Part shown: in pieces, positions 1 to 51,048 of the stretch
How positions within the stretch are numbered: position 1 is the stretch's first letter
How the letters are laid out: every line of letters starts with the position of its first letter
Source of the DNA: a virus
IMG/VR virus record: IMGVR_UViG_3300030331_003305
Coordinates: 1-51,048 of that record
Length of the DNA stretch: 51,048 bases
Reading direction: 5' to 3' (one strand)
Program-made: the position numbers and the translations under genes
The notes under the pieces: generated by a model
What the model saw: only the letters and a program-made list of their open reading frames with translations
Databases searched by the model: none
Told to the model about the DNA's origin: nothing

Positions 1-42
1 AAATCTTCAGCCGCTTACTGGGCGGATAAGGTGAAGTGGTAA
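1..42 (+). CDS. C-terminal end of a basic small protein (same gene as 50439-50741)
   Basis: The first 13 codons and the TAA stop are identical to the end of the complete gene at 50439-50741. The gene is cut by the window edge, not broken. It shows that the left edge continues from the right edge when the molecule is closed into a circle. Confidence 0.85.
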   Translation, partial: KSSAAYWADKVKW

Positions 43-43
43 C

Positions 44-244
44 ATGCCTTCTAATTCAAAAAGATCTGAAGCAGCTACGTCTACAGTAAATAAATCCGGT
101 AACTACACAAAGCCCACTATGCGAAAGCGTTTATTCTATAGAATAAAAGCCGGTAGCAAAGGTGGAAAAGCGGGTGAGTGGAGTGCTAGGAAAGCCCAGA
201 TGCTGGCCTCTCAATACAAAAAGGCTGGTGGGGGATACAAGTAA
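44..244 (+). CDS. Small lysine/glycine-rich phage protein (DUF5872-like), allele 1
   Basis: 66 residues, very basic. The second half carries the conserved core RKRLF, then KAGSKGGKAGEWSARKAQML and a GGGYK tail, which I recall from small proteins of marine phages labelled DUF5872. The function is unknown; the charge would suit a nucleic-acid-binding or packaged protein (inference). It starts one base after the upstream stop and its TAA overlaps the next ATG (TAATG), so translation is probably coupled. The paralogue or allele at 50743-50940 has the same layout but differs at roughly a quarter of residues. Confidence 0.7.
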   Translation: MPSNSKRSEAATSTVNKSGNYTKPTMRKRLFYRIKAGSKGGKAGEWSARKAQMLASQYKKAGGGYK

Positions 245-507
245 TGCCCACTCACAAAAGGCGTTTAGCAGCAGCTCAAAAGAGTTTGAAAAAATGGTCA
301 GACCAGAAATGGCGTACTCCCAGTGGTAAACCGTCTGGAGAAACTGGAGAGGTTTATGCGCCTTCTGCGACAATCGCTTCTTTGAAATCTTCAAAAGCCG
401 GGAAGAAAAAACTAGCCGAGGCTAACAAAAAGAAAAGAGAAGCTACCAAAAAAGGTGAGCAGTATGCTAAACATGGATTGCACAAAGGTAAGAAGGGGTA
501 CGCATGA
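244..507 (+). CDS. Small lysine-rich phage protein (second DUF5872-like protein)
   Basis: 87 residues with about one third Lys/Arg. The N-terminal half has KKWSDQKWRTPSGKPSGETG and the C-terminal half has KKKREATKKGEQYAKHGL, both typical of the companion of the preceding gene in marine phages. Function unknown; no membrane segment or catalytic motif is visible. It is coupled on both sides: ATG overlaps the upstream TAA, and its TGA overlaps the next ATG. The first 36 codons recur at 50941-51048, where the window ends inside the gene. Confidence 0.7.
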   Translation: MPTHKRRLAAAQKSLKKWSDQKWRTPSGKPSGETGEVYAPSATIASLKSSKAGKKKLAEANKKKREATKKGEQYAKHGLHKGKKGYA

Positions 508-668
508 GTATGGAAGATATGCGAAAGAAAGCAGCTAAGAAAGCTATGGATTTGAGCAAATCCGAGAAAGCTGTAGTTAAAGAAATTATCGGAGAGCTGA
601 AGAAGGCTGTTGCGATGCACACTAGCCAACATGAAAGACTACAAAAGATTTTAGATAAGTCTGAATAG
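504..668 (+). CDS. Hypothetical 54-residue helical protein
   Basis: A short frame beginning MSMEDMRKKAAKKAMDLSK and ending KILDKSE. It starts on an ATGA overlap with the gene upstream and stops nine bases before the next ATG, which has its own GGAG site. Composition is helical and charged, with no cysteines and no membrane segment. Its tight fit between neighbours supports it as a real gene; the function is unknown. Confidence 0.6.
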   Translation: MSMEDMRKKAAKKAMDLSKSEKAVVKEIIGELKKAVAMHTSQHERLQKILDKSE

Positions 669-677
669 GAGAATACA

Positions 678-1070
678 ATGCCACTACTAAGTAAAGAAGA
701 ACGCCAGACCCTAACCCCCGATGAAAAGCGAGCACTGCGTAAAGAACGCAGGGCTAAGCGGCGGGAGGAACGAGGCCCCTTTTTAGGGATTAAGTGGGAG
801 AAGATGGAGCCCATAGCCGAGGAGCTTATTCTAGACATCGCATCGGATGTAATCCCCGGCGAAGAAAAAATGAAAGAAGTCATCGACGATTTGGCCGAGC
901 GAGCTGACGACTTCTTGGAGTGGAAGGGACTACCCTTCTTTGTGTCTGCTGCGCTTGAGGCAGTTGACGGTATCATTATTAAAGCGATTGCCCGTGGTAT
1001 TCTTAAAGGTCCAGTGCAGAAGGTATACGACCGAATGAAAGAAGAAGGCAAGTTAGACGGGGAAGAATAG
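678..1070 (+). CDS. Hypothetical charged protein
   Basis: 130 residues. The N-terminal 35 residues are strongly basic and probably helical (KRALRKERRAKRREERG). A more hydrophobic central stretch (about residues 75-105) follows, with an acidic C-terminus. GGAG stands 10 bases ahead of ATG. Its stop shares a base with the GTG of the next gene (TAGTG). No family recognised. It lies between the basic small proteins and the lysis genes, so a late role is likely. Confidence 0.6.
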   Translation: MPLLSKEERQTLTPDEKRALRKERRAKRREERGPFLGIKWEKMEPIAEELILDIASDVIPGEEKMKEVIDDLAERADDFLEWKGLPFFVSAALEAVDGIIIKAIARGILKGPVQKVYDRMKEEGKLDGEE

Positions 1071-1297
1071 TGGCTTACGACCCAAATAGCAAAAAAGCCA
1101 AGTTGCAACGAGCTATGTTGGGTCGTCTTAACTACAAGATGGGAAAAGAAGGCGACGGCAAGGACGTTTCCCATCAACCGGATGGTTCTGTTAAACTAGA
1201 GAAAGCCAGCAGGAACAGGGGAAGAAAAGGCGAGGGCGGTCGAAAGAAGGGCGTTCCTCACAATTATCCCAAGAAGCGGGATTCTCGCTTGAATTAG
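1070..1297 (+). CDS. Hypothetical basic protein, GTG start
   Basis: 75 residues, rich in Lys, Arg and Gly; the C-terminal third (RNRGRKGEGGRKKG) looks disordered. The GTG start overlaps the upstream TAG by one base, consistent with translational coupling. It ends directly against the endolysin ATG. It is another member of the cluster of small basic proteins around the lysis genes; no family recognised. Confidence 0.55.
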   Translation: MAYDPNSKKAKLQRAMLGRLNYKMGKEGDGKDVSHQPDGSVKLEKASRNRGRKGEGGRKKGVPHNYPKKRDSRLN

Positions 1298-2182
1298 ATG
1301 GTGGATTACTGGTACATAAGAAAGCAGCGTGCAGCCCTATTAGAAAGAGAAAGAGATATGCCCAGCACAATCAGAAAAGGCTCTACAGGCGCAGATGTTA
1401 GGCTCTGTCAAGAACTCCTAAATGAGCAGGGGTTTTCTACGGGTGTGGATGGAGTGTTCGGCTCCGGTACGGAGAAGTCCGTTAAGTCTTTTCAATCGGC
1501 TAAGGGCCTCACCGCGGATGGTATAGTAGGACCTGCTACTTGGGCAGCTCTAGAAACGCCCGCACAAAAACTTGGGTCTGTAGAGTTTTCCAAAGTAGCC
1601 GAGCTGTTTCCGTACCTGTTCCCTCAAACCTACATATTGTCCGGGGCTCAATGCCCTAGCAACCCACCTGGGGTTGCCTTAAAACGTATAGGTCAAGAGA
1701 CCAGCAACTGTGTGCTTTTTACAGCATGGCTCTTGAGCACAGCCTTCCATAACGTCTATCCCAGCATTAAGTTTGTAGGAGACCAATGGTCCAAATGGAT
1801 GGTCTCTGGCAAGGCTCCTACGGGAGTAGCTCCTGCACCTGATTACGGTCCAAAGGTAATTATGGAATGGGGCATGGGAAAGCCCCAACCGTCTGCACCT
1901 GGGCCTTGGTTAGTGCAGACGTTTAGTGAGACCGGTGGGCACAGTTACATAGTGTTAGCTGACGATCCTTCTGGGAAGATTCTTACGTTAGAAAGTAATG
2001 CGTCTCTAAATGGATGCGGCTGGAATCAGATAGGTCCTTTGCGGGAAATCGAAAACCCAGGGCCTAATTGGGCAGACAAGGTAACACAAACATGGGCAAA
2101 CAGGATATACTCCAATCGTGCTGTTCACATATGTAGCCTCAATATAACAGGCGTACAAGAGTGGCTGGAGAGTGCCCAATGA
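1298..2182 (+). CDS. Endolysin: peptidoglycan-binding domain plus cysteine peptidase/amidase-like domain
   Basis: 294 residues. Residues 23-86 form a PG_binding_1-type repeat (RKGSTGADVRLCQELLN through DGIVGPATWAALE) that would anchor the enzyme to cell wall. The rest looks like an NlpC/P60- or CHAP-like fold: C138 in SNCVLF, H215 in GGHSYIVL and N234 in LESNAS form a plausible catalytic triad (inference from spacing). There is no signal peptide, so release would need a holin, and a holin-like gene follows. The first ATG has no clear ribosome site; an in-frame ATG at 1358 preceded by AAAGAGA is a possible alternative start and leaves the binding domain intact. Confidence 0.8.
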   Translation: MVDYWYIRKQRAALLERERDMPSTIRKGSTGADVRLCQELLNEQGFSTGVDGVFGSGTEKSVKSFQSAKGLTADGIVGPATWAALETPAQKLGSVEFSKVAELFPYLFPQTYILSGAQCPSNPPGVALKRIGQETSNCVLFTAWLLSTAFHNVYPSIKFVGDQWSKWMVSGKAPTGVAPAPDYGPKVIMEWGMGKPQPSAPGPWLVQTFSETGGHSYIVLADDPSGKILTLESNASLNGCGWNQIGPLREIENPGPNWADKVTQTWANRIYSNRAVHICSLNITGVQEWLESAQ

Positions 2183-2610
2183 CTAACGTAGAAGATACTG
2201 TTACCATCCACGGTAAACGGATTGCTAGTCTGGAGAATGATGTGAACACATTAAAAGTAGACACTTCCAAGTTGCAGTTGACTCTTGACCACCAAGATGA
2301 GCGACAACAAGAACGCTTTAATACTCTCTGCACCTCCCAGATAGAGCTGAAAGACATTATGAAAGCCCGCATGGAAGCGGATGAAAAGCGTGCCGAGGAG
2401 TCTAGAAAGTACCGAGCGGAGCGGGAAAAGCAGGAAGCGGATGCTAACTTGCAAAAGCAGAAGTGGATGCAGTCTTTACTTACTCCTCAAACTATGGTTA
2501 TTATCTTGGTTATCTTAGCAGGATTATTCGGGGTTAAGGGTCTCGATATGATGGATGCTGCAACCCTTGTAACTGAACCCAGCTCACCGCCCACAGGGAC
2601 TATCCCATAG
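2179..2610 (+). CDS. Holin-like / XhlA-like protein: coiled coil with one C-terminal membrane helix
   Basis: 143 residues from ATG 2179, which overlaps the endolysin TGA and follows GGAGAG. Residues 1-100 are charged and heptad-like. A single hydrophobic helix (TMVIILVILAGLFGV) lies near residues 105-120, followed by a short tail. This arrangement recalls XhlA-type lysis accessory proteins and fits the position beside the endolysin. A spanin-like or other membrane role is also possible. An upstream in-frame GTG (2161) was not chosen. Confidence 0.55.
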   Translation: MTNVEDTVTIHGKRIASLENDVNTLKVDTSKLQLTLDHQDERQQERFNTLCTSQIELKDIMKARMEADEKRAEESRKYRAEREKQEADANLQKQKWMQSLLTPQTMVIILVILAGLFGVKGLDMMDAATLVTEPSSPPTGTIP

Positions 2611-2618
2611 GAAGTATT

Positions 2619-2729
2619 ATGGAAAAGAATCGCTACATGAAAGCAGCCAAGGCAACTATGGCTAAGATGAAAAAGAAGAAAGGCAAAAAGAAAGAGCCTA
2701 AAAAAGCCGAAAGCAAAGGCGGCTACTAA
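2619..2729 (+). CDS. Very small lysine-rich protein
   Basis: 36 residues, about 40 percent lysine, with AGGAAG upstream of the ATG. The stop shares a base with the next ATG (TAATG). Its start, NRYMKAAKATM, resembles the start of the following gene (NRYRKAAKAAM), which suggests local duplication of the N-terminal segment. Function unknown. Confidence 0.5.
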   Translation: MEKNRYMKAAKATMAKMKKKKGKKKEPKKAESKGGY

Positions 2730-3004
2730 TGGCTAACCGCTATCGCAAGGCTGCGAAGGCGGCGATGAAAAAAGAAAAAGGTGGGCTATCTGAAGCGCGG
2801 GAACGCATGGAAGAAAAGGGCACCGTAGGCGAGTTCACAGCCAAAGCCAAGCGTGCTGGGTTTACGAAAGCCGATGGCTCTGGTGATGCTCAAGCGTATG
2901 CACGAGAGGTGCTCGCCAATAAGGATAAACACGACGAGGAAACCATTAAGCAAGCCCAGTTTGCGAAGAACATGGGTGACCTCGCAAAAGACAAAGATGA
3001 ATAG
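2729..3004 (+). CDS. Hypothetical charged protein
   Basis: 91 residues, helical and highly charged, with no cysteines or membrane segment. The N-terminus (NRYRKAAKAAMKKEKGG) repeats the theme of the 36-residue protein just before it. The start overlaps that protein's stop. It overlaps the next gene by eight bases. No family recognised. Confidence 0.55.
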   Translation: MANRYRKAAKAAMKKEKGGLSEARERMEEKGTVGEFTAKAKRAGFTKADGSGDAQAYAREVLANKDKHDEETIKQAQFAKNMGDLAKDKDE

Positions 3005-3209
3005 CTACCTCATCCAAAGCCTCGGTGGTATGTCGATGGGCATGTGGAAAGGTAAGAATCCACAAGAGGCCCTTCTGAAGTTCTACCGCAAGCGCGGCTA
3101 TACCAAAGAAGCTGTTTGGATTGAGGATGGAGAGCTAGTATTTGCTGATGATGTATTAGACATCTTTGGCAGCTCCCCAAACACCTGGCTTGTAGAGCGT
3201 ATCAATTAG
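2997..3209 (+). CDS. Hypothetical 70-residue protein, last gene of the rightward run
   Basis: ATG 2997 was preferred to a longer frame from 2853, because the extra 48 residues would lie entirely inside the preceding gene. The protein begins MNSYLIQSLGGMSMGMWKGK and has a mixed, soluble-looking composition. Its end overlaps by eight bases the end of the leftward resolvase gene. No terminator hairpin is obvious between these converging genes. Confidence 0.5.
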   Translation: MNSYLIQSLGGMSMGMWKGKNPQEALLKFYRKRGYTKEAVWIEDGELVFADDVLDIFGSSPNTWLVERIN

Positions 3210-3717
3210 TCGGTAGCCCAGCTCTGCCTGTTCGACCTGTGGCGTACAGACCTATACCTATAGCGTCCCACATATCGTGAGTGCCATCGGGGTCTACGCA
3301 CTTGTGCTCGGATTTACTTAGAGCTTTTTCTATCCTTCGTCTATGGACATTTTTAGGTATGTTACCCTTCCACTGGTTTGGATACACGTAGTCTTTAACC
3401 AGAATACCATACTTCTGGAAGGCATCAAGAACGTCAAAGAGCGCGTCTACCCCACGAAACGTAGCGCGTTTTTTTGCGTAGTATTTAGGGACTTCAAACA
3501 CAAACTGCGGAGCAGCTTGGTCAAAGCCTTCCACATATTCAATCCAAAGGTCCTCTACTTGAGAGGGCAGATTGAGCAGATTACCTCCAGGGCGTATGCT
3601 GCACGCATACAGGAGCTGCGTCTGGTGAGGCTCGCAACCCCACACAGACACTCCGCATACCCTTTTACCGGGGTCAATGGCTATTAGAAGATGGGAAGCT
3701 ACTCTTTCTGCGTTCAT
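3202..3717 (-). CDS. RuvC-like Holliday-junction resolvase
   Basis: 171 residues with an RNase H-like nuclease layout: D15 in LLIAIDPGKR at the end of the first strand, E75 in FVFEVPK, and a C-terminal THDMWDAIGIGLY with D148 and D151. These are the metal-binding acids expected of RuvC-type enzymes. The likely role is to cut branched DNA left by replication and recombination before packaging. The gene starts inside the end of the DNA polymerase gene (44-base overlap) behind a GGAGAG site, so the two are co-transcribed. Confidence 0.75.
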   Translation of the reverse strand: MNAERVASHLLIAIDPGKRVCGVSVWGCEPHQTQLLYACSIRPGGNLLNLPSQVEDLWIEYVEGFDQAAPQFVFEVPKYYAKKRATFRGVDALFDVLDAFQKYGILVKDYVYPNQWKGNIPKNVHRRRIEKALSKSEHKCVDPDGTHDMWDAIGIGLYATGRTGRAGLPTN

Positions 3718-5659
3718 CTGGACTCTCCCACACTAGAAGTTTGCCACTGTCATCGTAGACAGGGGCAGCATCTTTGTACCACCTTCGCATAAGAGCGGGC
3801 TCCGCTTCAATAGGAACATCAGGGATGTACTCCTGCATAGTCTTTACCATCAGCTCTGCCATAGCAGGTGCCCACTTGTGTGCGGTATCTTCTGGCCCTT
3901 CTGCGATGATCTCATCGTGAATGAGTACCCAAGGGTACACACCCTCAAAAGGAACCGAAGATGTGTAGCAACGCTTACACAGCTCCCACATAGCGTACTT
4001 GATTCCATCTGCAGTAAGACCTTGGAAGAAGGAGTTACAGGCAGAGGTATAAGATACATCCCCGCGGATTCGACCAGAGCGCAACTGCACGATAGTCCCA
4101 TCCAGTTTGGTCATCCTGCTAACGTCCTCGAAGTATTGGCGTGTCTCCTCCCACTCATCGAGCCACGCTTTACGAAGCTCACGAGCGCGGGTAATGTCGA
4201 TGTGCTTGCCGTAGTTGTTGCAGTATTCAACGAAGGTCTCTGCTGCCAGCCCACCTGGGAATCCGAAGTTGGCAATCTTGGCAAACTGCCTAGCCTCCTT
4301 CACTTCTTTGTGCTCTGGGTGGGTATCGTCCTTCAGAGCTTCTTTGGCAAGCTCCAGCTCCATACCGATAAGACTGGCCCCGAACTGCAGATGAGGGTCT
4401 ACCCCACGCTGGAAAGCCTCTGCTAGTCTGCTGTTCCCATACCAGTCTAGTTGGACCTGTGCGAAGGCCCGCAGCTCTATACTACTGTAGTCCACAGTGC
4501 AGAAGATGTTACCGGGTTGAGGTATGAAGCACTCTCGGAATCCAGACTTGCGAGGGGGATTCTGCAGGTTGGGGTACTTCCAACTCGTTCTACCAGAGCG
4601 CACCAGCACGTTTGGCTTGGAGCAGATGGGGTTTCTAATCCCTTGCTCTAAGATGGGCAGGTAGGTATTGAGGAGCTTCTCGGCGTTGAGATTCTTCGCG
4701 TATTCTGCCAACTGCAAGTTGCCTGACTTCTGCAGAGTCTTACGGTCTGTTTTGATTGCACCCTTGGCAGTGACAGGTGGGTTGTCACCGTAGGCTTCTG
4801 CAACCAATCCTTTGAGTATCTTCATGTTTCGAGAGCCGTCGAGTCGCATGAAGCCCAAGTCCATAGCGATTGCCCTAGCTTCTTCCACTTGGTCCATCAC
4901 TTGGATTCTGAAGTTGCCCACGGCTACGGGGTCTGTGACTACACCTCGACATGCCATCAGATGCAGAGCGAGCGCGGCTGCAGTCTGCTCCAGTTCGTTT
5001 ACTACCAATCCTTCTCTATGCAAAGGCTGAATGGTAGTGCCCACTCGGACACCTGCAGGTGTTTGATTCTGGGCCTCAAAGACGCGCCTAGCCCATGTGG
5101 AGTCCTGGGCACTGTAGACCAAGGCTGCTTCGGGCCACTCTCGCAGAGGTACGAACTCCAACTCATTGTACCTAAGTCTCCAGCTATCTCCGGTCTTGGT
5201 AGCACTGATGTCCACTTTGAAATACTTCTTCACTAGGTCGGCGAGGCTGTACTTCATCTTCTGCTTTGTCTCGTGATGGAAGTCTAAGTCGCCATGTGCG
5301 ACGTTGATGAGCTTTTCTCGCAGCAGGGTGTCACGTAGCTTGCCCTTTTCCATCATGGCGAATATGTCTGCGATGAACTGGGGCTCTTTCTTTATGAGCA
5401 CGCCCAAGTCGAAAGAGAGGTTGTGAGCCACCAGCACGACATCAGGGTCGGCACTCAAGTTTGCAAAGACGTAGCGCGTGTGTCGTGCAGAGTAGACAAC
5501 TTCCCAGCCGTCATCTACAGACCTCCACCAGCTCTCCTCGTCACGGGGTAAGTACTTAGGGGGCTCCCCTCTACCCGCTAGTGAGATGCACACAGCTCTA
5601 GGAGCTAAGCATCCGGGTTTAATGGGGTGGGTTTCAAAGTCAAATCCAATTAGTCTCAT
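3674..5659 (-). CDS. polA-like: DNA polymerase, family A, with 3'-5' exonuclease domain
   Basis: 661 residues from ATG 5659, chosen because GGAG stands eight bases upstream and the N-terminus then begins MRLIGFDFETH; a frame extending to 5731 would add 24 unlikely residues. Exonuclease: D7/E9, N80-D84 (AHNLSFD) and Y182-D186. Polymerase: motif A DYSSIELR at 390, motif B from R457 and K461 through NFGFPGG, motif C HDE at 581-583. The position equivalent to E. coli 762 is Phe (F465), and the usual motif-B Tyr (766) is Gly (G469), a variant I recall from some phage polymerases. It should be the replicative polymerase, encoded with primase, helicases and resolvase. Confidence 0.95.
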   Translation of the reverse strand: MRLIGFDFETHPIKPGCLAPRAVCISLAGRGEPPKYLPRDEESWWRSVDDGWEVVYSARHTRYVFANLSADPDVVLVAHNLSFDLGVLIKKEPQFIADIFAMMEKGKLRDTLLREKLINVAHGDLDFHHETKQKMKYSLADLVKKYFKVDISATKTGDSWRLRYNELEFVPLREWPEAALVYSAQDSTWARRVFEAQNQTPAGVRVGTTIQPLHREGLVVNELEQTAAALALHLMACRGVVTDPVAVGNFRIQVMDQVEEARAIAMDLGFMRLDGSRNMKILKGLVAEAYGDNPPVTAKGAIKTDRKTLQKSGNLQLAEYAKNLNAEKLLNTYLPILEQGIRNPICSKPNVLVRSGRTSWKYPNLQNPPRKSGFRECFIPQPGNIFCTVDYSSIELRAFAQVQLDWYGNSRLAEAFQRGVDPHLQFGASLIGMELELAKEALKDDTHPEHKEVKEARQFAKIANFGFPGGLAAETFVEYCNNYGKHIDITRARELRKAWLDEWEETRQYFEDVSRMTKLDGTIVQLRSGRIRGDVSYTSACNSFFQGLTADGIKYAMWELCKRCYTSSVPFEGVYPWVLIHDEIIAEGPEDTAHKWAPAMAELMVKTMQEYIPDVPIEAEPALMRRWYKDAAPVYDDSGKLLVWESPDERRKSSFPSSNSH

Positions 5660-5781
5660 GGGTATCTCCAAAAAGAAAGCTCCACGAAAGGCGGGACTAT
5701 GTGCTGGCACAACGCAAATGCACCTGTCCATCTGGGAGCAGATGAACGCACTGCCTATCGTGGAGCTAAATGGTTACAGCT
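5660..5781 (-). other. Short intergenic spacer upstream of polymerase
   Basis: 122 bases between the polymerase ATG and the preceding stop. It holds the polymerase ribosome site (GGAG near 5667-5670). I see no promoter hexamers or hairpin; longer frames crossing it are artefacts. Confidence 0.5.
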
Positions 5782-6216
5782 CTATCCGTTGTGAGAACGC
5801 CAGATGACTTTCATAAAGGGGTTGCCTTTCAGTGTAGTGATGGTCTTTGCGTCTGCGACAACCTCAATACCACTGATAGCCGAACCGTCGCCTTGCGAAA
5901 GCTCCTCGCACATTTCGGATGTTACATCACCATAATCCACACCACTGGCTGCAGCTACGAAGCCTTTGACAGCAGATAGGAAGGTTTCTTTCTGGCGGCA
6001 CATGACGACCCAAGACACTCGTTCACCTGCTCGGTTGCTCTCCTCATCACCGTTAGTGACTTCCAGAACAGTGGCTTCTACTGCCACGTAAGGAGTGTTA
6101 TCGCGGCGGCTGCTGCCTTGTACGAACTTGTGAAGCTCTACGAGGTACGTTCCGTCTGCGAAGTATCGTTGTTGGGCGGGTGCCGCTGCTGTTTCAATGT
6201 TTGCAAAAATACTCAT
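5782..6216 (-). CDS. Possible single-stranded-DNA-binding / DUF669-like protein
   Basis: 144 residues beginning MSIFANIETAAAPAQQRYF. Start 6216 has AAGGA upstream; a frame running further upstream lies in the helicase gene and an A-rich leader. The order TYLVELHKFVQG..., YVAVEATVLEV, WVVMCRQ and a closing NPFMKVIWRS suggests a small beta-rich fold, like DUF669/ssDNA-binding proteins coded beside phage polymerases. That assignment is inference from pattern and position. It sits between helicase and polymerase, where an SSB would be expected. Confidence 0.5.
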   Translation of the reverse strand: MSIFANIETAAAPAQQRYFADGTYLVELHKFVQGSSRRDNTPYVAVEATVLEVTNGDEESNRAGERVSWVVMCRQKETFLSAVKGFVAAASGVDYGDVTSEMCEELSQGDGSAISGIEVVADAKTITTLKGNPFMKVIWRSHNG

Positions 6217-6259
6217 TAGTTTTCCTTTTGTTTGAGTTTCTGATTCATTCTTTTTCTGT

Positions 6260-7933
6260 CTAACATTTAGACCAGTCACAGTAACATAGTTTTTGTTTGT
6301 TACCAGTCGTTTCTTCAATATACTTAGCTTGTTTCTTTGCGCTCTCCAAAGCGCGGGTTTGAGGCCAGTAATCCTGGCATACGGTTGTGTAAACTGTGTC
6401 AGCCCTCTGGCCGCTTCGATGGGTACGTCCGAGCAACTGCTCCCAAGTGGCTCCCGTAGGAGGAGGCTCAACAACTAGATTGTTTGCCCATGCTTGATAA
6501 TTACGGCCTTTATGGTGGATGGGGATTGACAATCCACAGGTCTGCCCAGGCGCGGGGTCAGTTCGATGGTGGACAGGCACCCCAAACTCTTTCATCTTCT
6601 CACCCACAGCTCGGCTCTGGAACCACACGAGGGTGGGGTCCTTCTGGCTTTTGACCCAGTTGCAGATGTCTCGAAGATAGTCCGAGCTAATCCAAACTGC
6701 CTTGACAGGAGGAGCGGGTCTGTGCTTTAGAGCTGCCCACGCGAAGTAAGTATTCTGCAGTTTGCGACTGCCCCCTCCAGACATAATCCATTTGACGAGC
6801 AGACTCTCGCTGTCTACGCCTTCTCGACTATGGTATCGAAGATAGCTTCCACAGGCAGAGTTCCACGCTTTTCGCGCGTCGTTCCACTCGTGGTCTACAC
6901 TACCGTCTGGCCAGTCCCACACGTAGTAGAATCCTAAACTCAACTGACGGGCTGCACGCATAAACTCCAGAGCATCGGCTAGGTACTCGCCGTTGGGTAG
7001 CTCCCAGTCAGCACCTAGCTTTTGTAGAGCTGCAGTTATCTTACGGTCCCTTCGTCCCTCCCAACCTTGCAGTACGAGGCTGCATCCAACGCTGCCTTCC
7101 TCTGATGCGACTACGCCCAAGGTATTTCGGAAGCGAGCTTGGAACGCTTTTCGATACACAGCTTCGCTGTCAGTGCCTTCCCCATGCCACGCGACCATTG
7201 GCATCAGAGCTTTGTAGGCGCGTCGGTCGGGCTCTCCATCTGGGTCCAACACGGATGACCAGATGTCCAAGGTTCTTTCATCTAGAGGGAGAGGGCTACC
7301 CCCACGTAAGGCTAGTTCGCAGAGGTGCCCATAGTCTTTCAGGGACTTCGAAGTAAGTGTACCAGATAATGCTGCGAAACGGGTACTAGGATTTTTTTGC
7401 ATGTAGCGAATAAACCGTTTGGTTCGTGCTGCCGTAGGGTGTCGGAGGCAGTGGGCCTCGTCAGCGATGATGCAATCAGGTTTGATAACTTCTAGTACGT
7501 TCCCACGGGTAGGTGAGCTTAGGTCGCTGTAGGCTACGATGTGGGGCATGGGGAAGTCGTAGTGCTGTGACCACTCCTGTAGGTCTCTACGACACTGCTC
7601 TCGCATGGCAGGGGGGATAAGGAGCACAGGCTTCTTACAGCCCCAAACCACAGGTAGCAGGAATGATGTGAGGGTCTTGCCATGTCCTACCCCAATGGCA
7701 CCGATGATGCCTTTGGGTGCGGGTAGTTGTTTGGCGACCTCCAACACTAAGCCCTGTAGAGGAAATAGTGTAGGTGCATCGACGTGGTTGCGTAATTCCT
7801 TGGTCATTCGGACGTGCGCGTCGGGCATGTCAGGGGTCTGGGGTAGCTTTAGAATACGCTCCATGTCTGTCTTGATTCCCTTCAGCTCCCTGGCTCTACG
7901 TGCTTTCTCAAGTGTGTTAGAAGCAGTCATCAT
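6260..7933 (-). CDS. SF2 / SNF2-like DNA helicase
   Basis: 557 residues. Walker A GVGHGKT at 81-87, DEAH box at 158-161, a SGTLTSKS motif III near 195, and a second RecA-like domain ending in QLLGRTHRSGQ (motif VI) near 515. The RTHRSGQ signature is characteristic of SNF2-like members. The likely role is ATP-driven DNA unwinding or remodelling during replication or recombination. Two adjacent ATGs lie on the overlap with the nuclease gene's TGA, so either could be used. The C-terminus has Cys residues (CYCDWSKC) of unknown meaning. Confidence 0.85.
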   Translation of the reverse strand: MMTASNTLEKARRARELKGIKTDMERILKLPQTPDMPDAHVRMTKELRNHVDAPTLFPLQGLVLEVAKQLPAPKGIIGAIGVGHGKTLTSFLLPVVWGCKKPVLLIPPAMREQCRRDLQEWSQHYDFPMPHIVAYSDLSSPTRGNVLEVIKPDCIIADEAHCLRHPTAARTKRFIRYMQKNPSTRFAALSGTLTSKSLKDYGHLCELALRGGSPLPLDERTLDIWSSVLDPDGEPDRRAYKALMPMVAWHGEGTDSEAVYRKAFQARFRNTLGVVASEEGSVGCSLVLQGWEGRRDRKITAALQKLGADWELPNGEYLADALEFMRAARQLSLGFYYVWDWPDGSVDHEWNDARKAWNSACGSYLRYHSREGVDSESLLVKWIMSGGGSRKLQNTYFAWAALKHRPAPPVKAVWISSDYLRDICNWVKSQKDPTLVWFQSRAVGEKMKEFGVPVHHRTDPAPGQTCGLSIPIHHKGRNYQAWANNLVVEPPPTGATWEQLLGRTHRSGQRADTVYTTVCQDYWPQTRALESAKKQAKYIEETTGNKQKLCYCDWSKC

Positions 7934-9081
7934 CCGAAGAATCCACGAACGATGATGATGTCTGCACGACGCTCTAAGAGAGGTAGTAGCTCATTGAGAC
8001 AAGGGTCCTTCTGTGAGGCGAGCACCGACTTGCCCAGCATTTTGCTGGCATGAGAGCCATTCAGCAGGGCTAAGAACTTAGACGCTACGTGCTTAGGCCC
8101 CATGTTGTAGTCGGCCAAGTTATAGTAGGCAAGCCCTTTTTCCTCGGCAACTTGTTCCTGCAAAGGCTCCAAGATAGTGGAGAGCTTTGTGGGGATGTGA
8201 TCGGAAGGAAATGCGTTGATGTAAATCACCACAGGTGCTAGAGCTTCAGCAGCCACGGGCTCTTTGGGCTTCTCGACCACAGGGGTCGTAGTCACCACCA
8301 CATCTTCTTCGACCTTACCAACGGGCTTGAGATGCGTCTTAGTCTCCTCGACGGGCTCCTGCACCGTTACAGGGGCTTGAGCGAGCTTCTCTGCCATCTC
8401 GACCTCGTGGTCTGATACACCGAGTCGCAGTGTGCAGTCGTCTGTTGACATCTCCACAGGGACTCCAGCATCATTGACCCACTTCACGAGGGTCTTGATG
8501 GTACTGCTTCGGGGCAGTCGGTTACCAGATACAGCCTCCTTCGCCATCGTGCGAACCACTGTGTCTGTTAACACTTCGGAGCTGGACAGGGCCATCAGTG
8601 CTTTCTTCCAGAAGCTCTCGACTTGAGCGAGGTTCCAATTACCAGGAAGGCACTTGTTCTTTTTGAACTGCAGCATCGTATCGATGTAGTCCGATAGACC
8701 TCCAGTAGTTTTGGGCTGCTCCACAACGACCTCCACGTCTTTGAGGGAGATGTAGTTCATACCTTTAACCAATCGACCGCCGCACGCTTCCATGAGCTTG
8801 TTGGCATCTTCCTGCTCAATCTTACGCTGCAGGTGCCACTCTAGGAACTCGAACAAGGTATCGAAGGTGAAGTCCTCATCCGCGGCTTCCTTCTCTTGGA
8901 TAGCCTTGATGAGCTGCTCGCCTAAGCGAACCCAGTCCACTTCCTCTTTGGGAGCAAGGGGATGGTCAATCTCTGCAATCGCTTCGGACGCTTGCTTGAC
9001 TTCCTTTTTCAGCCTTTCGATTTCAGCTTTGGCTGCAGCTTGTTTGGCTTTCTGTTCGTTGATTTTATCCATGATACTCAT
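7930..9081 (-). CDS. Probable separately translated C-terminal protein (in-frame internal start)
   Basis: 383 residues beginning MSIMDKINEQKAK, in the same frame as the Cas4-like gene. The ATG at 9081 is preceded by AGGAG eight bases upstream and, before that, by about 35 bases of A/C-rich leader like the leaders of independent leftward genes here. The start MSIMDKI resembles that of the gene at 6216 (MSIFANI). Residues 1-35 form a coiled coil; the C-terminal domain (VVIYINAFPSDHIP onward) is unrecognised. Whether the long form, the short form or both are made cannot be settled from sequence. Confidence 0.5.
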   Translation of the reverse strand: MSIMDKINEQKAKQAAAKAEIERLKKEVKQASEAIAEIDHPLAPKEEVDWVRLGEQLIKAIQEKEAADEDFTFDTLFEFLEWHLQRKIEQEDANKLMEACGGRLVKGMNYISLKDVEVVVEQPKTTGGLSDYIDTMLQFKKNKCLPGNWNLAQVESFWKKALMALSSSEVLTDTVVRTMAKEAVSGNRLPRSSTIKTLVKWVNDAGVPVEMSTDDCTLRLGVSDHEVEMAEKLAQAPVTVQEPVEETKTHLKPVGKVEEDVVVTTTPVVEKPKEPVAAEALAPVVIYINAFPSDHIPTKLSTILEPLQEQVAEEKGLAYYNLADYNMGPKHVASKFLALLNGSHASKMLGKSVLASQKDPCLNELLPLLERRADIIIVRGFFG

Positions 9082-9828
9082 ATCTTCTTCTCCTGTTTCT
9101 TTTTTCTGTTTGGGGTTTGTTTTTGTCTTTTTCTTTGGATATGCACTGCAGTGTTCTTTGAACCAGCAGAACCGACACTGCGAAACGTCGGGTGTAATTT
9201 CTTCCTGACGTTGAGCTTTCGCGAGTCGTGACATTACCTTAGCGACTCGTTCGAAATCGCGCCAGTTTTTTTCTACATCTGCCCACTCCGCTTCCGCATC
9301 TACTCGGAAGGAAGTAGCTATTTTAGATTTGGTTAAGTAGTAGATGTGACTGAATTTAATCTTAGTGGGCTGGATGTTGAGCTTTCTCGCTAGGACATAG
9401 GCATAGGCCAACATCTGGGGATTGAGTGCCAGCTCTGCTTCAGTCTTGGCGTTTGAGCTACGGCTGGTAGTCTTGTGGTCGGAGATGTGCAGGATGCCAT
9501 CTTTACAAGTGTAGAAGTCCACCTTCCCGCGGAAGGGTAGAGGTCCACAAACATCTTCGACCCACTCCTCAACTTGGACTGTACCGGGTTCGGGTAAGAA
9601 CTCGATACCTGCCTTAGCGATGTTCACGAGCTTCTCGTCAATGTCAGGCAGCTCCTTACCTTTAAGATAGGCTTCCAGCCAATCGTGTACATCGATACCC
9701 GTCTGCAGTGCAGGGGTCTTAGGTACGTCAGGTTTGATGACGTAACCGATGTACCACTTGCGCTCACACTGATTGAACTGTGTGTACGACGAGGCACTGA
9801 TGCCCATCTTTCTTTTAGGTCTACCCAT
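7930..9828 (-). CDS. Cas4-like PD-(D/E)XK exonuclease with a long C-terminal extension
   Basis: 632 residues. Residues 1-235 match Cas4/RecB nuclease architecture: N-terminal SSYTQFNQCERKW, catalytic GKVDFYTCKDGILHISDHKT (the second D and the DHK), and a closing CRFCWFKEHC that, with the early Cys, can hold an Fe-S cluster. Then comes a Lys/Thr-rich linker and about 380 residues that I do not recognise: coiled coil first, later a Pro/Val/Glu-rich linker and a C-terminal alpha/beta-looking part. The ATG follows the primase stop directly. An internal start at 9081 probably yields the C-terminal part on its own (separate entry). Confidence 0.8.
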   Translation of the reverse strand: MGRPKRKMGISASSYTQFNQCERKWYIGYVIKPDVPKTPALQTGIDVHDWLEAYLKGKELPDIDEKLVNIAKAGIEFLPEPGTVQVEEWVEDVCGPLPFRGKVDFYTCKDGILHISDHKTTSRSSNAKTEAELALNPQMLAYAYVLARKLNIQPTKIKFSHIYYLTKSKIATSFRVDAEAEWADVEKNWRDFERVAKVMSRLAKAQRQEEITPDVSQCRFCWFKEHCSAYPKKKTKTNPKQKKETGEEDMSIMDKINEQKAKQAAAKAEIERLKKEVKQASEAIAEIDHPLAPKEEVDWVRLGEQLIKAIQEKEAADEDFTFDTLFEFLEWHLQRKIEQEDANKLMEACGGRLVKGMNYISLKDVEVVVEQPKTTGGLSDYIDTMLQFKKNKCLPGNWNLAQVESFWKKALMALSSSEVLTDTVVRTMAKEAVSGNRLPRSSTIKTLVKWVNDAGVPVEMSTDDCTLRLGVSDHEVEMAEKLAQAPVTVQEPVEETKTHLKPVGKVEEDVVVTTTPVVEKPKEPVAAEALAPVVIYINAFPSDHIPTKLSTILEPLQEQVAEEKGLAYYNLADYNMGPKHVASKFLALLNGSHASKMLGKSVLASQKDPCLNELLPLLERRADIIIVRGFFG

Positions 9829-12144
9829 TTACTCTACTCTGTTTTTTGCTTTGTTTTCTGGTTCGTCTATTGGGAGGCCGAGGTTTTCTGCCTCGGTGAC
9901 CACTGATGCCCAGGGTATTGCCCAGAACACCAGTCGGCTTCCTCCTTTTCTTCTTTTGCTTGTCGAGAGGTTGGACAGCGCGTTGGCTAACCGTCTAGGT
10001 GTTGGTGACTTGAAGGACGGGAAGTACGCATCCCACTTGTCTACAACGACCTCTGTTGTAACATATACTTGTTCGTCTTGCTTAAAGCAAGCATCTTTCT
10101 TATTCCCATCACGAGAAATCATTTTGGCGATGATGTAGAGCACTTGGCTGTTGATACCGACGCTCACGATAAATCTTCTATGCCAGTCCTCTAGCCTACC
10201 TTCGACTAGCAATCGGTTGCCGTAGCGCACTACTCGATTCTGTGCGAGCCATGCGATGTGCTTGGCGATACGTCCAGGGTTGTTACCTTGCATCACCCAA
10301 TCCTTCGTGGCGTTCCTGCCTCCGAGGTTGCGTAGAAAGGTTGCTGCAGCACCTTGAGCTTCGATGTACAGGGTTCGAGATACGATAGCTTGCAAGTCCT
10401 CCTCGGTTAGTGAGTTGTTGAATTGAAGTGCTCGGTCATTGTTTGCACAGATGATAACGCGAGCACACCCCTGTACCCGGACAACAGGTTGGTTTTTTCT
10501 ATTGATGGAGTGGTCACTATTGGCGACTAGGTTACGGAATACGATGTCAGGACTCATCCCGCCTTGGGTCAGGGTCACACCCTCATCCGCGGCTACCACA
10601 GGACATTCGAGAAGTCCAGCATTAAACTGCGACATCATCTCCTGCAGGGGCGTTGCCTTGCTACCCCACACCGATGCCAGTGCAGAGATGAGCATCGACT
10701 TGCCTGTACCGGGTTTGCCTTTCAAGTACATGGCGCAAGTGGGTAGGTCCAAGACCTTGAGGGTAGCCAGCCAGTCTAGGAGCACGTCCACCTTTGGGCC
10801 TGCTAAGGTTTCCAGCCACTCGGCTACTTTGTCATCCTGTTCGGGCTCAACGCCTACAGGCACGCAGCATCCGAGGAACAGCGTACCCCCGTTGTCTTTC
10901 TTGAACTCGGCACGAGGCTGACCCATCACATAGATGACTTGGTTTACGACGCGCCCATGATCGGACACTAACTGTCGAACGCTAGAGGGAGTTCCCTTGG
11001 TGCTTCGAGTAGAGATAGTGGGGATACCCGCCAAGGTGTACGCCTCTAGAGCGTTGACCAACATATTCCCTCCCACAGGAAAAGGGTGGTACTGCCACGG
11101 CTCTTGGCGGGTATCCAATACATAGAAGTGTTTATCTTGATGGACGAGTATTGCGGGCTGTCGCTCCCGGTTTTGAGCTTGGGTCTTCTCCTCTCGGAGC
11201 TTACCTGCTTCGCGTGCTGCGATTCGACAGCACTTTTCCCAGGCGTTTTTGAGTGACGGAGCCCCTTCGGATTGGTCTGCAGCTACGCTTCGATGGATGA
11301 AGCGATAGATTTGATTGGGGTCTGTAGCTTTGAGATACCCACCGAGGGATGCGATGCACTCCATCAAGGCGTTGTCTCTGTTGCCGGGTTTGCCCAGGGG
11401 CTCTCCCTGTTGGAGCTTGTGCAAGTATCTTCCAGCGAGGGATGCGCCGATTAGGTGTCGCCACTCCTCTCGTGTAGGAGGTACGACCTCTCGTTTGGTA
11501 TCGTCGATGTGGGCGGTGCTGGTGCCCACTTCTGTTCTTAGTCGTGCGGGTGGTGTCCATGTGAGTGTGTATCCATCTGCGATAGGTGTGAAGTCAACAA
11601 CGGACTGTGTGTGTTTTCCGTCGCGTGTGACGTGGGGTAGTCGAAAGGACGTGGACCATACAGAGAGGGTCTCGGCTGTGTCAGCAGGGATGCCATTGTC
11701 GATAAGGTACTTACGAAACTGGTTGTAGAAGGACTTCCAGTGTCGAGCGAGTACGGGCTTATCGAGTCTCCAGACGAGTCGGTAGCCAGCGCGGGTGGTA
11801 TAGATACCCGCATCTTCGAGCAGGGGGTTGATGGTCAGCTCGTCCATAGCCTGTTGTTTTTGCTCTTGGCTCTCCCACTCTGCATGTCCGGGGTTGTCCA
11901 CGTCGATGAATAGCCACTGGACCTTGGGCTCTTTACCTTCGTCAATTAGCCACTGGTGAGCGGATTTGTTGATACGGGGTAGTTCTGTTTCTCCTTCTAT
12001 GTAGTAGCAAGCTACGTGTGCATCGGTTGTGTAGCGGGACTGGATAGCTTCCTTCCAGTCTAGTAGTGGAAATGTTCGGACGGCACTGGTGGGTCCGTCT
12101 AGGCCCTTGACGTGGCGGTCGGGCCAGACGCATAGTTGGGTCAT
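9829..12144 (-). CDS. Primase-helicase: AEP-like primase fused to SF3 helicase
   Basis: 771 residues from ATG 12144, which has AGGTGA seven bases upstream; a GTG three codons earlier is less likely. The N-terminal third has an archaeo-eukaryotic-primase-like active site: LFIDVDNPGH (D81, D83) and TTRAGYRLVWRL near 116-127. A linker region precedes the SF3-type ATPase: Walker A GKPGTGKS at 476-483, Walker B-like VVAADEG near 517, and RVIICANND near 562-570 as the SF3 motif C/sensor. The product should prime and unwind DNA at the origin, supplying both functions in one polypeptide. Confidence 0.85.
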   Translation of the reverse strand: MTQLCVWPDRHVKGLDGPTSAVRTFPLLDWKEAIQSRYTTDAHVACYYIEGETELPRINKSAHQWLIDEGKEPKVQWLFIDVDNPGHAEWESQEQKQQAMDELTINPLLEDAGIYTTRAGYRLVWRLDKPVLARHWKSFYNQFRKYLIDNGIPADTAETLSVWSTSFRLPHVTRDGKHTQSVVDFTPIADGYTLTWTPPARLRTEVGTSTAHIDDTKREVVPPTREEWRHLIGASLAGRYLHKLQQGEPLGKPGNRDNALMECIASLGGYLKATDPNQIYRFIHRSVAADQSEGAPSLKNAWEKCCRIAAREAGKLREEKTQAQNRERQPAILVHQDKHFYVLDTRQEPWQYHPFPVGGNMLVNALEAYTLAGIPTISTRSTKGTPSSVRQLVSDHGRVVNQVIYVMGQPRAEFKKDNGGTLFLGCCVPVGVEPEQDDKVAEWLETLAGPKVDVLLDWLATLKVLDLPTCAMYLKGKPGTGKSMLISALASVWGSKATPLQEMMSQFNAGLLECPVVAADEGVTLTQGGMSPDIVFRNLVANSDHSINRKNQPVVRVQGCARVIICANNDRALQFNNSLTEEDLQAIVSRTLYIEAQGAAATFLRNLGGRNATKDWVMQGNNPGRIAKHIAWLAQNRVVRYGNRLLVEGRLEDWHRRFIVSVGINSQVLYIIAKMISRDGNKKDACFKQDEQVYVTTEVVVDKWDAYFPSFKSPTPRRLANALSNLSTSKRRKGGSRLVFWAIPWASVVTEAENLGLPIDEPENKAKNRVE

Positions 12145-12185
12145 GGGGTTCACCTAGAGGTATGTATGTGGGAGATGTATGTAGT

Positions 12186-12479
12186 CTATCTGCTGCTAGA
12201 CTTCGCTTGCGGTGGAGCTGCTGGCCAGAAGGCTAGGTAGTCTGCCGCGACCTCGCTGTAGTACCACTTGTTCTTATTGTGGCGCAAGGCAAATTTTGTA
12301 ACTAGCCCTTTGTTGGCTAGTCGCTTCAGTGAATCTTGCACCCCTCGAAGGGAGATGCCCGTTGTTTCGTGCAGCTCTGCTGTAGTGCAGCCTGTGGACC
12401 CTGCGGTATGCAACGCCATAAGTAAGTCGTATTGTGTTTTCTTTATAGTTAGTGATCGTCCGTCTGCTTGTTTCGGCAT
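12186..12479 (-). CDS. Winged helix-turn-helix DNA-binding regulator
   Basis: 97 residues. TIKKTQYDLLMALHTAG, CTTAELHETTGISLRGVQDS and LKRLANKGLVTKFALRHNKN follow a winged-HTH plan (helix, recognition helix with GISLRGVQDSLKRL, wing). AAGGA lies eight bases before the ATG. It is the only clear transcription-factor candidate I see, and therefore the leading phage-encoded candidate to bind one of the repeated operator sites described below (inference, not demonstrated). Confidence 0.7.
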   Translation of the reverse strand: MPKQADGRSLTIKKTQYDLLMALHTAGSTGCTTAELHETTGISLRGVQDSLKRLANKGLVTKFALRHNKNKWYYSEVAADYLAFWPAAPPQAKSSSR

Positions 12480-12494
12480 TGTGTTTTCCTTTTC

Positions 12495-12701
12495 TTATAT
12501 CAGTTTGTCCAACCATCCTGGCTGGATTTCATCTTCTGGGTTTTTGGTTGCCCGGTCGATGGCGACCTCAAGTTGATTTTTTGTGAGGAGCAAATTTTGA
12601 TAGCCATCCCCCTTCCACACTAGCACTCTGAAGTAGACCCCACTAGAGCCTTTCTTAGCATCTAGGTTTTCTATCTTTTCAAGTTTTCCTCGTTTCAACA
12701 T
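12495..12701 (-). CDS. Hypothetical 68-residue protein
   Basis: Begins MLKRGKLEKIENLDAKKG. GGAGG stands about nine bases upstream of the ATG, the best ribosome site in this cluster. Alternating hydrophobic and charged stretches (GVYFRVLVWKGDGYQNLLL) suggest a small beta-containing fold. No family recognised; it lies directly upstream of the winged-helix regulator. Confidence 0.55.
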   Translation of the reverse strand: MLKRGKLEKIENLDAKKGSSGVYFRVLVWKGDGYQNLLLTKNQLEVAIDRATKNPEDEIQPGWLDKLI

Positions 12702-12764
12702 GGGACCATCCTCCGAACTGGTTTGGTGTTCTTTGTTAATTACTATCAGATTTTTGTAGCGAGG

Positions 12765-12956
12765 TCACCTCCTCCTGCTCGGATGCTGGGGTAGTATCTC
12801 CAGCTTCGCGTTCACTCGCTTAGCCTTGCAGGTCAGGCAAGGGTTAAGGTGCGTACATCTCTGCTCTGGGAACATCGACTTGACGCTGCCCTCACACCCG
12901 CGTTGGGCTAGTGTGTCGATAAGTCTTAGCGCATCTACGCCCAGTTCAAGATTCAT
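12765..12956 (-). CDS. Hypothetical small Cys-containing protein
   Basis: 63 residues starting MNLELGVDALRLIDTLAQRG. ATG 12956 lies two bases after the upstream stop; a longer frame to 12995 would overlap that gene. Cysteines in RGCEG, QRCTHLNPCLTCKAKR could form a small zinc site (C-x6-C-x2-C with one more Cys or His), which is inference. Function unknown. Confidence 0.5.
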   Translation of the reverse strand: MNLELGVDALRLIDTLAQRGCEGSVKSMFPEQRCTHLNPCLTCKAKRVNAKLEILPQHPSRRR

Positions 12957-12958
12957 CA

Positions 12959-13417
12959 CTACGCCCTCCACCAGACGGGCTGGTTCCTTTTCCACTTTGC
13001 AAACCCCTTCTCTCCGATGTAGAACGCTCGATAGGCTTGGACCACATCGTCAGTCTTGTACTGGTCTGGCATACACTGTGGCTGCGTCGACCATCCGTTG
13101 TCCTCGATGCAGGAGCGTTGTAGCCTAGTGGCCTCGATAACTTCCTGGCAAGCATGTATCTTACCATAGCGGGCGGTGTACTCCCAGCACAAGGCGAGAC
13201 CGTGTTGGACTAGCCAGTCGAAGTGCTGACGGCTGTCACGGGTCCAGACGGTACACGGATGGTTTTTGTGTGTGGGCTTGTACCTTGCGTATCCACCGTT
13301 GAGCACGATGGCAGTACAAAGCATTTGAGCGCACTCTAGTGGCATCTTGACAATGTGCTTGTCGCACTGTTGCTTGGCTGCGCTGATGGGGTCTGTGTCT
13401 AGTACAAAGATGTTCAT
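12959..13417 (-). CDS. Conserved phage protein of unknown function
   Basis: 152 residues from ATG 13417, which overlaps the upstream TGA (TGATG). The sequence follows a pattern I recall from many cyanophage and T4-like hypothetical proteins: NIFVLDTDPISAAKQQCDKH, then KMPLECAQMLCTA, YKPTHKNHPCTVW, EYTARYGKIHAC, and a closing FAKWKRNQPVWW. The invariant-looking His, Cys, Trp and Arg residues suggest an enzyme, but I know of no proven activity. Similar proteins are sometimes labelled as DNA glycosylases, which I cannot support here. Confidence 0.65.
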   Translation of the reverse strand: MNIFVLDTDPISAAKQQCDKHIVKMPLECAQMLCTAIVLNGGYARYKPTHKNHPCTVWTRDSRQHFDWLVQHGLALCWEYTARYGKIHACQEVIEATRLQRSCIEDNGWSTQPQCMPDQYKTDDVVQAYRAFYIGEKGFAKWKRNQPVWWRA

Positions 13418-13881
13418 CACTCCCCCTCCACCGCCATCGCCACGTTGTCGAAGTCGGATATATCTAGCTCGTCCCAGTCTGCGTAGGCAGGTTCCTCGTA
13501 GACCTCATGTATATCGACGAAATCTTGAGGGTCACCTATGCTACCAGCAGCTGACTCCCACTCGTCTATCCAAGACTGGTACGAAAGCCCTTTCTCACTC
13601 TCCTGCCATTTCTCACTTCGAGCGTCGAAGAACTCTGTCAGAGAGTCTCGCACTTCTTCTGCGAATTCTTCAGCTTCTTCTAAGCAACTTCTATCTAAGT
13701 TGCCTATGTCGCTCAAAAGGTCAGCCCCTAGATTCTCTACGGTGTCGTGCAACTCTTGGTATAGTTCCGCGAGCTTGTCGTTGTATGCGCTCACAAGAGC
13801 GCTGCCTTCTGCTTGGTACTCCTCTAGCTTATCGACTATCTCTCTATGTCTAGCTTGTTGTGATGATGTTAGTTTTTTCAT
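13417..13881 (-). CDS. Hypothetical acidic, helical protein
   Basis: 154 residues, strongly acidic, with long predicted helices (residues 1-100) and an Asp/Glu-rich tail. GAGGA lies eight bases upstream of the ATG. It is the first gene of a transcription unit: the promoter at 13921-13948 and an A-rich leader (13882-13915) precede it. Its acidity could fit a DNA-mimic or inhibitor of a host protein, but that is speculation. Confidence 0.6.
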   Translation of the reverse strand: MKKLTSSQQARHREIVDKLEEYQAEGSALVSAYNDKLAELYQELHDTVENLGADLLSDIGNLDRSCLEEAEEFAEEVRDSLTEFFDARSEKWQESEKGLSYQSWIDEWESAAGSIGDPQDFVDIHEVYEEPAYADWDELDISDFDNVAMAVEGE

Positions 13882-13920
13882 TTGTCTTTTCCTCTTTGGT
13901 TTTGTTTAGTTGGTTTGAAT

Positions 13921-13948
13921 AAGTTAATAGCTTTTCGCGAATAGTCAA
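13921..13948 (-). promoter_or_regulatory. Leftward sigma70-like promoter with TTCGCGAA in the spacer
   Basis: On the minus strand, TTGACT (13943-13948) is followed after 16 bases by TAACTT (13921-13926). The palindrome TTCGCGAA occupies 13934-13941, one base downstream of the -35. It would start the transcript for 13881 and leftward, just after the terminator of the upstream unit. Confidence 0.65.
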
Positions 13949-13956
13949 TAGTTTAT

Positions 13957-13990
13957 TTAAAAGAAAAGAGGGGGTAGTATGTCTCCCCCC
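13957..13990 (-). terminator. Rho-independent terminator
   Basis: Minus strand: a run of G pairs with a run of C (13985-13990 with 13970-13974) around a 10-base loop, followed by TCTTTTCTTTT. It ends the transcript covering the gene-free stretch upstream and sits just before the promoter at 13921-13948, separating two units. Confidence 0.75.
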
Positions 13991-14677
13991 GCTCATGCTC
14001 TTGACCTCTTTCGAGTACACACACCGGCAAAGTTAAACCGTTCAAGAGCTTCCTCCCTGTTCTCGTCTCTCGACACTGAACAGCAAGCAAATGTCTGCGA
14101 GGATGTTCTGCGCTTGGGTCAAGTCGTTGGCCAGTAGACTCAACCCTCCACGCCCTTACAAAGTAACTACTCAGGATAGCCAAGTTGCAAGACCCTTTCG
14201 GGACACCTCCCAGGTTTCCCCAGGAGGTAGAGAGGCTTCCACCTCTCGCAGTTGTATTCTAGGGGCTGCCCCCATTTCCCTGAGACTTTTTGAGTTCTTA
14301 GGGTGGATGCCTAATCCGACCGTTAGGAGGATGAATACACAAGTCCCCCCTAAGCAACTCAACAGTAATGAAGCCCTCTACAGCTTCCCCTCTTGAGTTA
14401 CTCACTGGCAGGTTTTACCTTGGGTAGAGACCAAGTTAGTCCTGCCGCGCTCACAAGTCCGGTGGCAGGAGTGTGTGAACACTCCCCATGTCGGACGCGC
14501 TTCTGCCTATCAACCGTCTACTTACGGTTGAGGAGAGGCCCGGTTAAAAAACCTCTCATTTAAAGACCCGGCAGCTAGGGGTCAGTTAGCGATGTAAAAG
14601 AACAATGATGTCTATGGAGGCATGAAGGGCTCCTTGGTTGTGGCATTTAAGGGAATGTTTTTCTTATGTTCCCTCCC
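13957..14677 (-). ncRNA. Large structured non-coding RNA (candidate, GOLLD/ROOL-like class)
   Basis: About 720 bases without a credible gene between two leftward genes, ending in a terminator. Perfect or near-perfect stems lie one after another (plus coordinates): AGGGAA/TTCCCT 14650-14674, GAGAGG/CCTCTC 14533-14557, CAACCGT/ACGGTTG 14511-14530, GAGTGT/ACACTC 14469-14484, CCTGCC/GGCAGG 14441-14469, CTTGG/CCAAG 14419-14435, AACTC/GAGTT 14356-14399 enclosing GAAGC/GCTTC, GGGG/CCCC 14262-14272, GAGAGG/CCTCTC 14230-14247, ACCTCC/GGAGGT 14205-14228, and CCC-GAAA-GGG (read on the minus strand) at 14193-14202. Size, phage context and stem density recall the ornate large RNAs GOLLD and ROOL. Membership in either family is a guess until a covariance model is run. 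Confidence 0.6.
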
Positions 14678-14683
14678 CCCTCA

Positions 14684-14712
14684 ATTATATAGACGGACTC
14701 GAACCACATCTT
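14684..14712 (-). promoter_or_regulatory. Possible promoter of the structured RNA
   Basis: Minus strand TATAAT at 14684-14689 is a perfect -10. A 17-base spacer places the -35 at AAGATG (14707-14712), which is poor. The spacer contains the tRNA T-arm-like word GGTTCGAGTCC instead of the usual TTCGCGAA. The start would be near 14677. Read-through from the upstream gene is the alternative. Confidence 0.35.
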
Positions 14713-14736
14713 CGGATACGCAATCTGCATTTTTAT

Positions 14737-15132
14737 TCAATCTCTCTCTCCTTCAATGCTTGGCCAGCTAGATGTAAAGGACATCATCGCTTCCAGCTCC
14801 CTATCTCTGTTGTTAATAAAGTTGTCCATCTCGTCTCGACGAGCTGCGTGAACCCCGCCATACATTACCGGATGCTCACTAGGACGTACACACGGGCTAC
14901 CTTTATTTGCACCGCACTTATCGCATGGCACCTCACGGGAAATCACCCTTCGCATTAGTCTTGTAAACTTATCCCCTGGAGTCGTGCCGTGGATGTGGTG
15001 AGGGTTGCCCATAGCCTTCGCAACCTTCAGACCTTCAAGTGCAAACCAGTGGCTGATGAAGTAACTAAAGTCCTCACCTTCCCACTTCAATACATAGTCT
15101 CTACCCGGAGTTCCTTTATCTAAGGACCACAT
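14737..15132 (-). CDS. Small phage protein with a C2HC-type zinc-binding motif
   Basis: 131 residues. The middle has PCDKCGANKGSPC followed by HPVMYGGVHAARRDEM. The C-x2-C...C...H-A-A-R arrangement is the zinc-binding motif I recall from many actinobacteriophage and other phage small proteins. An N-terminal part with several aromatics precedes it. The function is unknown. It is the last gene before the structured-RNA region, and its stop lies within 60 bases of the possible RNA promoter. Confidence 0.65.
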   Translation of the reverse strand: MWSLDKGTPGRDYVLKWEGEDFSYFISHWFALEGLKVAKAMGNPHHIHGTTPGDKFTRLMRRVISREVPCDKCGANKGSPCVRPSEHPVMYGGVHAARRDEMDNFINNRDRELEAMMSFTSSWPSIEGERD

Positions 15133-15133
15133 G

Positions 15134-15325
15134 CTACTCTATCTCCTCGGCGCACACCCAGACCCACGCCTGGACGTAGCACCCTTTCGCATCTTCATCA
15201 TCACTGATGGACACCTCTGCTTCCTCGTCCACTTCGATGTGCCCTTCGTCATGGTAGAGCCTACGGGCTGCGTTGCGGTACTTGGCTTCTAGGTACATTC
15301 TTGCTGCTATACGGGAGGCTTTCAT
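15134..15325 (-). CDS. Hypothetical 63-residue protein
   Basis: Starts MKASRIAARMYLEAKYRNAA; ATG 15325 overlaps the upstream TGA (TGATG). A basic helical N-terminal half is followed by an acidic half (DEEAEVSISDDEDA). No family recognised. Confidence 0.55.
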   Translation of the reverse strand: MKASRIAARMYLEAKYRNAARRLYHDEGHIEVDEEAEVSISDDEDAKGCYVQAWVWVCAEEIE

Positions 15326-15639
15326 CACTCACCTCCCATCTCTAGTGTCATGCTCCCATGCTCCTCCACTGTATCCAGCGTGTCGTCTATGAAGTTGAGG
15401 ATTCCATCTAGGTGCTCTATGGATTCCTTAGTAAGCCCTGGAGACGAGGTAGGCTTGCCGTCGATACGTTCTACCAATGCACCGAGGATGTTGATGATGG
15501 TGTCTTTCTGGTATCTAAGAAGTTCAGTGTCTATCTTTCTCGTTTGATTCATTCTCTTTGCTCCTCCGTCTTTCATTACGAAAGCGTGCTTGTAGTCTGG
15601 TTGTTCTGATTTCAGTCTTTCGATTTCTTCTTCTGTCAT
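15325..15639 (-). CDS. Hypothetical 104-residue protein
   Basis: ATG 15639 was chosen over 15648 because it overlaps the stop of the small membrane frame upstream (ATGA) and has AAAGGA behind it. The protein is helical and acidic with two likely amphipathic helices (ELLRYQKDTIINILGALVER and the C-terminal third). Function unknown. Confidence 0.55.
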   Translation of the reverse strand: MTEEEIERLKSEQPDYKHAFVMKDGGAKRMNQTRKIDTELLRYQKDTIINILGALVERIDGKPTSSPGLTKESIEHLDGILNFIDDTLDTVEEHGSMTLEMGGE

Positions 15640-15719
15640 TGTCCACATCCTTTTCTAATCCCTGCCCACATGGTGGCTGTAAAGAACAGCACCACCCAAA
15701 ACATCGGCCACGTTAGCAT
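15636..15719 (-). CDS. Small single-span membrane peptide
   Basis: 27 residues: MLTWPMFWVVLFFTATMWAG then a short basic tail with one Cys. Nearly all of it is a hydrophobic helix. The ATG overlaps the stop of the gene at 15713 and its TGA overlaps the ATG of the gene at 15639, so it fills exactly the gap between two coupled genes. That arrangement and the uninterrupted hydrophobic character make it likely to be real. A role at the host membrane is inferred. Confidence 0.5.
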   Translation of the reverse strand: MLTWPMFWVVLFFTATMWAGIRKGCGQ

Positions 15720-15931
15720 GGTGCGTCCCCCGTGTACTCACACTTGGCCCATTCCACTAGGTGGTCAGTGGGCACTACCAGCTTCACAGTGATGGTGGTT
15801 TCTCCAAAGTAGTCATCGTGGTACACATCACCTTTGGTGGGCACCTTTATATCAAACTCCACAGGTCGGGCTTTGCTCTCTCTGATTAGTTCACGCACAC
15901 CATGACGTGCTTGTGCATCTGTCAGTTCCAT
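15713..15931 (-). CDS. Hypothetical 72-residue protein
   Basis: Begins MELTDAQARHGVRELIRESK, with a beta-like second half (TTITVKLVVPTDHLVEW). It is first in its unit, behind the promoter at 15978-16006 and an A-rich leader carrying GAGAGA before the ATG. Function unknown. Confidence 0.55.
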   Translation of the reverse strand: MELTDAQARHGVRELIRESKARPVEFDIKVPTKGDVYHDDYFGETTITVKLVVPTDHLVEWAKCEYTGDAPC

Positions 15932-15977
15932 TTCGTTTCTCTCTTTGTTTTTGTTTTCGGTTTTGTTTTGCTTGAGT

Positions 15978-16006
15978 ATCGTAGTTTTCTATTCGCGAAA
16001 GGTCAA
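15978..16006 (-). promoter_or_regulatory. Leftward sigma70-like promoter with TTCGCGAA in the spacer
   Basis: Minus strand TTGACC (16001-16006), a 17-base spacer, then TACGAT (15978-15983). TTCGCGAA is at 15992-15999, one base after the -35. The -35 box overlaps the TGA stop of the zinc-ribbon gene upstream. It would transcribe 15931 and the genes to its left. Confidence 0.65.
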
Positions 16007-16188
16007 CTACTTTCTTTTTCTTTTTGGTATCCATCTCGATACCAGCCTCCTCCTTTCAGTGCGAAGTTGGTTCGGCTGATGAGCTTCGTCATAGGTTTGC
16101 CGCAGCACTCTGGTGGTGGGTCATCGTAGCGTTGTAACTTCGTGGCTCCCCTGCCACACTTCCCACAGTGGTATTCATACAGTGGCAT
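16003..16188 (-). CDS. FmdB-family zinc-ribbon protein
   Basis: 61 residues with the family's full signature: MPLYEYHCGKCG at the start, a second Cys pair (PECCGKPM) near residue 28, and TNFALKGGGWYRDGY near the end. FmdB-type proteins are small zinc ribbons of poorly defined regulatory function. A second, divergent member of this kind is encoded at 26817-27233 among the structural genes. Confidence 0.8.
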   Translation of the reverse strand: MPLYEYHCGKCGRGATKLQRYDDPPPECCGKPMTKLISRTNFALKGGGWYRDGYQKEKESS

Positions 16189-16201
16189 TGATGTTTATCC
16201 T

Positions 16202-16708
16202 CTAGAATGTGCCAGCGTTCCATTGGCGAATCATACTATCATACGTCTCGTCCATAGCGCGGTCTGCTTCTGCCTGACCTAGCACAGCGTCTGCGTGGTC
16301 GTCGAACATCTCCTCTAGATCCCATTCAGATATGAGTTTGTGCTCCATCTCGACGTACTCCCGTTTGGTCATGTCACACCCGTCTTTCCACTTCTCGAAC
16401 TTCTCAAGGTCGATACCCTTTTCTAGTACAGCACTCACCATGGCTTCGAGTTCTGTGTATACCTCGTTCAGAATGTCGGTCATGTATGGTCCAACGGAGT
16501 CCTCTTTCTCCTCCTTTAAGTCTTGTAGGGGTTCATCGGTAGCCTCCTCGAAAGTTAGCATCTTTGGTGTGTTGTCTGTCTTACTCATTGTTCTCTCCTT
16601 GTTACTCATTGGTCTTTGTCTCCCTAAGTTCACATTCCTGTGGTGATATGGAAGTTCTTCCTTAGCTTTCTCTGTCTCTAAGTGAGACTGTAGTTTACTC
16701 CCTGTCAT
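16202..16708 (-). CDS. Hypothetical acidic helical protein
   Basis: 168 residues from ATG 16708, which shares a base with the upstream TAA and follows AAGGGGG. An internal ATG at 16588 (128 residues, MSKTDNTPKMLTFEEATDEP) has a stronger ribosome site, AAGGAG seven bases upstream, and may be the main start. From there the protein is acidic and helical. Function unknown. Confidence 0.5.
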   Translation of the reverse strand: MTGSKLQSHLETEKAKEELPYHHRNVNLGRQRPMSNKERTMSKTDNTPKMLTFEEATDEPLQDLKEEKEDSVGPYMTDILNEVYTELEAMVSAVLEKGIDLEKFEKWKDGCDMTKREYVEMEHKLISEWDLEEMFDDHADAVLGQAEADRAMDETYDSMIRQWNAGTF

Positions 16709-17049
16709 TATGCCCCCTTCGCCATGCGCTCTGCGGTTTTGATTAGGACGGTTGCCCAATCGTATCGTGTCAGGTTGCGTACAAAACTCTGGCCGTTTGA
16801 GTAGCTACCCTCTACCATGTTGGGCCTGGCCCCAAACTTGGCTTCGTACGCTCGGATGAATGTATCTACATCTTGGTCTTCCTCAAGGTAGAAGGTCTGG
16901 CAGTCTCGCTTCATGTAGGAGTAGCGGGTTAGCTTGTCTCCAATGCCTAGCAGGTAGACCATAGCGAAGGGTACTTCGAGCCACCCATGTTGGGGGTCAG
17001 TGTGTGTTTTGTAGGTGTTGACGTTTTGGTTTTGTGTGTTGTCTGACAT
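16708..17049 (-). CDS. Hypothetical 113-residue protein
   Basis: Start 17049 gives MSDNTQNQNVNTYKTHTDPQ. A frame reaching 17130 would begin inside the promoter's -35 box and was rejected. A polar, disordered-looking N-terminus is followed by a compact region with many aromatics (YLLGIGDKLTRYSYMKRDCQ). It is first in its unit, behind the promoter at 17102-17130. Function unknown. Confidence 0.55.
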   Translation of the reverse strand: MSDNTQNQNVNTYKTHTDPQHGWLEVPFAMVYLLGIGDKLTRYSYMKRDCQTFYLEEDQDVDTFIRAYEAKFGARPNMVEGSYSNGQSFVRNLTRYDWATVLIKTAERMAKGA

Positions 17050-17101
17050 TTTGTTTCTCACTGTTAGGTTTTGATTAGGTTTTTGTTTTGTCTTGTTAGG
17101 A

Positions 17102-17130
17102 TATATAAATATTCGCGAAAGGTTAGTCAA
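17102..17130 (-). promoter_or_regulatory. Leftward sigma70-like promoter with TTCGCGAA in the spacer
   Basis: Minus strand TTGACT (17125-17130), exactly 17 bases, then TATATA (17102-17107); the best match of the leftward set. TTCGCGAA is at 17112-17119, five bases after the -35. It drives the gene at 17049 after a leader containing several CAAAA runs. Confidence 0.75.
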
Positions 17131-17158
17131 TCTTTTTCTTCAAATTTTTTTGGGCCTA

Positions 17159-17401
17159 TCATTTTCCCCACTGTTGAGCCATAGCATCTGCGATGCCTTG
17201 AAAGGTTTCGCTCCTTATCTTCCACCGGTCTTGCCCTAGGACGGGGAGCACGTCGCCCTGGATATGGTAGGGGCTACCGTCGTCTGCGGGTAGCAGGTCA
17301 CAACTCCATGCGTCATGGCCTAGCCTGCGGAAGGCTTCTCGAACCTTGCCGCTATATTCACACGCCACCAAGACGCGCAGCCTGTTGTCCATGTTCATCA
17401 T
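17159..17401 (-). CDS. Shortened DNA-methylase-like protein (N- and C-terminal ends joined)
   Basis: 80 residues. Residues 8-52 (LRVLVACEYSGKVREAF, HDAWSCDLLP, HIQGDVLPVL) are the start of a phage family annotated as DNA (cytosine) methylase, including a nucleotide-binding-like first strand. The last 17 residues (SETFQGIADAMAQQWG) resemble the extreme C-terminus of the same family. The middle, which carries the catalytic PP/C region in full-length members, is absent. This looks like an in-frame internal deletion that left an uninterrupted reading frame. Enzyme activity is unlikely. It overlaps the upstream gene by four bases. Confidence 0.55.
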   Translation of the reverse strand: MMNMDNRLRVLVACEYSGKVREAFRRLGHDAWSCDLLPADDGSPYHIQGDVLPVLGQDRWKIRSETFQGIADAMAQQWGK

Positions 17402-17640
17402 TCCCCCAAATCTGGATGTTTAAGTAGGAAGCCCACTAGCTTTGAGTATTCCCAATGTTGATACTTACAGGCTAGTTGATGTACCTCGTTAGCTATCTGC
17501 TCTGCGTTGTCATAAAGCCAAGATGGTATTTGAATTGGATATCCTTGTTTAGTTTCTGGACACCATAGGTTGACAGTGTACACTGGCATCCTTTCGTAAC
17601 GGTCGAATCGTTCTGTCTTTGTCGCTAAAATTCCCATCAT
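17398..17640 (-). CDS. Hypothetical 80-residue protein
   Basis: Begins MMGILATKTERFDRYERMPV; the second ATG (17637) has AGGGGG at good distance and may be the true start. The sequence VYTVNLWCPETKQGYPIQIP suggests a short beta region, followed by helices. Function unknown. It is the middle gene of a three-gene overlap chain. Confidence 0.5.
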   Translation of the reverse strand: MMGILATKTERFDRYERMPVYTVNLWCPETKQGYPIQIPSWLYDNAEQIANEVHQLACKYQHWEYSKLVGFLLKHPDLGE

Positions 17641-17645
17641 TCCCC

Positions 17646-18509
17646 CTATGCTGCCAATGCAGCGGTCTGTGTTTCGATGTCCTGTACAAATCCCGATGTA
17701 TCTTTTTTCGCCTTGCCCTTGGCGAATAGGATGACCGCTGTCCCTTTCGGGTCGTCATATCGCAGGTCGTTTTTGTCTCCGTCAATAGCTGGATAGCCTC
17801 GGAATCCCATAGCCACTGCCCATCGGGCTTGTAGTTTGCTACGGACTACGACCGCCACGTTCCCGCCATTGTCCAACCATTCCCTAGCATTGTCCCAGCT
17901 ACCCGCTTGTTCAGATAGAGAGTAAGTCAAGTGATAGTTGCTCGGCACGTTTGGTCGTTGTCGCTTAGTGAACTTGGTGTAGTCGTAGAATTGTAGCTCT
18001 GGGAACTGGTCAATGATTCCCGTTCGTTCCCATAGGATGTCGGATGTACCATTCAAGCGCACCGCTGGAGTGTAGCCGTCCAGCTCGCAAGTGTACTTGT
18101 GGATGTTTAGCTCGCACTTCAAATCGTGCATGAACTGTTCACGATATAGATAGTATCGAAGTGTACGCTTTATCCTAGCCTTGATAGCTGGACGCATCAC
18201 CATTTGTCCCGATGTGTTGATGCAAACGCTTGCGCAGTTACCCGCCATAGGACAGGTATTGACACCAGCCTCCTTAGCTGGACTCATGTAGAGAATAAAC
18301 GTCTTTACTTTCTCGCTCAATCCTTTGTCAGTTTTAAAACTCTGGCTTGCAAGGGTAGCGTACCTACTCTTGCCACTCTTGCCCCCACTCGTGGTGCGTA
18401 GCCACTCGCCAAGGTCCATGGTTTTGTTGCGATGTAGGCAAGTCGAGGTTTCGACATCGTAGCCGATGGACTTGAGCACATCAGATATAGCTGGCGTGAT
18501 ACGTGGCAT
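17646..18509 (-). CDS. Gp88-like phage protein (mycobacteriophage gene product 88 family)
   Basis: 287 residues. Recognisable blocks are KTFILYMSPAKEAG, NTCPMAGNCASVCINTSGQ (three Cys), RTLRYYLYREQFMHDL, VRLNGTSDILWE and FYDYTKFTKR, then YHLTYSLSE. I recall this order from the widely distributed phage Gp88 family. The Cys triad could bind metal or an Fe-S cluster, and the last part looks TIM-barrel-like, but the biochemical role is unknown to me. An A-rich leader stands upstream of the ATG. Confidence 0.6.
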   Translation of the reverse strand: MPRITPAISDVLKSIGYDVETSTCLHRNKTMDLGEWLRTTSGGKSGKSRYATLASQSFKTDKGLSEKVKTFILYMSPAKEAGVNTCPMAGNCASVCINTSGQMVMRPAIKARIKRTLRYYLYREQFMHDLKCELNIHKYTCELDGYTPAVRLNGTSDILWERTGIIDQFPELQFYDYTKFTKRQRPNVPSNYHLTYSLSEQAGSWDNAREWLDNGGNVAVVVRSKLQARWAVAMGFRGYPAIDGDKNDLRYDDPKGTAVILFAKGKAKKDTSGFVQDIETQTAALAA

Positions 18510-18566
18510 TGTAGTCTCGTTTGTTTTTGTTTTTCGGTTTAGTTTTTGTTTTTGTTTTGTCTATGC

Positions 18567-18950
18567 CTAACGTTGTTCGTCTTCTGCATCCATGGCCATG
18601 ATAGCGAGTCGGGCGACGCTCATAGCCTCATTGACTACCCTTCTTTGTGTCTGCGAAGCAAACCGATTGAAGTGCCTTTGGGCGTCATCCTTACCCAATA
18701 GAGACGCTAGGATCGTGAATAGTGGGGTGTCAGGGTAAAGGTATACTTCTTTACCGTCGAGTTGACGGTCATACGCTCTGACGTAAGCACGAAGGACCAG
18801 ACAGCGCTTTTCGGCCACGGTATACTTCCCAACGTAGAATCGCGACAATAGGAAGTGAGAGATCATATAGTCCTTCCGACGCGCGATTTGTGTAGCGTTG
18901 AGGCGGTTGAATGCTTCGGTAACTTGTTTCATAACTGGCTTTGAGTACAT
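18567..18950 (-). CDS. Hypothetical helical protein
   Basis: 127 residues, mostly helical and basic, beginning MYSKPVMKQVTEAFNRLNAT. AAGGA stands before the ATG. It is first in its unit, behind the promoter at 18998-19026 and an A-rich leader with the same AAACTAAACCGAAAAA word as the leader at 18510-18562. No family recognised. Confidence 0.55.
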   Translation of the reverse strand: MYSKPVMKQVTEAFNRLNATQIARRKDYMISHFLLSRFYVGKYTVAEKRCLVLRAYVRAYDRQLDGKEVYLYPDTPLFTILASLLGKDDAQRHFNRFASQTQRRVVNEAMSVARLAIMAMDAEDEQR

Positions 18951-18997
18951 GGTGTCTATCCTTTTTCGGTTTAGTTTTTTGTGCGTTCACGTCTACC

Positions 18998-19026
18998 GTT
19001 TTAGGCGTTCGCGATTAATCAGTCAA
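18998..19026 (-). promoter_or_regulatory. Leftward promoter with a one-mismatch TTCGCGAA site
   Basis: Minus strand TTGACT (19021-19026), a 17-base spacer, then TAAAAC (18998-19003). The spacer contains ATCGCGAA (19008-19015), one mismatch from the shared palindrome, five bases after the -35. It drives the gene at 18950 and probably the Gp88-like gene. Confidence 0.6.
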
Positions 19027-19094
19027 GAGGTTTTTTATTTTATTCAATCAGCCAGTTCGAGTCGTTTGGCGTTGACCTGCTATGCAGGTTGAAC

Positions 19095-19346
19095 CTAGTC
19101 TGTACTGTTAAACAGTTGGGTGAGTTGTTCTAAGACCTCGAACACGTGTTCGGCGCTACTTTTGAGCCGTCGTGTGGATGTCAGGCGTACGCATACAGCC
19201 GGATCATTCGCGCTCTCGTAGAATTCGACATCGAACGCGGATAGGCTAATGGTCCCGCGTTGCTTCTCCTTGTCGAATGTTAGTCTACAGTATTGAGTGT
19301 TGTAGTTAGCCTTCAACAAGGCTACAAAGGTTTCTGCGTTAGTCAT
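19095..19346 (-). CDS. Hypothetical 83-residue protein
   Basis: ATG 19346 starts eight bases inside the end of the upstream gene. The protein begins MTNAETFVALLKANYNTQYC and has alternating strands in the middle. Function unknown. It is last in the cluster running from 20437. The gap that follows (19027-19094) holds an inverted repeat, GTTGACCTGC-TAT-GCAGGTTGAAC type, without a T-run on either side. Confidence 0.55.
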   Translation of the reverse strand: MTNAETFVALLKANYNTQYCRLTFDKEKQRGTISLSAFDVEFYESANDPAVCVRLTSTRRLKSSAEHVFEVLEQLTQLFNSTD

Positions 19347-19695
19347 CACTCACCCCGGCGTAAACGTTTTTTAGGATGTGGGTGGCTTCTTGTTCTAAGC
19401 TGGTAAGGAGATAAACATACTCGTGCTCTAATACTTTCCAATCACAATCACGGGCTACAGTGACTGTTTCAACTAATCGCTTACACAGAGCCAACATATC
19501 AGGGGCGGCACAGATTAAACGACTGTTAGCATCAGCGACCGGAGAGAAGGGATAGTTAACGCCGCTGTCCTCTGGACGGGATAGCATCTCACAGATAGAC
19601 GTACCGTCAGGGGCTTGTATCTCACAAGCGTTCTCGACCCAGGGGCCGGGAGTGTTAACGGCTAACACTTGCACAACTTTATAAGGCTTACTCAT
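19339..19695 (-). CDS. Phage protein with a NARLICAAPDML-like motif
   Basis: 118 residues from ATG 19695 (TAATG overlap with the gene upstream). Residues around 75-90 read DANSRLICAAPDMLALCKRL, a motif I recall from many small phage early proteins (Ea22/Ead-like) that end in a helical domain. The N-terminal half has the typical PGPWVENACEIQAPDG region. The function of the family is unknown. Confidence 0.6.
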   Translation of the reverse strand: MSKPYKVVQVLAVNTPGPWVENACEIQAPDGTSICEMLSRPEDSGVNYPFSPVADANSRLICAAPDMLALCKRLVETVTVARDCDWKVLEHEYVYLLTSLEQEATHILKNVYAGVSDD

Positions 19696-19880
19696 TACTT
19701 CCCCCAATATTTGTACTTGCTCACAGGCAGTGCCACGAATTGGCCCATAGTGATTACATCGTTCGTTTCTACGACTAGTTCGTAGAGGTACTCAAGAGCA
19801 TTGTCACCTTTACAGTCTTCAACAGACTTGAGGATATAGGTTCGACGTTCGCCCCATAGTTCATTGACTTCTACTTCCAT
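19695..19880 (-). CDS. Hypothetical 61-residue acidic protein
   Basis: Start 19880 (MEVEVNELWGERRTYILKSV) shares a base with the upstream TAA and follows GGAGG. A longer frame to 20003 lies inside that upstream gene. It looks like a compact mixed alpha/beta protein. Function unknown. Confidence 0.5.
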   Translation of the reverse strand: MEVEVNELWGERRTYILKSVEDCKGDNALEYLYELVVETNDVITMGQFVALPVSKYKYWGK

Positions 19881-20149
19881 TATTCCTCCTTCCATGCGTT
19901 CAATTTGTAGCGGTCTCCACCCAGATGTGAGCCGCAACACTCGCAGCCATGATGACTGAAGCCTAGCGATTCCCCGCCCAGGGCGAGCACCCACCCGGAC
20001 CAATTCGCTTCGATACGGTCAGGGTCAAAGTTGTTAAGGTTGTCATGTGGTAATTCACCATTGGCAATCCACATGATGCAATCGGTACATGCCTCTACTT
20101 CGTACACGTCGCGAAAATCTTCGGGCCATTGTGAGTCGTTTTGTTCCAT
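19880..20149 (-). CDS. Small Cys-rich phage protein, probably zinc-binding
   Basis: 89 residues with two Cys pairs: ACTDCIMWIANG near residues 20-31 and HHGCECCGSHLGGDRYKL near 66-83. The last block is a motif I recall from small phage proteins of unknown role, and the pairs could bind zinc. It lies between two coupled genes, starting three bases after the stop of 20153-20437. Confidence 0.55.
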   Translation of the reverse strand: MEQNDSQWPEDFRDVYEVEACTDCIMWIANGELPHDNLNNFDPDRIEANWSGWVLALGGESLGFSHHGCECCGSHLGGDRYKLNAWKEE

Positions 20150-20152
20150 TAC

Positions 20153-20437
20153 TTACTCCTCGAAAGTCCACATGCTACCTCGCAGCATGTTGTGAAGGTA
20201 CTCCACCGCGCCGGATGGTGTTCTGTAATAGCTTATCGACTCGGTAGTACCTCCACGGTTTTCCATCACTTGGACAGACAATGCGCACCCATCGCTTGCG
20301 ATGGTCACTTTATACAAGTGGTTCTTGTACGTCGTCTGATTACACTTGAACACTTCCACCTTGCCGATGGATGTACCCGCTGTTTGATTCATCAGCATCC
20401 TAGTAATGGCTTCAGTCAGTCGTATTGCTTTAGGCAC
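20153..20437 (-). CDS. Hypothetical protein, first gene of the leftward early unit, GTG start
   Basis: 94 residues beginning MPKAIRLTEAITRMLMNQTA. The GTG at 20437 has GGAGAG six bases upstream. No family recognised. It is the first gene after the leftward promoter at 20744-20772, separated from it by a 300-base structured leader, so it should be among the earliest proteins made. Confidence 0.6.
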   Translation of the reverse strand: MPKAIRLTEAITRMLMNQTAGTSIGKVEVFKCNQTTYKNHLYKVTIASDGCALSVQVMENRGGTTESISYYRTPSGAVEYLHNMLRGSMWTFEE

Positions 20438-20737
20438 TTTTCACTCTCCAAAGTTTCAAATAAGGAGCTAATCGAAGTTAGCTCGCTATTTCAAACCACG
20501 AGCCCTTGCTATCGGGCTCGTGTTAATGGTTTGAAAGCGTTACCCACCCCCACTGGTATGAATACCAGGGTTGCCTCTATCTAGCCCTACGGGTTCCACG
20601 TAGTGCATGGCGATGATGTGGGATGACCTATCGAATCAACTTACTGGCAGCGTTGACGAAATAGACATTCGGGCGACAATTCCTTATGAGTTATGCTGTC
20701 ATTCCCGTTGTCGTTGGTGAGTGTCTCACCGTCGGAC
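20438..20737 (-). ncRNA. Structured leader of the leftward early transcript
   Basis: About 300 bases without a gene. Hairpins (plus coordinates): GGTGAG/CTCACC 20716-20730 near the 5' end, CTGGTA/TACCAG with TGAA loop 20553-20568, a two-level stem TTTCAAACC/GGTTTGAAA (20489-20536) enclosing CACGAGCCC/GGGCTCGTG (20497-20522), and GAGCTAA/TTAGCTC 20465-20484. TTTCAAA occurs again at 20454-20460, so it could compete for the GGTTTGAAA arm. The last hairpin is about 20 bases from the ribosome site of 20437, which fits attenuation or translational control. Confidence 0.5.
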
Positions 20738-20743
20738 AATTTC

Positions 20744-20772
20744 AATGTAGGTATTGAGGATTCATAGGGCAA
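20744..20772 (-). promoter_or_regulatory. Leftward early promoter
   Basis: Minus strand TTGCCC (20767-20772), a 17-base spacer, TACATT (20744-20749). Upstream, at 20780-20787, stands TTCGTGAA, one mismatch from the shared palindrome. The whole block TTCGYGAAATAATACTTGMC is shared with the divergent rightward promoter at 21181. Confidence 0.6.
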
Positions 20773-20993
20773 GTATTATTTCACGAATAAATATTTAGAT
20801 TGACGAAAACCAAGGTTTAACCGAAACAATTAAAATAAAAAAAAATTCGATTTATTTTTGAGAGAAACCAAAACCGCATGACACGCGCATGCGCGTTACA
20901 TCCTTAAAGGGGAAAAACTGGGTCAATTCTAAATGGGGTACGTCTAGCCATATGCAGAGACGTCTAGCGGTCAAAAATTTGGTGTTTGAGATA

Positions 20994-21037
20994 TGACAGG
21001 TTGTCAGGAAAAGACATCAAAATGTGACAAATTGTCA
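20994..21037. promoter_or_regulatory. Two operator-like dyads TGACANNNTGTCA
   Basis: TGACAGGTTGTCA (20994-21006) and TGACAAATTGTCA (21025-21037) are perfect 5-bp inverted repeats with 3-base centres, 31 bases apart, close to three helical turns. This is the usual form of a pair of sites for a dimeric regulator. The protein is unknown. Confidence 0.55.
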
Positions 21038-21049
21038 AAGGTTAAGGCG

Positions 21050-21131
21050 TTAACGGGTAATTGTTAGCGTTTAACCTGGGGTATCGGCTACCGGGTAACG
21101 GTTAACGGTTTCGGTTACCGGGTAATTGTTA
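21050..21131 (+). repeat. Three iteron-like repeats
   Basis: Copies are TTAACGGGTAATTGTTA (21050-21066), CTACCGGGTAACGGTTA (21088-21104) and TTACCGGGTAATTGTTA (21115-21131), all in one orientation. A shorter word, GGTTAA/TTAACC, recurs about eleven times between 20815 and 21925. Tandem iterons beside A/T-rich DNA suggest an initiator binding region. Confidence 0.6.
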
Positions 21132-21180
21132 CGGTTAATCCTGGCCTTTCGATTAATTGTAACCTTTCGCGAAATAATAC

Positions 21181-21208
21181 TTGACTTTCAAACCGAGAAA
21201 ACTATAAT
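21181..21208 (+). promoter_or_regulatory. Strong rightward sigma70-like promoter
   Basis: TTGACT (21181-21186), a 16-base spacer, then a perfect TATAAT (21203-21208). TTCGCGAA lies upstream at 21166-21173, not in the spacer. The block matches the leftward early promoter over 18 of 20 positions. It reads into a gene-free stretch that ends in a terminator at 21587. Confidence 0.75.
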
Positions 21209-21214
21209 GAGGTA

Positions 21215-21587
21215 TCAGTTAATTTTAACAGGAGGTGCAACACGACGAAAATGCAGGAACAAAGCGGAGAACCGCGTGCCAAAGGTGGGTGAAAATCCAC
21301 AGGGGGTAGTGCGCGTTGAGGTTAGAGGCCCCACCAGCCCCGGTTTAGTGTGCCATGTTGTATATTTCCAGAGGCTCCAAGTACAAATCAATCAAATTTC
21401 CAAGTCGTCCCTCCGGGTAGTAAATCCGCGGTAATAAGACTCCGGTTAAGAAAAATTTACCCTTAATGGGGGGGCTATTTTTTATTAAGTAGGGACCCAA
21501 AAATATAAAAATTGGTTTAGTAAAAAGTCCATTTTTTCTCTTAACCAGATTCCGGTTAAGCCTAAATTTGCTTAACCGAGTTTTTTT
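21215..21587 (+). ncRNA. Short non-coding transcript or attenuated leader
   Basis: Bounded by the promoter at 21181-21208 and the terminator at 21553-21587, about 370 bases. No convincing gene: AGGAGG at about 21230-21236 is too far from the next ATG, and the possible frames encode 13-24 residues. A GTGG/CCAC hairpin occurs near 21283-21300. It may be a small RNA, or a leader whose extension depends on antitermination. Confidence 0.45.
21553..21587 (+). terminator. Terminator with competing upstream arms
   Basis: CGGTTAAGC (21553-21561) pairs perfectly with GCTTAACCG (21570-21578), followed by AG and seven T. The left arm could instead pair with CTTAACC at 21540-21546, and that arm with GGTTAAG at 21444-21450, giving alternative folds. 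Confidence 0.65.
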
Positions 21588-21896
21588 ATATCAAGGAATT
21601 GTAAAGTTTTTTTTTTTTGAAATCTAAAAAACAAGGAGATCGTGGAGTTTTCGCATGTATTGACAAGTCAACACCGTCCCATAATCACCGAAGGACCGTC
21701 AGATTAAACAAATAACCACGATACCACGATTTTCTCAAGTTAGTACAAATTTTTTAAAAAATATATATGAACTTGGAAAAACACATAGATCGTGGTTTTT
21801 TCTTTAATGTGCTGGATGGAACTGGATTATCGCTGCCACATTTTCTTGTTTTTTAAAAAACTACGTGGATGTACAGCGTTTACGGTTAACGGCGGT
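21588..21896 (+). other. A/T-rich gene-free stretch before the late promoter
   Basis: It contains a 12-base T run after 21606, AAGGAG at 21633-21638 followed by a doubtful 21-codon GTG frame (21642-21707), and ATCGTGG repeated in both orientations. AACCACGAT (21714-21722) and ATCGTGGTT (21789-21797, then T) could form a long stem around the palindrome TTTTTTAAAAAA, perhaps a second terminator. No gene is supported. Confidence 0.4.
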
Positions 21897-21925
21897 TTGA
21901 CACAGCCAATTTTTGAACGTAAAAT
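21897..21925 (+). promoter_or_regulatory. Near-consensus rightward promoter for the late region
   Basis: A perfect TTGACA (21897-21902), exactly 17 bases, then TAAAAT (21920-21925, five of six). Start expected near 21932. TTCGCGAA at 21954-21961 lies just downstream of the start, a position where a bound protein would block transcription. Confidence 0.75.
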
Positions 21926-21953
21926 ATGCTTAACCAGAACAATCCCATGAATT

Positions 21954-21961
21954 TTCGCGAA
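21954..21961. promoter_or_regulatory. TTCGCGAA operator-like site downstream of the late promoter
   Basis: An exact copy of the shared 8-bp palindrome, extended to TTTCGCGAAA. It lies about 22 bases after the expected start and 24 bases before the TTG start of the first late gene. Confidence 0.55.
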
Positions 21962-21984
21962 ATGTCTTTTGCCACGGAGTTATT

Positions 21985-22797
21985 TTGCACTCAAAAGAAG
22001 AATACTTGTTTCCGTTTTTGAACTTCTTAAACAAGCATCGACGGAGTAAGCGTAGATCTCCCTATTTAACTCCGGCTACTTGGAAAGTTCCTTACTTCTT
22101 TGGTCCGAACAAACCTCGGACGTTGAAAGAAATCGAAAAGTACAAAGAGTTCAAGCCTTGGATTTTGGATAACCAGCATTATGCCCAGTGGCTTTGGCAA
22201 CCGGAGTCGATGTATGCCCCGCGGGAGTACATGATACCAGAGCTTAAAAAACTTTTGTTAGTCACACCACGGTATTTTGCAGCTCACTTTTTCCCTAGCT
22301 ATTCTTCGGACCTTTTGTCCGACCTTACAGTGTATCAGATACAAAGAATTAGAAAAACCATACCGACCGAGGGTTTGGAGTATCTGACGGCTCACTGCCA
22401 CGGGGTGCCCACAAGATTGATTTGCAACTGGTCTGGTAAGAGTGAAGCAGACATCCATAAATCCGTGTTGGATTGTGTGGGTAGTTTTGCAAACTCGGTC
22501 CCATATTGGATTTGGGCGTACCGTGTGGACATGAGGACTATTCCATTTACTCAAAAAAAGAACAGTCGTTGTAAGTTTGCTAAGAGGCTGCAGATATGGA
22601 ATGATTTAAACGAACGGCCCCAGTTCACAACTTGTAATACTGCTAAGATGCTTTTACCGAACTACCTGCACACACCAGAGGCTTTGAGTAGTTTGCCTAA
22701 AAAGCGCGTTAAGAAACCGATAGATACATTATTGTTATCTTTGTCTCACCATCGGAACCCTCCGGTTCGCAAGTTGAGTAGGTACAAAAGTTTTTAA
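21985..22797 (+). CDS. Hypothetical basic protein, TTG start, first gene of the late region
   Basis: 270 residues starting from TTG 21985, behind CGGAG at five bases. The protein is basic and rich in Trp, Tyr and Pro (PYLTPATWKVPYFFGPNKPR; WILDNQHYAQWLWQPESMY). There is no signal peptide or membrane segment, and I recognise no motif. It precedes the terminase genes, so it might help packaging or late regulation, but this is position only. Confidence 0.55.
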   Translation: MHSKEEYLFPFLNFLNKHRRSKRRSPYLTPATWKVPYFFGPNKPRTLKEIEKYKEFKPWILDNQHYAQWLWQPESMYAPREYMIPELKKLLLVTPRYFAAHFFPSYSSDLLSDLTVYQIQRIRKTIPTEGLEYLTAHCHGVPTRLICNWSGKSEADIHKSVLDCVGSFANSVPYWIWAYRVDMRTIPFTQKKNSRCKFAKRLQIWNDLNERPQFTTCNTAKMLLPNYLHTPEALSSLPKKRVKKPIDTLLLSLSHHRNPPVRKLSRYKSF

Positions 22798-22827
22798 TTT
22801 CTGTTATTCTGGCCCTGTGAGGTATCC

Positions 22828-23229
22828 GTGGCAAAAAGAAGGTCTGCAAGTGAGTACGCATTATTTCTGGAGAGGATTCCAGAAGACACTCGAAATGAAA
22901 TCGCAAACACGATTAAGGATTCGCCGGTCGAGGACTTGAATGATTTTGCGTATATGTGTTCTGGGCTTATTGCGGAGATAGTGCGTGGTAACATTCCACC
23001 TACGGTAGCGGATGCGGCTCAGCCGTATGCGGAGTTGATGTATACGGCTATAGTTTCTGCGGGTAAAAATGGTAAGACAAATCGAGAAGCGGCTTTCACT
23101 ACAGTCCTCGGACGGTTACAAGAGGCTGCAGATAACGCCAAGAGTTTGGAAGCGAAGTATGTGGTCGATGAAAGTTTTGAAGCACCTAAAGCGCGAGAGC
23201 CAATCCCAGCCACAGCTTTGGGAGAGTAG
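22828..23229 (+). CDS. terS-like: Probable small terminase subunit
   Basis: 133 residues with GTG start 22828 behind GAGGT. The protein is helical: RSASEYALFLERIPEDTRN, a central helix-rich part (ADAAQPYAELMYTAIVSAG) and a flexible C-terminus. No motif proves the function. Its size and its position directly before the large terminase subunit are those of a small subunit, which recognises phage DNA for packaging. Confidence 0.5.
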   Translation: MAKRRSASEYALFLERIPEDTRNEIANTIKDSPVEDLNDFAYMCSGLIAEIVRGNIPPTVADAAQPYAELMYTAIVSAGKNGKTNREAAFTTVLGRLQEAADNAKSLEAKYVVDESFEAPKAREPIPATALGE

Positions 23230-24981
23230 ATGCCAAAAGTCGAGCCCCAGGTCGAGTCTTTTTCTACGTTGCGGAATCCTATTGTTAGTTTGCCCGCCTT
23301 TGGTCATGTGCTTGACCAAGCGACAGGTAAAGAAATTTTATACGACCCCTCCAGAATCACAACCGACCTCCAAACTACGTTACTCTCCTACCTTGGTAAC
23401 CCACCAAAAAATGAGCTTGGGCACAATCGGTGGTTATGTCTCCTTGGATACCGACAGGGAGGAAAATCATTATGTGCAGAACTTGGGGCCTACGCCTTAA
23501 CTGCGTACACGCCTGGTCACGACCACGTATGTATTGCGGATACGAAGCATCGAGCAGATTACTTACATCAGCGGGTGCATTTCAACCATAAGCGTTGGGA
23601 TGAGAAGTTCCGGTCTCCCACTGTACCAAACCGGGAGAGTCGTCAGCTCACGTTCGACTCGAAATACGGCGGCAGGATGCGTACATTGTCTGCTGAAAGT
23701 GGTGCAGTGGGGATCGGACAGTCGCCGGATTCGGTACACATTTCCGAGATTGGATTCTTTTCCAGCCCCGGAACCATTATGAATTTAATGCTGCCATCTA
23801 TTATCAACCGACAACATGCTACCGCCGTAGTGGAATGTACACCCGTCCCCTCTGGCGCACCGGGTGCTCGGTACTGGCAAGACTTGTTTAACTCCGCAAA
23901 ACGAGGCAAAGGCAGATGGGTGGCAGCATTTTTCCCCTTCTGGGATAACAAACTGGCCCGCAGACCCTGGCCAAAAAACGCAACACCCCACAAAGAAGAA
24001 CTAGAGCTGTACGAGCAGTACCACAAAAAGGGCCTGACTTGGGAAAACCTAGCATTTCGTAGAGAAATGATAGAGGCAGACGCAGAAATCCGAAGGAACC
24101 CCGACCTATTTCGCACCTTTTATCCTTTCGATTCGGTGTCCTGCTGGATGGCAACAGCAGGTGGAGTCATCCACAAAAGCATTTTAGAAAAACATATTAA
24201 GTCACCGCTACTCATACCTTGGAATGGACCTTTCCAAGAGTACGAAGCACCCGAAGCAGGTGCCATTTACGCCATCGGCGTTGACCCTGCGGGCTTTGGA
24301 GCGGGTGACCACGCCTCTTTTCAAGTGCTAAAGGTCTGGAAAAACGAGTGGACACAGGTCGCGTGCTTCTCCGACAACGAAGCAGACCCGGTTTCTGTAG
24401 CAGAACGACTCGTACTCACTGCCAAAAGGTACAATAACGCCTACATTTTGGTAGAATCCAACGGTGTAGGAGCTGCAGTGCTCGCTATTTTGCAGACCAA
24501 AGAGTGGGAAAACCTGTATTACCACGACAAAATGAAGCCGGGTATCCCAGCAACCTCGAAATCTATCGACGAAGGTCTGGCAAATCTCCTCGATGCACTG
24601 ATGGACAACCTAAAACTGTACGATGAAGACCTCGTACAGCAACTGATGACCTACAAAAACGACAAGAAGGTGCAGGATTCGGACAAAGCTCTAATGCTCC
24701 GCGGGAAGGTAGGTCGACATCGTAGAGAAAAACATCACTACGATAAAGTTAGCGCACTGATTTGGGCGGCATACGCAGCACGAGACTTACCCCAAAGAAA
24801 AAAACCCGGTGAGAATGAGGAAGTTTCTTTCGATAACGTGATTCCTTTTAACAACATGGCGTATAATGCACGCCAGCAGTATTTGAAAGACGTAGAAAAA
24901 GCGACTAAAACCAAATCTCGAAAATCGAAATACAAGTCCACTCGCATGATTCGAAATAAAAAACGAAACAAGCGACGTTAA
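23230..24981 (+). CDS. terL-like: Terminase large subunit
   Basis: 583 residues. Walker A GYRQGGKS at 73-80, Walker B-like DSVHISEI at 167-174, then a nuclease domain with IGVDPAGFGAGDHAS near 350, ILVESNG near 408 and a late DKVSALIWAAYAA, which supply the three acidic residues of the RNase H-like nuclease. It translocates DNA into the procapsid and cuts it. The basic C-terminus (KTKSRKSKYKSTRMIRNKKR) is unusually Lys/Arg-rich. It starts directly after the previous stop. Confidence 0.9.
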   Translation: MPKVEPQVESFSTLRNPIVSLPAFGHVLDQATGKEILYDPSRITTDLQTTLLSYLGNPPKNELGHNRWLCLLGYRQGGKSLCAELGAYALTAYTPGHDHVCIADTKHRADYLHQRVHFNHKRWDEKFRSPTVPNRESRQLTFDSKYGGRMRTLSAESGAVGIGQSPDSVHISEIGFFSSPGTIMNLMLPSIINRQHATAVVECTPVPSGAPGARYWQDLFNSAKRGKGRWVAAFFPFWDNKLARRPWPKNATPHKEELELYEQYHKKGLTWENLAFRREMIEADAEIRRNPDLFRTFYPFDSVSCWMATAGGVIHKSILEKHIKSPLLIPWNGPFQEYEAPEAGAIYAIGVDPAGFGAGDHASFQVLKVWKNEWTQVACFSDNEADPVSVAERLVLTAKRYNNAYILVESNGVGAAVLAILQTKEWENLYYHDKMKPGIPATSKSIDEGLANLLDALMDNLKLYDEDLVQQLMTYKNDKKVQDSDKALMLRGKVGRHRREKHHYDKVSALIWAAYAARDLPQRKKPGENEEVSFDNVIPFNNMAYNARQQYLKDVEKATKTKSRKSKYKSTRMIRNKKRNKRR

Positions 24982-24990
24982 GGAGTCACC

Positions 24991-26817
24991 GTGGCCGATA
25001 CAAAGTACAATCCCGCAAAGAAGTTTCCCGCTATCATCAAGCAGCAAAAAACAAAGCTGGATGGAGAAAGAAAAAGGTGGGCTAAGTGGGCACGTTGGTA
25101 TCGGAGTGAGTTCTTCCGAACAAATGATGAAGACTACGAGCTGGATGGTAGTTTGGGTGTACCCAACTACAACTCCGATGAGATTACAATGGAGCAGAAC
25201 TTTGTCTACTCCTATTGCGACACTATGGTCGCCAACATCGTGCCACCAAATCCACAAGTCACAGTACAACCTAGAAAAGAAGACCTACGAGAAGCAGCCA
25301 AGCTGCGAGAAATGCTCATCAATGACTGCCTTAGACGAAACAAAGTACACGAAAAACTTTGGAAACTAACCACACGAGCAAGCGTTTGGCCTCGTGCTTT
25401 TATGAAGACAGTCTGGAACCCAAAACGACGAACGCCAATCTTCCGAGTCATAGACCCTAAGAACATATTCTTCGACAACTCCGTAGAGGAATACGAAGAC
25501 ATTCGATACATCATCGAAGTTACCGTACTTACCCGTGGTGAATTTGAAAAAAGAGCAAACGGAAAAGGTAGGAAGAAAGGCATTTACAATAAAGAGGTCG
25601 CAGACAGAGCAACCTTCGGCGCGTTCCCCCAGTGGTTGAAAGACCCACTCAAAGACAGTCCTTCGGATATGTATGCGTCTCAAAATGTGTACCAGTGGAT
25701 TACAATTTACGAAGTCTACGATTTTGTATCGGACAAGTTCTTTCATTTTATGGACGATGTAGATGAGCCTTTGCTCGAAGACAACCTTCCGTACACAAAC
25801 CTACGGAACCCATATCAGATTCTGACGTTCAATGACAATCTGAAAGACATCGGTGGTATGAGTGATGTCCAGTTGATTCAGACTGCTCAAGAACGCCTCA
25901 ACGAGATTGATACCTTAGAGATGTGGCACTCTAAGACATCAATCCCCGTTATGCTTATTAACGGGGGCCTTGTCGATGACCCCGCCGTTTTGATGGACTT
26001 GTTAGAGGACATCGGCGGTCCTGGGGAAATCGGGGTCATCGACACTAAGGCGAGGGTAGGCATCGGTGACGTAATTGGCAGCACTCCTATTCCGCAGTTC
26101 TCCCCTAACTTTTCTCAAATGCGAGCGCGTTGTATTGAGACCATTGAGTTTGTTTTGGGCATCCCTGCTTATAGCCGTGGCATGGTGGGTCAGTCAGATG
26201 TTGCGACAGAGCTGGCTCTGGCTGATACGGCTACGCGAACTAGAAACGCCCGAAGGCAGAAGGCGGTATATGATGTTATCGCTTGGATGGGTGAAGCTGT
26301 TATCGCGTTGTACAAAGAGTTTATGCGTCCTGATGAGGTTATCCCAGCTCGTCTTTTGGACAGTCCCAACGTAGAGCAGTTGACCAAAGAGCTTTTGGTA
26401 ATGAACGAAAACGAGCGTGCTTTGGATTACGATTATGAAGCTGTACCGTTCTCTGCCCCGGAAGCAAACCGAGTTGTGTTGCTCAAGCAGTTGGAGCGTT
26501 TTGCACCTGTGTTGTTGAACAACCCTATGGTCAATCAAGACAAGCTCATCCAGCAGCTCTTGGACTTGTTACTCATGCCAAACGTAAAGGCAGAGCAGCC
26601 ACCGCCACAACCCGGTATGCCAGGTATGACAGGTATGTCTCCAGAAGGACTGCCACCGGGAGTAAACGCACAGGGCGTGCAGGGTCTTGACCCGAATACA
26701 CTTCTTCAGATGATGGGGCAAGGTGCTCCAGAAGATACACCTATGAGCGGGGGAGGAACCCCCGAAAACTTACAAGAAGGCAGCGTATCAGGCGGTGTCG
26801 GAGGAGAGGGAGTCTAA
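24991..26817 (+). CDS. Portal protein
   Basis: 608 residues with GTG start 24991 behind AAGGAG. Order of blocks: YSYCDTMVANIVPPNPQVTVQP near the start, RASVWPRAFMKTVWNP, PKNIFFDNSVEEYEDIRYII, an ERLNEIDTLEMWHSKTSIPV helix, and the stem/crown-like helices in ATELALADTATRTRNARRQK. The Pro/Gly/Met-rich C-terminus (about 540-608) looks disordered. This matches podovirus-type portals in size and position after the terminase. The stop overlaps the next ATG. Confidence 0.8.
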   Translation: MADTKYNPAKKFPAIIKQQKTKLDGERKRWAKWARWYRSEFFRTNDEDYELDGSLGVPNYNSDEITMEQNFVYSYCDTMVANIVPPNPQVTVQPRKEDLREAAKLREMLINDCLRRNKVHEKLWKLTTRASVWPRAFMKTVWNPKRRTPIFRVIDPKNIFFDNSVEEYEDIRYIIEVTVLTRGEFEKRANGKGRKKGIYNKEVADRATFGAFPQWLKDPLKDSPSDMYASQNVYQWITIYEVYDFVSDKFFHFMDDVDEPLLEDNLPYTNLRNPYQILTFNDNLKDIGGMSDVQLIQTAQERLNEIDTLEMWHSKTSIPVMLINGGLVDDPAVLMDLLEDIGGPGEIGVIDTKARVGIGDVIGSTPIPQFSPNFSQMRARCIETIEFVLGIPAYSRGMVGQSDVATELALADTATRTRNARRQKAVYDVIAWMGEAVIALYKEFMRPDEVIPARLLDSPNVEQLTKELLVMNENERALDYDYEAVPFSAPEANRVVLLKQLERFAPVLLNNPMVNQDKLIQQLLDLLLMPNVKAEQPPPQPGMPGMTGMSPEGLPPGVNAQGVQGLDPNTLLQMMGQGAPEDTPMSGGGTPENLQEGSVSGGVGGEGV

Positions 26818-27233
26818 TGCCACTATATGATGCCCGTTGTCCAGAGCATGGAAGACAGGAGGTCTTTCAACTACTTGCACATTTTGAAGATGGATTGAGA
26901 TGTCCGATTTGCGACAGAGAGGTATTACGCATTGTGAGCCCTGTTGCACAAGCAGGACCTAGTGATGACAGGCCCTTGAGGATTAAACAAATCGGTAAGA
27001 CCTTTACAACCAAAACGCAGCTCAAAGAATACTTGAAGGAGAACCCGGATTGTGAGATGGTTAGCTCATCTAGCAGTCAGTGGAAGGATTTTAAGCATAC
27101 TGCCAGAGAGAACGCGGATGCCTATTACAAAGAGGCGGGATACCGAGATAAAGATGATTATAGAAAGAACATCCGTAAAGATATGGCTGAGCAAAAACGG
27201 GCTGCTTCCGCTGCAGCTACAAAAAAATCTTAG
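26817..27233 (+). CDS. FmdB-like zinc-ribbon protein in the structural operon
   Basis: 138 residues. The first 45 (MPLYDARCPEHGRQEVFQLL, then LRCPICDREVLRIVSPVAQ) copy the FmdB plan, with Cys8 and a CPIC pair; the remainder is helical and charged with a Lys/Ala tail. It overlaps the portal stop by one base. A virion-assembly role is inferred only from position. The shorter relative at 16003-16188 is an early gene. Confidence 0.6.
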   Translation: MPLYDARCPEHGRQEVFQLLAHFEDGLRCPICDREVLRIVSPVAQAGPSDDRPLRIKQIGKTFTTKTQLKEYLKENPDCEMVSSSSSQWKDFKHTARENADAYYKEAGYRDKDDYRKNIRKDMAEQKRAASAAATKKS

Positions 27234-27242
27234 GAGTTAATT

Positions 27243-27722
27243 ATGCACTATGAAAGCGATCACAAAAGTCCAGAGGAGTGTTTGCTAGAACTTATGAAAG
27301 AGAATCTTCCTCCAGAGGAGGTCATCCGCCGCTTCAAAGAAAAAGGCTACAGCCTTGAAGGTGAAGGTAAAAAGGAAGATTACGAAGAAAAAGGCAAAGA
27401 CGAACATTCTGATTACGACAAGGAAGACAAGAAAGAGTATTCTAGAGATGAGATGATTGAATGTCTTATGAAAGATTGTGACTCTCTGGAGGAGTGCAAA
27501 GATAAGCTAGACCATTACGGGTACGACGTTGTAAAAACCGATAAAGAACATTCCGAGCACAAAGAAGATAAAGAAGAAGTAAAAGAAGACGACGGTGTGA
27601 TGGACCTTAAAATCAAAAAGGTCACCGTTATGGGTGATGAGGAAGGAGCGCACCCTGTCCCTCGCATGGCTAAACTGATTCGAGTAGCCCGTAAAGCTAT
27701 GAAAGGCGACAAGGAGTACTGA
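27243..27722 (+). CDS. Hypothetical highly charged protein
   Basis: 159 residues, over half Asp/Glu/Lys, with an internal repeat of a short motif: SPEECLLELMKENLPPEEV (7-25) resembles SRDEMIECLMKDCDSLEEC (60-80); both are followed by a K-x-x-GY turn. The centre is charged and disordered. AGGAG precedes the ATG. It sits between portal and scaffold genes, where small virion accessory proteins are common. Function unknown. Confidence 0.55.
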   Translation: MHYESDHKSPEECLLELMKENLPPEEVIRRFKEKGYSLEGEGKKEDYEEKGKDEHSDYDKEDKKEYSRDEMIECLMKDCDSLEECKDKLDHYGYDVVKTDKEHSEHKEDKEEVKEDDGVMDLKIKKVTVMGDEEGAHPVPRMAKLIRVARKAMKGDKEY

Positions 27723-27724
27723 TT

Positions 27725-28471
27725 ATGAAAGAGAATATGATGAAAGAAGATATGATGTCTTCAGATGTGCAAATTGATGAAATTGGTGATACCAAAATGG
27801 GTGAAGCTAAGGGAGTTATGAACTTTCCTAAAGAACGCGCTAGAGTTGCCCAGAAGATAATGTCGCAACAAAAATTTAAAGGACTTCCTAAGAGGTGGAA
27901 AGGCCGCGGAGATTACTTCTTTGAGACCCAAGACGATGGCACGATTAAAGTTACAGGCGGTGACAAGGCTTCTAGTCTTACGGGCGGTAAGTCTACAATC
28001 GTTAGGGATAAAGAAAGAATCCAAAAGATTATAGAAGCTGCCCGTGATGGTGACGTTATTGAAGAAAATGTAACGTATAAATCTAGTGATATGTCTAAGG
28101 AAGAAATGGATACCATTCCTCAACGCACCATGTTCGAAAGTTCTGACTATCAAGCTGGAGGGGGCATCAAATCTTTCGGAGAAAGTGACGCAGAAGCTGG
28201 AATGGAAGAACGTCTACAAGAGTCTGGCCCTGATGTGCGAAAAGCAGATATGGCTAGAGGCGTAGACCTGTCATCAGAAAGAGAGAGTGAAGTTGTAGAA
28301 GATGACCCTGTACTCAAAAAATTCAAAGAGACCATGGGTGCTCTTAGAAATATGATTGAAAAAGAGAAAGAAGGTCCTACAAGAGACGCTTACTCTGACG
28401 CTTTAAGCCAGTTAGAAGGAAGATTTTTACAGAGTCTTCAACAACGTGGAATTGCACTAAATAAAAAATAG
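27725..28471 (+). CDS. Hypothetical structural-region protein
   Basis: 248 residues. The middle part FKGLPKRWKGRGDYFFETQD and TGGDKASSLTGGKSTIVRDK looks folded, while the last 60 residues (VLKKFKETMGALRNMIEKEK) are helical. There is no signal or membrane segment. It follows the charged protein by two bases and precedes the probable scaffold by eight. A capsid-assembly role is likely but unproved. Confidence 0.5.
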   Translation: MKENMMKEDMMSSDVQIDEIGDTKMGEAKGVMNFPKERARVAQKIMSQQKFKGLPKRWKGRGDYFFETQDDGTIKVTGGDKASSLTGGKSTIVRDKERIQKIIEAARDGDVIEENVTYKSSDMSKEEMDTIPQRTMFESSDYQAGGGIKSFGESDAEAGMEERLQESGPDVRKADMARGVDLSSERESEVVEDDPVLKKFKETMGALRNMIEKEKEGPTRDAYSDALSQLEGRFLQSLQQRGIALNKK

Positions 28472-28479
28472 GAGAAGTT

Positions 28480-29328
28480 ATGGAAGAAACTACTGAATCC
28501 CCGGCAGTAGCTGAAGCACCAGCGACAGATACAGCCCCTGTTGAAACTGCTGAACCCGTTGAAGCTGCAGAGCCACCTGCAGAAGAAGCTCCTGCGGAGG
28601 CGGAAGCCCCCGCGGAGGAGCCCGTTACGTTCGACTCATTTGGGTGGGACGATTGGGATGGCAAGCACGAAGCCTTCCCAGAAGACATTCGAGGTTGGGC
28701 AGAGAAGATTAACGGCTACTGGAGTCCTAAGATTAAAGAGCACGAGGAAGATGCTGCGCGTTATCAGCGTTTGTACGAAGCTCTTTCTTATGGTCAAGAG
28801 GACCCTCGTCTTAACGAGTTGCAAACAAAGAACACCGAGTGGGAGACTAAATACACCACTTTGGAAAACGAGCTGAATGGTTTTAAGGAATCTTTAGAGG
28901 AGTACGAGAACCAGCAGGTCGAGGAGTTTGTTACTAAGTTTTACGACACACATGGCGAGGAGCTGGAGCAAAACCCAGAACTTAAAAGTGCAGTTACAAC
29001 CTTGGTAGAGCAAGAGTTTGACCCCTACTACGCGGTCAAATTAGCGAAACTAGGGACTGACGCTGCAGAGTTTGCACTAGAGTTAAAGAAAGAAAATGTT
29101 CCAGATAAGCGAGCATTGGAATTGATTTCTTTAAAGTTTGGTGCTAAAAATGTTCCATCGGCGCAGACTCCTGTGCAGCCATCGCTTTCTAAATCACAGC
29201 AAGCGGTGACTGGTGCGACACCAGCCCATCGGCCTCAAAAACCGGTGGTGAGGATGCAGGATTTAAGCAGGAGAGATCAACTCTCCCGCGCTGCAAAAAT
29301 AGCAATCGCTTCTAATAGAAAGAGGTAA
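28480..29328 (+). CDS. Probable capsid scaffolding protein
   Basis: 282 residues directly upstream of the major capsid protein. The N-terminal 50 residues are an Ala/Pro/Glu-rich disordered tail. Residues 95-160 are coiled coil (LNELQTKNTEWETKYTTLEN). The C-terminus is basic and helical (RRDQLSRAAKIAIASNRKR). An acidic start, coiled-coil centre and basic helical end are the standard features of scaffolds, whose last helix binds the coat protein. GGAG precedes the ATG. Confidence 0.75.
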   Translation: MEETTESPAVAEAPATDTAPVETAEPVEAAEPPAEEAPAEAEAPAEEPVTFDSFGWDDWDGKHEAFPEDIRGWAEKINGYWSPKIKEHEEDAARYQRLYEALSYGQEDPRLNELQTKNTEWETKYTTLENELNGFKESLEEYENQQVEEFVTKFYDTHGEELEQNPELKSAVTTLVEQEFDPYYAVKLAKLGTDAAEFALELKKENVPDKRALELISLKFGAKNVPSAQTPVQPSLSKSQQAVTGATPAHRPQKPVVRMQDLSRRDQLSRAAKIAIASNRKR

Positions 29329-29331
29329 ATA

Positions 29332-30426
29332 ATGGCATTTTCACCTGACGTATTAGTCACCGCGCTGCAGGAACTTATTCCTGGCTACTCGGAGACTTTC
29401 ACCAAGTGGCACCCTGCTTTCGATGCAATCGTAAAGAAGGGACAAAAGGTCACTGCAAAAGGTCCTTTTAGAGAGTTCGCTCTTGTCCCAAGTGGACCTG
29501 GACAAATCACCCCCATCTTGACTGGTAACGAAGTTATCGCAGGTGGTCGTACTATGAATTCTGTTCGCGCTAATACCTATGCCGCGACCATGATTTACGC
29601 ATACGACGTACCGGGTCAAGACCTTCGGGAAGCAAATGGAGAGATGGACCTAGTTCAACTCATCAAGCGTTACCCCGAACGAGCTATCATGGACTTCCAT
29701 GAGCGCATCGCACAGCAGCTTGTTGCTGGTAACGGTGCTGGAGCAGGCTCTTTCCCAACATTCAACGGCAACGTAACCTACGATCCCAAAGGACTTGGTG
29801 CGCGACGAGGAGCTTTTGAGTACGCAAATGCAGCAGCTCAAACAGACACCGTATTCGGTGTTCAAAAGAACTCCATTACAGGCTGGCACAACCAGTACCG
29901 CGACATCGCTTCCTTCGCTGCAGAAGGTCGTAAGCAAATGCGAGCAGCTTACTATGATGCGAGCCAAGAAATGGCTAACGCAGAAGGCGATGTTGACTTG
30001 CTCTTTGGTGACCGGGGCTCCTTCGACAATTACCTAGAAGACCTTGATGACCAAGTTCAAATCATCACGCCATCTACTGAAGCAGGTGACCGCGCTCCTA
30101 GCAAGCTCCGTCAAGGTGCTAAGTTCTTAGGTGCTACGTTCTACTCTGACCAGTACATCGATGTCACTTCCGCAGCAATTAGTCAGCGCGGCGGCGTTGC
30201 TTCACCTGCAGCGAACGGTCTCATCTACGGAATCCACTCCAGCACATGGCACTTGTACACTATGGGGCATGATTCTATGATGGAAACCAAGGGTGACTTC
30301 GCACAACGTGGCCCTATCCGTCACCCGACGCAGGATATGTGGCGTTACGAGTTCGTGCTTAGCATGGGCATGTACTGTGATAACCTTCGTTGTAACTTCG
30401 CCGTAACCGGCGGAAACCTACCTTAA
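29332..30426 (+). CDS. Major capsid protein
   Basis: 364 residues, starting MAFSPDVLVTALQELIPGYS. Its place after the scaffold, its length, the middle YPERAIMDFHERIAQQLVAG helix (spine-helix candidate) and the later beta-rich part (AKFLGATFYSDQYIDVTSAA) all fit an HK97-fold coat protein. There is no cleavage site or protease gene nearby. It should be the most abundant virion protein, and a terminator after the following gene would favour that. Confidence 0.8.
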   Translation: MAFSPDVLVTALQELIPGYSETFTKWHPAFDAIVKKGQKVTAKGPFREFALVPSGPGQITPILTGNEVIAGGRTMNSVRANTYAATMIYAYDVPGQDLREANGEMDLVQLIKRYPERAIMDFHERIAQQLVAGNGAGAGSFPTFNGNVTYDPKGLGARRGAFEYANAAAQTDTVFGVQKNSITGWHNQYRDIASFAAEGRKQMRAAYYDASQEMANAEGDVDLLFGDRGSFDNYLEDLDDQVQIITPSTEAGDRAPSKLRQGAKFLGATFYSDQYIDVTSAAISQRGGVASPAANGLIYGIHSSTWHLYTMGHDSMMETKGDFAQRGPIRHPTQDMWRYEFVLSMGMYCDNLRCNFAVTGGNLP

Positions 30427-30438
30427 AGGAGATTTATC

Positions 30439-30939
30439 ATGGCTATAGATACTGGAATTGGTATTTCGATTGACCTAGTTTCGACAACCGCTGAAGGTGC
30501 TCAAGCACCTCTTGGGCAAACTCTTCTAAAACCTGCAGGAACAAATGGGGAAGGCGAGCAAGTGTGGATTTACGTTCAAGCCTCGGAAGCCCTAGTAGCA
30601 GGTAATGTTGTTTGTCGTAAAATTACGGCGGGTGCCCTAGACGCCGATTTAATTGTGCAAAAAACCCTCGCAGGTATGCCCGCGGATTTGGTTGTGGGTG
30701 TAGCTCAACACGCGATTGCTTCTGGCAGTTTCGGATGGGTTTTGAAATCTGGTCAAGGAGTAGTTTTAACTGACTCTGGTAATGCAGTAGGTGGAACAGG
30801 CGGTTTGATCCCAGGTTCAAATGCTGTGGGAACTGCAGAAGCTGCAGGTGCAACAGCAAGAATTCTTGGTGTCGGCATCGCGACAACTGCGGCTGGGGGC
30901 CTGCTGGCTCCAGTTATTCTAGACTGTCCGTCTAGGTAA
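30439..30939 (+). CDS. Probable capsid decoration / head fibre-like protein
   Basis: 166 residues, Ala/Gly/Val-rich and beta-type (VWIYVQASEALVAGNVVCRK, VVGVAQHAIASGSFGWVLKS). The pattern is that of small trimeric decoration proteins coded next to coat proteins. A similarly built protein is encoded at 46653-47105. AGGAG precedes the ATG. It is immediately followed by a terminator, so coat and decoration genes end one transcript. Confidence 0.6.
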   Translation: MAIDTGIGISIDLVSTTAEGAQAPLGQTLLKPAGTNGEGEQVWIYVQASEALVAGNVVCRKITAGALDADLIVQKTLAGMPADLVVGVAQHAIASGSFGWVLKSGQGVVLTDSGNAVGGTGGLIPGSNAVGTAEAAGATARILGVGIATTAAGGLLAPVILDCPSR

Positions 30940-30948
30940 AAACTTTTA

Positions 30949-30988
30949 GGGGAGTTCTTCAAGATAGGAGGACTCCCCTCTTTTCTTA
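30949..30988 (+). terminator. Rho-independent terminator after the capsid genes
   Basis: GGGGAGT (30949-30955) pairs with ACTCCCC (30972-30978), followed by TCTTTTCTTA. The tail resembles that of the leftward terminator at 13957-13990 (CCCCTCTTTTCTT). It probably limits read-through into the tail genes. Confidence 0.8.
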
Positions 30989-31000
30989 TGGGGGTGTGCC

Positions 31001-32557
31001 ATTTTTAATTTAAAAGGTATTCGTGAAGCTGTATTTGCAAGAGCGGATTGGGCACCCTCACAGTCTACCGTTGCCATCGAACGCACAAACGGTTGGATTA
31101 ACGTAGCTTATATGCAGATTGCAGAAGAAGCCCCGTTTTTATTTTTTGAAGACATCATACCCTTTAGTGTAGATCCTGATGCAAAACCTACCGCAACAGG
31201 CGATACGGTTTCTGTGTTTCCTACGGATGCTTGGGTGTTGCAGCAGGATTTGGATTCCAGCTCTACCACAAAGCTGAACTGGCAAGAAGGGAGAAACTGG
31301 TCTGGTAGAACTGTCAGCATAGAGGATGCAGATGGTCGCTGGTACGACTTTCGTATTCGAGAGGTCTGGACTACCCCCAGTTTCCCTCCAGCTTACGGCA
31401 GGTCTTATATGAGCCTTGAAAAGCCGTGGCCTACTGCAGTTTTACCTACAGGATTAAATTATCGTATTCAAACTTCTGAAGTGGCCTTACCCGATGACAT
31501 GATTGAGATTCGGTCTATGACACTGAAAAGAAATCAGTTGGACTATCCTTTAACGGTCATAGGTCAAGATAGAGCTGAGTACGCTTCTCTCAATATGGCA
31601 GATAGGCTTCAGTCCCAAGGAGTACCCCGCTGGTGTTTCCGTAGAGAGTATCAGGTACTCCAAGCCCCTACATTTGACCCCGTGGCAACTAGCGCAGTTT
31701 CTTTACCGTTTTGGACAGGACCGGAGCCAAGAGGTAAGTTTGAGTATTTGTTCACGTACATTTGGGGGCAGCGAGAAATCTTTTATGCAACTTCTGGCCC
31801 TAGAACGCAAGATCAATCCCAGCCGATTACAACTGCAAATACAACAGGTTCAAGAGTAGAAGCCTATTGGGAAAGCGGTCCTTCTAATACAACCCTATCT
31901 ACTCAAGTGCTGGAGCATACTACAGCAGGTCAACCTCCAATTACTACGCATCATGGTATAGAGATTACATTACCGAATATAGATTTTATGCTAGGGTTTG
32001 ATGATAATGCACGTCAGAGATACCAAAGAGCTGGTATTAAAAAAAGAATTTATCGTCGTCGTTTAACGGATGATGGAGATCAAGTCGGTGCAGGAATTAG
32101 GGTCGAGACTCCAGACAACTTCTTTTTCTTGGACGAGGTAGATGGGCATGTCATTACCTACACGGACACTGGCGCGGTTACACCGGACTATAATAGACCG
32201 TTCCGCGATATACATGGGTATCAAACGCTTCGGTTCATTCCGATTCCAGATAAAACGTATGAAGTGGACCTGCGATGTGTCCGTACACCTAGAAAGTTAG
32301 TGGATGATAAAGATGTGCCACGTATACACAGTGACGCCATCCCCACGCTTATTAACAAGACGTTGCAGTATGTTTATGAAGCGATGGGTAACGAGGCAGC
32401 TAAGAGGTCTGCACAAGCAGACTACGAGAGAGCCCTATACAATCTGACGAAACGATATGGAGATGCACGACCTTCTAGTAGGCCACGTAATAAGCGAGTT
32501 GCATCAGTACGTCGAAATCTGATATACCGTCGTCAGTTCCCATTAGTAAAAGGATAA
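31001..32557 (+). CDS. Head-to-tail adaptor-like protein, non-AUG start probable
   Basis: About 519 residues if translation begins at ATT 31001, which stands four bases behind GGGGGTG. The frame is clearly protein-like well upstream of the first ATG (31112): REAVFARADWAPSQSTVAIE and NGWINVAYMQIAEEAPFLFF, the usual N-terminus of podovirus adaptor proteins after the coat gene. No in-frame ATG, GTG or TTG suits it. The later part is beta-rich. See the finding on the start: a +1 frameshift from ATG 30988 or a homopolymer error are alternatives. Confidence 0.65.
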   Translation: MFNLKGIREAVFARADWAPSQSTVAIERTNGWINVAYMQIAEEAPFLFFEDIIPFSVDPDAKPTATGDTVSVFPTDAWVLQQDLDSSSTTKLNWQEGRNWSGRTVSIEDADGRWYDFRIREVWTTPSFPPAYGRSYMSLEKPWPTAVLPTGLNYRIQTSEVALPDDMIEIRSMTLKRNQLDYPLTVIGQDRAEYASLNMADRLQSQGVPRWCFRREYQVLQAPTFDPVATSAVSLPFWTGPEPRGKFEYLFTYIWGQREIFYATSGPRTQDQSQPITTANTTGSRVEAYWESGPSNTTLSTQVLEHTTAGQPPITTHHGIEITLPNIDFMLGFDDNARQRYQRAGIKKRIYRRRLTDDGDQVGAGIRVETPDNFFFLDEVDGHVITYTDTGAVTPDYNRPFRDIHGYQTLRFIPIPDKTYEVDLRCVRTPRKLVDDKDVPRIHSDAIPTLINKTLQYVYEAMGNEAAKRSAQADYERALYNLTKRYGDARPSSRPRNKRVASVRRNLIYRRQFPLVKG

Positions 32558-32561
32558 AATT

Positions 32562-32864
32562 ATGGCCACAAAAAAAGTAACTAAAACTGTAAAAGTAGAA
32601 GAAGAAGTTGAGATTGCCCCTGTACTCGCAGGAGCAATTTACACCTTTACTGGAAAAAGCGGAGAGCTGGAGCACGCTATTTGTTTAGCTACGCGACAAA
32701 GAAGTGGGTGTACAGTTCGCGGTCTTTTCCGTACCTTTGGCGAAGCGGAAGCATGGTATGAAGAAGGTTCAGATGCCCTCTTAAATTGGAAACTTGTTTC
32801 TAAGCCCCAAGTTGAAGCTCCTAAGAAAGCTACTCGAAAGAGAACCACCAAATCGAAAGAGTAG
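32562..32864 (+). CDS. Hypothetical small protein in the tail region
   Basis: 100 residues. Lys-rich ends (MATKKVTKTVKV, KKATRKRTTKSKE) flank a folded-looking centre (LAGAIYTFTGKSGELEHAIC, FRTFGEAEAWYEEGSDALL). It lies between adaptor and nozzle genes with four-base gaps on both sides. Role unknown. Confidence 0.55.
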   Translation: MATKKVTKTVKVEEEVEIAPVLAGAIYTFTGKSGELEHAICLATRQRSGCTVRGLFRTFGEAEAWYEEGSDALLNWKLVSKPQVEAPKKATRKRTTKSKE

Positions 32865-32867
32865 GTC

Positions 32868-35159
32868 ATGGCAGATGAGAGAACTCGTAATTCAGTCGGT
32901 CCTTTTCAACTTAGAGTCGAATCCGGTAGGTTAATCGCTCCTAACGAAGTCGCTTCTAAGATTGAGAATATGTACTTGACTGAGACGGGTTCTCTGCGCT
33001 CTGTTCAAGGACCTGTACCTTATCAGCCCACATACCCTGTAGCGGCTACTGCTGACCCCGACCCTGGCCTAGATTTCGCTCGCAGCGCAGGGGTGTATCA
33101 CTGCCTTCTCCAGAGCGGTGAGCGAGACATACTGCTTTGGCATGTGGTGTACACAGGCTCTCCCACTTTGTTTTCTGTGATACAAGAGCACAAAGGCTGG
33201 GATGTAAACGCCGGGGCCCCTTTTGGTATCACTCTTTTAGCTCCCAACGGGGTGGCTGCAAAAGTAAATGCAGACGTATCTCTTTCTTTGAGACCCCAGT
33301 TTCCTACGCAGTTTGAGTCCACACCGGATGGTGTAGTCATCGTGCCTCAAGGGGGTATTGCCTATTTCTATGATGGGGATGTCATAGCACCTTTGGGATT
33401 TCCAGAACGACCTGGCTCTCCTAGCGGGGAAGGCCCACAAACGGACATCGTTGTAGGTGGGAGTAAAAGCCCTCCAAATAATGTCGGGTACGCGCATAGA
33501 GGTGCAAATGCTTTAGGGGGGTTGCCAACAATAACTCCTGTCACTCCTGGTGTGCCTGTAGTCACACTAGCTGCTAGTTTTGGTAACTGTCGGATAGGCA
33601 CTACAGAATTTTCAGATGTTATATCTCCGGGCAATAACAATAAAAATACCTTTGGGGGTGTTTTAAGGCAAGGGAGTTGGAGGTGCTCTGTCCAATTTGT
33701 AGATAGATGGGGTAACCTTTCTGCACTTTCTCCTCCTTCTGGTCGCGTAACTCTAGAAAAAATGGAAAATGCAGACGACCAAGCCAAAGACAAGTATCTT
33801 ACAGATCAAACAATAGATGCTTTGAAGTATCAATTCCTTTGGTCAGGTATCGATAAAGGCCCCGCGCACTGCGTTGGTAGGAATCTTTACAGAACTAAAG
33901 ACCTGTCAAACTCTGGTGATGACAAGTATTACGAAATCCCTTCTAATTTTGGAGGAGGATTTTTAGAGTTTTCTACAATACCCGACAACTTAACTGACTC
34001 TTTTCCAGATGACATACCGGATTCTTCCCTACTTATCGAAGCAGAAAAGTATATACCTGTTCCAGAGTTTAAACTCTGTAAACTAGCTTTTAGCAGACTG
34101 TGGATTGCTAATTTTAAAAACCAACCTGGAGCTGTTCGGTATAGCGTAGTTGGTAAGTGGGGAACTTTTAAAGAAGACGATTTAATCTTCCCAGACCCTA
34201 CGGGAGATGAAGTAACGGGCCTATGGCCTACAGACCAAGGGCTTTTAGTCTTTACGTCTTCTAGCACTTTCTTATTCGTTTCAAATAGTGATGGCGATGG
34301 CTTTAGAGCTTCGACTCTTAGCACAACCATTGGATGCGTTGCCCCCAGCTCTTTACAAACTATGAGAAACGGCCAAACTGTTTGGTTAGGGGAAAAAGGC
34401 TTTTATGCGTATTCTGGAACTACGCTAGACCCTATCAGCATTGTTGTACAACCTACGGTGGACAGAATAAATATAGCTCGTAGAAAGCAAGCTGTATCTG
34501 CAGTAGACAAAAAAATGGACGAGTACAGATGCTGGGTTCCTGTAGATGGGAGCACAACTAACAACCTTTGTTTGATATATGATGGAGAAGGTTGGAGGCA
34601 GAGAAACGATGTCAAAGCAACCAGTGTTTGTGTCACAAAGGACCATCGAAATTATATGCTCGCAACAGGAGAAGTCGCCAAGTCGGGAGGAACAGACCAC
34701 TCCCTGTGGCTCCTCGATAGAGAAGCCTTGTCTTACACAAGAGCATCGGCTAGAGAATCTGTTGTGCAAACAGCATGGCTCAAGTCCATACAGTCAATGC
34801 GACGGTCTACGCTTCTTACAGTCTATATTTGGATGCGAGCTACAGAGAAAGGCGACTTAACTGTTGAAGCGTTCAGAGATTGGAGAGAATCTCCGATTAT
34901 AGAAACAACTGCAGGAGCCACACATCCTCCTAAGTTGTATGCTCAAGAGGACCCACCTTCTTTTTGGGATGAAGCAATAACCGGCTCCACAGGTGCTACT
35001 TGGGTGCGCCGTAGACCTTTTTGGGTCAAGGTAGATTTTCACATGCCTTCGTGCGAGGTCTTTAAACTTAAATTTAAGTATTCCGGTGATTGGGAATTTG
35101 TTGGTATGCTCTTTGAAGACCGCGACGTTCATGGCGGTGGTGTACAGGTGGCCCCATGA
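32868..35159 (+). CDS. Tail nozzle-like protein (beta-propeller type)
   Basis: 763 residues, almost entirely beta-type, beginning MADERTRNSVGPFQLRVESG. Repeated blades such as KLAFSRLWIANFKNQPGAVR YS, GLWPTDQGLLVFTSSSTFLF and NGQTVWLGEKGFYAYSGTTL resemble propeller proteins that form the tail nozzle of podoviruses (T7 gp12, P22 gp10). Length and position after the adaptor agree. The assignment is by architecture rather than motif. Its stop overlaps the next ATG. Confidence 0.65.
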   Translation: MADERTRNSVGPFQLRVESGRLIAPNEVASKIENMYLTETGSLRSVQGPVPYQPTYPVAATADPDPGLDFARSAGVYHCLLQSGERDILLWHVVYTGSPTLFSVIQEHKGWDVNAGAPFGITLLAPNGVAAKVNADVSLSLRPQFPTQFESTPDGVVIVPQGGIAYFYDGDVIAPLGFPERPGSPSGEGPQTDIVVGGSKSPPNNVGYAHRGANALGGLPTITPVTPGVPVVTLAASFGNCRIGTTEFSDVISPGNNNKNTFGGVLRQGSWRCSVQFVDRWGNLSALSPPSGRVTLEKMENADDQAKDKYLTDQTIDALKYQFLWSGIDKGPAHCVGRNLYRTKDLSNSGDDKYYEIPSNFGGGFLEFSTIPDNLTDSFPDDIPDSSLLIEAEKYIPVPEFKLCKLAFSRLWIANFKNQPGAVRYSVVGKWGTFKEDDLIFPDPTGDEVTGLWPTDQGLLVFTSSSTFLFVSNSDGDGFRASTLSTTIGCVAPSSLQTMRNGQTVWLGEKGFYAYSGTTLDPISIVVQPTVDRINIARRKQAVSAVDKKMDEYRCWVPVDGSTTNNLCLIYDGEGWRQRNDVKATSVCVTKDHRNYMLATGEVAKSGGTDHSLWLLDREALSYTRASARESVVQTAWLKSIQSMRRSTLLTVYIWMRATEKGDLTVEAFRDWRESPIIETTAGATHPPKLYAQEDPPSFWDEAITGSTGATWVRRRPFWVKVDFHMPSCEVFKLKFKYSGDWEFVGMLFEDRDVHGGGVQVAP

Positions 35160-35833
35160 GTTGGAAGTTTCCAGATAAGTATTTCAGTTCTTCTGGTGTA
35201 ATGAACACTGAAGATACCAATGAGGCTATGCGTAGCTCTGTTGAAGAAATAACGGGACAACTAGGTGAGCAAAACTTCGCTAGAAATGCGTTCACTACGG
35301 CTACTGATTACGAAAAGGACATAGCCTATCGACATGCAAAGCTAGAGGTGGATGTAAAAGGTTACTACGATGGTACTGGCGCAGAGAGCATGTTTGTGGA
35401 TAACAATACTGCTATACTAGCTAGAAACACCGCGTGGCAAACTATACAGGACCAAAATACGGGAACTCCTTTTAGATATGACTTTGTGTCTAGAGGGGGC
35501 CTACTTTTTATCACAGCTAGACTTTGGGGCTCTCAATTAACTTTAGGGGGCGGCACTCTCCGTTTAAATCCCATACTTTTTGCTATACGATTAAACGGGG
35601 CTTTAATACCAGAATCCATAGATGGTAACTTAGATGTTTTAGATTACTCTTATGATAGGGACACTGGTAACACTGGAACCTTTTGTGTAAATATAGATTT
35701 CGTAGCTCCTGTTGTTCCTGGAGATACTACTGTAGAGTTAGTGGCAAGAGTCCGACCTCAAGCTATTGAATCTAAGAAATATGTACCAATGGTGGGTAGT
35801 CGAGCACTTATTCTATGGGAGATTTCTAGCTAA
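35156..35833 (+). CDS. Tail protein, possible fibre base or attachment protein
   Basis: 225 residues. The N-terminal part (MSWKFPDKYFSSSGVMNTED, then a helix with EITGQLGEQNFARNAF) looks like an anchor, followed by beta-rich sequence (GGLLFITARLWGSQLTLGGG). ATG overlaps the upstream TGA by four bases. The next two genes are similar in build (short helical start, then a beta domain), suggesting a family of tail-attached proteins. Function inferred from position. Confidence 0.5.
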   Translation: MSWKFPDKYFSSSGVMNTEDTNEAMRSSVEEITGQLGEQNFARNAFTTATDYEKDIAYRHAKLEVDVKGYYDGTGAESMFVDNNTAILARNTAWQTIQDQNTGTPFRYDFVSRGGLLFITARLWGSQLTLGGGTLRLNPILFAIRLNGALIPESIDGNLDVLDYSYDRDTGNTGTFCVNIDFVAPVVPGDTTVELVARVRPQAIESKKYVPMVGSRALILWEISS

Positions 35834-36633
35834 TGCCTTTTCCTAATTTTGATCCCCTAGATGAAGGAGAAGCTCTTACTGCAGCTTCTCTAAACTCCAA
35901 GCTGCAAGACACCCGTGGAAGCATAAACGCGCTTCCTTCGGACGCTATATCAAATGGAGCTTTAAGGTCAGAACACCTATCTCCAATTACTTTAAGCAAC
36001 TTGTCTACAGACGCTACAGGCGCGGCTGTAAATATGACACACGATAATCCTTTTCCTACAGTAGTTTCGGGGGCCTACACGAACGATTACACAACAACGC
36101 CCGCCACTGTACCGAACTCTAGAGGAACTTTTTTAGGGTGGGGAGAAGGTCAAGTCGGAACTGGCTGGGCAGGTATAGCAGTTGCAGGAGGTACTTTAGA
36201 TACAAGAGCCCAATTAGTTTTTCCAGTACCTGGGCTTACAATTATGCCCACTACAGGAGCTGCTACTAGCAGTCAAATGTGTACAGGACTTTTAGTAAAA
36301 GTAAGTGTAGCAGTTATACTTCCTAGTAACGCGAATTTATATTGGGGGGGCCTCGGACTATCTATTTTTTGGCAAGGTAATAGTGCTACCTATCACTGGG
36401 TGCCTTCTTCAGCAGCTTTTAACTCTAGGGCAAATGGTATATTTTGTGATATGTCAACCAGTGCTCTAATAACAAAAGCTGATTTAGATGCACCTTTTGG
36501 GGGAGCTGCTGCAGAAACAGCACTTTTTAGTGTAGGGGCGGCAGTCTGCCGAACGCGCTTTTTAGGCACTGCAAGTATACATCTTAGGGAATGGAGGATT
36601 AGTGCTATTCCCATTTACGGAGGTAGTCTGTAA
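35833..36633 (+). CDS. Tail-associated beta-rich protein
   Basis: 266 residues with a short N-terminal helix (LDEGEALTAASLNSKLQDTR), a stretch common at the start of fibre-type proteins, then Gly/Ala/Thr-rich beta sequence ending WRISAIPIYGGSL. It is joined to its neighbours by TAATG overlaps. Probably a minor tail component; no enzyme motif is visible. Confidence 0.5.
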   Translation: MPFPNFDPLDEGEALTAASLNSKLQDTRGSINALPSDAISNGALRSEHLSPITLSNLSTDATGAAVNMTHDNPFPTVVSGAYTNDYTTTPATVPNSRGTFLGWGEGQVGTGWAGIAVAGGTLDTRAQLVFPVPGLTIMPTTGAATSSQMCTGLLVKVSVAVILPSNANLYWGGLGLSIFWQGNSATYHWVPSSAAFNSRANGIFCDMSTSALITKADLDAPFGGAAAETALFSVGAAVCRTRFLGTASIHLREWRISAIPIYGGSL

Positions 36634-37394
36634 TGCCTTTAATACCTTCACCCGCACCTTTAGTAGACGGAACCGCTGCTTCTTCTGAAGCCGTAGACGG
36701 TGTACTCTACAGACCTTTAGCTACACCTGCTAATTTTGAAGTTTTAAATGGGCGTTTAGACAGTGCTAACGCATCTGGTGTAGATGTTTCTAGTTCAATG
36801 GTGCAGTCTGGGGCTTTTACTTTAGCTGAACAAGTGGGTGCGACAGGTCGTAACGACTACTTTCACAATGTATTCAATGGAGTAGACCTACCGCCCTACG
36901 GAGCTGCCCCTATCGCAGTAGCTGCAGACTTAGATAATATATCGGGAGCTTCTACAGCAGATTATTTGCTTAGAGATTCTGACCATTTGATTATTCCAGG
37001 AGCTGCAAAACAATTCTATTTGCCTAGAACTTTTAATGTTCTGCTTTTCTGGCACGTAGAAACGGAAGCTCGGAATGTTAAACATGGAGCAGGTGGAGCT
37101 CCCACAGAAGACTCGGAAGCTCAAAATGACTCGATGTCTTTAAAACTATTTGTAGATGGTCAGCCTGTATCTAATGAACGAAGACAAATGCGTTGTACGC
37201 AAACGCAAGTAACTACAAATTATGGCATAAGTTTTTCGGCTGCTGAATCCCGCTTACAAAGAAGAAAATGGTCTGGTCACTGTATTGTGCAGCTCGCTGA
37301 AGGATGGCATAATGCGGGTATCGGTATCGCACATCAAGTTTATCACGTTCGGACGACGACAAAGCGTTTTGGCTATGTCGCATTGAGGGCTTAG
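36633..37394 (+). CDS. Tail-associated protein
   Basis: 253 residues, starting MPLIPSPAPLVDGTAASSEA. The C-terminal half is beta-rich with clustered Arg and aromatics (RLQRRKWSGHCIVQLAEGWH). It is coupled to the previous gene by TAATG. Together with the two preceding genes it separates the nozzle from the internal virion proteins. Function not recognised. Confidence 0.5.
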   Translation: MPLIPSPAPLVDGTAASSEAVDGVLYRPLATPANFEVLNGRLDSANASGVDVSSSMVQSGAFTLAEQVGATGRNDYFHNVFNGVDLPPYGAAPIAVAADLDNISGASTADYLLRDSDHLIIPGAAKQFYLPRTFNVLLFWHVETEARNVKHGAGGAPTEDSEAQNDSMSLKLFVDGQPVSNERRQMRCTQTQVTTNYGISFSAAESRLQRRKWSGHCIVQLAEGWHNAGIGIAHQVYHVRTTTKRFGYVALRA

Positions 37395-37397
37395 AAG

Positions 37398-39194
37398 ATG
37401 GAAAGACTAGCTGCAAAAAAGAGAAAAGGTATCCTTTCTCGTATGCCAAAAGAGAGCAACGAAGACATTTTGGTAGACTTGAAAAAAGCTGAAATTAAAA
37501 GTCGAGAGGAAGGAAAACGTAAGGCTACTGCAGCAGACGCAGAATCCGTTCGTGAAGAACTTGAACTGGCTAATGCTCAAGATAAGTTAGACGCTCGAAA
37601 GCCAGCAGGTAAACTAAAAGCGAGACCTGACATCGAACTAGAAGGTCTAAAATCTTCCACAGACATTGTGCAAGAGGCTATGCAAAAGCCCTCTAACCAG
37701 AAGGCATTTTCAGAGCCTAAAGCAACTACTGCAGAAGAACGTGCAGACCTAGAGAAAAAATACGGAAGTTTCGAGGGTGCTAAAAGAGCTATCGCTGCGG
37801 AAGGTGCTCGATACCGCGAAGCTCTACAACCTAAGAAGGGCTTTGAAGAAGACTACGATGCCGATGTGAAGTTCCAAGAGGAGGAGTACGGCGGGGGCTC
37901 TATCCGTAGAGAAATGGAGTTGGACGAAATCCGCGGAGAGGCAGACCCCGAAACCGGAGTACGAGAAGCAGCCTTGGGAGAGGATGCTGCCGAGTATGAC
38001 AAGCAGTATGCAAAGCTCGAAAAAGAAAATCCAAACCTGTCTGAAACAGAACTCCAAGATGCGGCGATTAAAGCTGTTAGAGCAAAACAAGCTACGGATG
38101 CCGAGGATGCAACTAAGGATTTTAACACCGTAGATTACGGCGATGAAATGGAGAATGAAGTTCGTCGTAAAAGGTTGGAAGCTGAAGCTGCAGAAAAGGA
38201 AAGGAAAGAACGCCAAAAAAGCATGGTCAAAAAAGCTATTGGTACAGGCAAGTTAAAAGGCGACCGCATTACAAAAACCCCGGATGGAACACCTATCCAA
38301 GAAGCTGCTCGTAAATACATTGAGTCTTCTTACGGCCCTGACAAAGAAGCCTCCGAATCCAAGCTGGCACGCATGCGAGAAACGGCAGATGCTCGAAGAA
38401 GAAATTTACTTGTAGACGTAGGGGAGTCAGAATCATCGGGAGACCTAGAGTTCGAACCGGAGGAATCCCCCGAAGAAACCATAGAAGAAACAGACCGCCG
38501 GGTTACTCAAGAGGTTGTGTCTAGAGAACCTGCTATTTCTAAAGTCCTTCCGGGTCCTGACAGTTCTGTAGAAGAACGACAACAATGGGCTAGGCTTCGA
38601 CCCTCAGTTAAGTCTGAAGCTATGAAAAATGTGGTTCAACCTATGACACAGCGTGTTGATGATATGTACGAAAGCGTAGATAATGCTTCTAAATTTGCTG
38701 CTAATCTGTCTAGTTATTTTAGAACTGTGGGCAGTGACCCTACTACGCCAGAGGCAAATATACAATCTCTCACTGCTAGGTCTCCATACCAATACTATAA
38801 GACACTACCTTTGAGTGTAAAACGTAATTTAGATTTGCAAGCTCTAGAGGCTTTCGAGTTTTTTAGAAAGAATAATAAAGATAGAGGCTACCCAGAAAGA
38901 TCTAAGACAACGGCATACAGAAGTGCTGCCGATACACCAGAAGCAAAACTACGTAGTAGGTTAGAGTCTTACAAAAGAATTTTAGAGCGCAGGGTAAGAA
39001 CAGGCGATTACGAAACTTCCGAAGCGCTTCCCGGTAAATTCTCAAAAGGTCAGTACCTACCGATACCACTTCCTGGTTTTGAAACTGAAACTCCAGCGTA
39101 CTTTAAAGATGTACCCCTTGAAGCTCAAGAGGATGTATATCAAGAGTCCGAAATGGAAGACCTTATAGCGGCAGCAGCCGCAGAAGGTGAGTAA
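37398..39194 (+). CDS. Internal virion protein-like coiled-coil protein
   Basis: 598 residues, very rich in Glu, Lys and Ala, with long predicted coiled coils from about residue 20 to 330 and a more ordered C-terminal third (LSSYFRTVGSDPTTPEANIQ, PYQYYKTLPLSVKRNLDLQA). It begins the block of four to five helical proteins that ends with the 1786-residue protein, the arrangement of ejection proteins in podoviruses. AAGATG at the start has a weak ribosome site. The stop overlaps the next ATG. Confidence 0.55.
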   Translation: MERLAAKKRKGILSRMPKESNEDILVDLKKAEIKSREEGKRKATAADAESVREELELANAQDKLDARKPAGKLKARPDIELEGLKSSTDIVQEAMQKPSNQKAFSEPKATTAEERADLEKKYGSFEGAKRAIAAEGARYREALQPKKGFEEDYDADVKFQEEEYGGGSIRREMELDEIRGEADPETGVREAALGEDAAEYDKQYAKLEKENPNLSETELQDAAIKAVRAKQATDAEDATKDFNTVDYGDEMENEVRRKRLEAEAAEKERKERQKSMVKKAIGTGKLKGDRITKTPDGTPIQEAARKYIESSYGPDKEASESKLARMRETADARRRNLLVDVGESESSGDLEFEPEESPEETIEETDRRVTQEVVSREPAISKVLPGPDSSVEERQQWARLRPSVKSEAMKNVVQPMTQRVDDMYESVDNASKFAANLSSYFRTVGSDPTTPEANIQSLTARSPYQYYKTLPLSVKRNLDLQALEAFEFFRKNNKDRGYPERSKTTAYRSAADTPEAKLRSRLESYKRILERRVRTGDYETSEALPGKFSKGQYLPIPLPGFETETPAYFKDVPLEAQEDVYQESEMEDLIAAAAAEGE

Positions 39195-39406
39195 TGAGCA
39201 TGTCTCAATCCGATATGCGAGGTGAGATTAACCGACGTGTTAATCAAATCATCGCAAACAAGCTCAAAGCCGAGCAGGGTATTATCGGAGAAGATTTAGC
39301 TGCATTTGAACAGCGACTTGGTGTAGATTATGGGGGAGACCAGCCCGCCACTGGCAAGTCTAAAGATGAACTCGGCATCCACCGCGGAAAAGAAAAGGTA
39401 GGTTAG
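39194..39406 (+). CDS. Hypothetical 70-residue helical protein
   Basis: Begins MSMSQSDMRGEINRRVNQII and is charged and helical. It overlaps the previous stop (TAATG). It is a small member of the internal-protein block; function unknown. Confidence 0.5.
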   Translation: MSMSQSDMRGEINRRVNQIIANKLKAEQGIIGEDLAAFEQRLGVDYGGDQPATGKSKDELGIHRGKEKVG

Positions 39407-39408
39407 GT

Positions 39409-40038
39409 ATGGCAAATGCAGCTAAGACCCGTCGTATGGGCGAAGACATTGGTATTCAGAAGTATCAGTCTGCTTTAAAACAAGGTGGTCCTACACAATC
39501 CCAGCTCGGTCAAGCGATTGCTCGACAACAAAAGTCTAAGTTGGGTTTGATAAGTGGGACTCTAAAAGCTGCAGGTAACAGAAAACCGATGAGCGCAAAA
39601 GGTGTTCAAAGCCCCGTTGGTATGCAACAACAAAAGACTGTGGAAACACTTTTTGAGAAAGCCTATAATCCCCAAGATATAGCTGCCGCGGAAGCGGGTG
39701 AGCAAGCTAAGTACCAGCAGACTCTCGCACAAGGTAGGGCTATGACGGATGCTGCTGCTCAAAGACGCGCACAGCAAAGAGCTAAGGTTCTTCAAACCAT
39801 CGGTAAGGTTGGAGGAGCTGCTACAAAACTCGCAGGTCGGGCTGCTGCGGGTGCTTTGACAGGCGGTGCTTCTGAAATGTTTAAAGCAGGAACTGCAGGA
39901 GCGAGAGCACTGGCAGGTGCTATGGGTTCTTCTCCAGAGCAGATTCAGCAACAGCAATTTATGGCAGACCTACAAGAGCGAGCTAGGTCTGGGGATGAGA
40001 CAGCTAAACAACAACTCTTTGAACTATACAAAGGCTAG
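39409..40038 (+). CDS. Internal virion protein-like, with a Gly/Ala-rich segment
   Basis: 209 residues. Helical Gln/Ala-rich sequence, then a Gly/Ala-rich stretch near residues 140-182 (GGAATKLAGRAAAGALTGGA) resembling membrane-seeking or flexible segments of podovirus ejection proteins such as T7 gp14. The C-terminus is helical and Gln-rich. Homology is not shown; position and composition are the evidence. Confidence 0.5.
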   Translation: MANAAKTRRMGEDIGIQKYQSALKQGGPTQSQLGQAIARQQKSKLGLISGTLKAAGNRKPMSAKGVQSPVGMQQQKTVETLFEKAYNPQDIAAAEAGEQAKYQQTLAQGRAMTDAAAQRRAQQRAKVLQTIGKVGGAATKLAGRAAAGALTGGASEMFKAGTAGARALAGAMGSSPEQIQQQQFMADLQERARSGDETAKQQLFELYKG

Positions 40039-40045
40039 GTGAGGC

Positions 40046-41239
40046 ATGGCTGTAGACAAAAAAATCAAAGACGATACTGCAAGAGCTGTGCAATCTTTTT
40101 TTAGAGCACGAACTTTAGAGAACATACAGAACTTCGGATTAGCACCTTTGGATGCTATATTTGGAGTGCTAGAGGGAAAAGGTTCAGATCAAATAGCGCA
40201 ATCTGCGGCTTCTGTTATGGCCCAGAAACATGGTCTATCGTTTGCTGAAAAAGCAGAGATTGAAAAAGAAGCTAGGGAAGACATCCAAAAAGCAGAGGAA
40301 AAACTGCAAACGGAGTACGGCAAACTGTCGAAAGCAGTGTTGGATGCAGAGAGTAACGAAGAAAAGGCTTACTATAATCAGCTCGGTAAGTTTGCTTCTG
40401 CACGAGGGGCTTTAGCAGGTCGTCAAATCAACGCGGAGTTGCAGTCACATAAAGAACAGATGGCAGATTTAGAAACCAATGATGCCATGACCGACGAGAC
40501 AAAAGCTATGGCGAGAAGTATTCGAGCTGCAGCTAAAGCAAATTCTTCTAAACCGGATGATGAGTTTTCGGGCAAGTCGGTCGTAGACCAAGATGCCTAT
40601 AAAGCGTATGTAGAAAAGCAAGTGGAATTAGTAATCAATGACGAAGGTATTGAGGAATCTCAAAAAGAAATTTTAATTAGAAATCTAAGACCTTCTTTGC
40701 CAGACGATTCTCCTAGTCTAGAGATTTTAGAGGGAGACACGGTACAAGATTCTGAAGAAGTTGCTCGTCAAAAAGCAGAACTTAGAGATGAATTCCGCAA
40801 CCGGATTAGAACGAAATATGGGACAGGTTCTTCTTCTATGATGAGAAAAGCGGAAGAACGTCTGCAGAAAGCCTCTGATAAACGTATAAAGGCACTCTCG
40901 GATTTCCAGAAAAAGAACCCTATATCTAAGGCGTTTGGAGATTCTGAAACCATTAAAGCAGCAACTTCTCAAATAGAGCAGGTTAGAGCACTTCCAGAAA
41001 GAGACTTTAGAAGTAGGCAGATTGCTACCCAGTTGGCTCAAAGAGAAGATGTCCAACCTTTTCTACAGGGAGCCCCGTCTGTGAGGAAGGGTTTAAAAGG
41101 CTTACTTTCTGAATATAAATCCCAACAAATGGCGGCAAAACGACCTAAGCTACCCGCACCCCCAACCGCGGTTTTTGGAGCTGAAAGCCAAGTTGCTGTA
41201 GACGAGGAACCAGATGGAACCAACCCCACAGCAGCCTAG
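40046..41239 (+). CDS. Internal virion protein-like coiled-coil protein
   Basis: 397 residues, nearly all helical, with long charged coiled coils (residues 60-190, 230-320). It starts MAVDKKIKDDTARAVQSFFR. It overlaps the start of the 1786-residue gene by 26 bases, so the two are translated together. It may correspond to the middle component (T7 gp15-like) of the ejection complex, by position and size only. Confidence 0.5.
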   Translation: MAVDKKIKDDTARAVQSFFRARTLENIQNFGLAPLDAIFGVLEGKGSDQIAQSAASVMAQKHGLSFAEKAEIEKEAREDIQKAEEKLQTEYGKLSKAVLDAESNEEKAYYNQLGKFASARGALAGRQINAELQSHKEQMADLETNDAMTDETKAMARSIRAAAKANSSKPDDEFSGKSVVDQDAYKAYVEKQVELVINDEGIEESQKEILIRNLRPSLPDDSPSLEILEGDTVQDSEEVARQKAELRDEFRNRIRTKYGTGSSSMMRKAEERLQKASDKRIKALSDFQKKNPISKAFGDSETIKAATSQIEQVRALPERDFRSRQIATQLAQREDVQPFLQGAPSVRKGLKGLLSEYKSQQMAAKRPKLPAPPTAVFGAESQVAVDEEPDGTNPTAA

Positions 41240-44200
41240 CACTAAACTTACTTTAAAAGAGCGACTAGCTGCTGTTAAACAAGCTAGGGAAGCAGAGCCG
41301 TCTACGCAAGCAACTTCAACAGAGGAAGCAAAAAGCGTGGAACCTATGGAACCCGCAAACGCACCTGTACAAGAGCAGCCTAAAACAGATAGAAAGTTAA
41401 CCTTAAAAGAAAAGTTGGCTGAAGCTAAGGCCCGTAGAGGTCAAGCCACAATTCCCCAACCTACCGGCGACCCCCAGCTCCCTCTCCCTATGGAACCAAA
41501 GCAACCCGCCAAGCCTCCTACAGCGATGCAAGGTGGCGTTTCGGCTTCTAAAAAGGACATCAAAGTTCCTGCTTATGTGCGTCGATATATGGACATGGAT
41601 GACCGGGGGGAGCCTGTTCTTTACATTACACAGTCTCCAAATCAGAAGACTGGGGTAAATATATCTAGACATAAGGCGAAGATTAAAAGAAGCCTTCTTT
41701 TGGAAGAACGAGAGAAGTGGAAGAAGGCGGGTCAAGAGTGGGATGATATAAGTGACGAGGTTAAAGAAGACATTAAAAAATCCGTAAGCCGTAAAGCTGA
41801 TAAGCTAATCAACAGTTGGATTGATGAGCAGCAAGGAACGGACACAGTTTGGATTAAAGGCGACCCTAATTACGCGGAAAATGACTTAGTAGATAGGGCT
41901 AAAAGTTCCATGCTTTGGAGAGCTTGGGCACCTATCGAAGCTACTCTTTTCCCTTCTACTGTAGAGGTTATAGAAAAGTCCGATATAGGAAAGACGTATA
42001 GCCAGGAGAATAAGATAACCACGCTGGAGAGGCTAGGTAGGATAGCTCCTTCTACTGTTATTTTTACTGCCATAAAAGCCGGGGGGTATGGTAACGAGGA
42101 GCATTTAAAAGAGCTTCAAGCGGGTAAGGAAGCCATGTCTTATATACCGGAGATAGGTGACTACATAACGGACACGGCTGAAAACTTAGGACTTATTAGT
42201 GAGGAGACTTCCAACAACTGGTGGATAAACACTGCTATTGGATCTGGTTTAACTATACCTATTATTCTCACGGAGCCGGATATAGCTACAGCAGTAATAG
42301 CAGGTGCCGGGTTTTTAGCAGGGGGTCCTGCAGGTGCGGCTGGAGGGTTTTTAGCTTCTAGAGGAGCCAAAGGTTTAAAAGCAATCAAACCGATTGCGGC
42401 ATTAAATAAAACTGCAAATAGAGCGAATAAATTTAAGGCTAATCTAGCAGAAGTGGCAGGAAAAACAGCGAGAGAAAAAGCAGCCGTTGCTAAACAAGTT
42501 ATCCGAGATTCCCAAAAATCTTCGTTCGGTACAGTCCTCAAAGAAACAACTTCCAGTAGACTCGCTACAGGAAAGACAAATAAGAATTTAGACGACCAGG
42601 TTTCTGCTCAACTTGATGCTATGCAGGAAGCTAGAAAAGCCGCGCCGTCTACAATTTCTGAAATAGAAAAATTAGATTTAGATAAGTTAGCTGCCAAAGC
42701 AGAAGGCAAGACTCCCAAAGGGGGCATATCTGAATTTAATAAGTTGCGAGAACTCACAGAAGGTAATGAACTAGAAGCTCTAAAATATGTGCAGTCTAAG
42801 GCTACTGCAGACGCACTACTGGCTAGAGAGTTGCAAAAAAGAAAAGTGTACGCAGAGGGGCTGTCTCAATTCAAACCGAAGCTGGCCACTGCCGACGAGT
42901 ACAAAGGAGTTACTTCTAAACTTCGATCTAAATATGATGAGTTAGCAGACCTAGAAAAGTCCATAAACAAAAAGGGCATAACGGATGGCGACCTAGCTAA
43001 GAGAGCTAAACTTATAGATGAAATACAAGGTGAGCAAAAAGCTCTAGCTAAATTAAATGCCCAATCCGGTTTGGAAGTGGCTGTAAAACGAGCAGAGATA
43101 GCTCAAAAAGCTGCAGATAAATCTAGAAGAATGGCAGAAGTTTTAACGCAAGTCGCTGTTAAAAGTGCCCGAATGGGAGATGAGGCTTTTAGTAAAGGTG
43201 TGAAAGAGGCCAATGCTTCGTATACGAAACATAAAAATTGGCTTGCTCGAAGCGCACAACAGGCTGATAACGAAATACTCTACGACACGGTGGTCGGTGC
43301 TCTAGACGACATCTTAGAATCTACTAATTCTTTAAAGAAAAACTTAGGTGTAAAGACCAAAAAGTACAATGTTCCAGAGCTGCAAGAAAAAGTGAGCGAC
43401 TTGTACGACACGAACGTGGATTTTAAAGATGTGAACAAGCTGTTTGACGAAACCTTTGGAGAGGGTGCGTTTGCAGAATTTGTAGCAAACAACGGTAGCT
43501 CCGCTCTAAAATCCGCAAATGCAGGTTCTGACCTTGTTCGAGTAACTCCCGAAATGTACGATGAGCTACAAATTGCCATGAAGTCTTTAGTAGACAGTGG
43601 TGTACAGAGCCAAAAACGAGAGCTGGGCATAGAGTTAGCAGAACAAGTTTTAGAAAACTCGGATTTCATAAATTACTTTACTAACATTAGCGGTGTAAAC
43701 TGGGTTTCCAGAAGTATGGCTAGGATGGCAGAAATCGGTAGGGACTTTGCAGACCCTGCTAGAAAAGCCTTTGGCAGCACTTCTAAGGCTGTAGTAAAAG
43801 CTGGACGCTCTATGGACAGCTTTTTTAAGCGTTCTACAAATGAGATTGCGGATGTCCTTTCGGAGCGAATAGATAAGGTTGATGACGCTACACGAGCTGC
43901 GTACATAGACGACTTAGCTAAAGAAACAGTAGAGTATGCCAAAGAAGGGGGCCTAGAAACACCTTTAATTAGAGAGCTTTTAAGGCAGCTAAAGATGTCG
44001 GATGAGGGGAGCCTTATAAAAAGAAAAGAAGCCGTGGTTAATTTTATGCGCTCTCCAGATGAAAAGTTGTACGACAAGATAGTCGCGGGAGCCATGAAGC
44101 AGCAAAACTTGAAAAAGTTAATGACGACTACGGAGCCTTTGACTATCCAAGGGCGTAGACAAACGATGTCTAATGTAGGAAAGACTTCTTGGTGGGAGAC

Positions 44201-46574
44201 TTCTAAATCCTGGTGGATACGAAACATCGCAGAAGAAACAGGAGAAAAATCTTTAGACGCTTTCGTCGTGTCTTTCTTAGGCAAGGGCAGGAAAGAAGCG
44301 GAAGCTCAAAAGTATTTAAATCTGGGAAAAGCTGCAGTAAAAAAACAATTACGTAAAAATCCAGATGCGTCGTATCAAGACATAGAAAAGGCTGTCATAG
44401 GAGCCATGACCCGCGGGGGTCAGGATTCTGTACCTTTAGACCTGACTGCTAGAGGGCTAGGATTTAGAGCTACTGCAGTTGCAAATGCGGCCTCTCAAGA
44501 GAGGGCAGTATTTGATATGATTCGCAGAGTAGGTGGCGTGACGGAAGAAACAGCCCAGAGCTATGTAGCTTTTAAAGGTGCAGATGGAGCTGTCGAGGCA
44601 AAAGCCTTCTCTGGACTTTTGGATTTACTGCAGAAGTATAACCTGCCTATAAGTAGAGAGACATACAGGCGAGCAAAAGAGGATGTGTCCACTACATTAA
44701 AATTAGTAGGTAAACTAAGCGGTGAGGGTCAGAGGGCTTTTATACCTACAGGTATGATAAAAACTGCGGCTAGTAGCTTAGACAACATAACTAAGCAGTT
44801 AATTCAGTACGACCCCACCGGAGATGTGGCTATGAAAATGGCTACAAACAATCTAACGGGCCTAGCATCCCTTTGGAAAACCTCTTTAGTTACAGGTTTA
44901 ATACTGCCCAACCCAGGACACTGGACCAACATATTCTTTGGAAACTTTTCTCAAATGTGGGGAGAGGTAGGTTTTAAAACAGCCACACGGGTCTCTGCTC
45001 AAACGCTTACAGACTTTGTTCCTTTCTTCGGTAAAAAGGTAGACGAGATGTTGGCGCGTAGCCAAAAGAAATTTGGAGAGGATACAACTCTAGGCTCCAC
45101 TTTTAATACTGTATTGAATCCACATCTATCCGCGTTCTTTAATAGAGCTGTGGCTAAAGACTCCGACAAACTTGTAGGAGCTGGGGCAAAATACGCAAAG
45201 ACGTGGGGGGAATTGAGAGAGATTGCTGTCCAAGAGGGTGTTCTTTCTACCTTTATCGGTACAGACATTCGTAAGGCGTTGAGCACTCGGATGTCTGAAA
45301 ATCTTTCAAAGTCTAATTTCCCCAAGTCTAAACAAATACTGAAAGACATTCTCACAGGAGAGCCGTATAAAAATTTTGCGGAAACTGTAGAGCAGCGACA
45401 GCGTGTGGCCCTATTCATGGACCTCGTAATGCGAAAGGGTATGAACCCAAGGCAAGCAGCAGATAACGTAAAGAAAGCACTGTATGACTGGGACTCTCCC
45501 CTATCAGATTGGGAAGCTAAATACTTAAACAACGTATTCCTTTTCTGGCGTTTCTGGAAACTTAGTTTGGGGCAAGCAGGGCGACACCTCATGGACCCTT
45601 TTGTCAAACCACTAGAGAAACCAACGGATTTAATTGCATACAGCATGTTGCAAAAGTCTCCTCTTAGTAGAGGTATTGCACAAGGTAGGATTGCATCTGC
45701 TGCACCAGAATTGGCTTTTGATAAATTAAAAAGCGACATGGAGCAACAGTTAGAGAGTGGGGAAGTCACCCCCGAAGAATACTACCTGTTCTTACTAAGC
45801 ATTAAGTACCCTCATTGGAAGCAGGGGGGAAACAAAGTATTCCTAGCAAATTATCCTATAGACTCTCAAATTTCCGAGCAGTATGAAAAATTAAAGGGAT
45901 ATGCGCCAACTCACGAAGCTGTAACCATGCCAGGGTTAACAACTTTGGACACATATAATATGTTGTTAAGTATGTTAACTGGGCTATCCGCTACTGCCGT
46001 AACTGCAGGTAGGGCGGGCTTTGGAGAAGGGGATGTATCTGCAACAGATGCTATACAAACCGCGGTGAAAACCATTACAAACCCTGCTCTAGAAATGGCC
46101 AACCCTCTTACTAAACCTGCAATAGAACGAATAGAGGAATTTTTCTTAGGGGCTAGAGCGGAATACCGGGCACCTTATGTTAGACTAAAACCTTCCGAGA
46201 AAGCCTTACTAGAAAAGCTAAATGCTGCAGGATTTTTAAATAACTCCGCTAAGAGAAAGGATAAAGACCCCGAAGGAGTCGTTCGTATGAATAGAATGGC
46301 AGTAGATATATTTAGGGCCACTCCATTCTTAGGTACTCAAATGTCTAGGTTGTACGACCCTTTTCTAGAAGCGGGCGAAAGACAAGGTTACACAGAAGGG
46401 TTAATGCACATACTAAGACAGTTAACTGGCTTAGGTAAGGTATATGCCCATGACCCAGAGTATACTATTTCTAGGTCCATATCGGACATAGGGGAAAGAG
46501 CTAGTGAAATGGGTCAAGAGTCTAAGTACGAATCTATAGTTAAAGAAGAAGACGTTGAGATAGAAGACGAATAA
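41214..46574 (+). CDS. Very large internal virion / DNA-ejection protein
   Basis: 1786 residues with GAGGA seven bases before the ATG. A short motif appears twice near the N-terminus, KLTLKERLAAVKQARE (11-26) and KLTLKEKLAEAKARRG (61-76). A Gly/Ala-rich hydrophobic region (ATAVIAGAGFLAGGPAGAAG, about 355-380) could enter membranes. Long helical and coiled regions fill 380-1200, followed by another hydrophobic block (TSLVTGLILPNPGHWTNIFF, near 1220) and an aromatic LFWRFWKLSLGQ near 1440. The layout is like the largest ejection protein of podoviruses (T7 gp16 type), but I see no lytic transglycosylase signature. Confidence 0.6.
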   Translation: MEPTPQQPSTKLTLKERLAAVKQAREAEPSTQATSTEEAKSVEPMEPANAPVQEQPKTDRKLTLKEKLAEAKARRGQATIPQPTGDPQLPLPMEPKQPAKPPTAMQGGVSASKKDIKVPAYVRRYMDMDDRGEPVLYITQSPNQKTGVNISRHKAKIKRSLLLEEREKWKKAGQEWDDISDEVKEDIKKSVSRKADKLINSWIDEQQGTDTVWIKGDPNYAENDLVDRAKSSMLWRAWAPIEATLFPSTVEVIEKSDIGKTYSQENKITTLERLGRIAPSTVIFTAIKAGGYGNEEHLKELQAGKEAMSYIPEIGDYITDTAENLGLISEETSNNWWINTAIGSGLTIPIILTEPDIATAVIAGAGFLAGGPAGAAGGFLASRGAKGLKAIKPIAALNKTANRANKFKANLAEVAGKTAREKAAVAKQVIRDSQKSSFGTVLKETTSSRLATGKTNKNLDDQVSAQLDAMQEARKAAPSTISEIEKLDLDKLAAKAEGKTPKGGISEFNKLRELTEGNELEALKYVQSKATADALLARELQKRKVYAEGLSQFKPKLATADEYKGVTSKLRSKYDELADLEKSINKKGITDGDLAKRAKLIDEIQGEQKALAKLNAQSGLEVAVKRAEIAQKAADKSRRMAEVLTQVAVKSARMGDEAFSKGVKEANASYTKHKNWLARSAQQADNEILYDTVVGALDDILESTNSLKKNLGVKTKKYNVPELQEKVSDLYDTNVDFKDVNKLFDETFGEGAFAEFVANNGSSALKSANAGSDLVRVTPEMYDELQIAMKSLVDSGVQSQKRELGIELAEQVLENSDFINYFTNISGVNWVSRSMARMAEIGRDFADPARKAFGSTSKAVVKAGRSMDSFFKRSTNEIADVLSERIDKVDDATRAAYIDDLAKETVEYAKEGGLETPLIRELLRQLKMSDEGSLIKRKEAVVNFMRSPDEKLYDKIVAGAMKQQNLKKLMTTTEPLTIQGRRQTMSNVGKTSWWETSKSWWIRNIAEETGEKSLDAFVVSFLGKGRKEAEAQKYLNLGKAAVKKQLRKNPDASYQDIEKAVIGAMTRGGQDSVPLDLTARGLGFRATAVANAASQERAVFDMIRRVGGVTEETAQSYVAFKGADGAVEAKAFSGLLDLLQKYNLPISRETYRRAKEDVSTTLKLVGKLSGEGQRAFIPTGMIKTAASSLDNITKQLIQYDPTGDVAMKMATNNLTGLASLWKTSLVTGLILPNPGHWTNIFFGNFSQMWGEVGFKTATRVSAQTLTDFVPFFGKKVDEMLARSQKKFGEDTTLGSTFNTVLNPHLSAFFNRAVAKDSDKLVGAGAKYAKTWGELREIAVQEGVLSTFIGTDIRKALSTRMSENLSKSNFPKSKQILKDILTGEPYKNFAETVEQRQRVALFMDLVMRKGMNPRQAADNVKKALYDWDSPLSDWEAKYLNNVFLFWRFWKLSLGQAGRHLMDPFVKPLEKPTDLIAYSMLQKSPLSRGIAQGRIASAAPELAFDKLKSDMEQQLESGEVTPEEYYLFLLSIKYPHWKQGGNKVFLANYPIDSQISEQYEKLKGYAPTHEAVTMPGLTTLDTYNMLLSMLTGLSATAVTAGRAGFGEGDVSATDAIQTAVKTITNPALEMANPLTKPAIERIEEFFLGARAEYRAPYVRLKPSEKALLEKLNAAGFLNNSAKRKDKDPEGVVRMNRMAVDIFRATPFLGTQMSRLYDPFLEAGERQGYTEGLMHILRQLTGLGKVYAHDPEYTISRSISDIGERASEMGQESKYESIVKEEDVEIEDE

Positions 46575-46652
46575 ATTATCCACCCCTACAATTTTTTATC
46601 AATTTGTGTTATCTTTCCCACAACTTCCGTGGATTAGGAACAGGAGTCTAAA

Positions 46653-47105
46653 ATGGCCATTAAGCCCCGTAGAATTAAAGCGAATACCACGACTGATTAC
46701 TTAGATTCGTGGCAGGTAATGAACGAAACTGGTGCAGACATCGCGCAAGGTAAGATTGTCCAAATCTCTGGTGTTAACTCATCTGGTGCCTTTTTATTGG
46801 TTAAGCCTTTGGACGTAGGCGCAGCCAGTGCTGCTCTTGTAGATGCTCCAAAGTTTGTAGCAGGAACAAAAATTCCTAACGGTGGAACCGGGGTTGCCCG
46901 CGAAAACTACATCGTAACTAATGTAAATACCTCTGCCGCCGCTGCAGTGGGCTCTCCTGTATTCGCCGCTTTGAGTGGATCTGCGGGCGACTGGGTTATT
47001 TCAGCTCCTGGGGGCTCTCCAACTAAGGTCGGCATCGTTCTTAAAAAAGACGCTACTACTGGTGTTGTTCTGTTAGCTCCTCAAGCTCGTGTCGGTGCCG
47101 CCTAA
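46653..47105 (+). CDS. Small beta-rich virion protein, decoration- or fibre-like
   Basis: 150 residues. Beta-type, Ala/Gly/Val-rich (MNETGADIAQGKIVQISGVN, SPTKVGIVLKKDATTGVVLL), similar in plan to the capsid decoration candidate at 30439-30939. GGAG stands before the ATG. A 78-base gap upstream breaks the otherwise tight gene packing and might hold a promoter, though no good -35/-10 pair was found there. Confidence 0.5.
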   Translation: MAIKPRRIKANTTTDYLDSWQVMNETGADIAQGKIVQISGVNSSGAFLLVKPLDVGAASAALVDAPKFVAGTKIPNGGTGVARENYIVTNVNTSAAAAVGSPVFAALSGSAGDWVISAPGGSPTKVGIVLKKDATTGVVLLAPQARVGAA

Positions 47106-47129
47106 TTTATCTTTTATTAGGAGGATACC

Positions 47130-47633
47130 ATGTCTAATTCTGATTTTCCAAGGTTGCGCTACAGTGATGTAGTAGAAACCGAAGCGCGAGCTTTAGGTCA
47201 ATTTAAAGTAGCTGCTAATGCTCCTGCCGCCGAAATCGACACGGACACTCATACAACTGCGGTAAACATCCAAGGGTGTAAGCAGTTGGACATCTTTATC
47301 GATGTGGCCACTAACCCTGGTAGCAGCTCTACAAAACTCTACATCAAGGTCCGATTCTCTGGTAAGCAGGCTCCATCCACGGGTACAAATGCTGACTGGG
47401 GTTACATTCAAGTAGACAAACTCGACACTGCTACAGGCATTAGCTCTGTACAAGATTACATGATTGAGATTGATTTACTTAATGTAAACGGCACAGCTTC
47501 GGCTGTAGTACCTCGACGGTACATCTCTCGTATTCAACAAATTAGTGGTCGCCATGCGAGTGCAGTTGTTTGGGTGGATGCAGGGACGGCAACCGGCACA
47601 GTGTACTTTCAACGTCAGGGCGGGAGTATGTAA
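47130..47633 (+). CDS. Structural beta-rich protein
   Basis: 167 residues starting MSNSDFPRLRYSDVVETEAR, behind AGGAGG. The sequence alternates strands and turns (LDIFIDVATNPGSSSTKLYI, WGYIQVDKLDTATGISSVQD), typical of jelly-roll-like virion proteins. The stop shares a base with the next ATG. Together with its neighbours it forms the right-hand fibre/decoration block; a specific role is not recognised. Confidence 0.5.
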   Translation: MSNSDFPRLRYSDVVETEARALGQFKVAANAPAAEIDTDTHTTAVNIQGCKQLDIFIDVATNPGSSSTKLYIKVRFSGKQAPSTGTNADWGYIQVDKLDTATGISSVQDYMIEIDLLNVNGTASAVVPRRYISRIQQISGRHASAVVWVDAGTATGTVYFQRQGGSM

Positions 47634-47878
47634 TGCGCTATTTCTACACGCCCATATTTCACGACGCAGACCTCAATCTGTCTTCTCCTGGCCAAGAAAA
47701 AGGGGGTGTACTTGTTGAAGCTGCGCTGCCAACTCCCTGCAGCTCCCCTCTTTGCGACAAAGGGGATGGCCAAAGGTTTGTTTTGTGTATACCAGAGGCG
47801 TCCTTTGAGGCTCCTGACGACTGGCAGGAAAAGACAAAAGAGGAAGTCAATAGCGACTACCCCGACTTAATCCCGTAG
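47633..47878 (+). CDS. Hypothetical 81-residue protein with four Cys
   Basis: ATG 47633 (TAATG overlap) gives MRYFYTPIFHDADLNLSSPG. It has Cys at PCSSPLCDKGDG and RFVLCIPEA, and a Pro-rich acidic end. A frame reaching 47570 would lie within the previous gene. It may be a small tail accessory protein; function unknown. Confidence 0.5.
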   Translation: MRYFYTPIFHDADLNLSSPGQEKGGVLVEAALPTPCSSPLCDKGDGQRFVLCIPEASFEAPDDWQEKTKEEVNSDYPDLIP

Positions 47879-47887
47879 GAGAAACAA

Positions 47888-48934
47888 ATGGCAGTTCATT
47901 GGTCATGGCCGTGGGGCCAAGAATCATCACTAGAGCTAGAAACTAATATGGGCTGGGATTTTCAAAGTACGTCTAGCTCTAACGGCCAACCGGACTCGAC
48001 GACTGTGTATACCTACCCCGGCAGTCCCACGCGGTTTAGTTGGGCGCAAGATGATGCTCTTTTTAATAATAGCTTCACGTTACCGACTGAGGCTTGGGTT
48101 CCAGCAGGTTGGCTTTGCGTTCCATTCTACGCAAACGGAACGCTCAACAGCAACACATTTATTTTTGAAGTCAAGGGAGGTTCATCAGGTCGAACCATCG
48201 CGATTCGACATGCTAGTGGTGGGACCGGACAGCTTTACGTCGATAGTAACTTTAAGGCAAATTTTGCGGGTCTAACTATAAATAACTGGCATTTTCTTGC
48301 TTTACAGTACGATATGACTGCTGACCCGTGGTCAGGTCGAGTTTATTTAAATGGGGTAGCTGCCACGGCACAATTTACCGACGCGCAAAATCCCGAAACA
48401 GCAGGTAATTACACCTTTTTTGGCTTCACAGGTGGTACAAGAGCAACTTACTACGGGGGTATCATTGTTTACAACAGCACCTCCGACTCAGGTGAGACTC
48501 CTCTGTTTGTGACTAGACTAGCACCCAACGACGATGGTACAGGGGCGGGCGGAACTGTAGGCACATGGGTTCCCTCCAGCGGCCCCGATGACTTTGCTGT
48601 GACTAATACAGACCCTTTCTCAAACTCTACATTTACACAAGAAGCCTCTCCCTCATCTTTGGATCAATGCGTCACAGAAGTCACCAACATGACGACTCAG
48701 TTAGGGATTACACCCCCTTCGATAGCGGCCATAACCGGTCATACATATAGCAGTGGTAGCGGAATCGTGGTCAATGCAGGGGTCGGTTCTGGTAGCAACT
48801 ACACCGCAGGGGATAATGCGGTGCCTAACGCTGGAGATACCACGTATGCTTTCGGCACCGCACCCGTTGACCCCACAGGGGGTGGTGCCTGGTCTAGCGG
48901 AACGACGGTACGGTTTCGATATAAGGTGGTCTAA
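47888..48934 (+). CDS. LamG/concanavalin-like adhesin or tail-fibre protein
   Basis: 348 residues. Residues 60-215 resemble a LamG/concanavalin A-like beta sandwich (NTFIFEVKGGSSGRTIAIRH, then NNWHFLALQYDMTADPWSGR and VYLNGVAA, the W-H...V-Y-L-N-G pattern). A Gly/Ser/Thr-rich tail follows (SSGSGIVVNAGVGSGSNYTA), ending in a short beta segment. It is coupled to the larger adhesin at 48934. The likely role is binding host surface sugar or protein (inference). Confidence 0.6.
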   Translation: MAVHWSWPWGQESSLELETNMGWDFQSTSSSNGQPDSTTVYTYPGSPTRFSWAQDDALFNNSFTLPTEAWVPAGWLCVPFYANGTLNSNTFIFEVKGGSSGRTIAIRHASGGTGQLYVDSNFKANFAGLTINNWHFLALQYDMTADPWSGRVYLNGVAATAQFTDAQNPETAGNYTFFGFTGGTRATYYGGIIVYNSTSDSGETPLFVTRLAPNDDGTGAGGTVGTWVPSSGPDDFAVTNTDPFSNSTFTQEASPSSLDQCVTEVTNMTTQLGITPPSIAAITGHTYSSGSGIVVNAGVGSGSNYTAGDNAVPNAGDTTYAFGTAPVDPTGGGAWSSGTTVRFRYKVV

Positions 48935-50442
48935 TGGCTATTTTACGCGGTCAAATAGGTAGCGTAGTTCACAGCGTTACCCCGTCCAATTCAAAATTGG
49001 AAGGTCAAATAGGCAGCGTAGTCCATTCTGCAAGCCCCTCTTTACTTAAATTAGAAGGACAGTTTGGCTCCGTCGTTCACGAGTCTGCACCAACCACCGC
49101 CGTTTGTCCCGACATTACAGGCAACCCCGGCGTTCCTGCCACATTTGATGGATCTGCCAGCAGTGCTGTACTGTACTACCATTGGAAATGGATTAGCGTC
49201 CCTGGCAGTAGTGCAGTAGCTAATGCACCCATACCCTTCCCCGACAGCGGGGCTACGACTCCCATTGATATGACTAACAATGTGGGCCTATGGCACTTTG
49301 ATACTTTAAATTCTGTGTCTAGTCCAACTGGCTCCATAGGATTACGTGATACCTTCGGCGACGGGTGGCATGGGAACAACTTTGTAAACCTGACCGTCAA
49401 CGGTGCCCCGGCTTTAACAAACATTACCCTACCAAGTGGTGGTGGCCCTTTATGGTTTGATTATGCAGCGAGCACTGGGGATTCTATCGTTGTTACTTTT
49501 ACTGGGGGCTCATTTCCTAATGAATGTTTCTACCTGTTGAATGATGCGGCAGGGGGTACAGGCACGAACTTCTTCACATCGAATAATCCTCCTGTTACAC
49601 CGTACTCTTTTTCTGCTCCTGCTTTCAGTCCCTCTACCAGTTTTAGCACACCAGACACTAGTGGTAACAGTAATACAGCCTCGGTTTTTGGAGCTACGCA
49701 GGTCGCGGGTAAAGTGGGTACACACGCATTAGATTTCTCTGCTGGCAATTATCTTGAGGTGCCCCATTCAGCATCTCTTATTTCGTCAACAGGTACTATA
49801 TCTTTGTGGATTAAAACAAGCACAAGCACTGCTGGAAGCACTGCCTCTTTAATCTCGAAAAATACGACCGCAGCCTCACGGGAGGGGTTTCATCTCTATA
49901 TAGAGAGCAACCAGATTGCAGGGCAACTGAAGGACGCGGGATCTGGGATAACAACAATCGCACCCGCTGGGCCCCTGCTGAATGACGGAGCATGGCATCA
50001 CATAGTGTTTGTTTACACTTCTGGAGGTACTTCAGAAATATATGTAGACGGGGTCATGGTTTCTTCCAGTAGTACAATCCCTTTTACGCCCACTTCGGCA
50101 TTTCCTTTAAGAATCGGCTTAAATGTAGACAGTTTTTGGGGCAACTACGTGGGCTCTATGGATGAAGTGGGTATGTGGAGTAGAGCACTTAGCTCTGCGG
50201 AAATAGACAACATTTATCTTGCACAAGGCGGAACTATAGCAGGATTAGGGTCTAGCACTTTTACATTTACCCCCGATGTAGTCGGCACATACACAATCAA
50301 TCTAGCGGTATCTGGCTCGGTGAACACCAATGCGGATGCTGTAATCTCTTTGCCGTCTAGCGGTGGAGGAGGGCTACCAGGGCAGGGAGGTAGCTTACAG
50401 GGTAACATCTTGCAGGGCTTTAGTACAGAAGGTCTGATATGA
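48934..50442 (+). CDS. Receptor-binding protein with nested PKD, LamG and GDGW domains
   Basis: 502 residues. Residues 5-53 hold three copies of an 18-residue unit (GQIGSVVHS...P...KLE). A PKD-like domain begins at about 57 (ITGNPGVPATFDGSASSA) and ends at 440-472 (STFTFTPDVVGTYTINLAVS). Between the two halves sits a LamG domain (start NNVGLWHFD at 115-123; main part 237-433 with DGAWHHIVFVYTSGG, IYVDGV and MDEVGMWSRALSSAEI). That domain is itself split by an RDTFGDGWHGN-type domain (131-236). The Gly-rich C-terminus resembles fibre ends. Probably the host-recognition protein. Confidence 0.65.
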   Translation: MAILRGQIGSVVHSVTPSNSKLEGQIGSVVHSASPSLLKLEGQFGSVVHESAPTTAVCPDITGNPGVPATFDGSASSAVLYYHWKWISVPGSSAVANAPIPFPDSGATTPIDMTNNVGLWHFDTLNSVSSPTGSIGLRDTFGDGWHGNNFVNLTVNGAPALTNITLPSGGGPLWFDYAASTGDSIVVTFTGGSFPNECFYLLNDAAGGTGTNFFTSNNPPVTPYSFSAPAFSPSTSFSTPDTSGNSNTASVFGATQVAGKVGTHALDFSAGNYLEVPHSASLISSTGTISLWIKTSTSTAGSTASLISKNTTAASREGFHLYIESNQIAGQLKDAGSGITTIAPAGPLLNDGAWHHIVFVYTSGGTSEIYVDGVMVSSSSTIPFTPTSAFPLRIGLNVDSFWGNYVGSMDEVGMWSRALSSAEIDNIYLAQGGTIAGLGSSTFTFTPDVVGTYTINLAVSGSVNTNADAVISLPSSGGGGLPGQGGSLQGNILQGFSTEGLI

Positions 50443-50741
50443 AAGACATGAAAGCAAAACGCCGAGCTGCGGTTTTAAAAAGGTTAGGTCTGTCTGGCGT
50501 AAACAAACCTAAACGAACACCGAGCCACCCCAAGAAGTCTCACGTAGTTTACTATAAAGACGGAAACAAAGAGGGCGTTATACGCTTTGGAGAACAAGGT
50601 GCAAGCACTGCAGGGAAACCAAAGTCTGGAGAGTCCGACAGGATGAAGAAGAAGCGAAAGAGCTTCAAGTCCAGACACGGAAAGAACATCGCAAAAGGTA
50701 AATCTTCAGCCGCTTACTGGGCGGATAAGGTGAAGTGGTAA
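50439..50741 (+). CDS. Small lysine-rich phage protein (DUF6321-like)
   Basis: 100 residues, strongly basic. KSHVVYYKDGNKEGVIRFGE and KKKRKSFKSRHGKNIAKGKS followed by SAAYWADKVKW match a small phage family I recall as DUF6321. It starts inside the adhesin's stop (ATGA). It continues the late operon into the basic-protein cluster at 44-1297 once the circle is closed. Function unknown. Confidence 0.65.
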   Translation: MKDMKAKRRAAVLKRLGLSGVNKPKRTPSHPKKSHVVYYKDGNKEGVIRFGEQGASTAGKPKSGESDRMKKKRKSFKSRHGKNIAKGKSSAAYWADKVKW

Positions 50742-50742
50742 C

Positions 50743-50940
50743 ATGCCTTCTAATTCAAAAAGGACTCAAGCCGCATCTAAAGTGAACCAAGCTGGTAACT
50801 ACACAAAACCCGGTATGCGAAAGCGTTTGTTTGAAAAGATAAAGGCTGGAGGTAAAGGTGGAAATCCGGGGCAGTGGAGTGCTAGAAAAGCCCAGATGCT
50901 GGCTAAACAATATAAAGCTGCAGGTGGAGGGTACAAGTAA
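50743..50940 (+). CDS. Small lysine/glycine-rich phage protein (DUF5872-like), allele 2
   Basis: 65 residues, counterpart of 44-244: RKRLFEKIKAGGKGG, then PGQWSARKAQMLAKQYKAAG. This copy is nearer to the family pattern I recall than the left copy (FEKIKAGGKGG rather than FYRIKAGSKGG). It has the same couplings to neighbours. The function is unknown. Confidence 0.7.
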   Translation: MPSNSKRTQAASKVNQAGNYTKPGMRKRLFEKIKAGGKGGNPGQWSARKAQMLAKQYKAAGGGYK

Positions 50941-51048
50941 TGCCCACTCACAAAAGGCGTTTAGCAGCAGCTCAAAAGAGTTTAAAAAAATGGTCAGACC
51001 AGAAATGGCGTACTCCCAGTGGTAAACCGTCTGGAGAAACTGGAGAGG
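50941..51048 (+). CDS. 5' part of the second DUF5872-like gene, cut by the window end
   Basis: 36 codons are visible, starting MPTHKRRLAAAQKSLKKWSD, the same protein as the first 36 residues of 244-507. There is only one base change relative to that copy. The gene is incomplete because the window stops here. Confidence 0.8.

Follow-up and report, generated by a model that had tools for sequence, protein, structure and literature searches.

Results

Layout of the gene-free stretch

The DNA analysed here, called the window, is the whole 51,048 nt of an IMG/VR virus record from an uncultivated tailed phage known from environmental DNA alone. Its ends (1-352 versus about 50700-51048) overlap by ~352 bases at 87.5% identity and L092 bridges both of them; the genome is probably circular or circularly permuted, and its two assembled ends would derive from two strain variants. 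Leftward genes span ~3.2-20 kb and include a replication module with a DNA polymerase, a helicase, a PD-(D/E)XK exonuclease and a primase-like protein. The gene at 12959-13420, in the same replication/early block, is a pyrimidine-dimer DNA glycosylase of the T4 DenV family (PF03013) with 298 relatives in viral contigs; endonuclease VII, considered for this gene, was dropped on the Pfam result. Between divergent gene blocks lies an AT-rich stretch of ~1.5 kb with few reading frames (20440-22000), which carries repeated GGTTAACGG-like words and a good sigma-70-like promoter (TTGACT-16-TATAAT, 21181-21208, plus strand); this is possibly a control or origin region, and a second short RNA may be encoded there.

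Among the leftward genes, ~850 bases without a plausible gene separate a phage zinc-finger gene (PF24623; 14737-15132, minus strand) from the next gene downstream (phrog_4068, function unknown; 13417-13881, minus strand). On the minus strand, a 5' flank and a TATAAT hexamer come first, then ~720 bases densely packed with hairpins, and last a G/C hairpin that carries a U-rich tail. Based on the folding statistics, the count of GNRA tetraloops and the conservation described below, we place a candidate structured non-coding RNA gene of ~720 nt at 13957-14683 (minus strand), the exact ends of which we infer.

The perfect TATAAT reported near 14684 in the initial annotation is present at 14689-14684 on the minus strand, directly followed by a G-run expected to hold the start site, and a consensus scan found no -35 box upstream of it. 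The 5' flank (14690-14741, minus strand), which would include the promoter region, is conserved and carries the word GGTTCGAGTCC, which had been described as T-arm-like. We rejected this word as a tRNA T-arm or tRNA remnant: ARAGORN finds no tRNA gene in the 51 kb, Rfam reports no tRNA at this position, and the flank folds no better than its shuffles. Since the window has no tRNA genes, the argument from tRNA neighbours, made by analogy with GOLLD and ROOL, also fails; a location near tRNA genes is common for GOLLD, not universal. At the opposite end, a G-run/CCCCC hairpin is followed by a U-rich tail (13957-13990, minus strand; -12.9 kcal/mol, z -1.7). This had been called a clear terminator, and both hairpin and tail are indeed there, but the consensus scan misses it and its U-tract is interrupted by C; we describe it as terminator-like. 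The spacer from there to the next gene (13882-13957) contains TTGACTATTCGCGAAAAGCTATTAAC, with TTCGCGAA as a palindrome; this may be the promoter or operator of the downstream gene.

Folding statistics and strand

The region is structured beyond chance. The minus-strand RNA has a minimum free energy of -285.6 kcal/mol, whereas 200 dinucleotide shuffles average -244.6 +/- 7.7 (z -5.35). When 9 kb (10-19 kb) was scanned in 200-nt tiles, the minus-strand tiles starting at 14101-14401 gave local z values of -2.9 to -4.2, while none of the tiles outside 14.1-14.6 kb fell below about -2.4. A second scan, with a composition-corrected model, placed the lowest 5-tile running mean of the whole window in this region, and across 46 phage loci only 19 of 20,558 running-mean positions were as low or lower. 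The third-ranked stretch across the 46 loci was the same RNA in a related 15.6-kb contig, L002. The top two, in L135 and L120, were rejected as stronger RNA structures, since both, when read, proved to be protein-coding tandem repeats: L120:4905-6185 and L135:5304-6164, from phages related via their DNA polymerase, are open frames that encode long tandem arrays of a peptide, (R/W/G)DQV and AARS/AAES, and such frames imitate strong RNA structure in fold scans.

Five GNRA tetraloops are predicted in the window and in L002 alike, against a mean of 0.22 and a maximum of 2 in the shuffles (n=200); loops of this kind are typical of natural RNAs having tertiary contacts. In relative terms, the minus strand is the more strongly folded of the two (z -4.83, against -2.59 for the plus strand), many of the helices contain G-U pairs that are possible solely in the minus-strand RNA, and the orientation of the -10 box and the terminator agrees with that strand.

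Predicted architecture

All the features named in the initial annotation, which described the minus strand as built of hairpins, are present, including the CCC-GAAA-GGG hairpin (14202-14193) and the AACTC/GAGTT stem around GAAGC/GCTTC within 14404-14351. All elements below are on the minus strand. In both sequences, the 5' end of the RNA, directly after the -10 box, is predicted to pair with the 3' end in a 7-bp helix, P1, formed by GAGGGGG (14676-14682) and CCCCCUC (13968-13974), with P 0.97 in the window and 0.95 in L002. As the likely start site lies 6-8 bases beyond the -10 box, within the G-run, P1 is perhaps shorter than 7 bp. The 3' arm of P1 doubles as the 3' arm of the terminator hairpin, and the CCCCC thus has two alternative partners, the local G-run and the 5' GAGGGGG. 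P1 and the terminator would be mutually exclusive and could form one after the other in time.

P1 is followed by a weakly paired linker (14560-14648) and by an 8-bp hairpin at 14510-14531. Next come a two-tier hairpin with GUCCG/CGGAC around GGGAGUGU/ACACUCCU (14457-14496; P 0.93-0.97 in both sequences), a GGCAGG/CCUGCC hairpin with an ACUAA/GUAAAA internal loop and the apical loop UCUCUAC at 14430-14424 (14407-14446; P 0.94-1.00), and a 12-bp helix around a GAAGCU/GGCUUC hairpin whose loop is GUAGAG at 14381-14376 (14351-14404). The 3' half is predicted to hold a hairpin with a GGAA tetraloop (14230-14247), an 11-bp hairpin with a GAAA tetraloop (14204-14229), the CCC-GAAA-GGG hairpin (14193-14202), and a two-tier hairpin of CUUGCAA/UUGUAAG and UGGCUAU/GUAGUUA (14155-14191; P 0.97-0.98). 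These are followed by a 10-bp hairpin with the loop UACUGGCCAAC (14116-14146; P 0.70-0.88), a hairpin with a GAGA tetraloop (14053-14087), and an 8-bp helix, GCUCUUGA/UCAAGAGC, around two hairpins, one of which has a GAAA tetraloop at 14012-14009 (13997-14049; mostly P 0.92-0.98 in both sequences, one 0.87 in L002).

The loops of two neighbouring hairpins, CUCUAC (14429-14424) and GUAGAG (14381-14376), have perfect 6-base complementarity (chance P 0.022), and are a candidate for a kissing contact, which may be intra- or intermolecular. The palindrome UGGCCA in the loop UACUGGCCAAC is a possible dimer contact; alone it is not significant, palindromes being common by chance.

Comparison with the single relative

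The RNA of L002 is 97% identical to that of the window, with the homology beginning in the 5' flank at 14741 and running to the terminator. Of the 721 bases compared, 12 are substituted (1.7%), whereas the three downstream genes (12765-12995, 12959-13420 and 13417-13881) together have 24 synonymous changes at ~252 sites (9.5%). The RNA thus changes ~5x more slowly than the synonymous sites downstream (Fisher P 1.9e-7; 12/721 vs 24/252), which implies that it is constrained at the nucleotide level above the local background. Most upstream genes diverge more, with dS values of 0.38-0.74 among those that align well, and the zinc-finger gene is missing at L002 3280-3537, precisely to the 5' boundary of the RNA, a gene exchange beside the RNA. 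The RNA and its 5' flank therefore behave as a unit. The TATAAT hexamer is kept in L002 despite a change of the preceding base, and the terminator tail there is longer (CUUUU repeats). Two one-base indels, one at about 14533 and one in the 3' G-run, break any frame that crosses them and argue against a shared reading frame.

Conservation is lower in the 5' part than in the 3' part: the first ~170 nt hold 7 of the 12 substitutions, and five of the 12 lie in the linker, clustered at 14604-14615. Two others, 14524 U>C and 14517 A>G, are at partner positions of the hairpin at 14510-14531, where they exchange a U-A for a C-G pair in a compensatory manner. Pairing is also kept by 14375 G>A and 14213 C>U, the latter turning a G-C into a G-U pair; two further substitutions are in loops, and 14345 G>A is in a lower-confidence helix. 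For helices at P>0.9, no pair is broken and three are kept, one of them by the compensatory exchange (joint P 1e-4 under random placement of the same substitutions). When the cut-off is relaxed to P>0.5 or 0.7, the substitutions break 2-3 weak pairs, a count that is nothing unusual (P 0.26-0.35). As this count is ordinary at the looser thresholds, the substitution pattern is support rather than proof. The covariation across homologues called for at the outset yielded one compensatory pair from a weak comparison, that with the one relative present in the searched collections; with just two sequences, 97% identical, covariation is suggestive only and the structure is a thermodynamic one.

Homologue and family searches

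L002 remained the sole homologue after searches of viral contigs, the genomes of bacteria and archaea, phages, plasmids and 44 further phage records. Phages and plasmids were searched with blastn, and viral contigs as well as bacterial and archaeal genomes with two six-pattern scans in which stop-free frames of the RNA served purely as DNA probes; neither approach added to L002. A gapped motif scan gave no profile matches; among the matches listed, the apparent excess with the right spacing was mostly due to unrelated sequences that recurred in several copies. Over the relatives of the replication module and their whole records, neither nhmmer nor two covariance models found a further homologue. 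An 870-nt unannotated gap in MW202816, a distant DNA polymerase relative, was rejected as a counterpart, as it contains long open frames.

The initial annotation had raised membership of GOLLD or ROOL, to be settled with Rfam covariance models, and no family matched. In a 1.1-kb search, none of 4227 Rfam families matched at E<=5, including group I and II introns, tmRNA, RNase P, OLE and HEARO. GOLLD (RF02032) and ROOL (RF03087) gave no match at the gathering cut-off or at E<=5, nor at E<=10 in family-specific searches; of these last, the ROOL search is the weaker negative, because its control genomes were also silent.

Discussion

These findings are most probably explained by a stand-alone phage gene whose product is a large structured non-coding RNA of ~720 nt and which brings a -10 box and a terminator of its own. 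The large ornate non-coding phage RNA of the initial annotation is borne out by the folding, the GNRA content, the purifying selection at the nucleotide level, the frame-breaking indels and the pair-preserving substitutions. The attributes that describe a large structured phage ncRNA as a kind, namely gene-free length, non-random structure and nucleotide-level conservation, are all found here. The RNA would be transcribed leftward with the early and replication genes from the TATAAT at 14689-14684, would start in the G-run that follows, and would end at the U-rich terminator at 13990-13957. As supported by computation, it would fold into about 18 hairpins in several domains, with its ends joined by P1 and with five GNRA tetraloops, and the candidate contact between 14429-14424 and 14381-14376 could hold domains together.

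The RNA resembles GOLLD, ROOL and the orphan RNA of phage ICP1 in kind, with membership not demonstrated. GOLLD and ROOL are phage and prophage RNAs of this size that appear to act by forming nanocages (PMC12286853). GOLLD is a large phage and prophage RNA of hundreds of nt with an elaborate fold and a 3' region more conserved than the 5' (PMC12286853), as here; the present RNA differs in having no covariance-model match and no nearby tRNA genes, and an oligomer is here a tentative proposal. ROOL, also phage-borne and complex in structure, has a length close to that of the present RNA, 659 nt in the example that was solved (PMC12286853); the differences are again the missing match, in a family search with silent controls, and the missing tRNA island. 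ROOL is further characterised by a homo-oligomeric nanocage and a very abundant transcript, which for the present RNA would be predictions. Vibrio phage ICP1, which has no tRNA genes, encodes an orphan ncRNA of ~800 nt between gp139 and gp140 that is the most abundant ICP1 transcript (PMC7567579). This is the likeness in size, orphan status and setting, although the two have no detectable sequence similarity, and expression is shown for ICP1 while the RNA here is predicted. The ICP1 RNA also lacks an Rfam match at the gathering score, and the fold of its ORF-less region is weaker (z -2.42, with a single GNRA loop). OLE (RF01071) is a large ornate homo-oligomer-forming RNA (PMC12286853), but bacterial rather than phage, and no OLE match was obtained.

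It is improbable, though worth weighing, that the RNA is a strongly diverged GOLLD or ROOL beyond the recognition of the Rfam models. The same size, the phage setting, the less conserved 5' part, the flexible linker and the end-joining helix are all what such a relative would have; the failure to match either model even at E<=10, weaker for ROOL, and the absence of tRNA neighbours speak against it. Slightly less probable again is a long cis-acting leader or attenuator of the gene at 13417-13881 and the early operon. The RNA lies directly upstream of this gene on the same strand, and the alternative partner of the terminator arm, P1, allows a terminator/antiterminator switch to be drawn. However, the usual cis-acting leaders are far below ~720 nt, a separate spacer of ~75 nt with its own TTGACT-like box stands between terminator and gene, and the strong conservation reaches beyond the terminator, across the middle and the 3' half. 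We think it very unlikely that the region is a DNA-level element, such as an origin, packaging or recombination site, that folds by happenstance: it is gene-free and close to the replication genes, but we saw no obvious iterons on reading it through, the many G-U pairs and the GNRA loops have meaning solely in a minus-strand RNA, that strand is also the better folded one, and the AT-rich stretch at 20.4-22 kb is the better origin candidate. A decayed protein gene or a chance structure is least credible of all, for although open frames reach 119 codons, the slow rate relative to synonymous sites, the one-base indels and a fold far outside the shuffles oppose it.

Returning to the stand-alone RNA gene, its function can only be proposed tentatively. 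The size, the phage setting, the closed ends, the GNRA loops, the loop-loop contact and the flexible linker are features of RNAs that function by virtue of their folded body, and it is therefore possible that this is an architectural RNA which forms a compact RNA-only particle, perhaps a homo-oligomer as in GOLLD and ROOL, and which would be abundant during infection. The linker (14560-14648) would then be flexible, and either exposed or enclosed in the particle. The remaining probability is shared by an RNP with bound protein, a host-factor sponge and a ribozyme unrecognised by Rfam. A bolder reading, which we hold to be rather unlikely, is that this RNA is the first member of a new class of large ornate phage RNAs with no relation to GOLLD or ROOL, and that it arrived independently at an RNA-only particle through GNRA and loop-loop contacts. 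As a new large phage RNA it is a strong candidate, and we do not claim a proven class.

The large ornate RNAs of phages fall, to our knowledge, into just a few classes, none with an established function. To these the present candidate would add a compact, well-bounded molecule of a defined ~720 nt that has neither tRNA neighbours nor a sequence-model match to those classes. The combination of GNRA count, fold z and rate relative to synonymous sites can detect other orphan RNAs for which many homologues are not at hand. If the candidate is confirmed, it would seem that such RNAs have arisen more than once, and that annotation based on families misses them.
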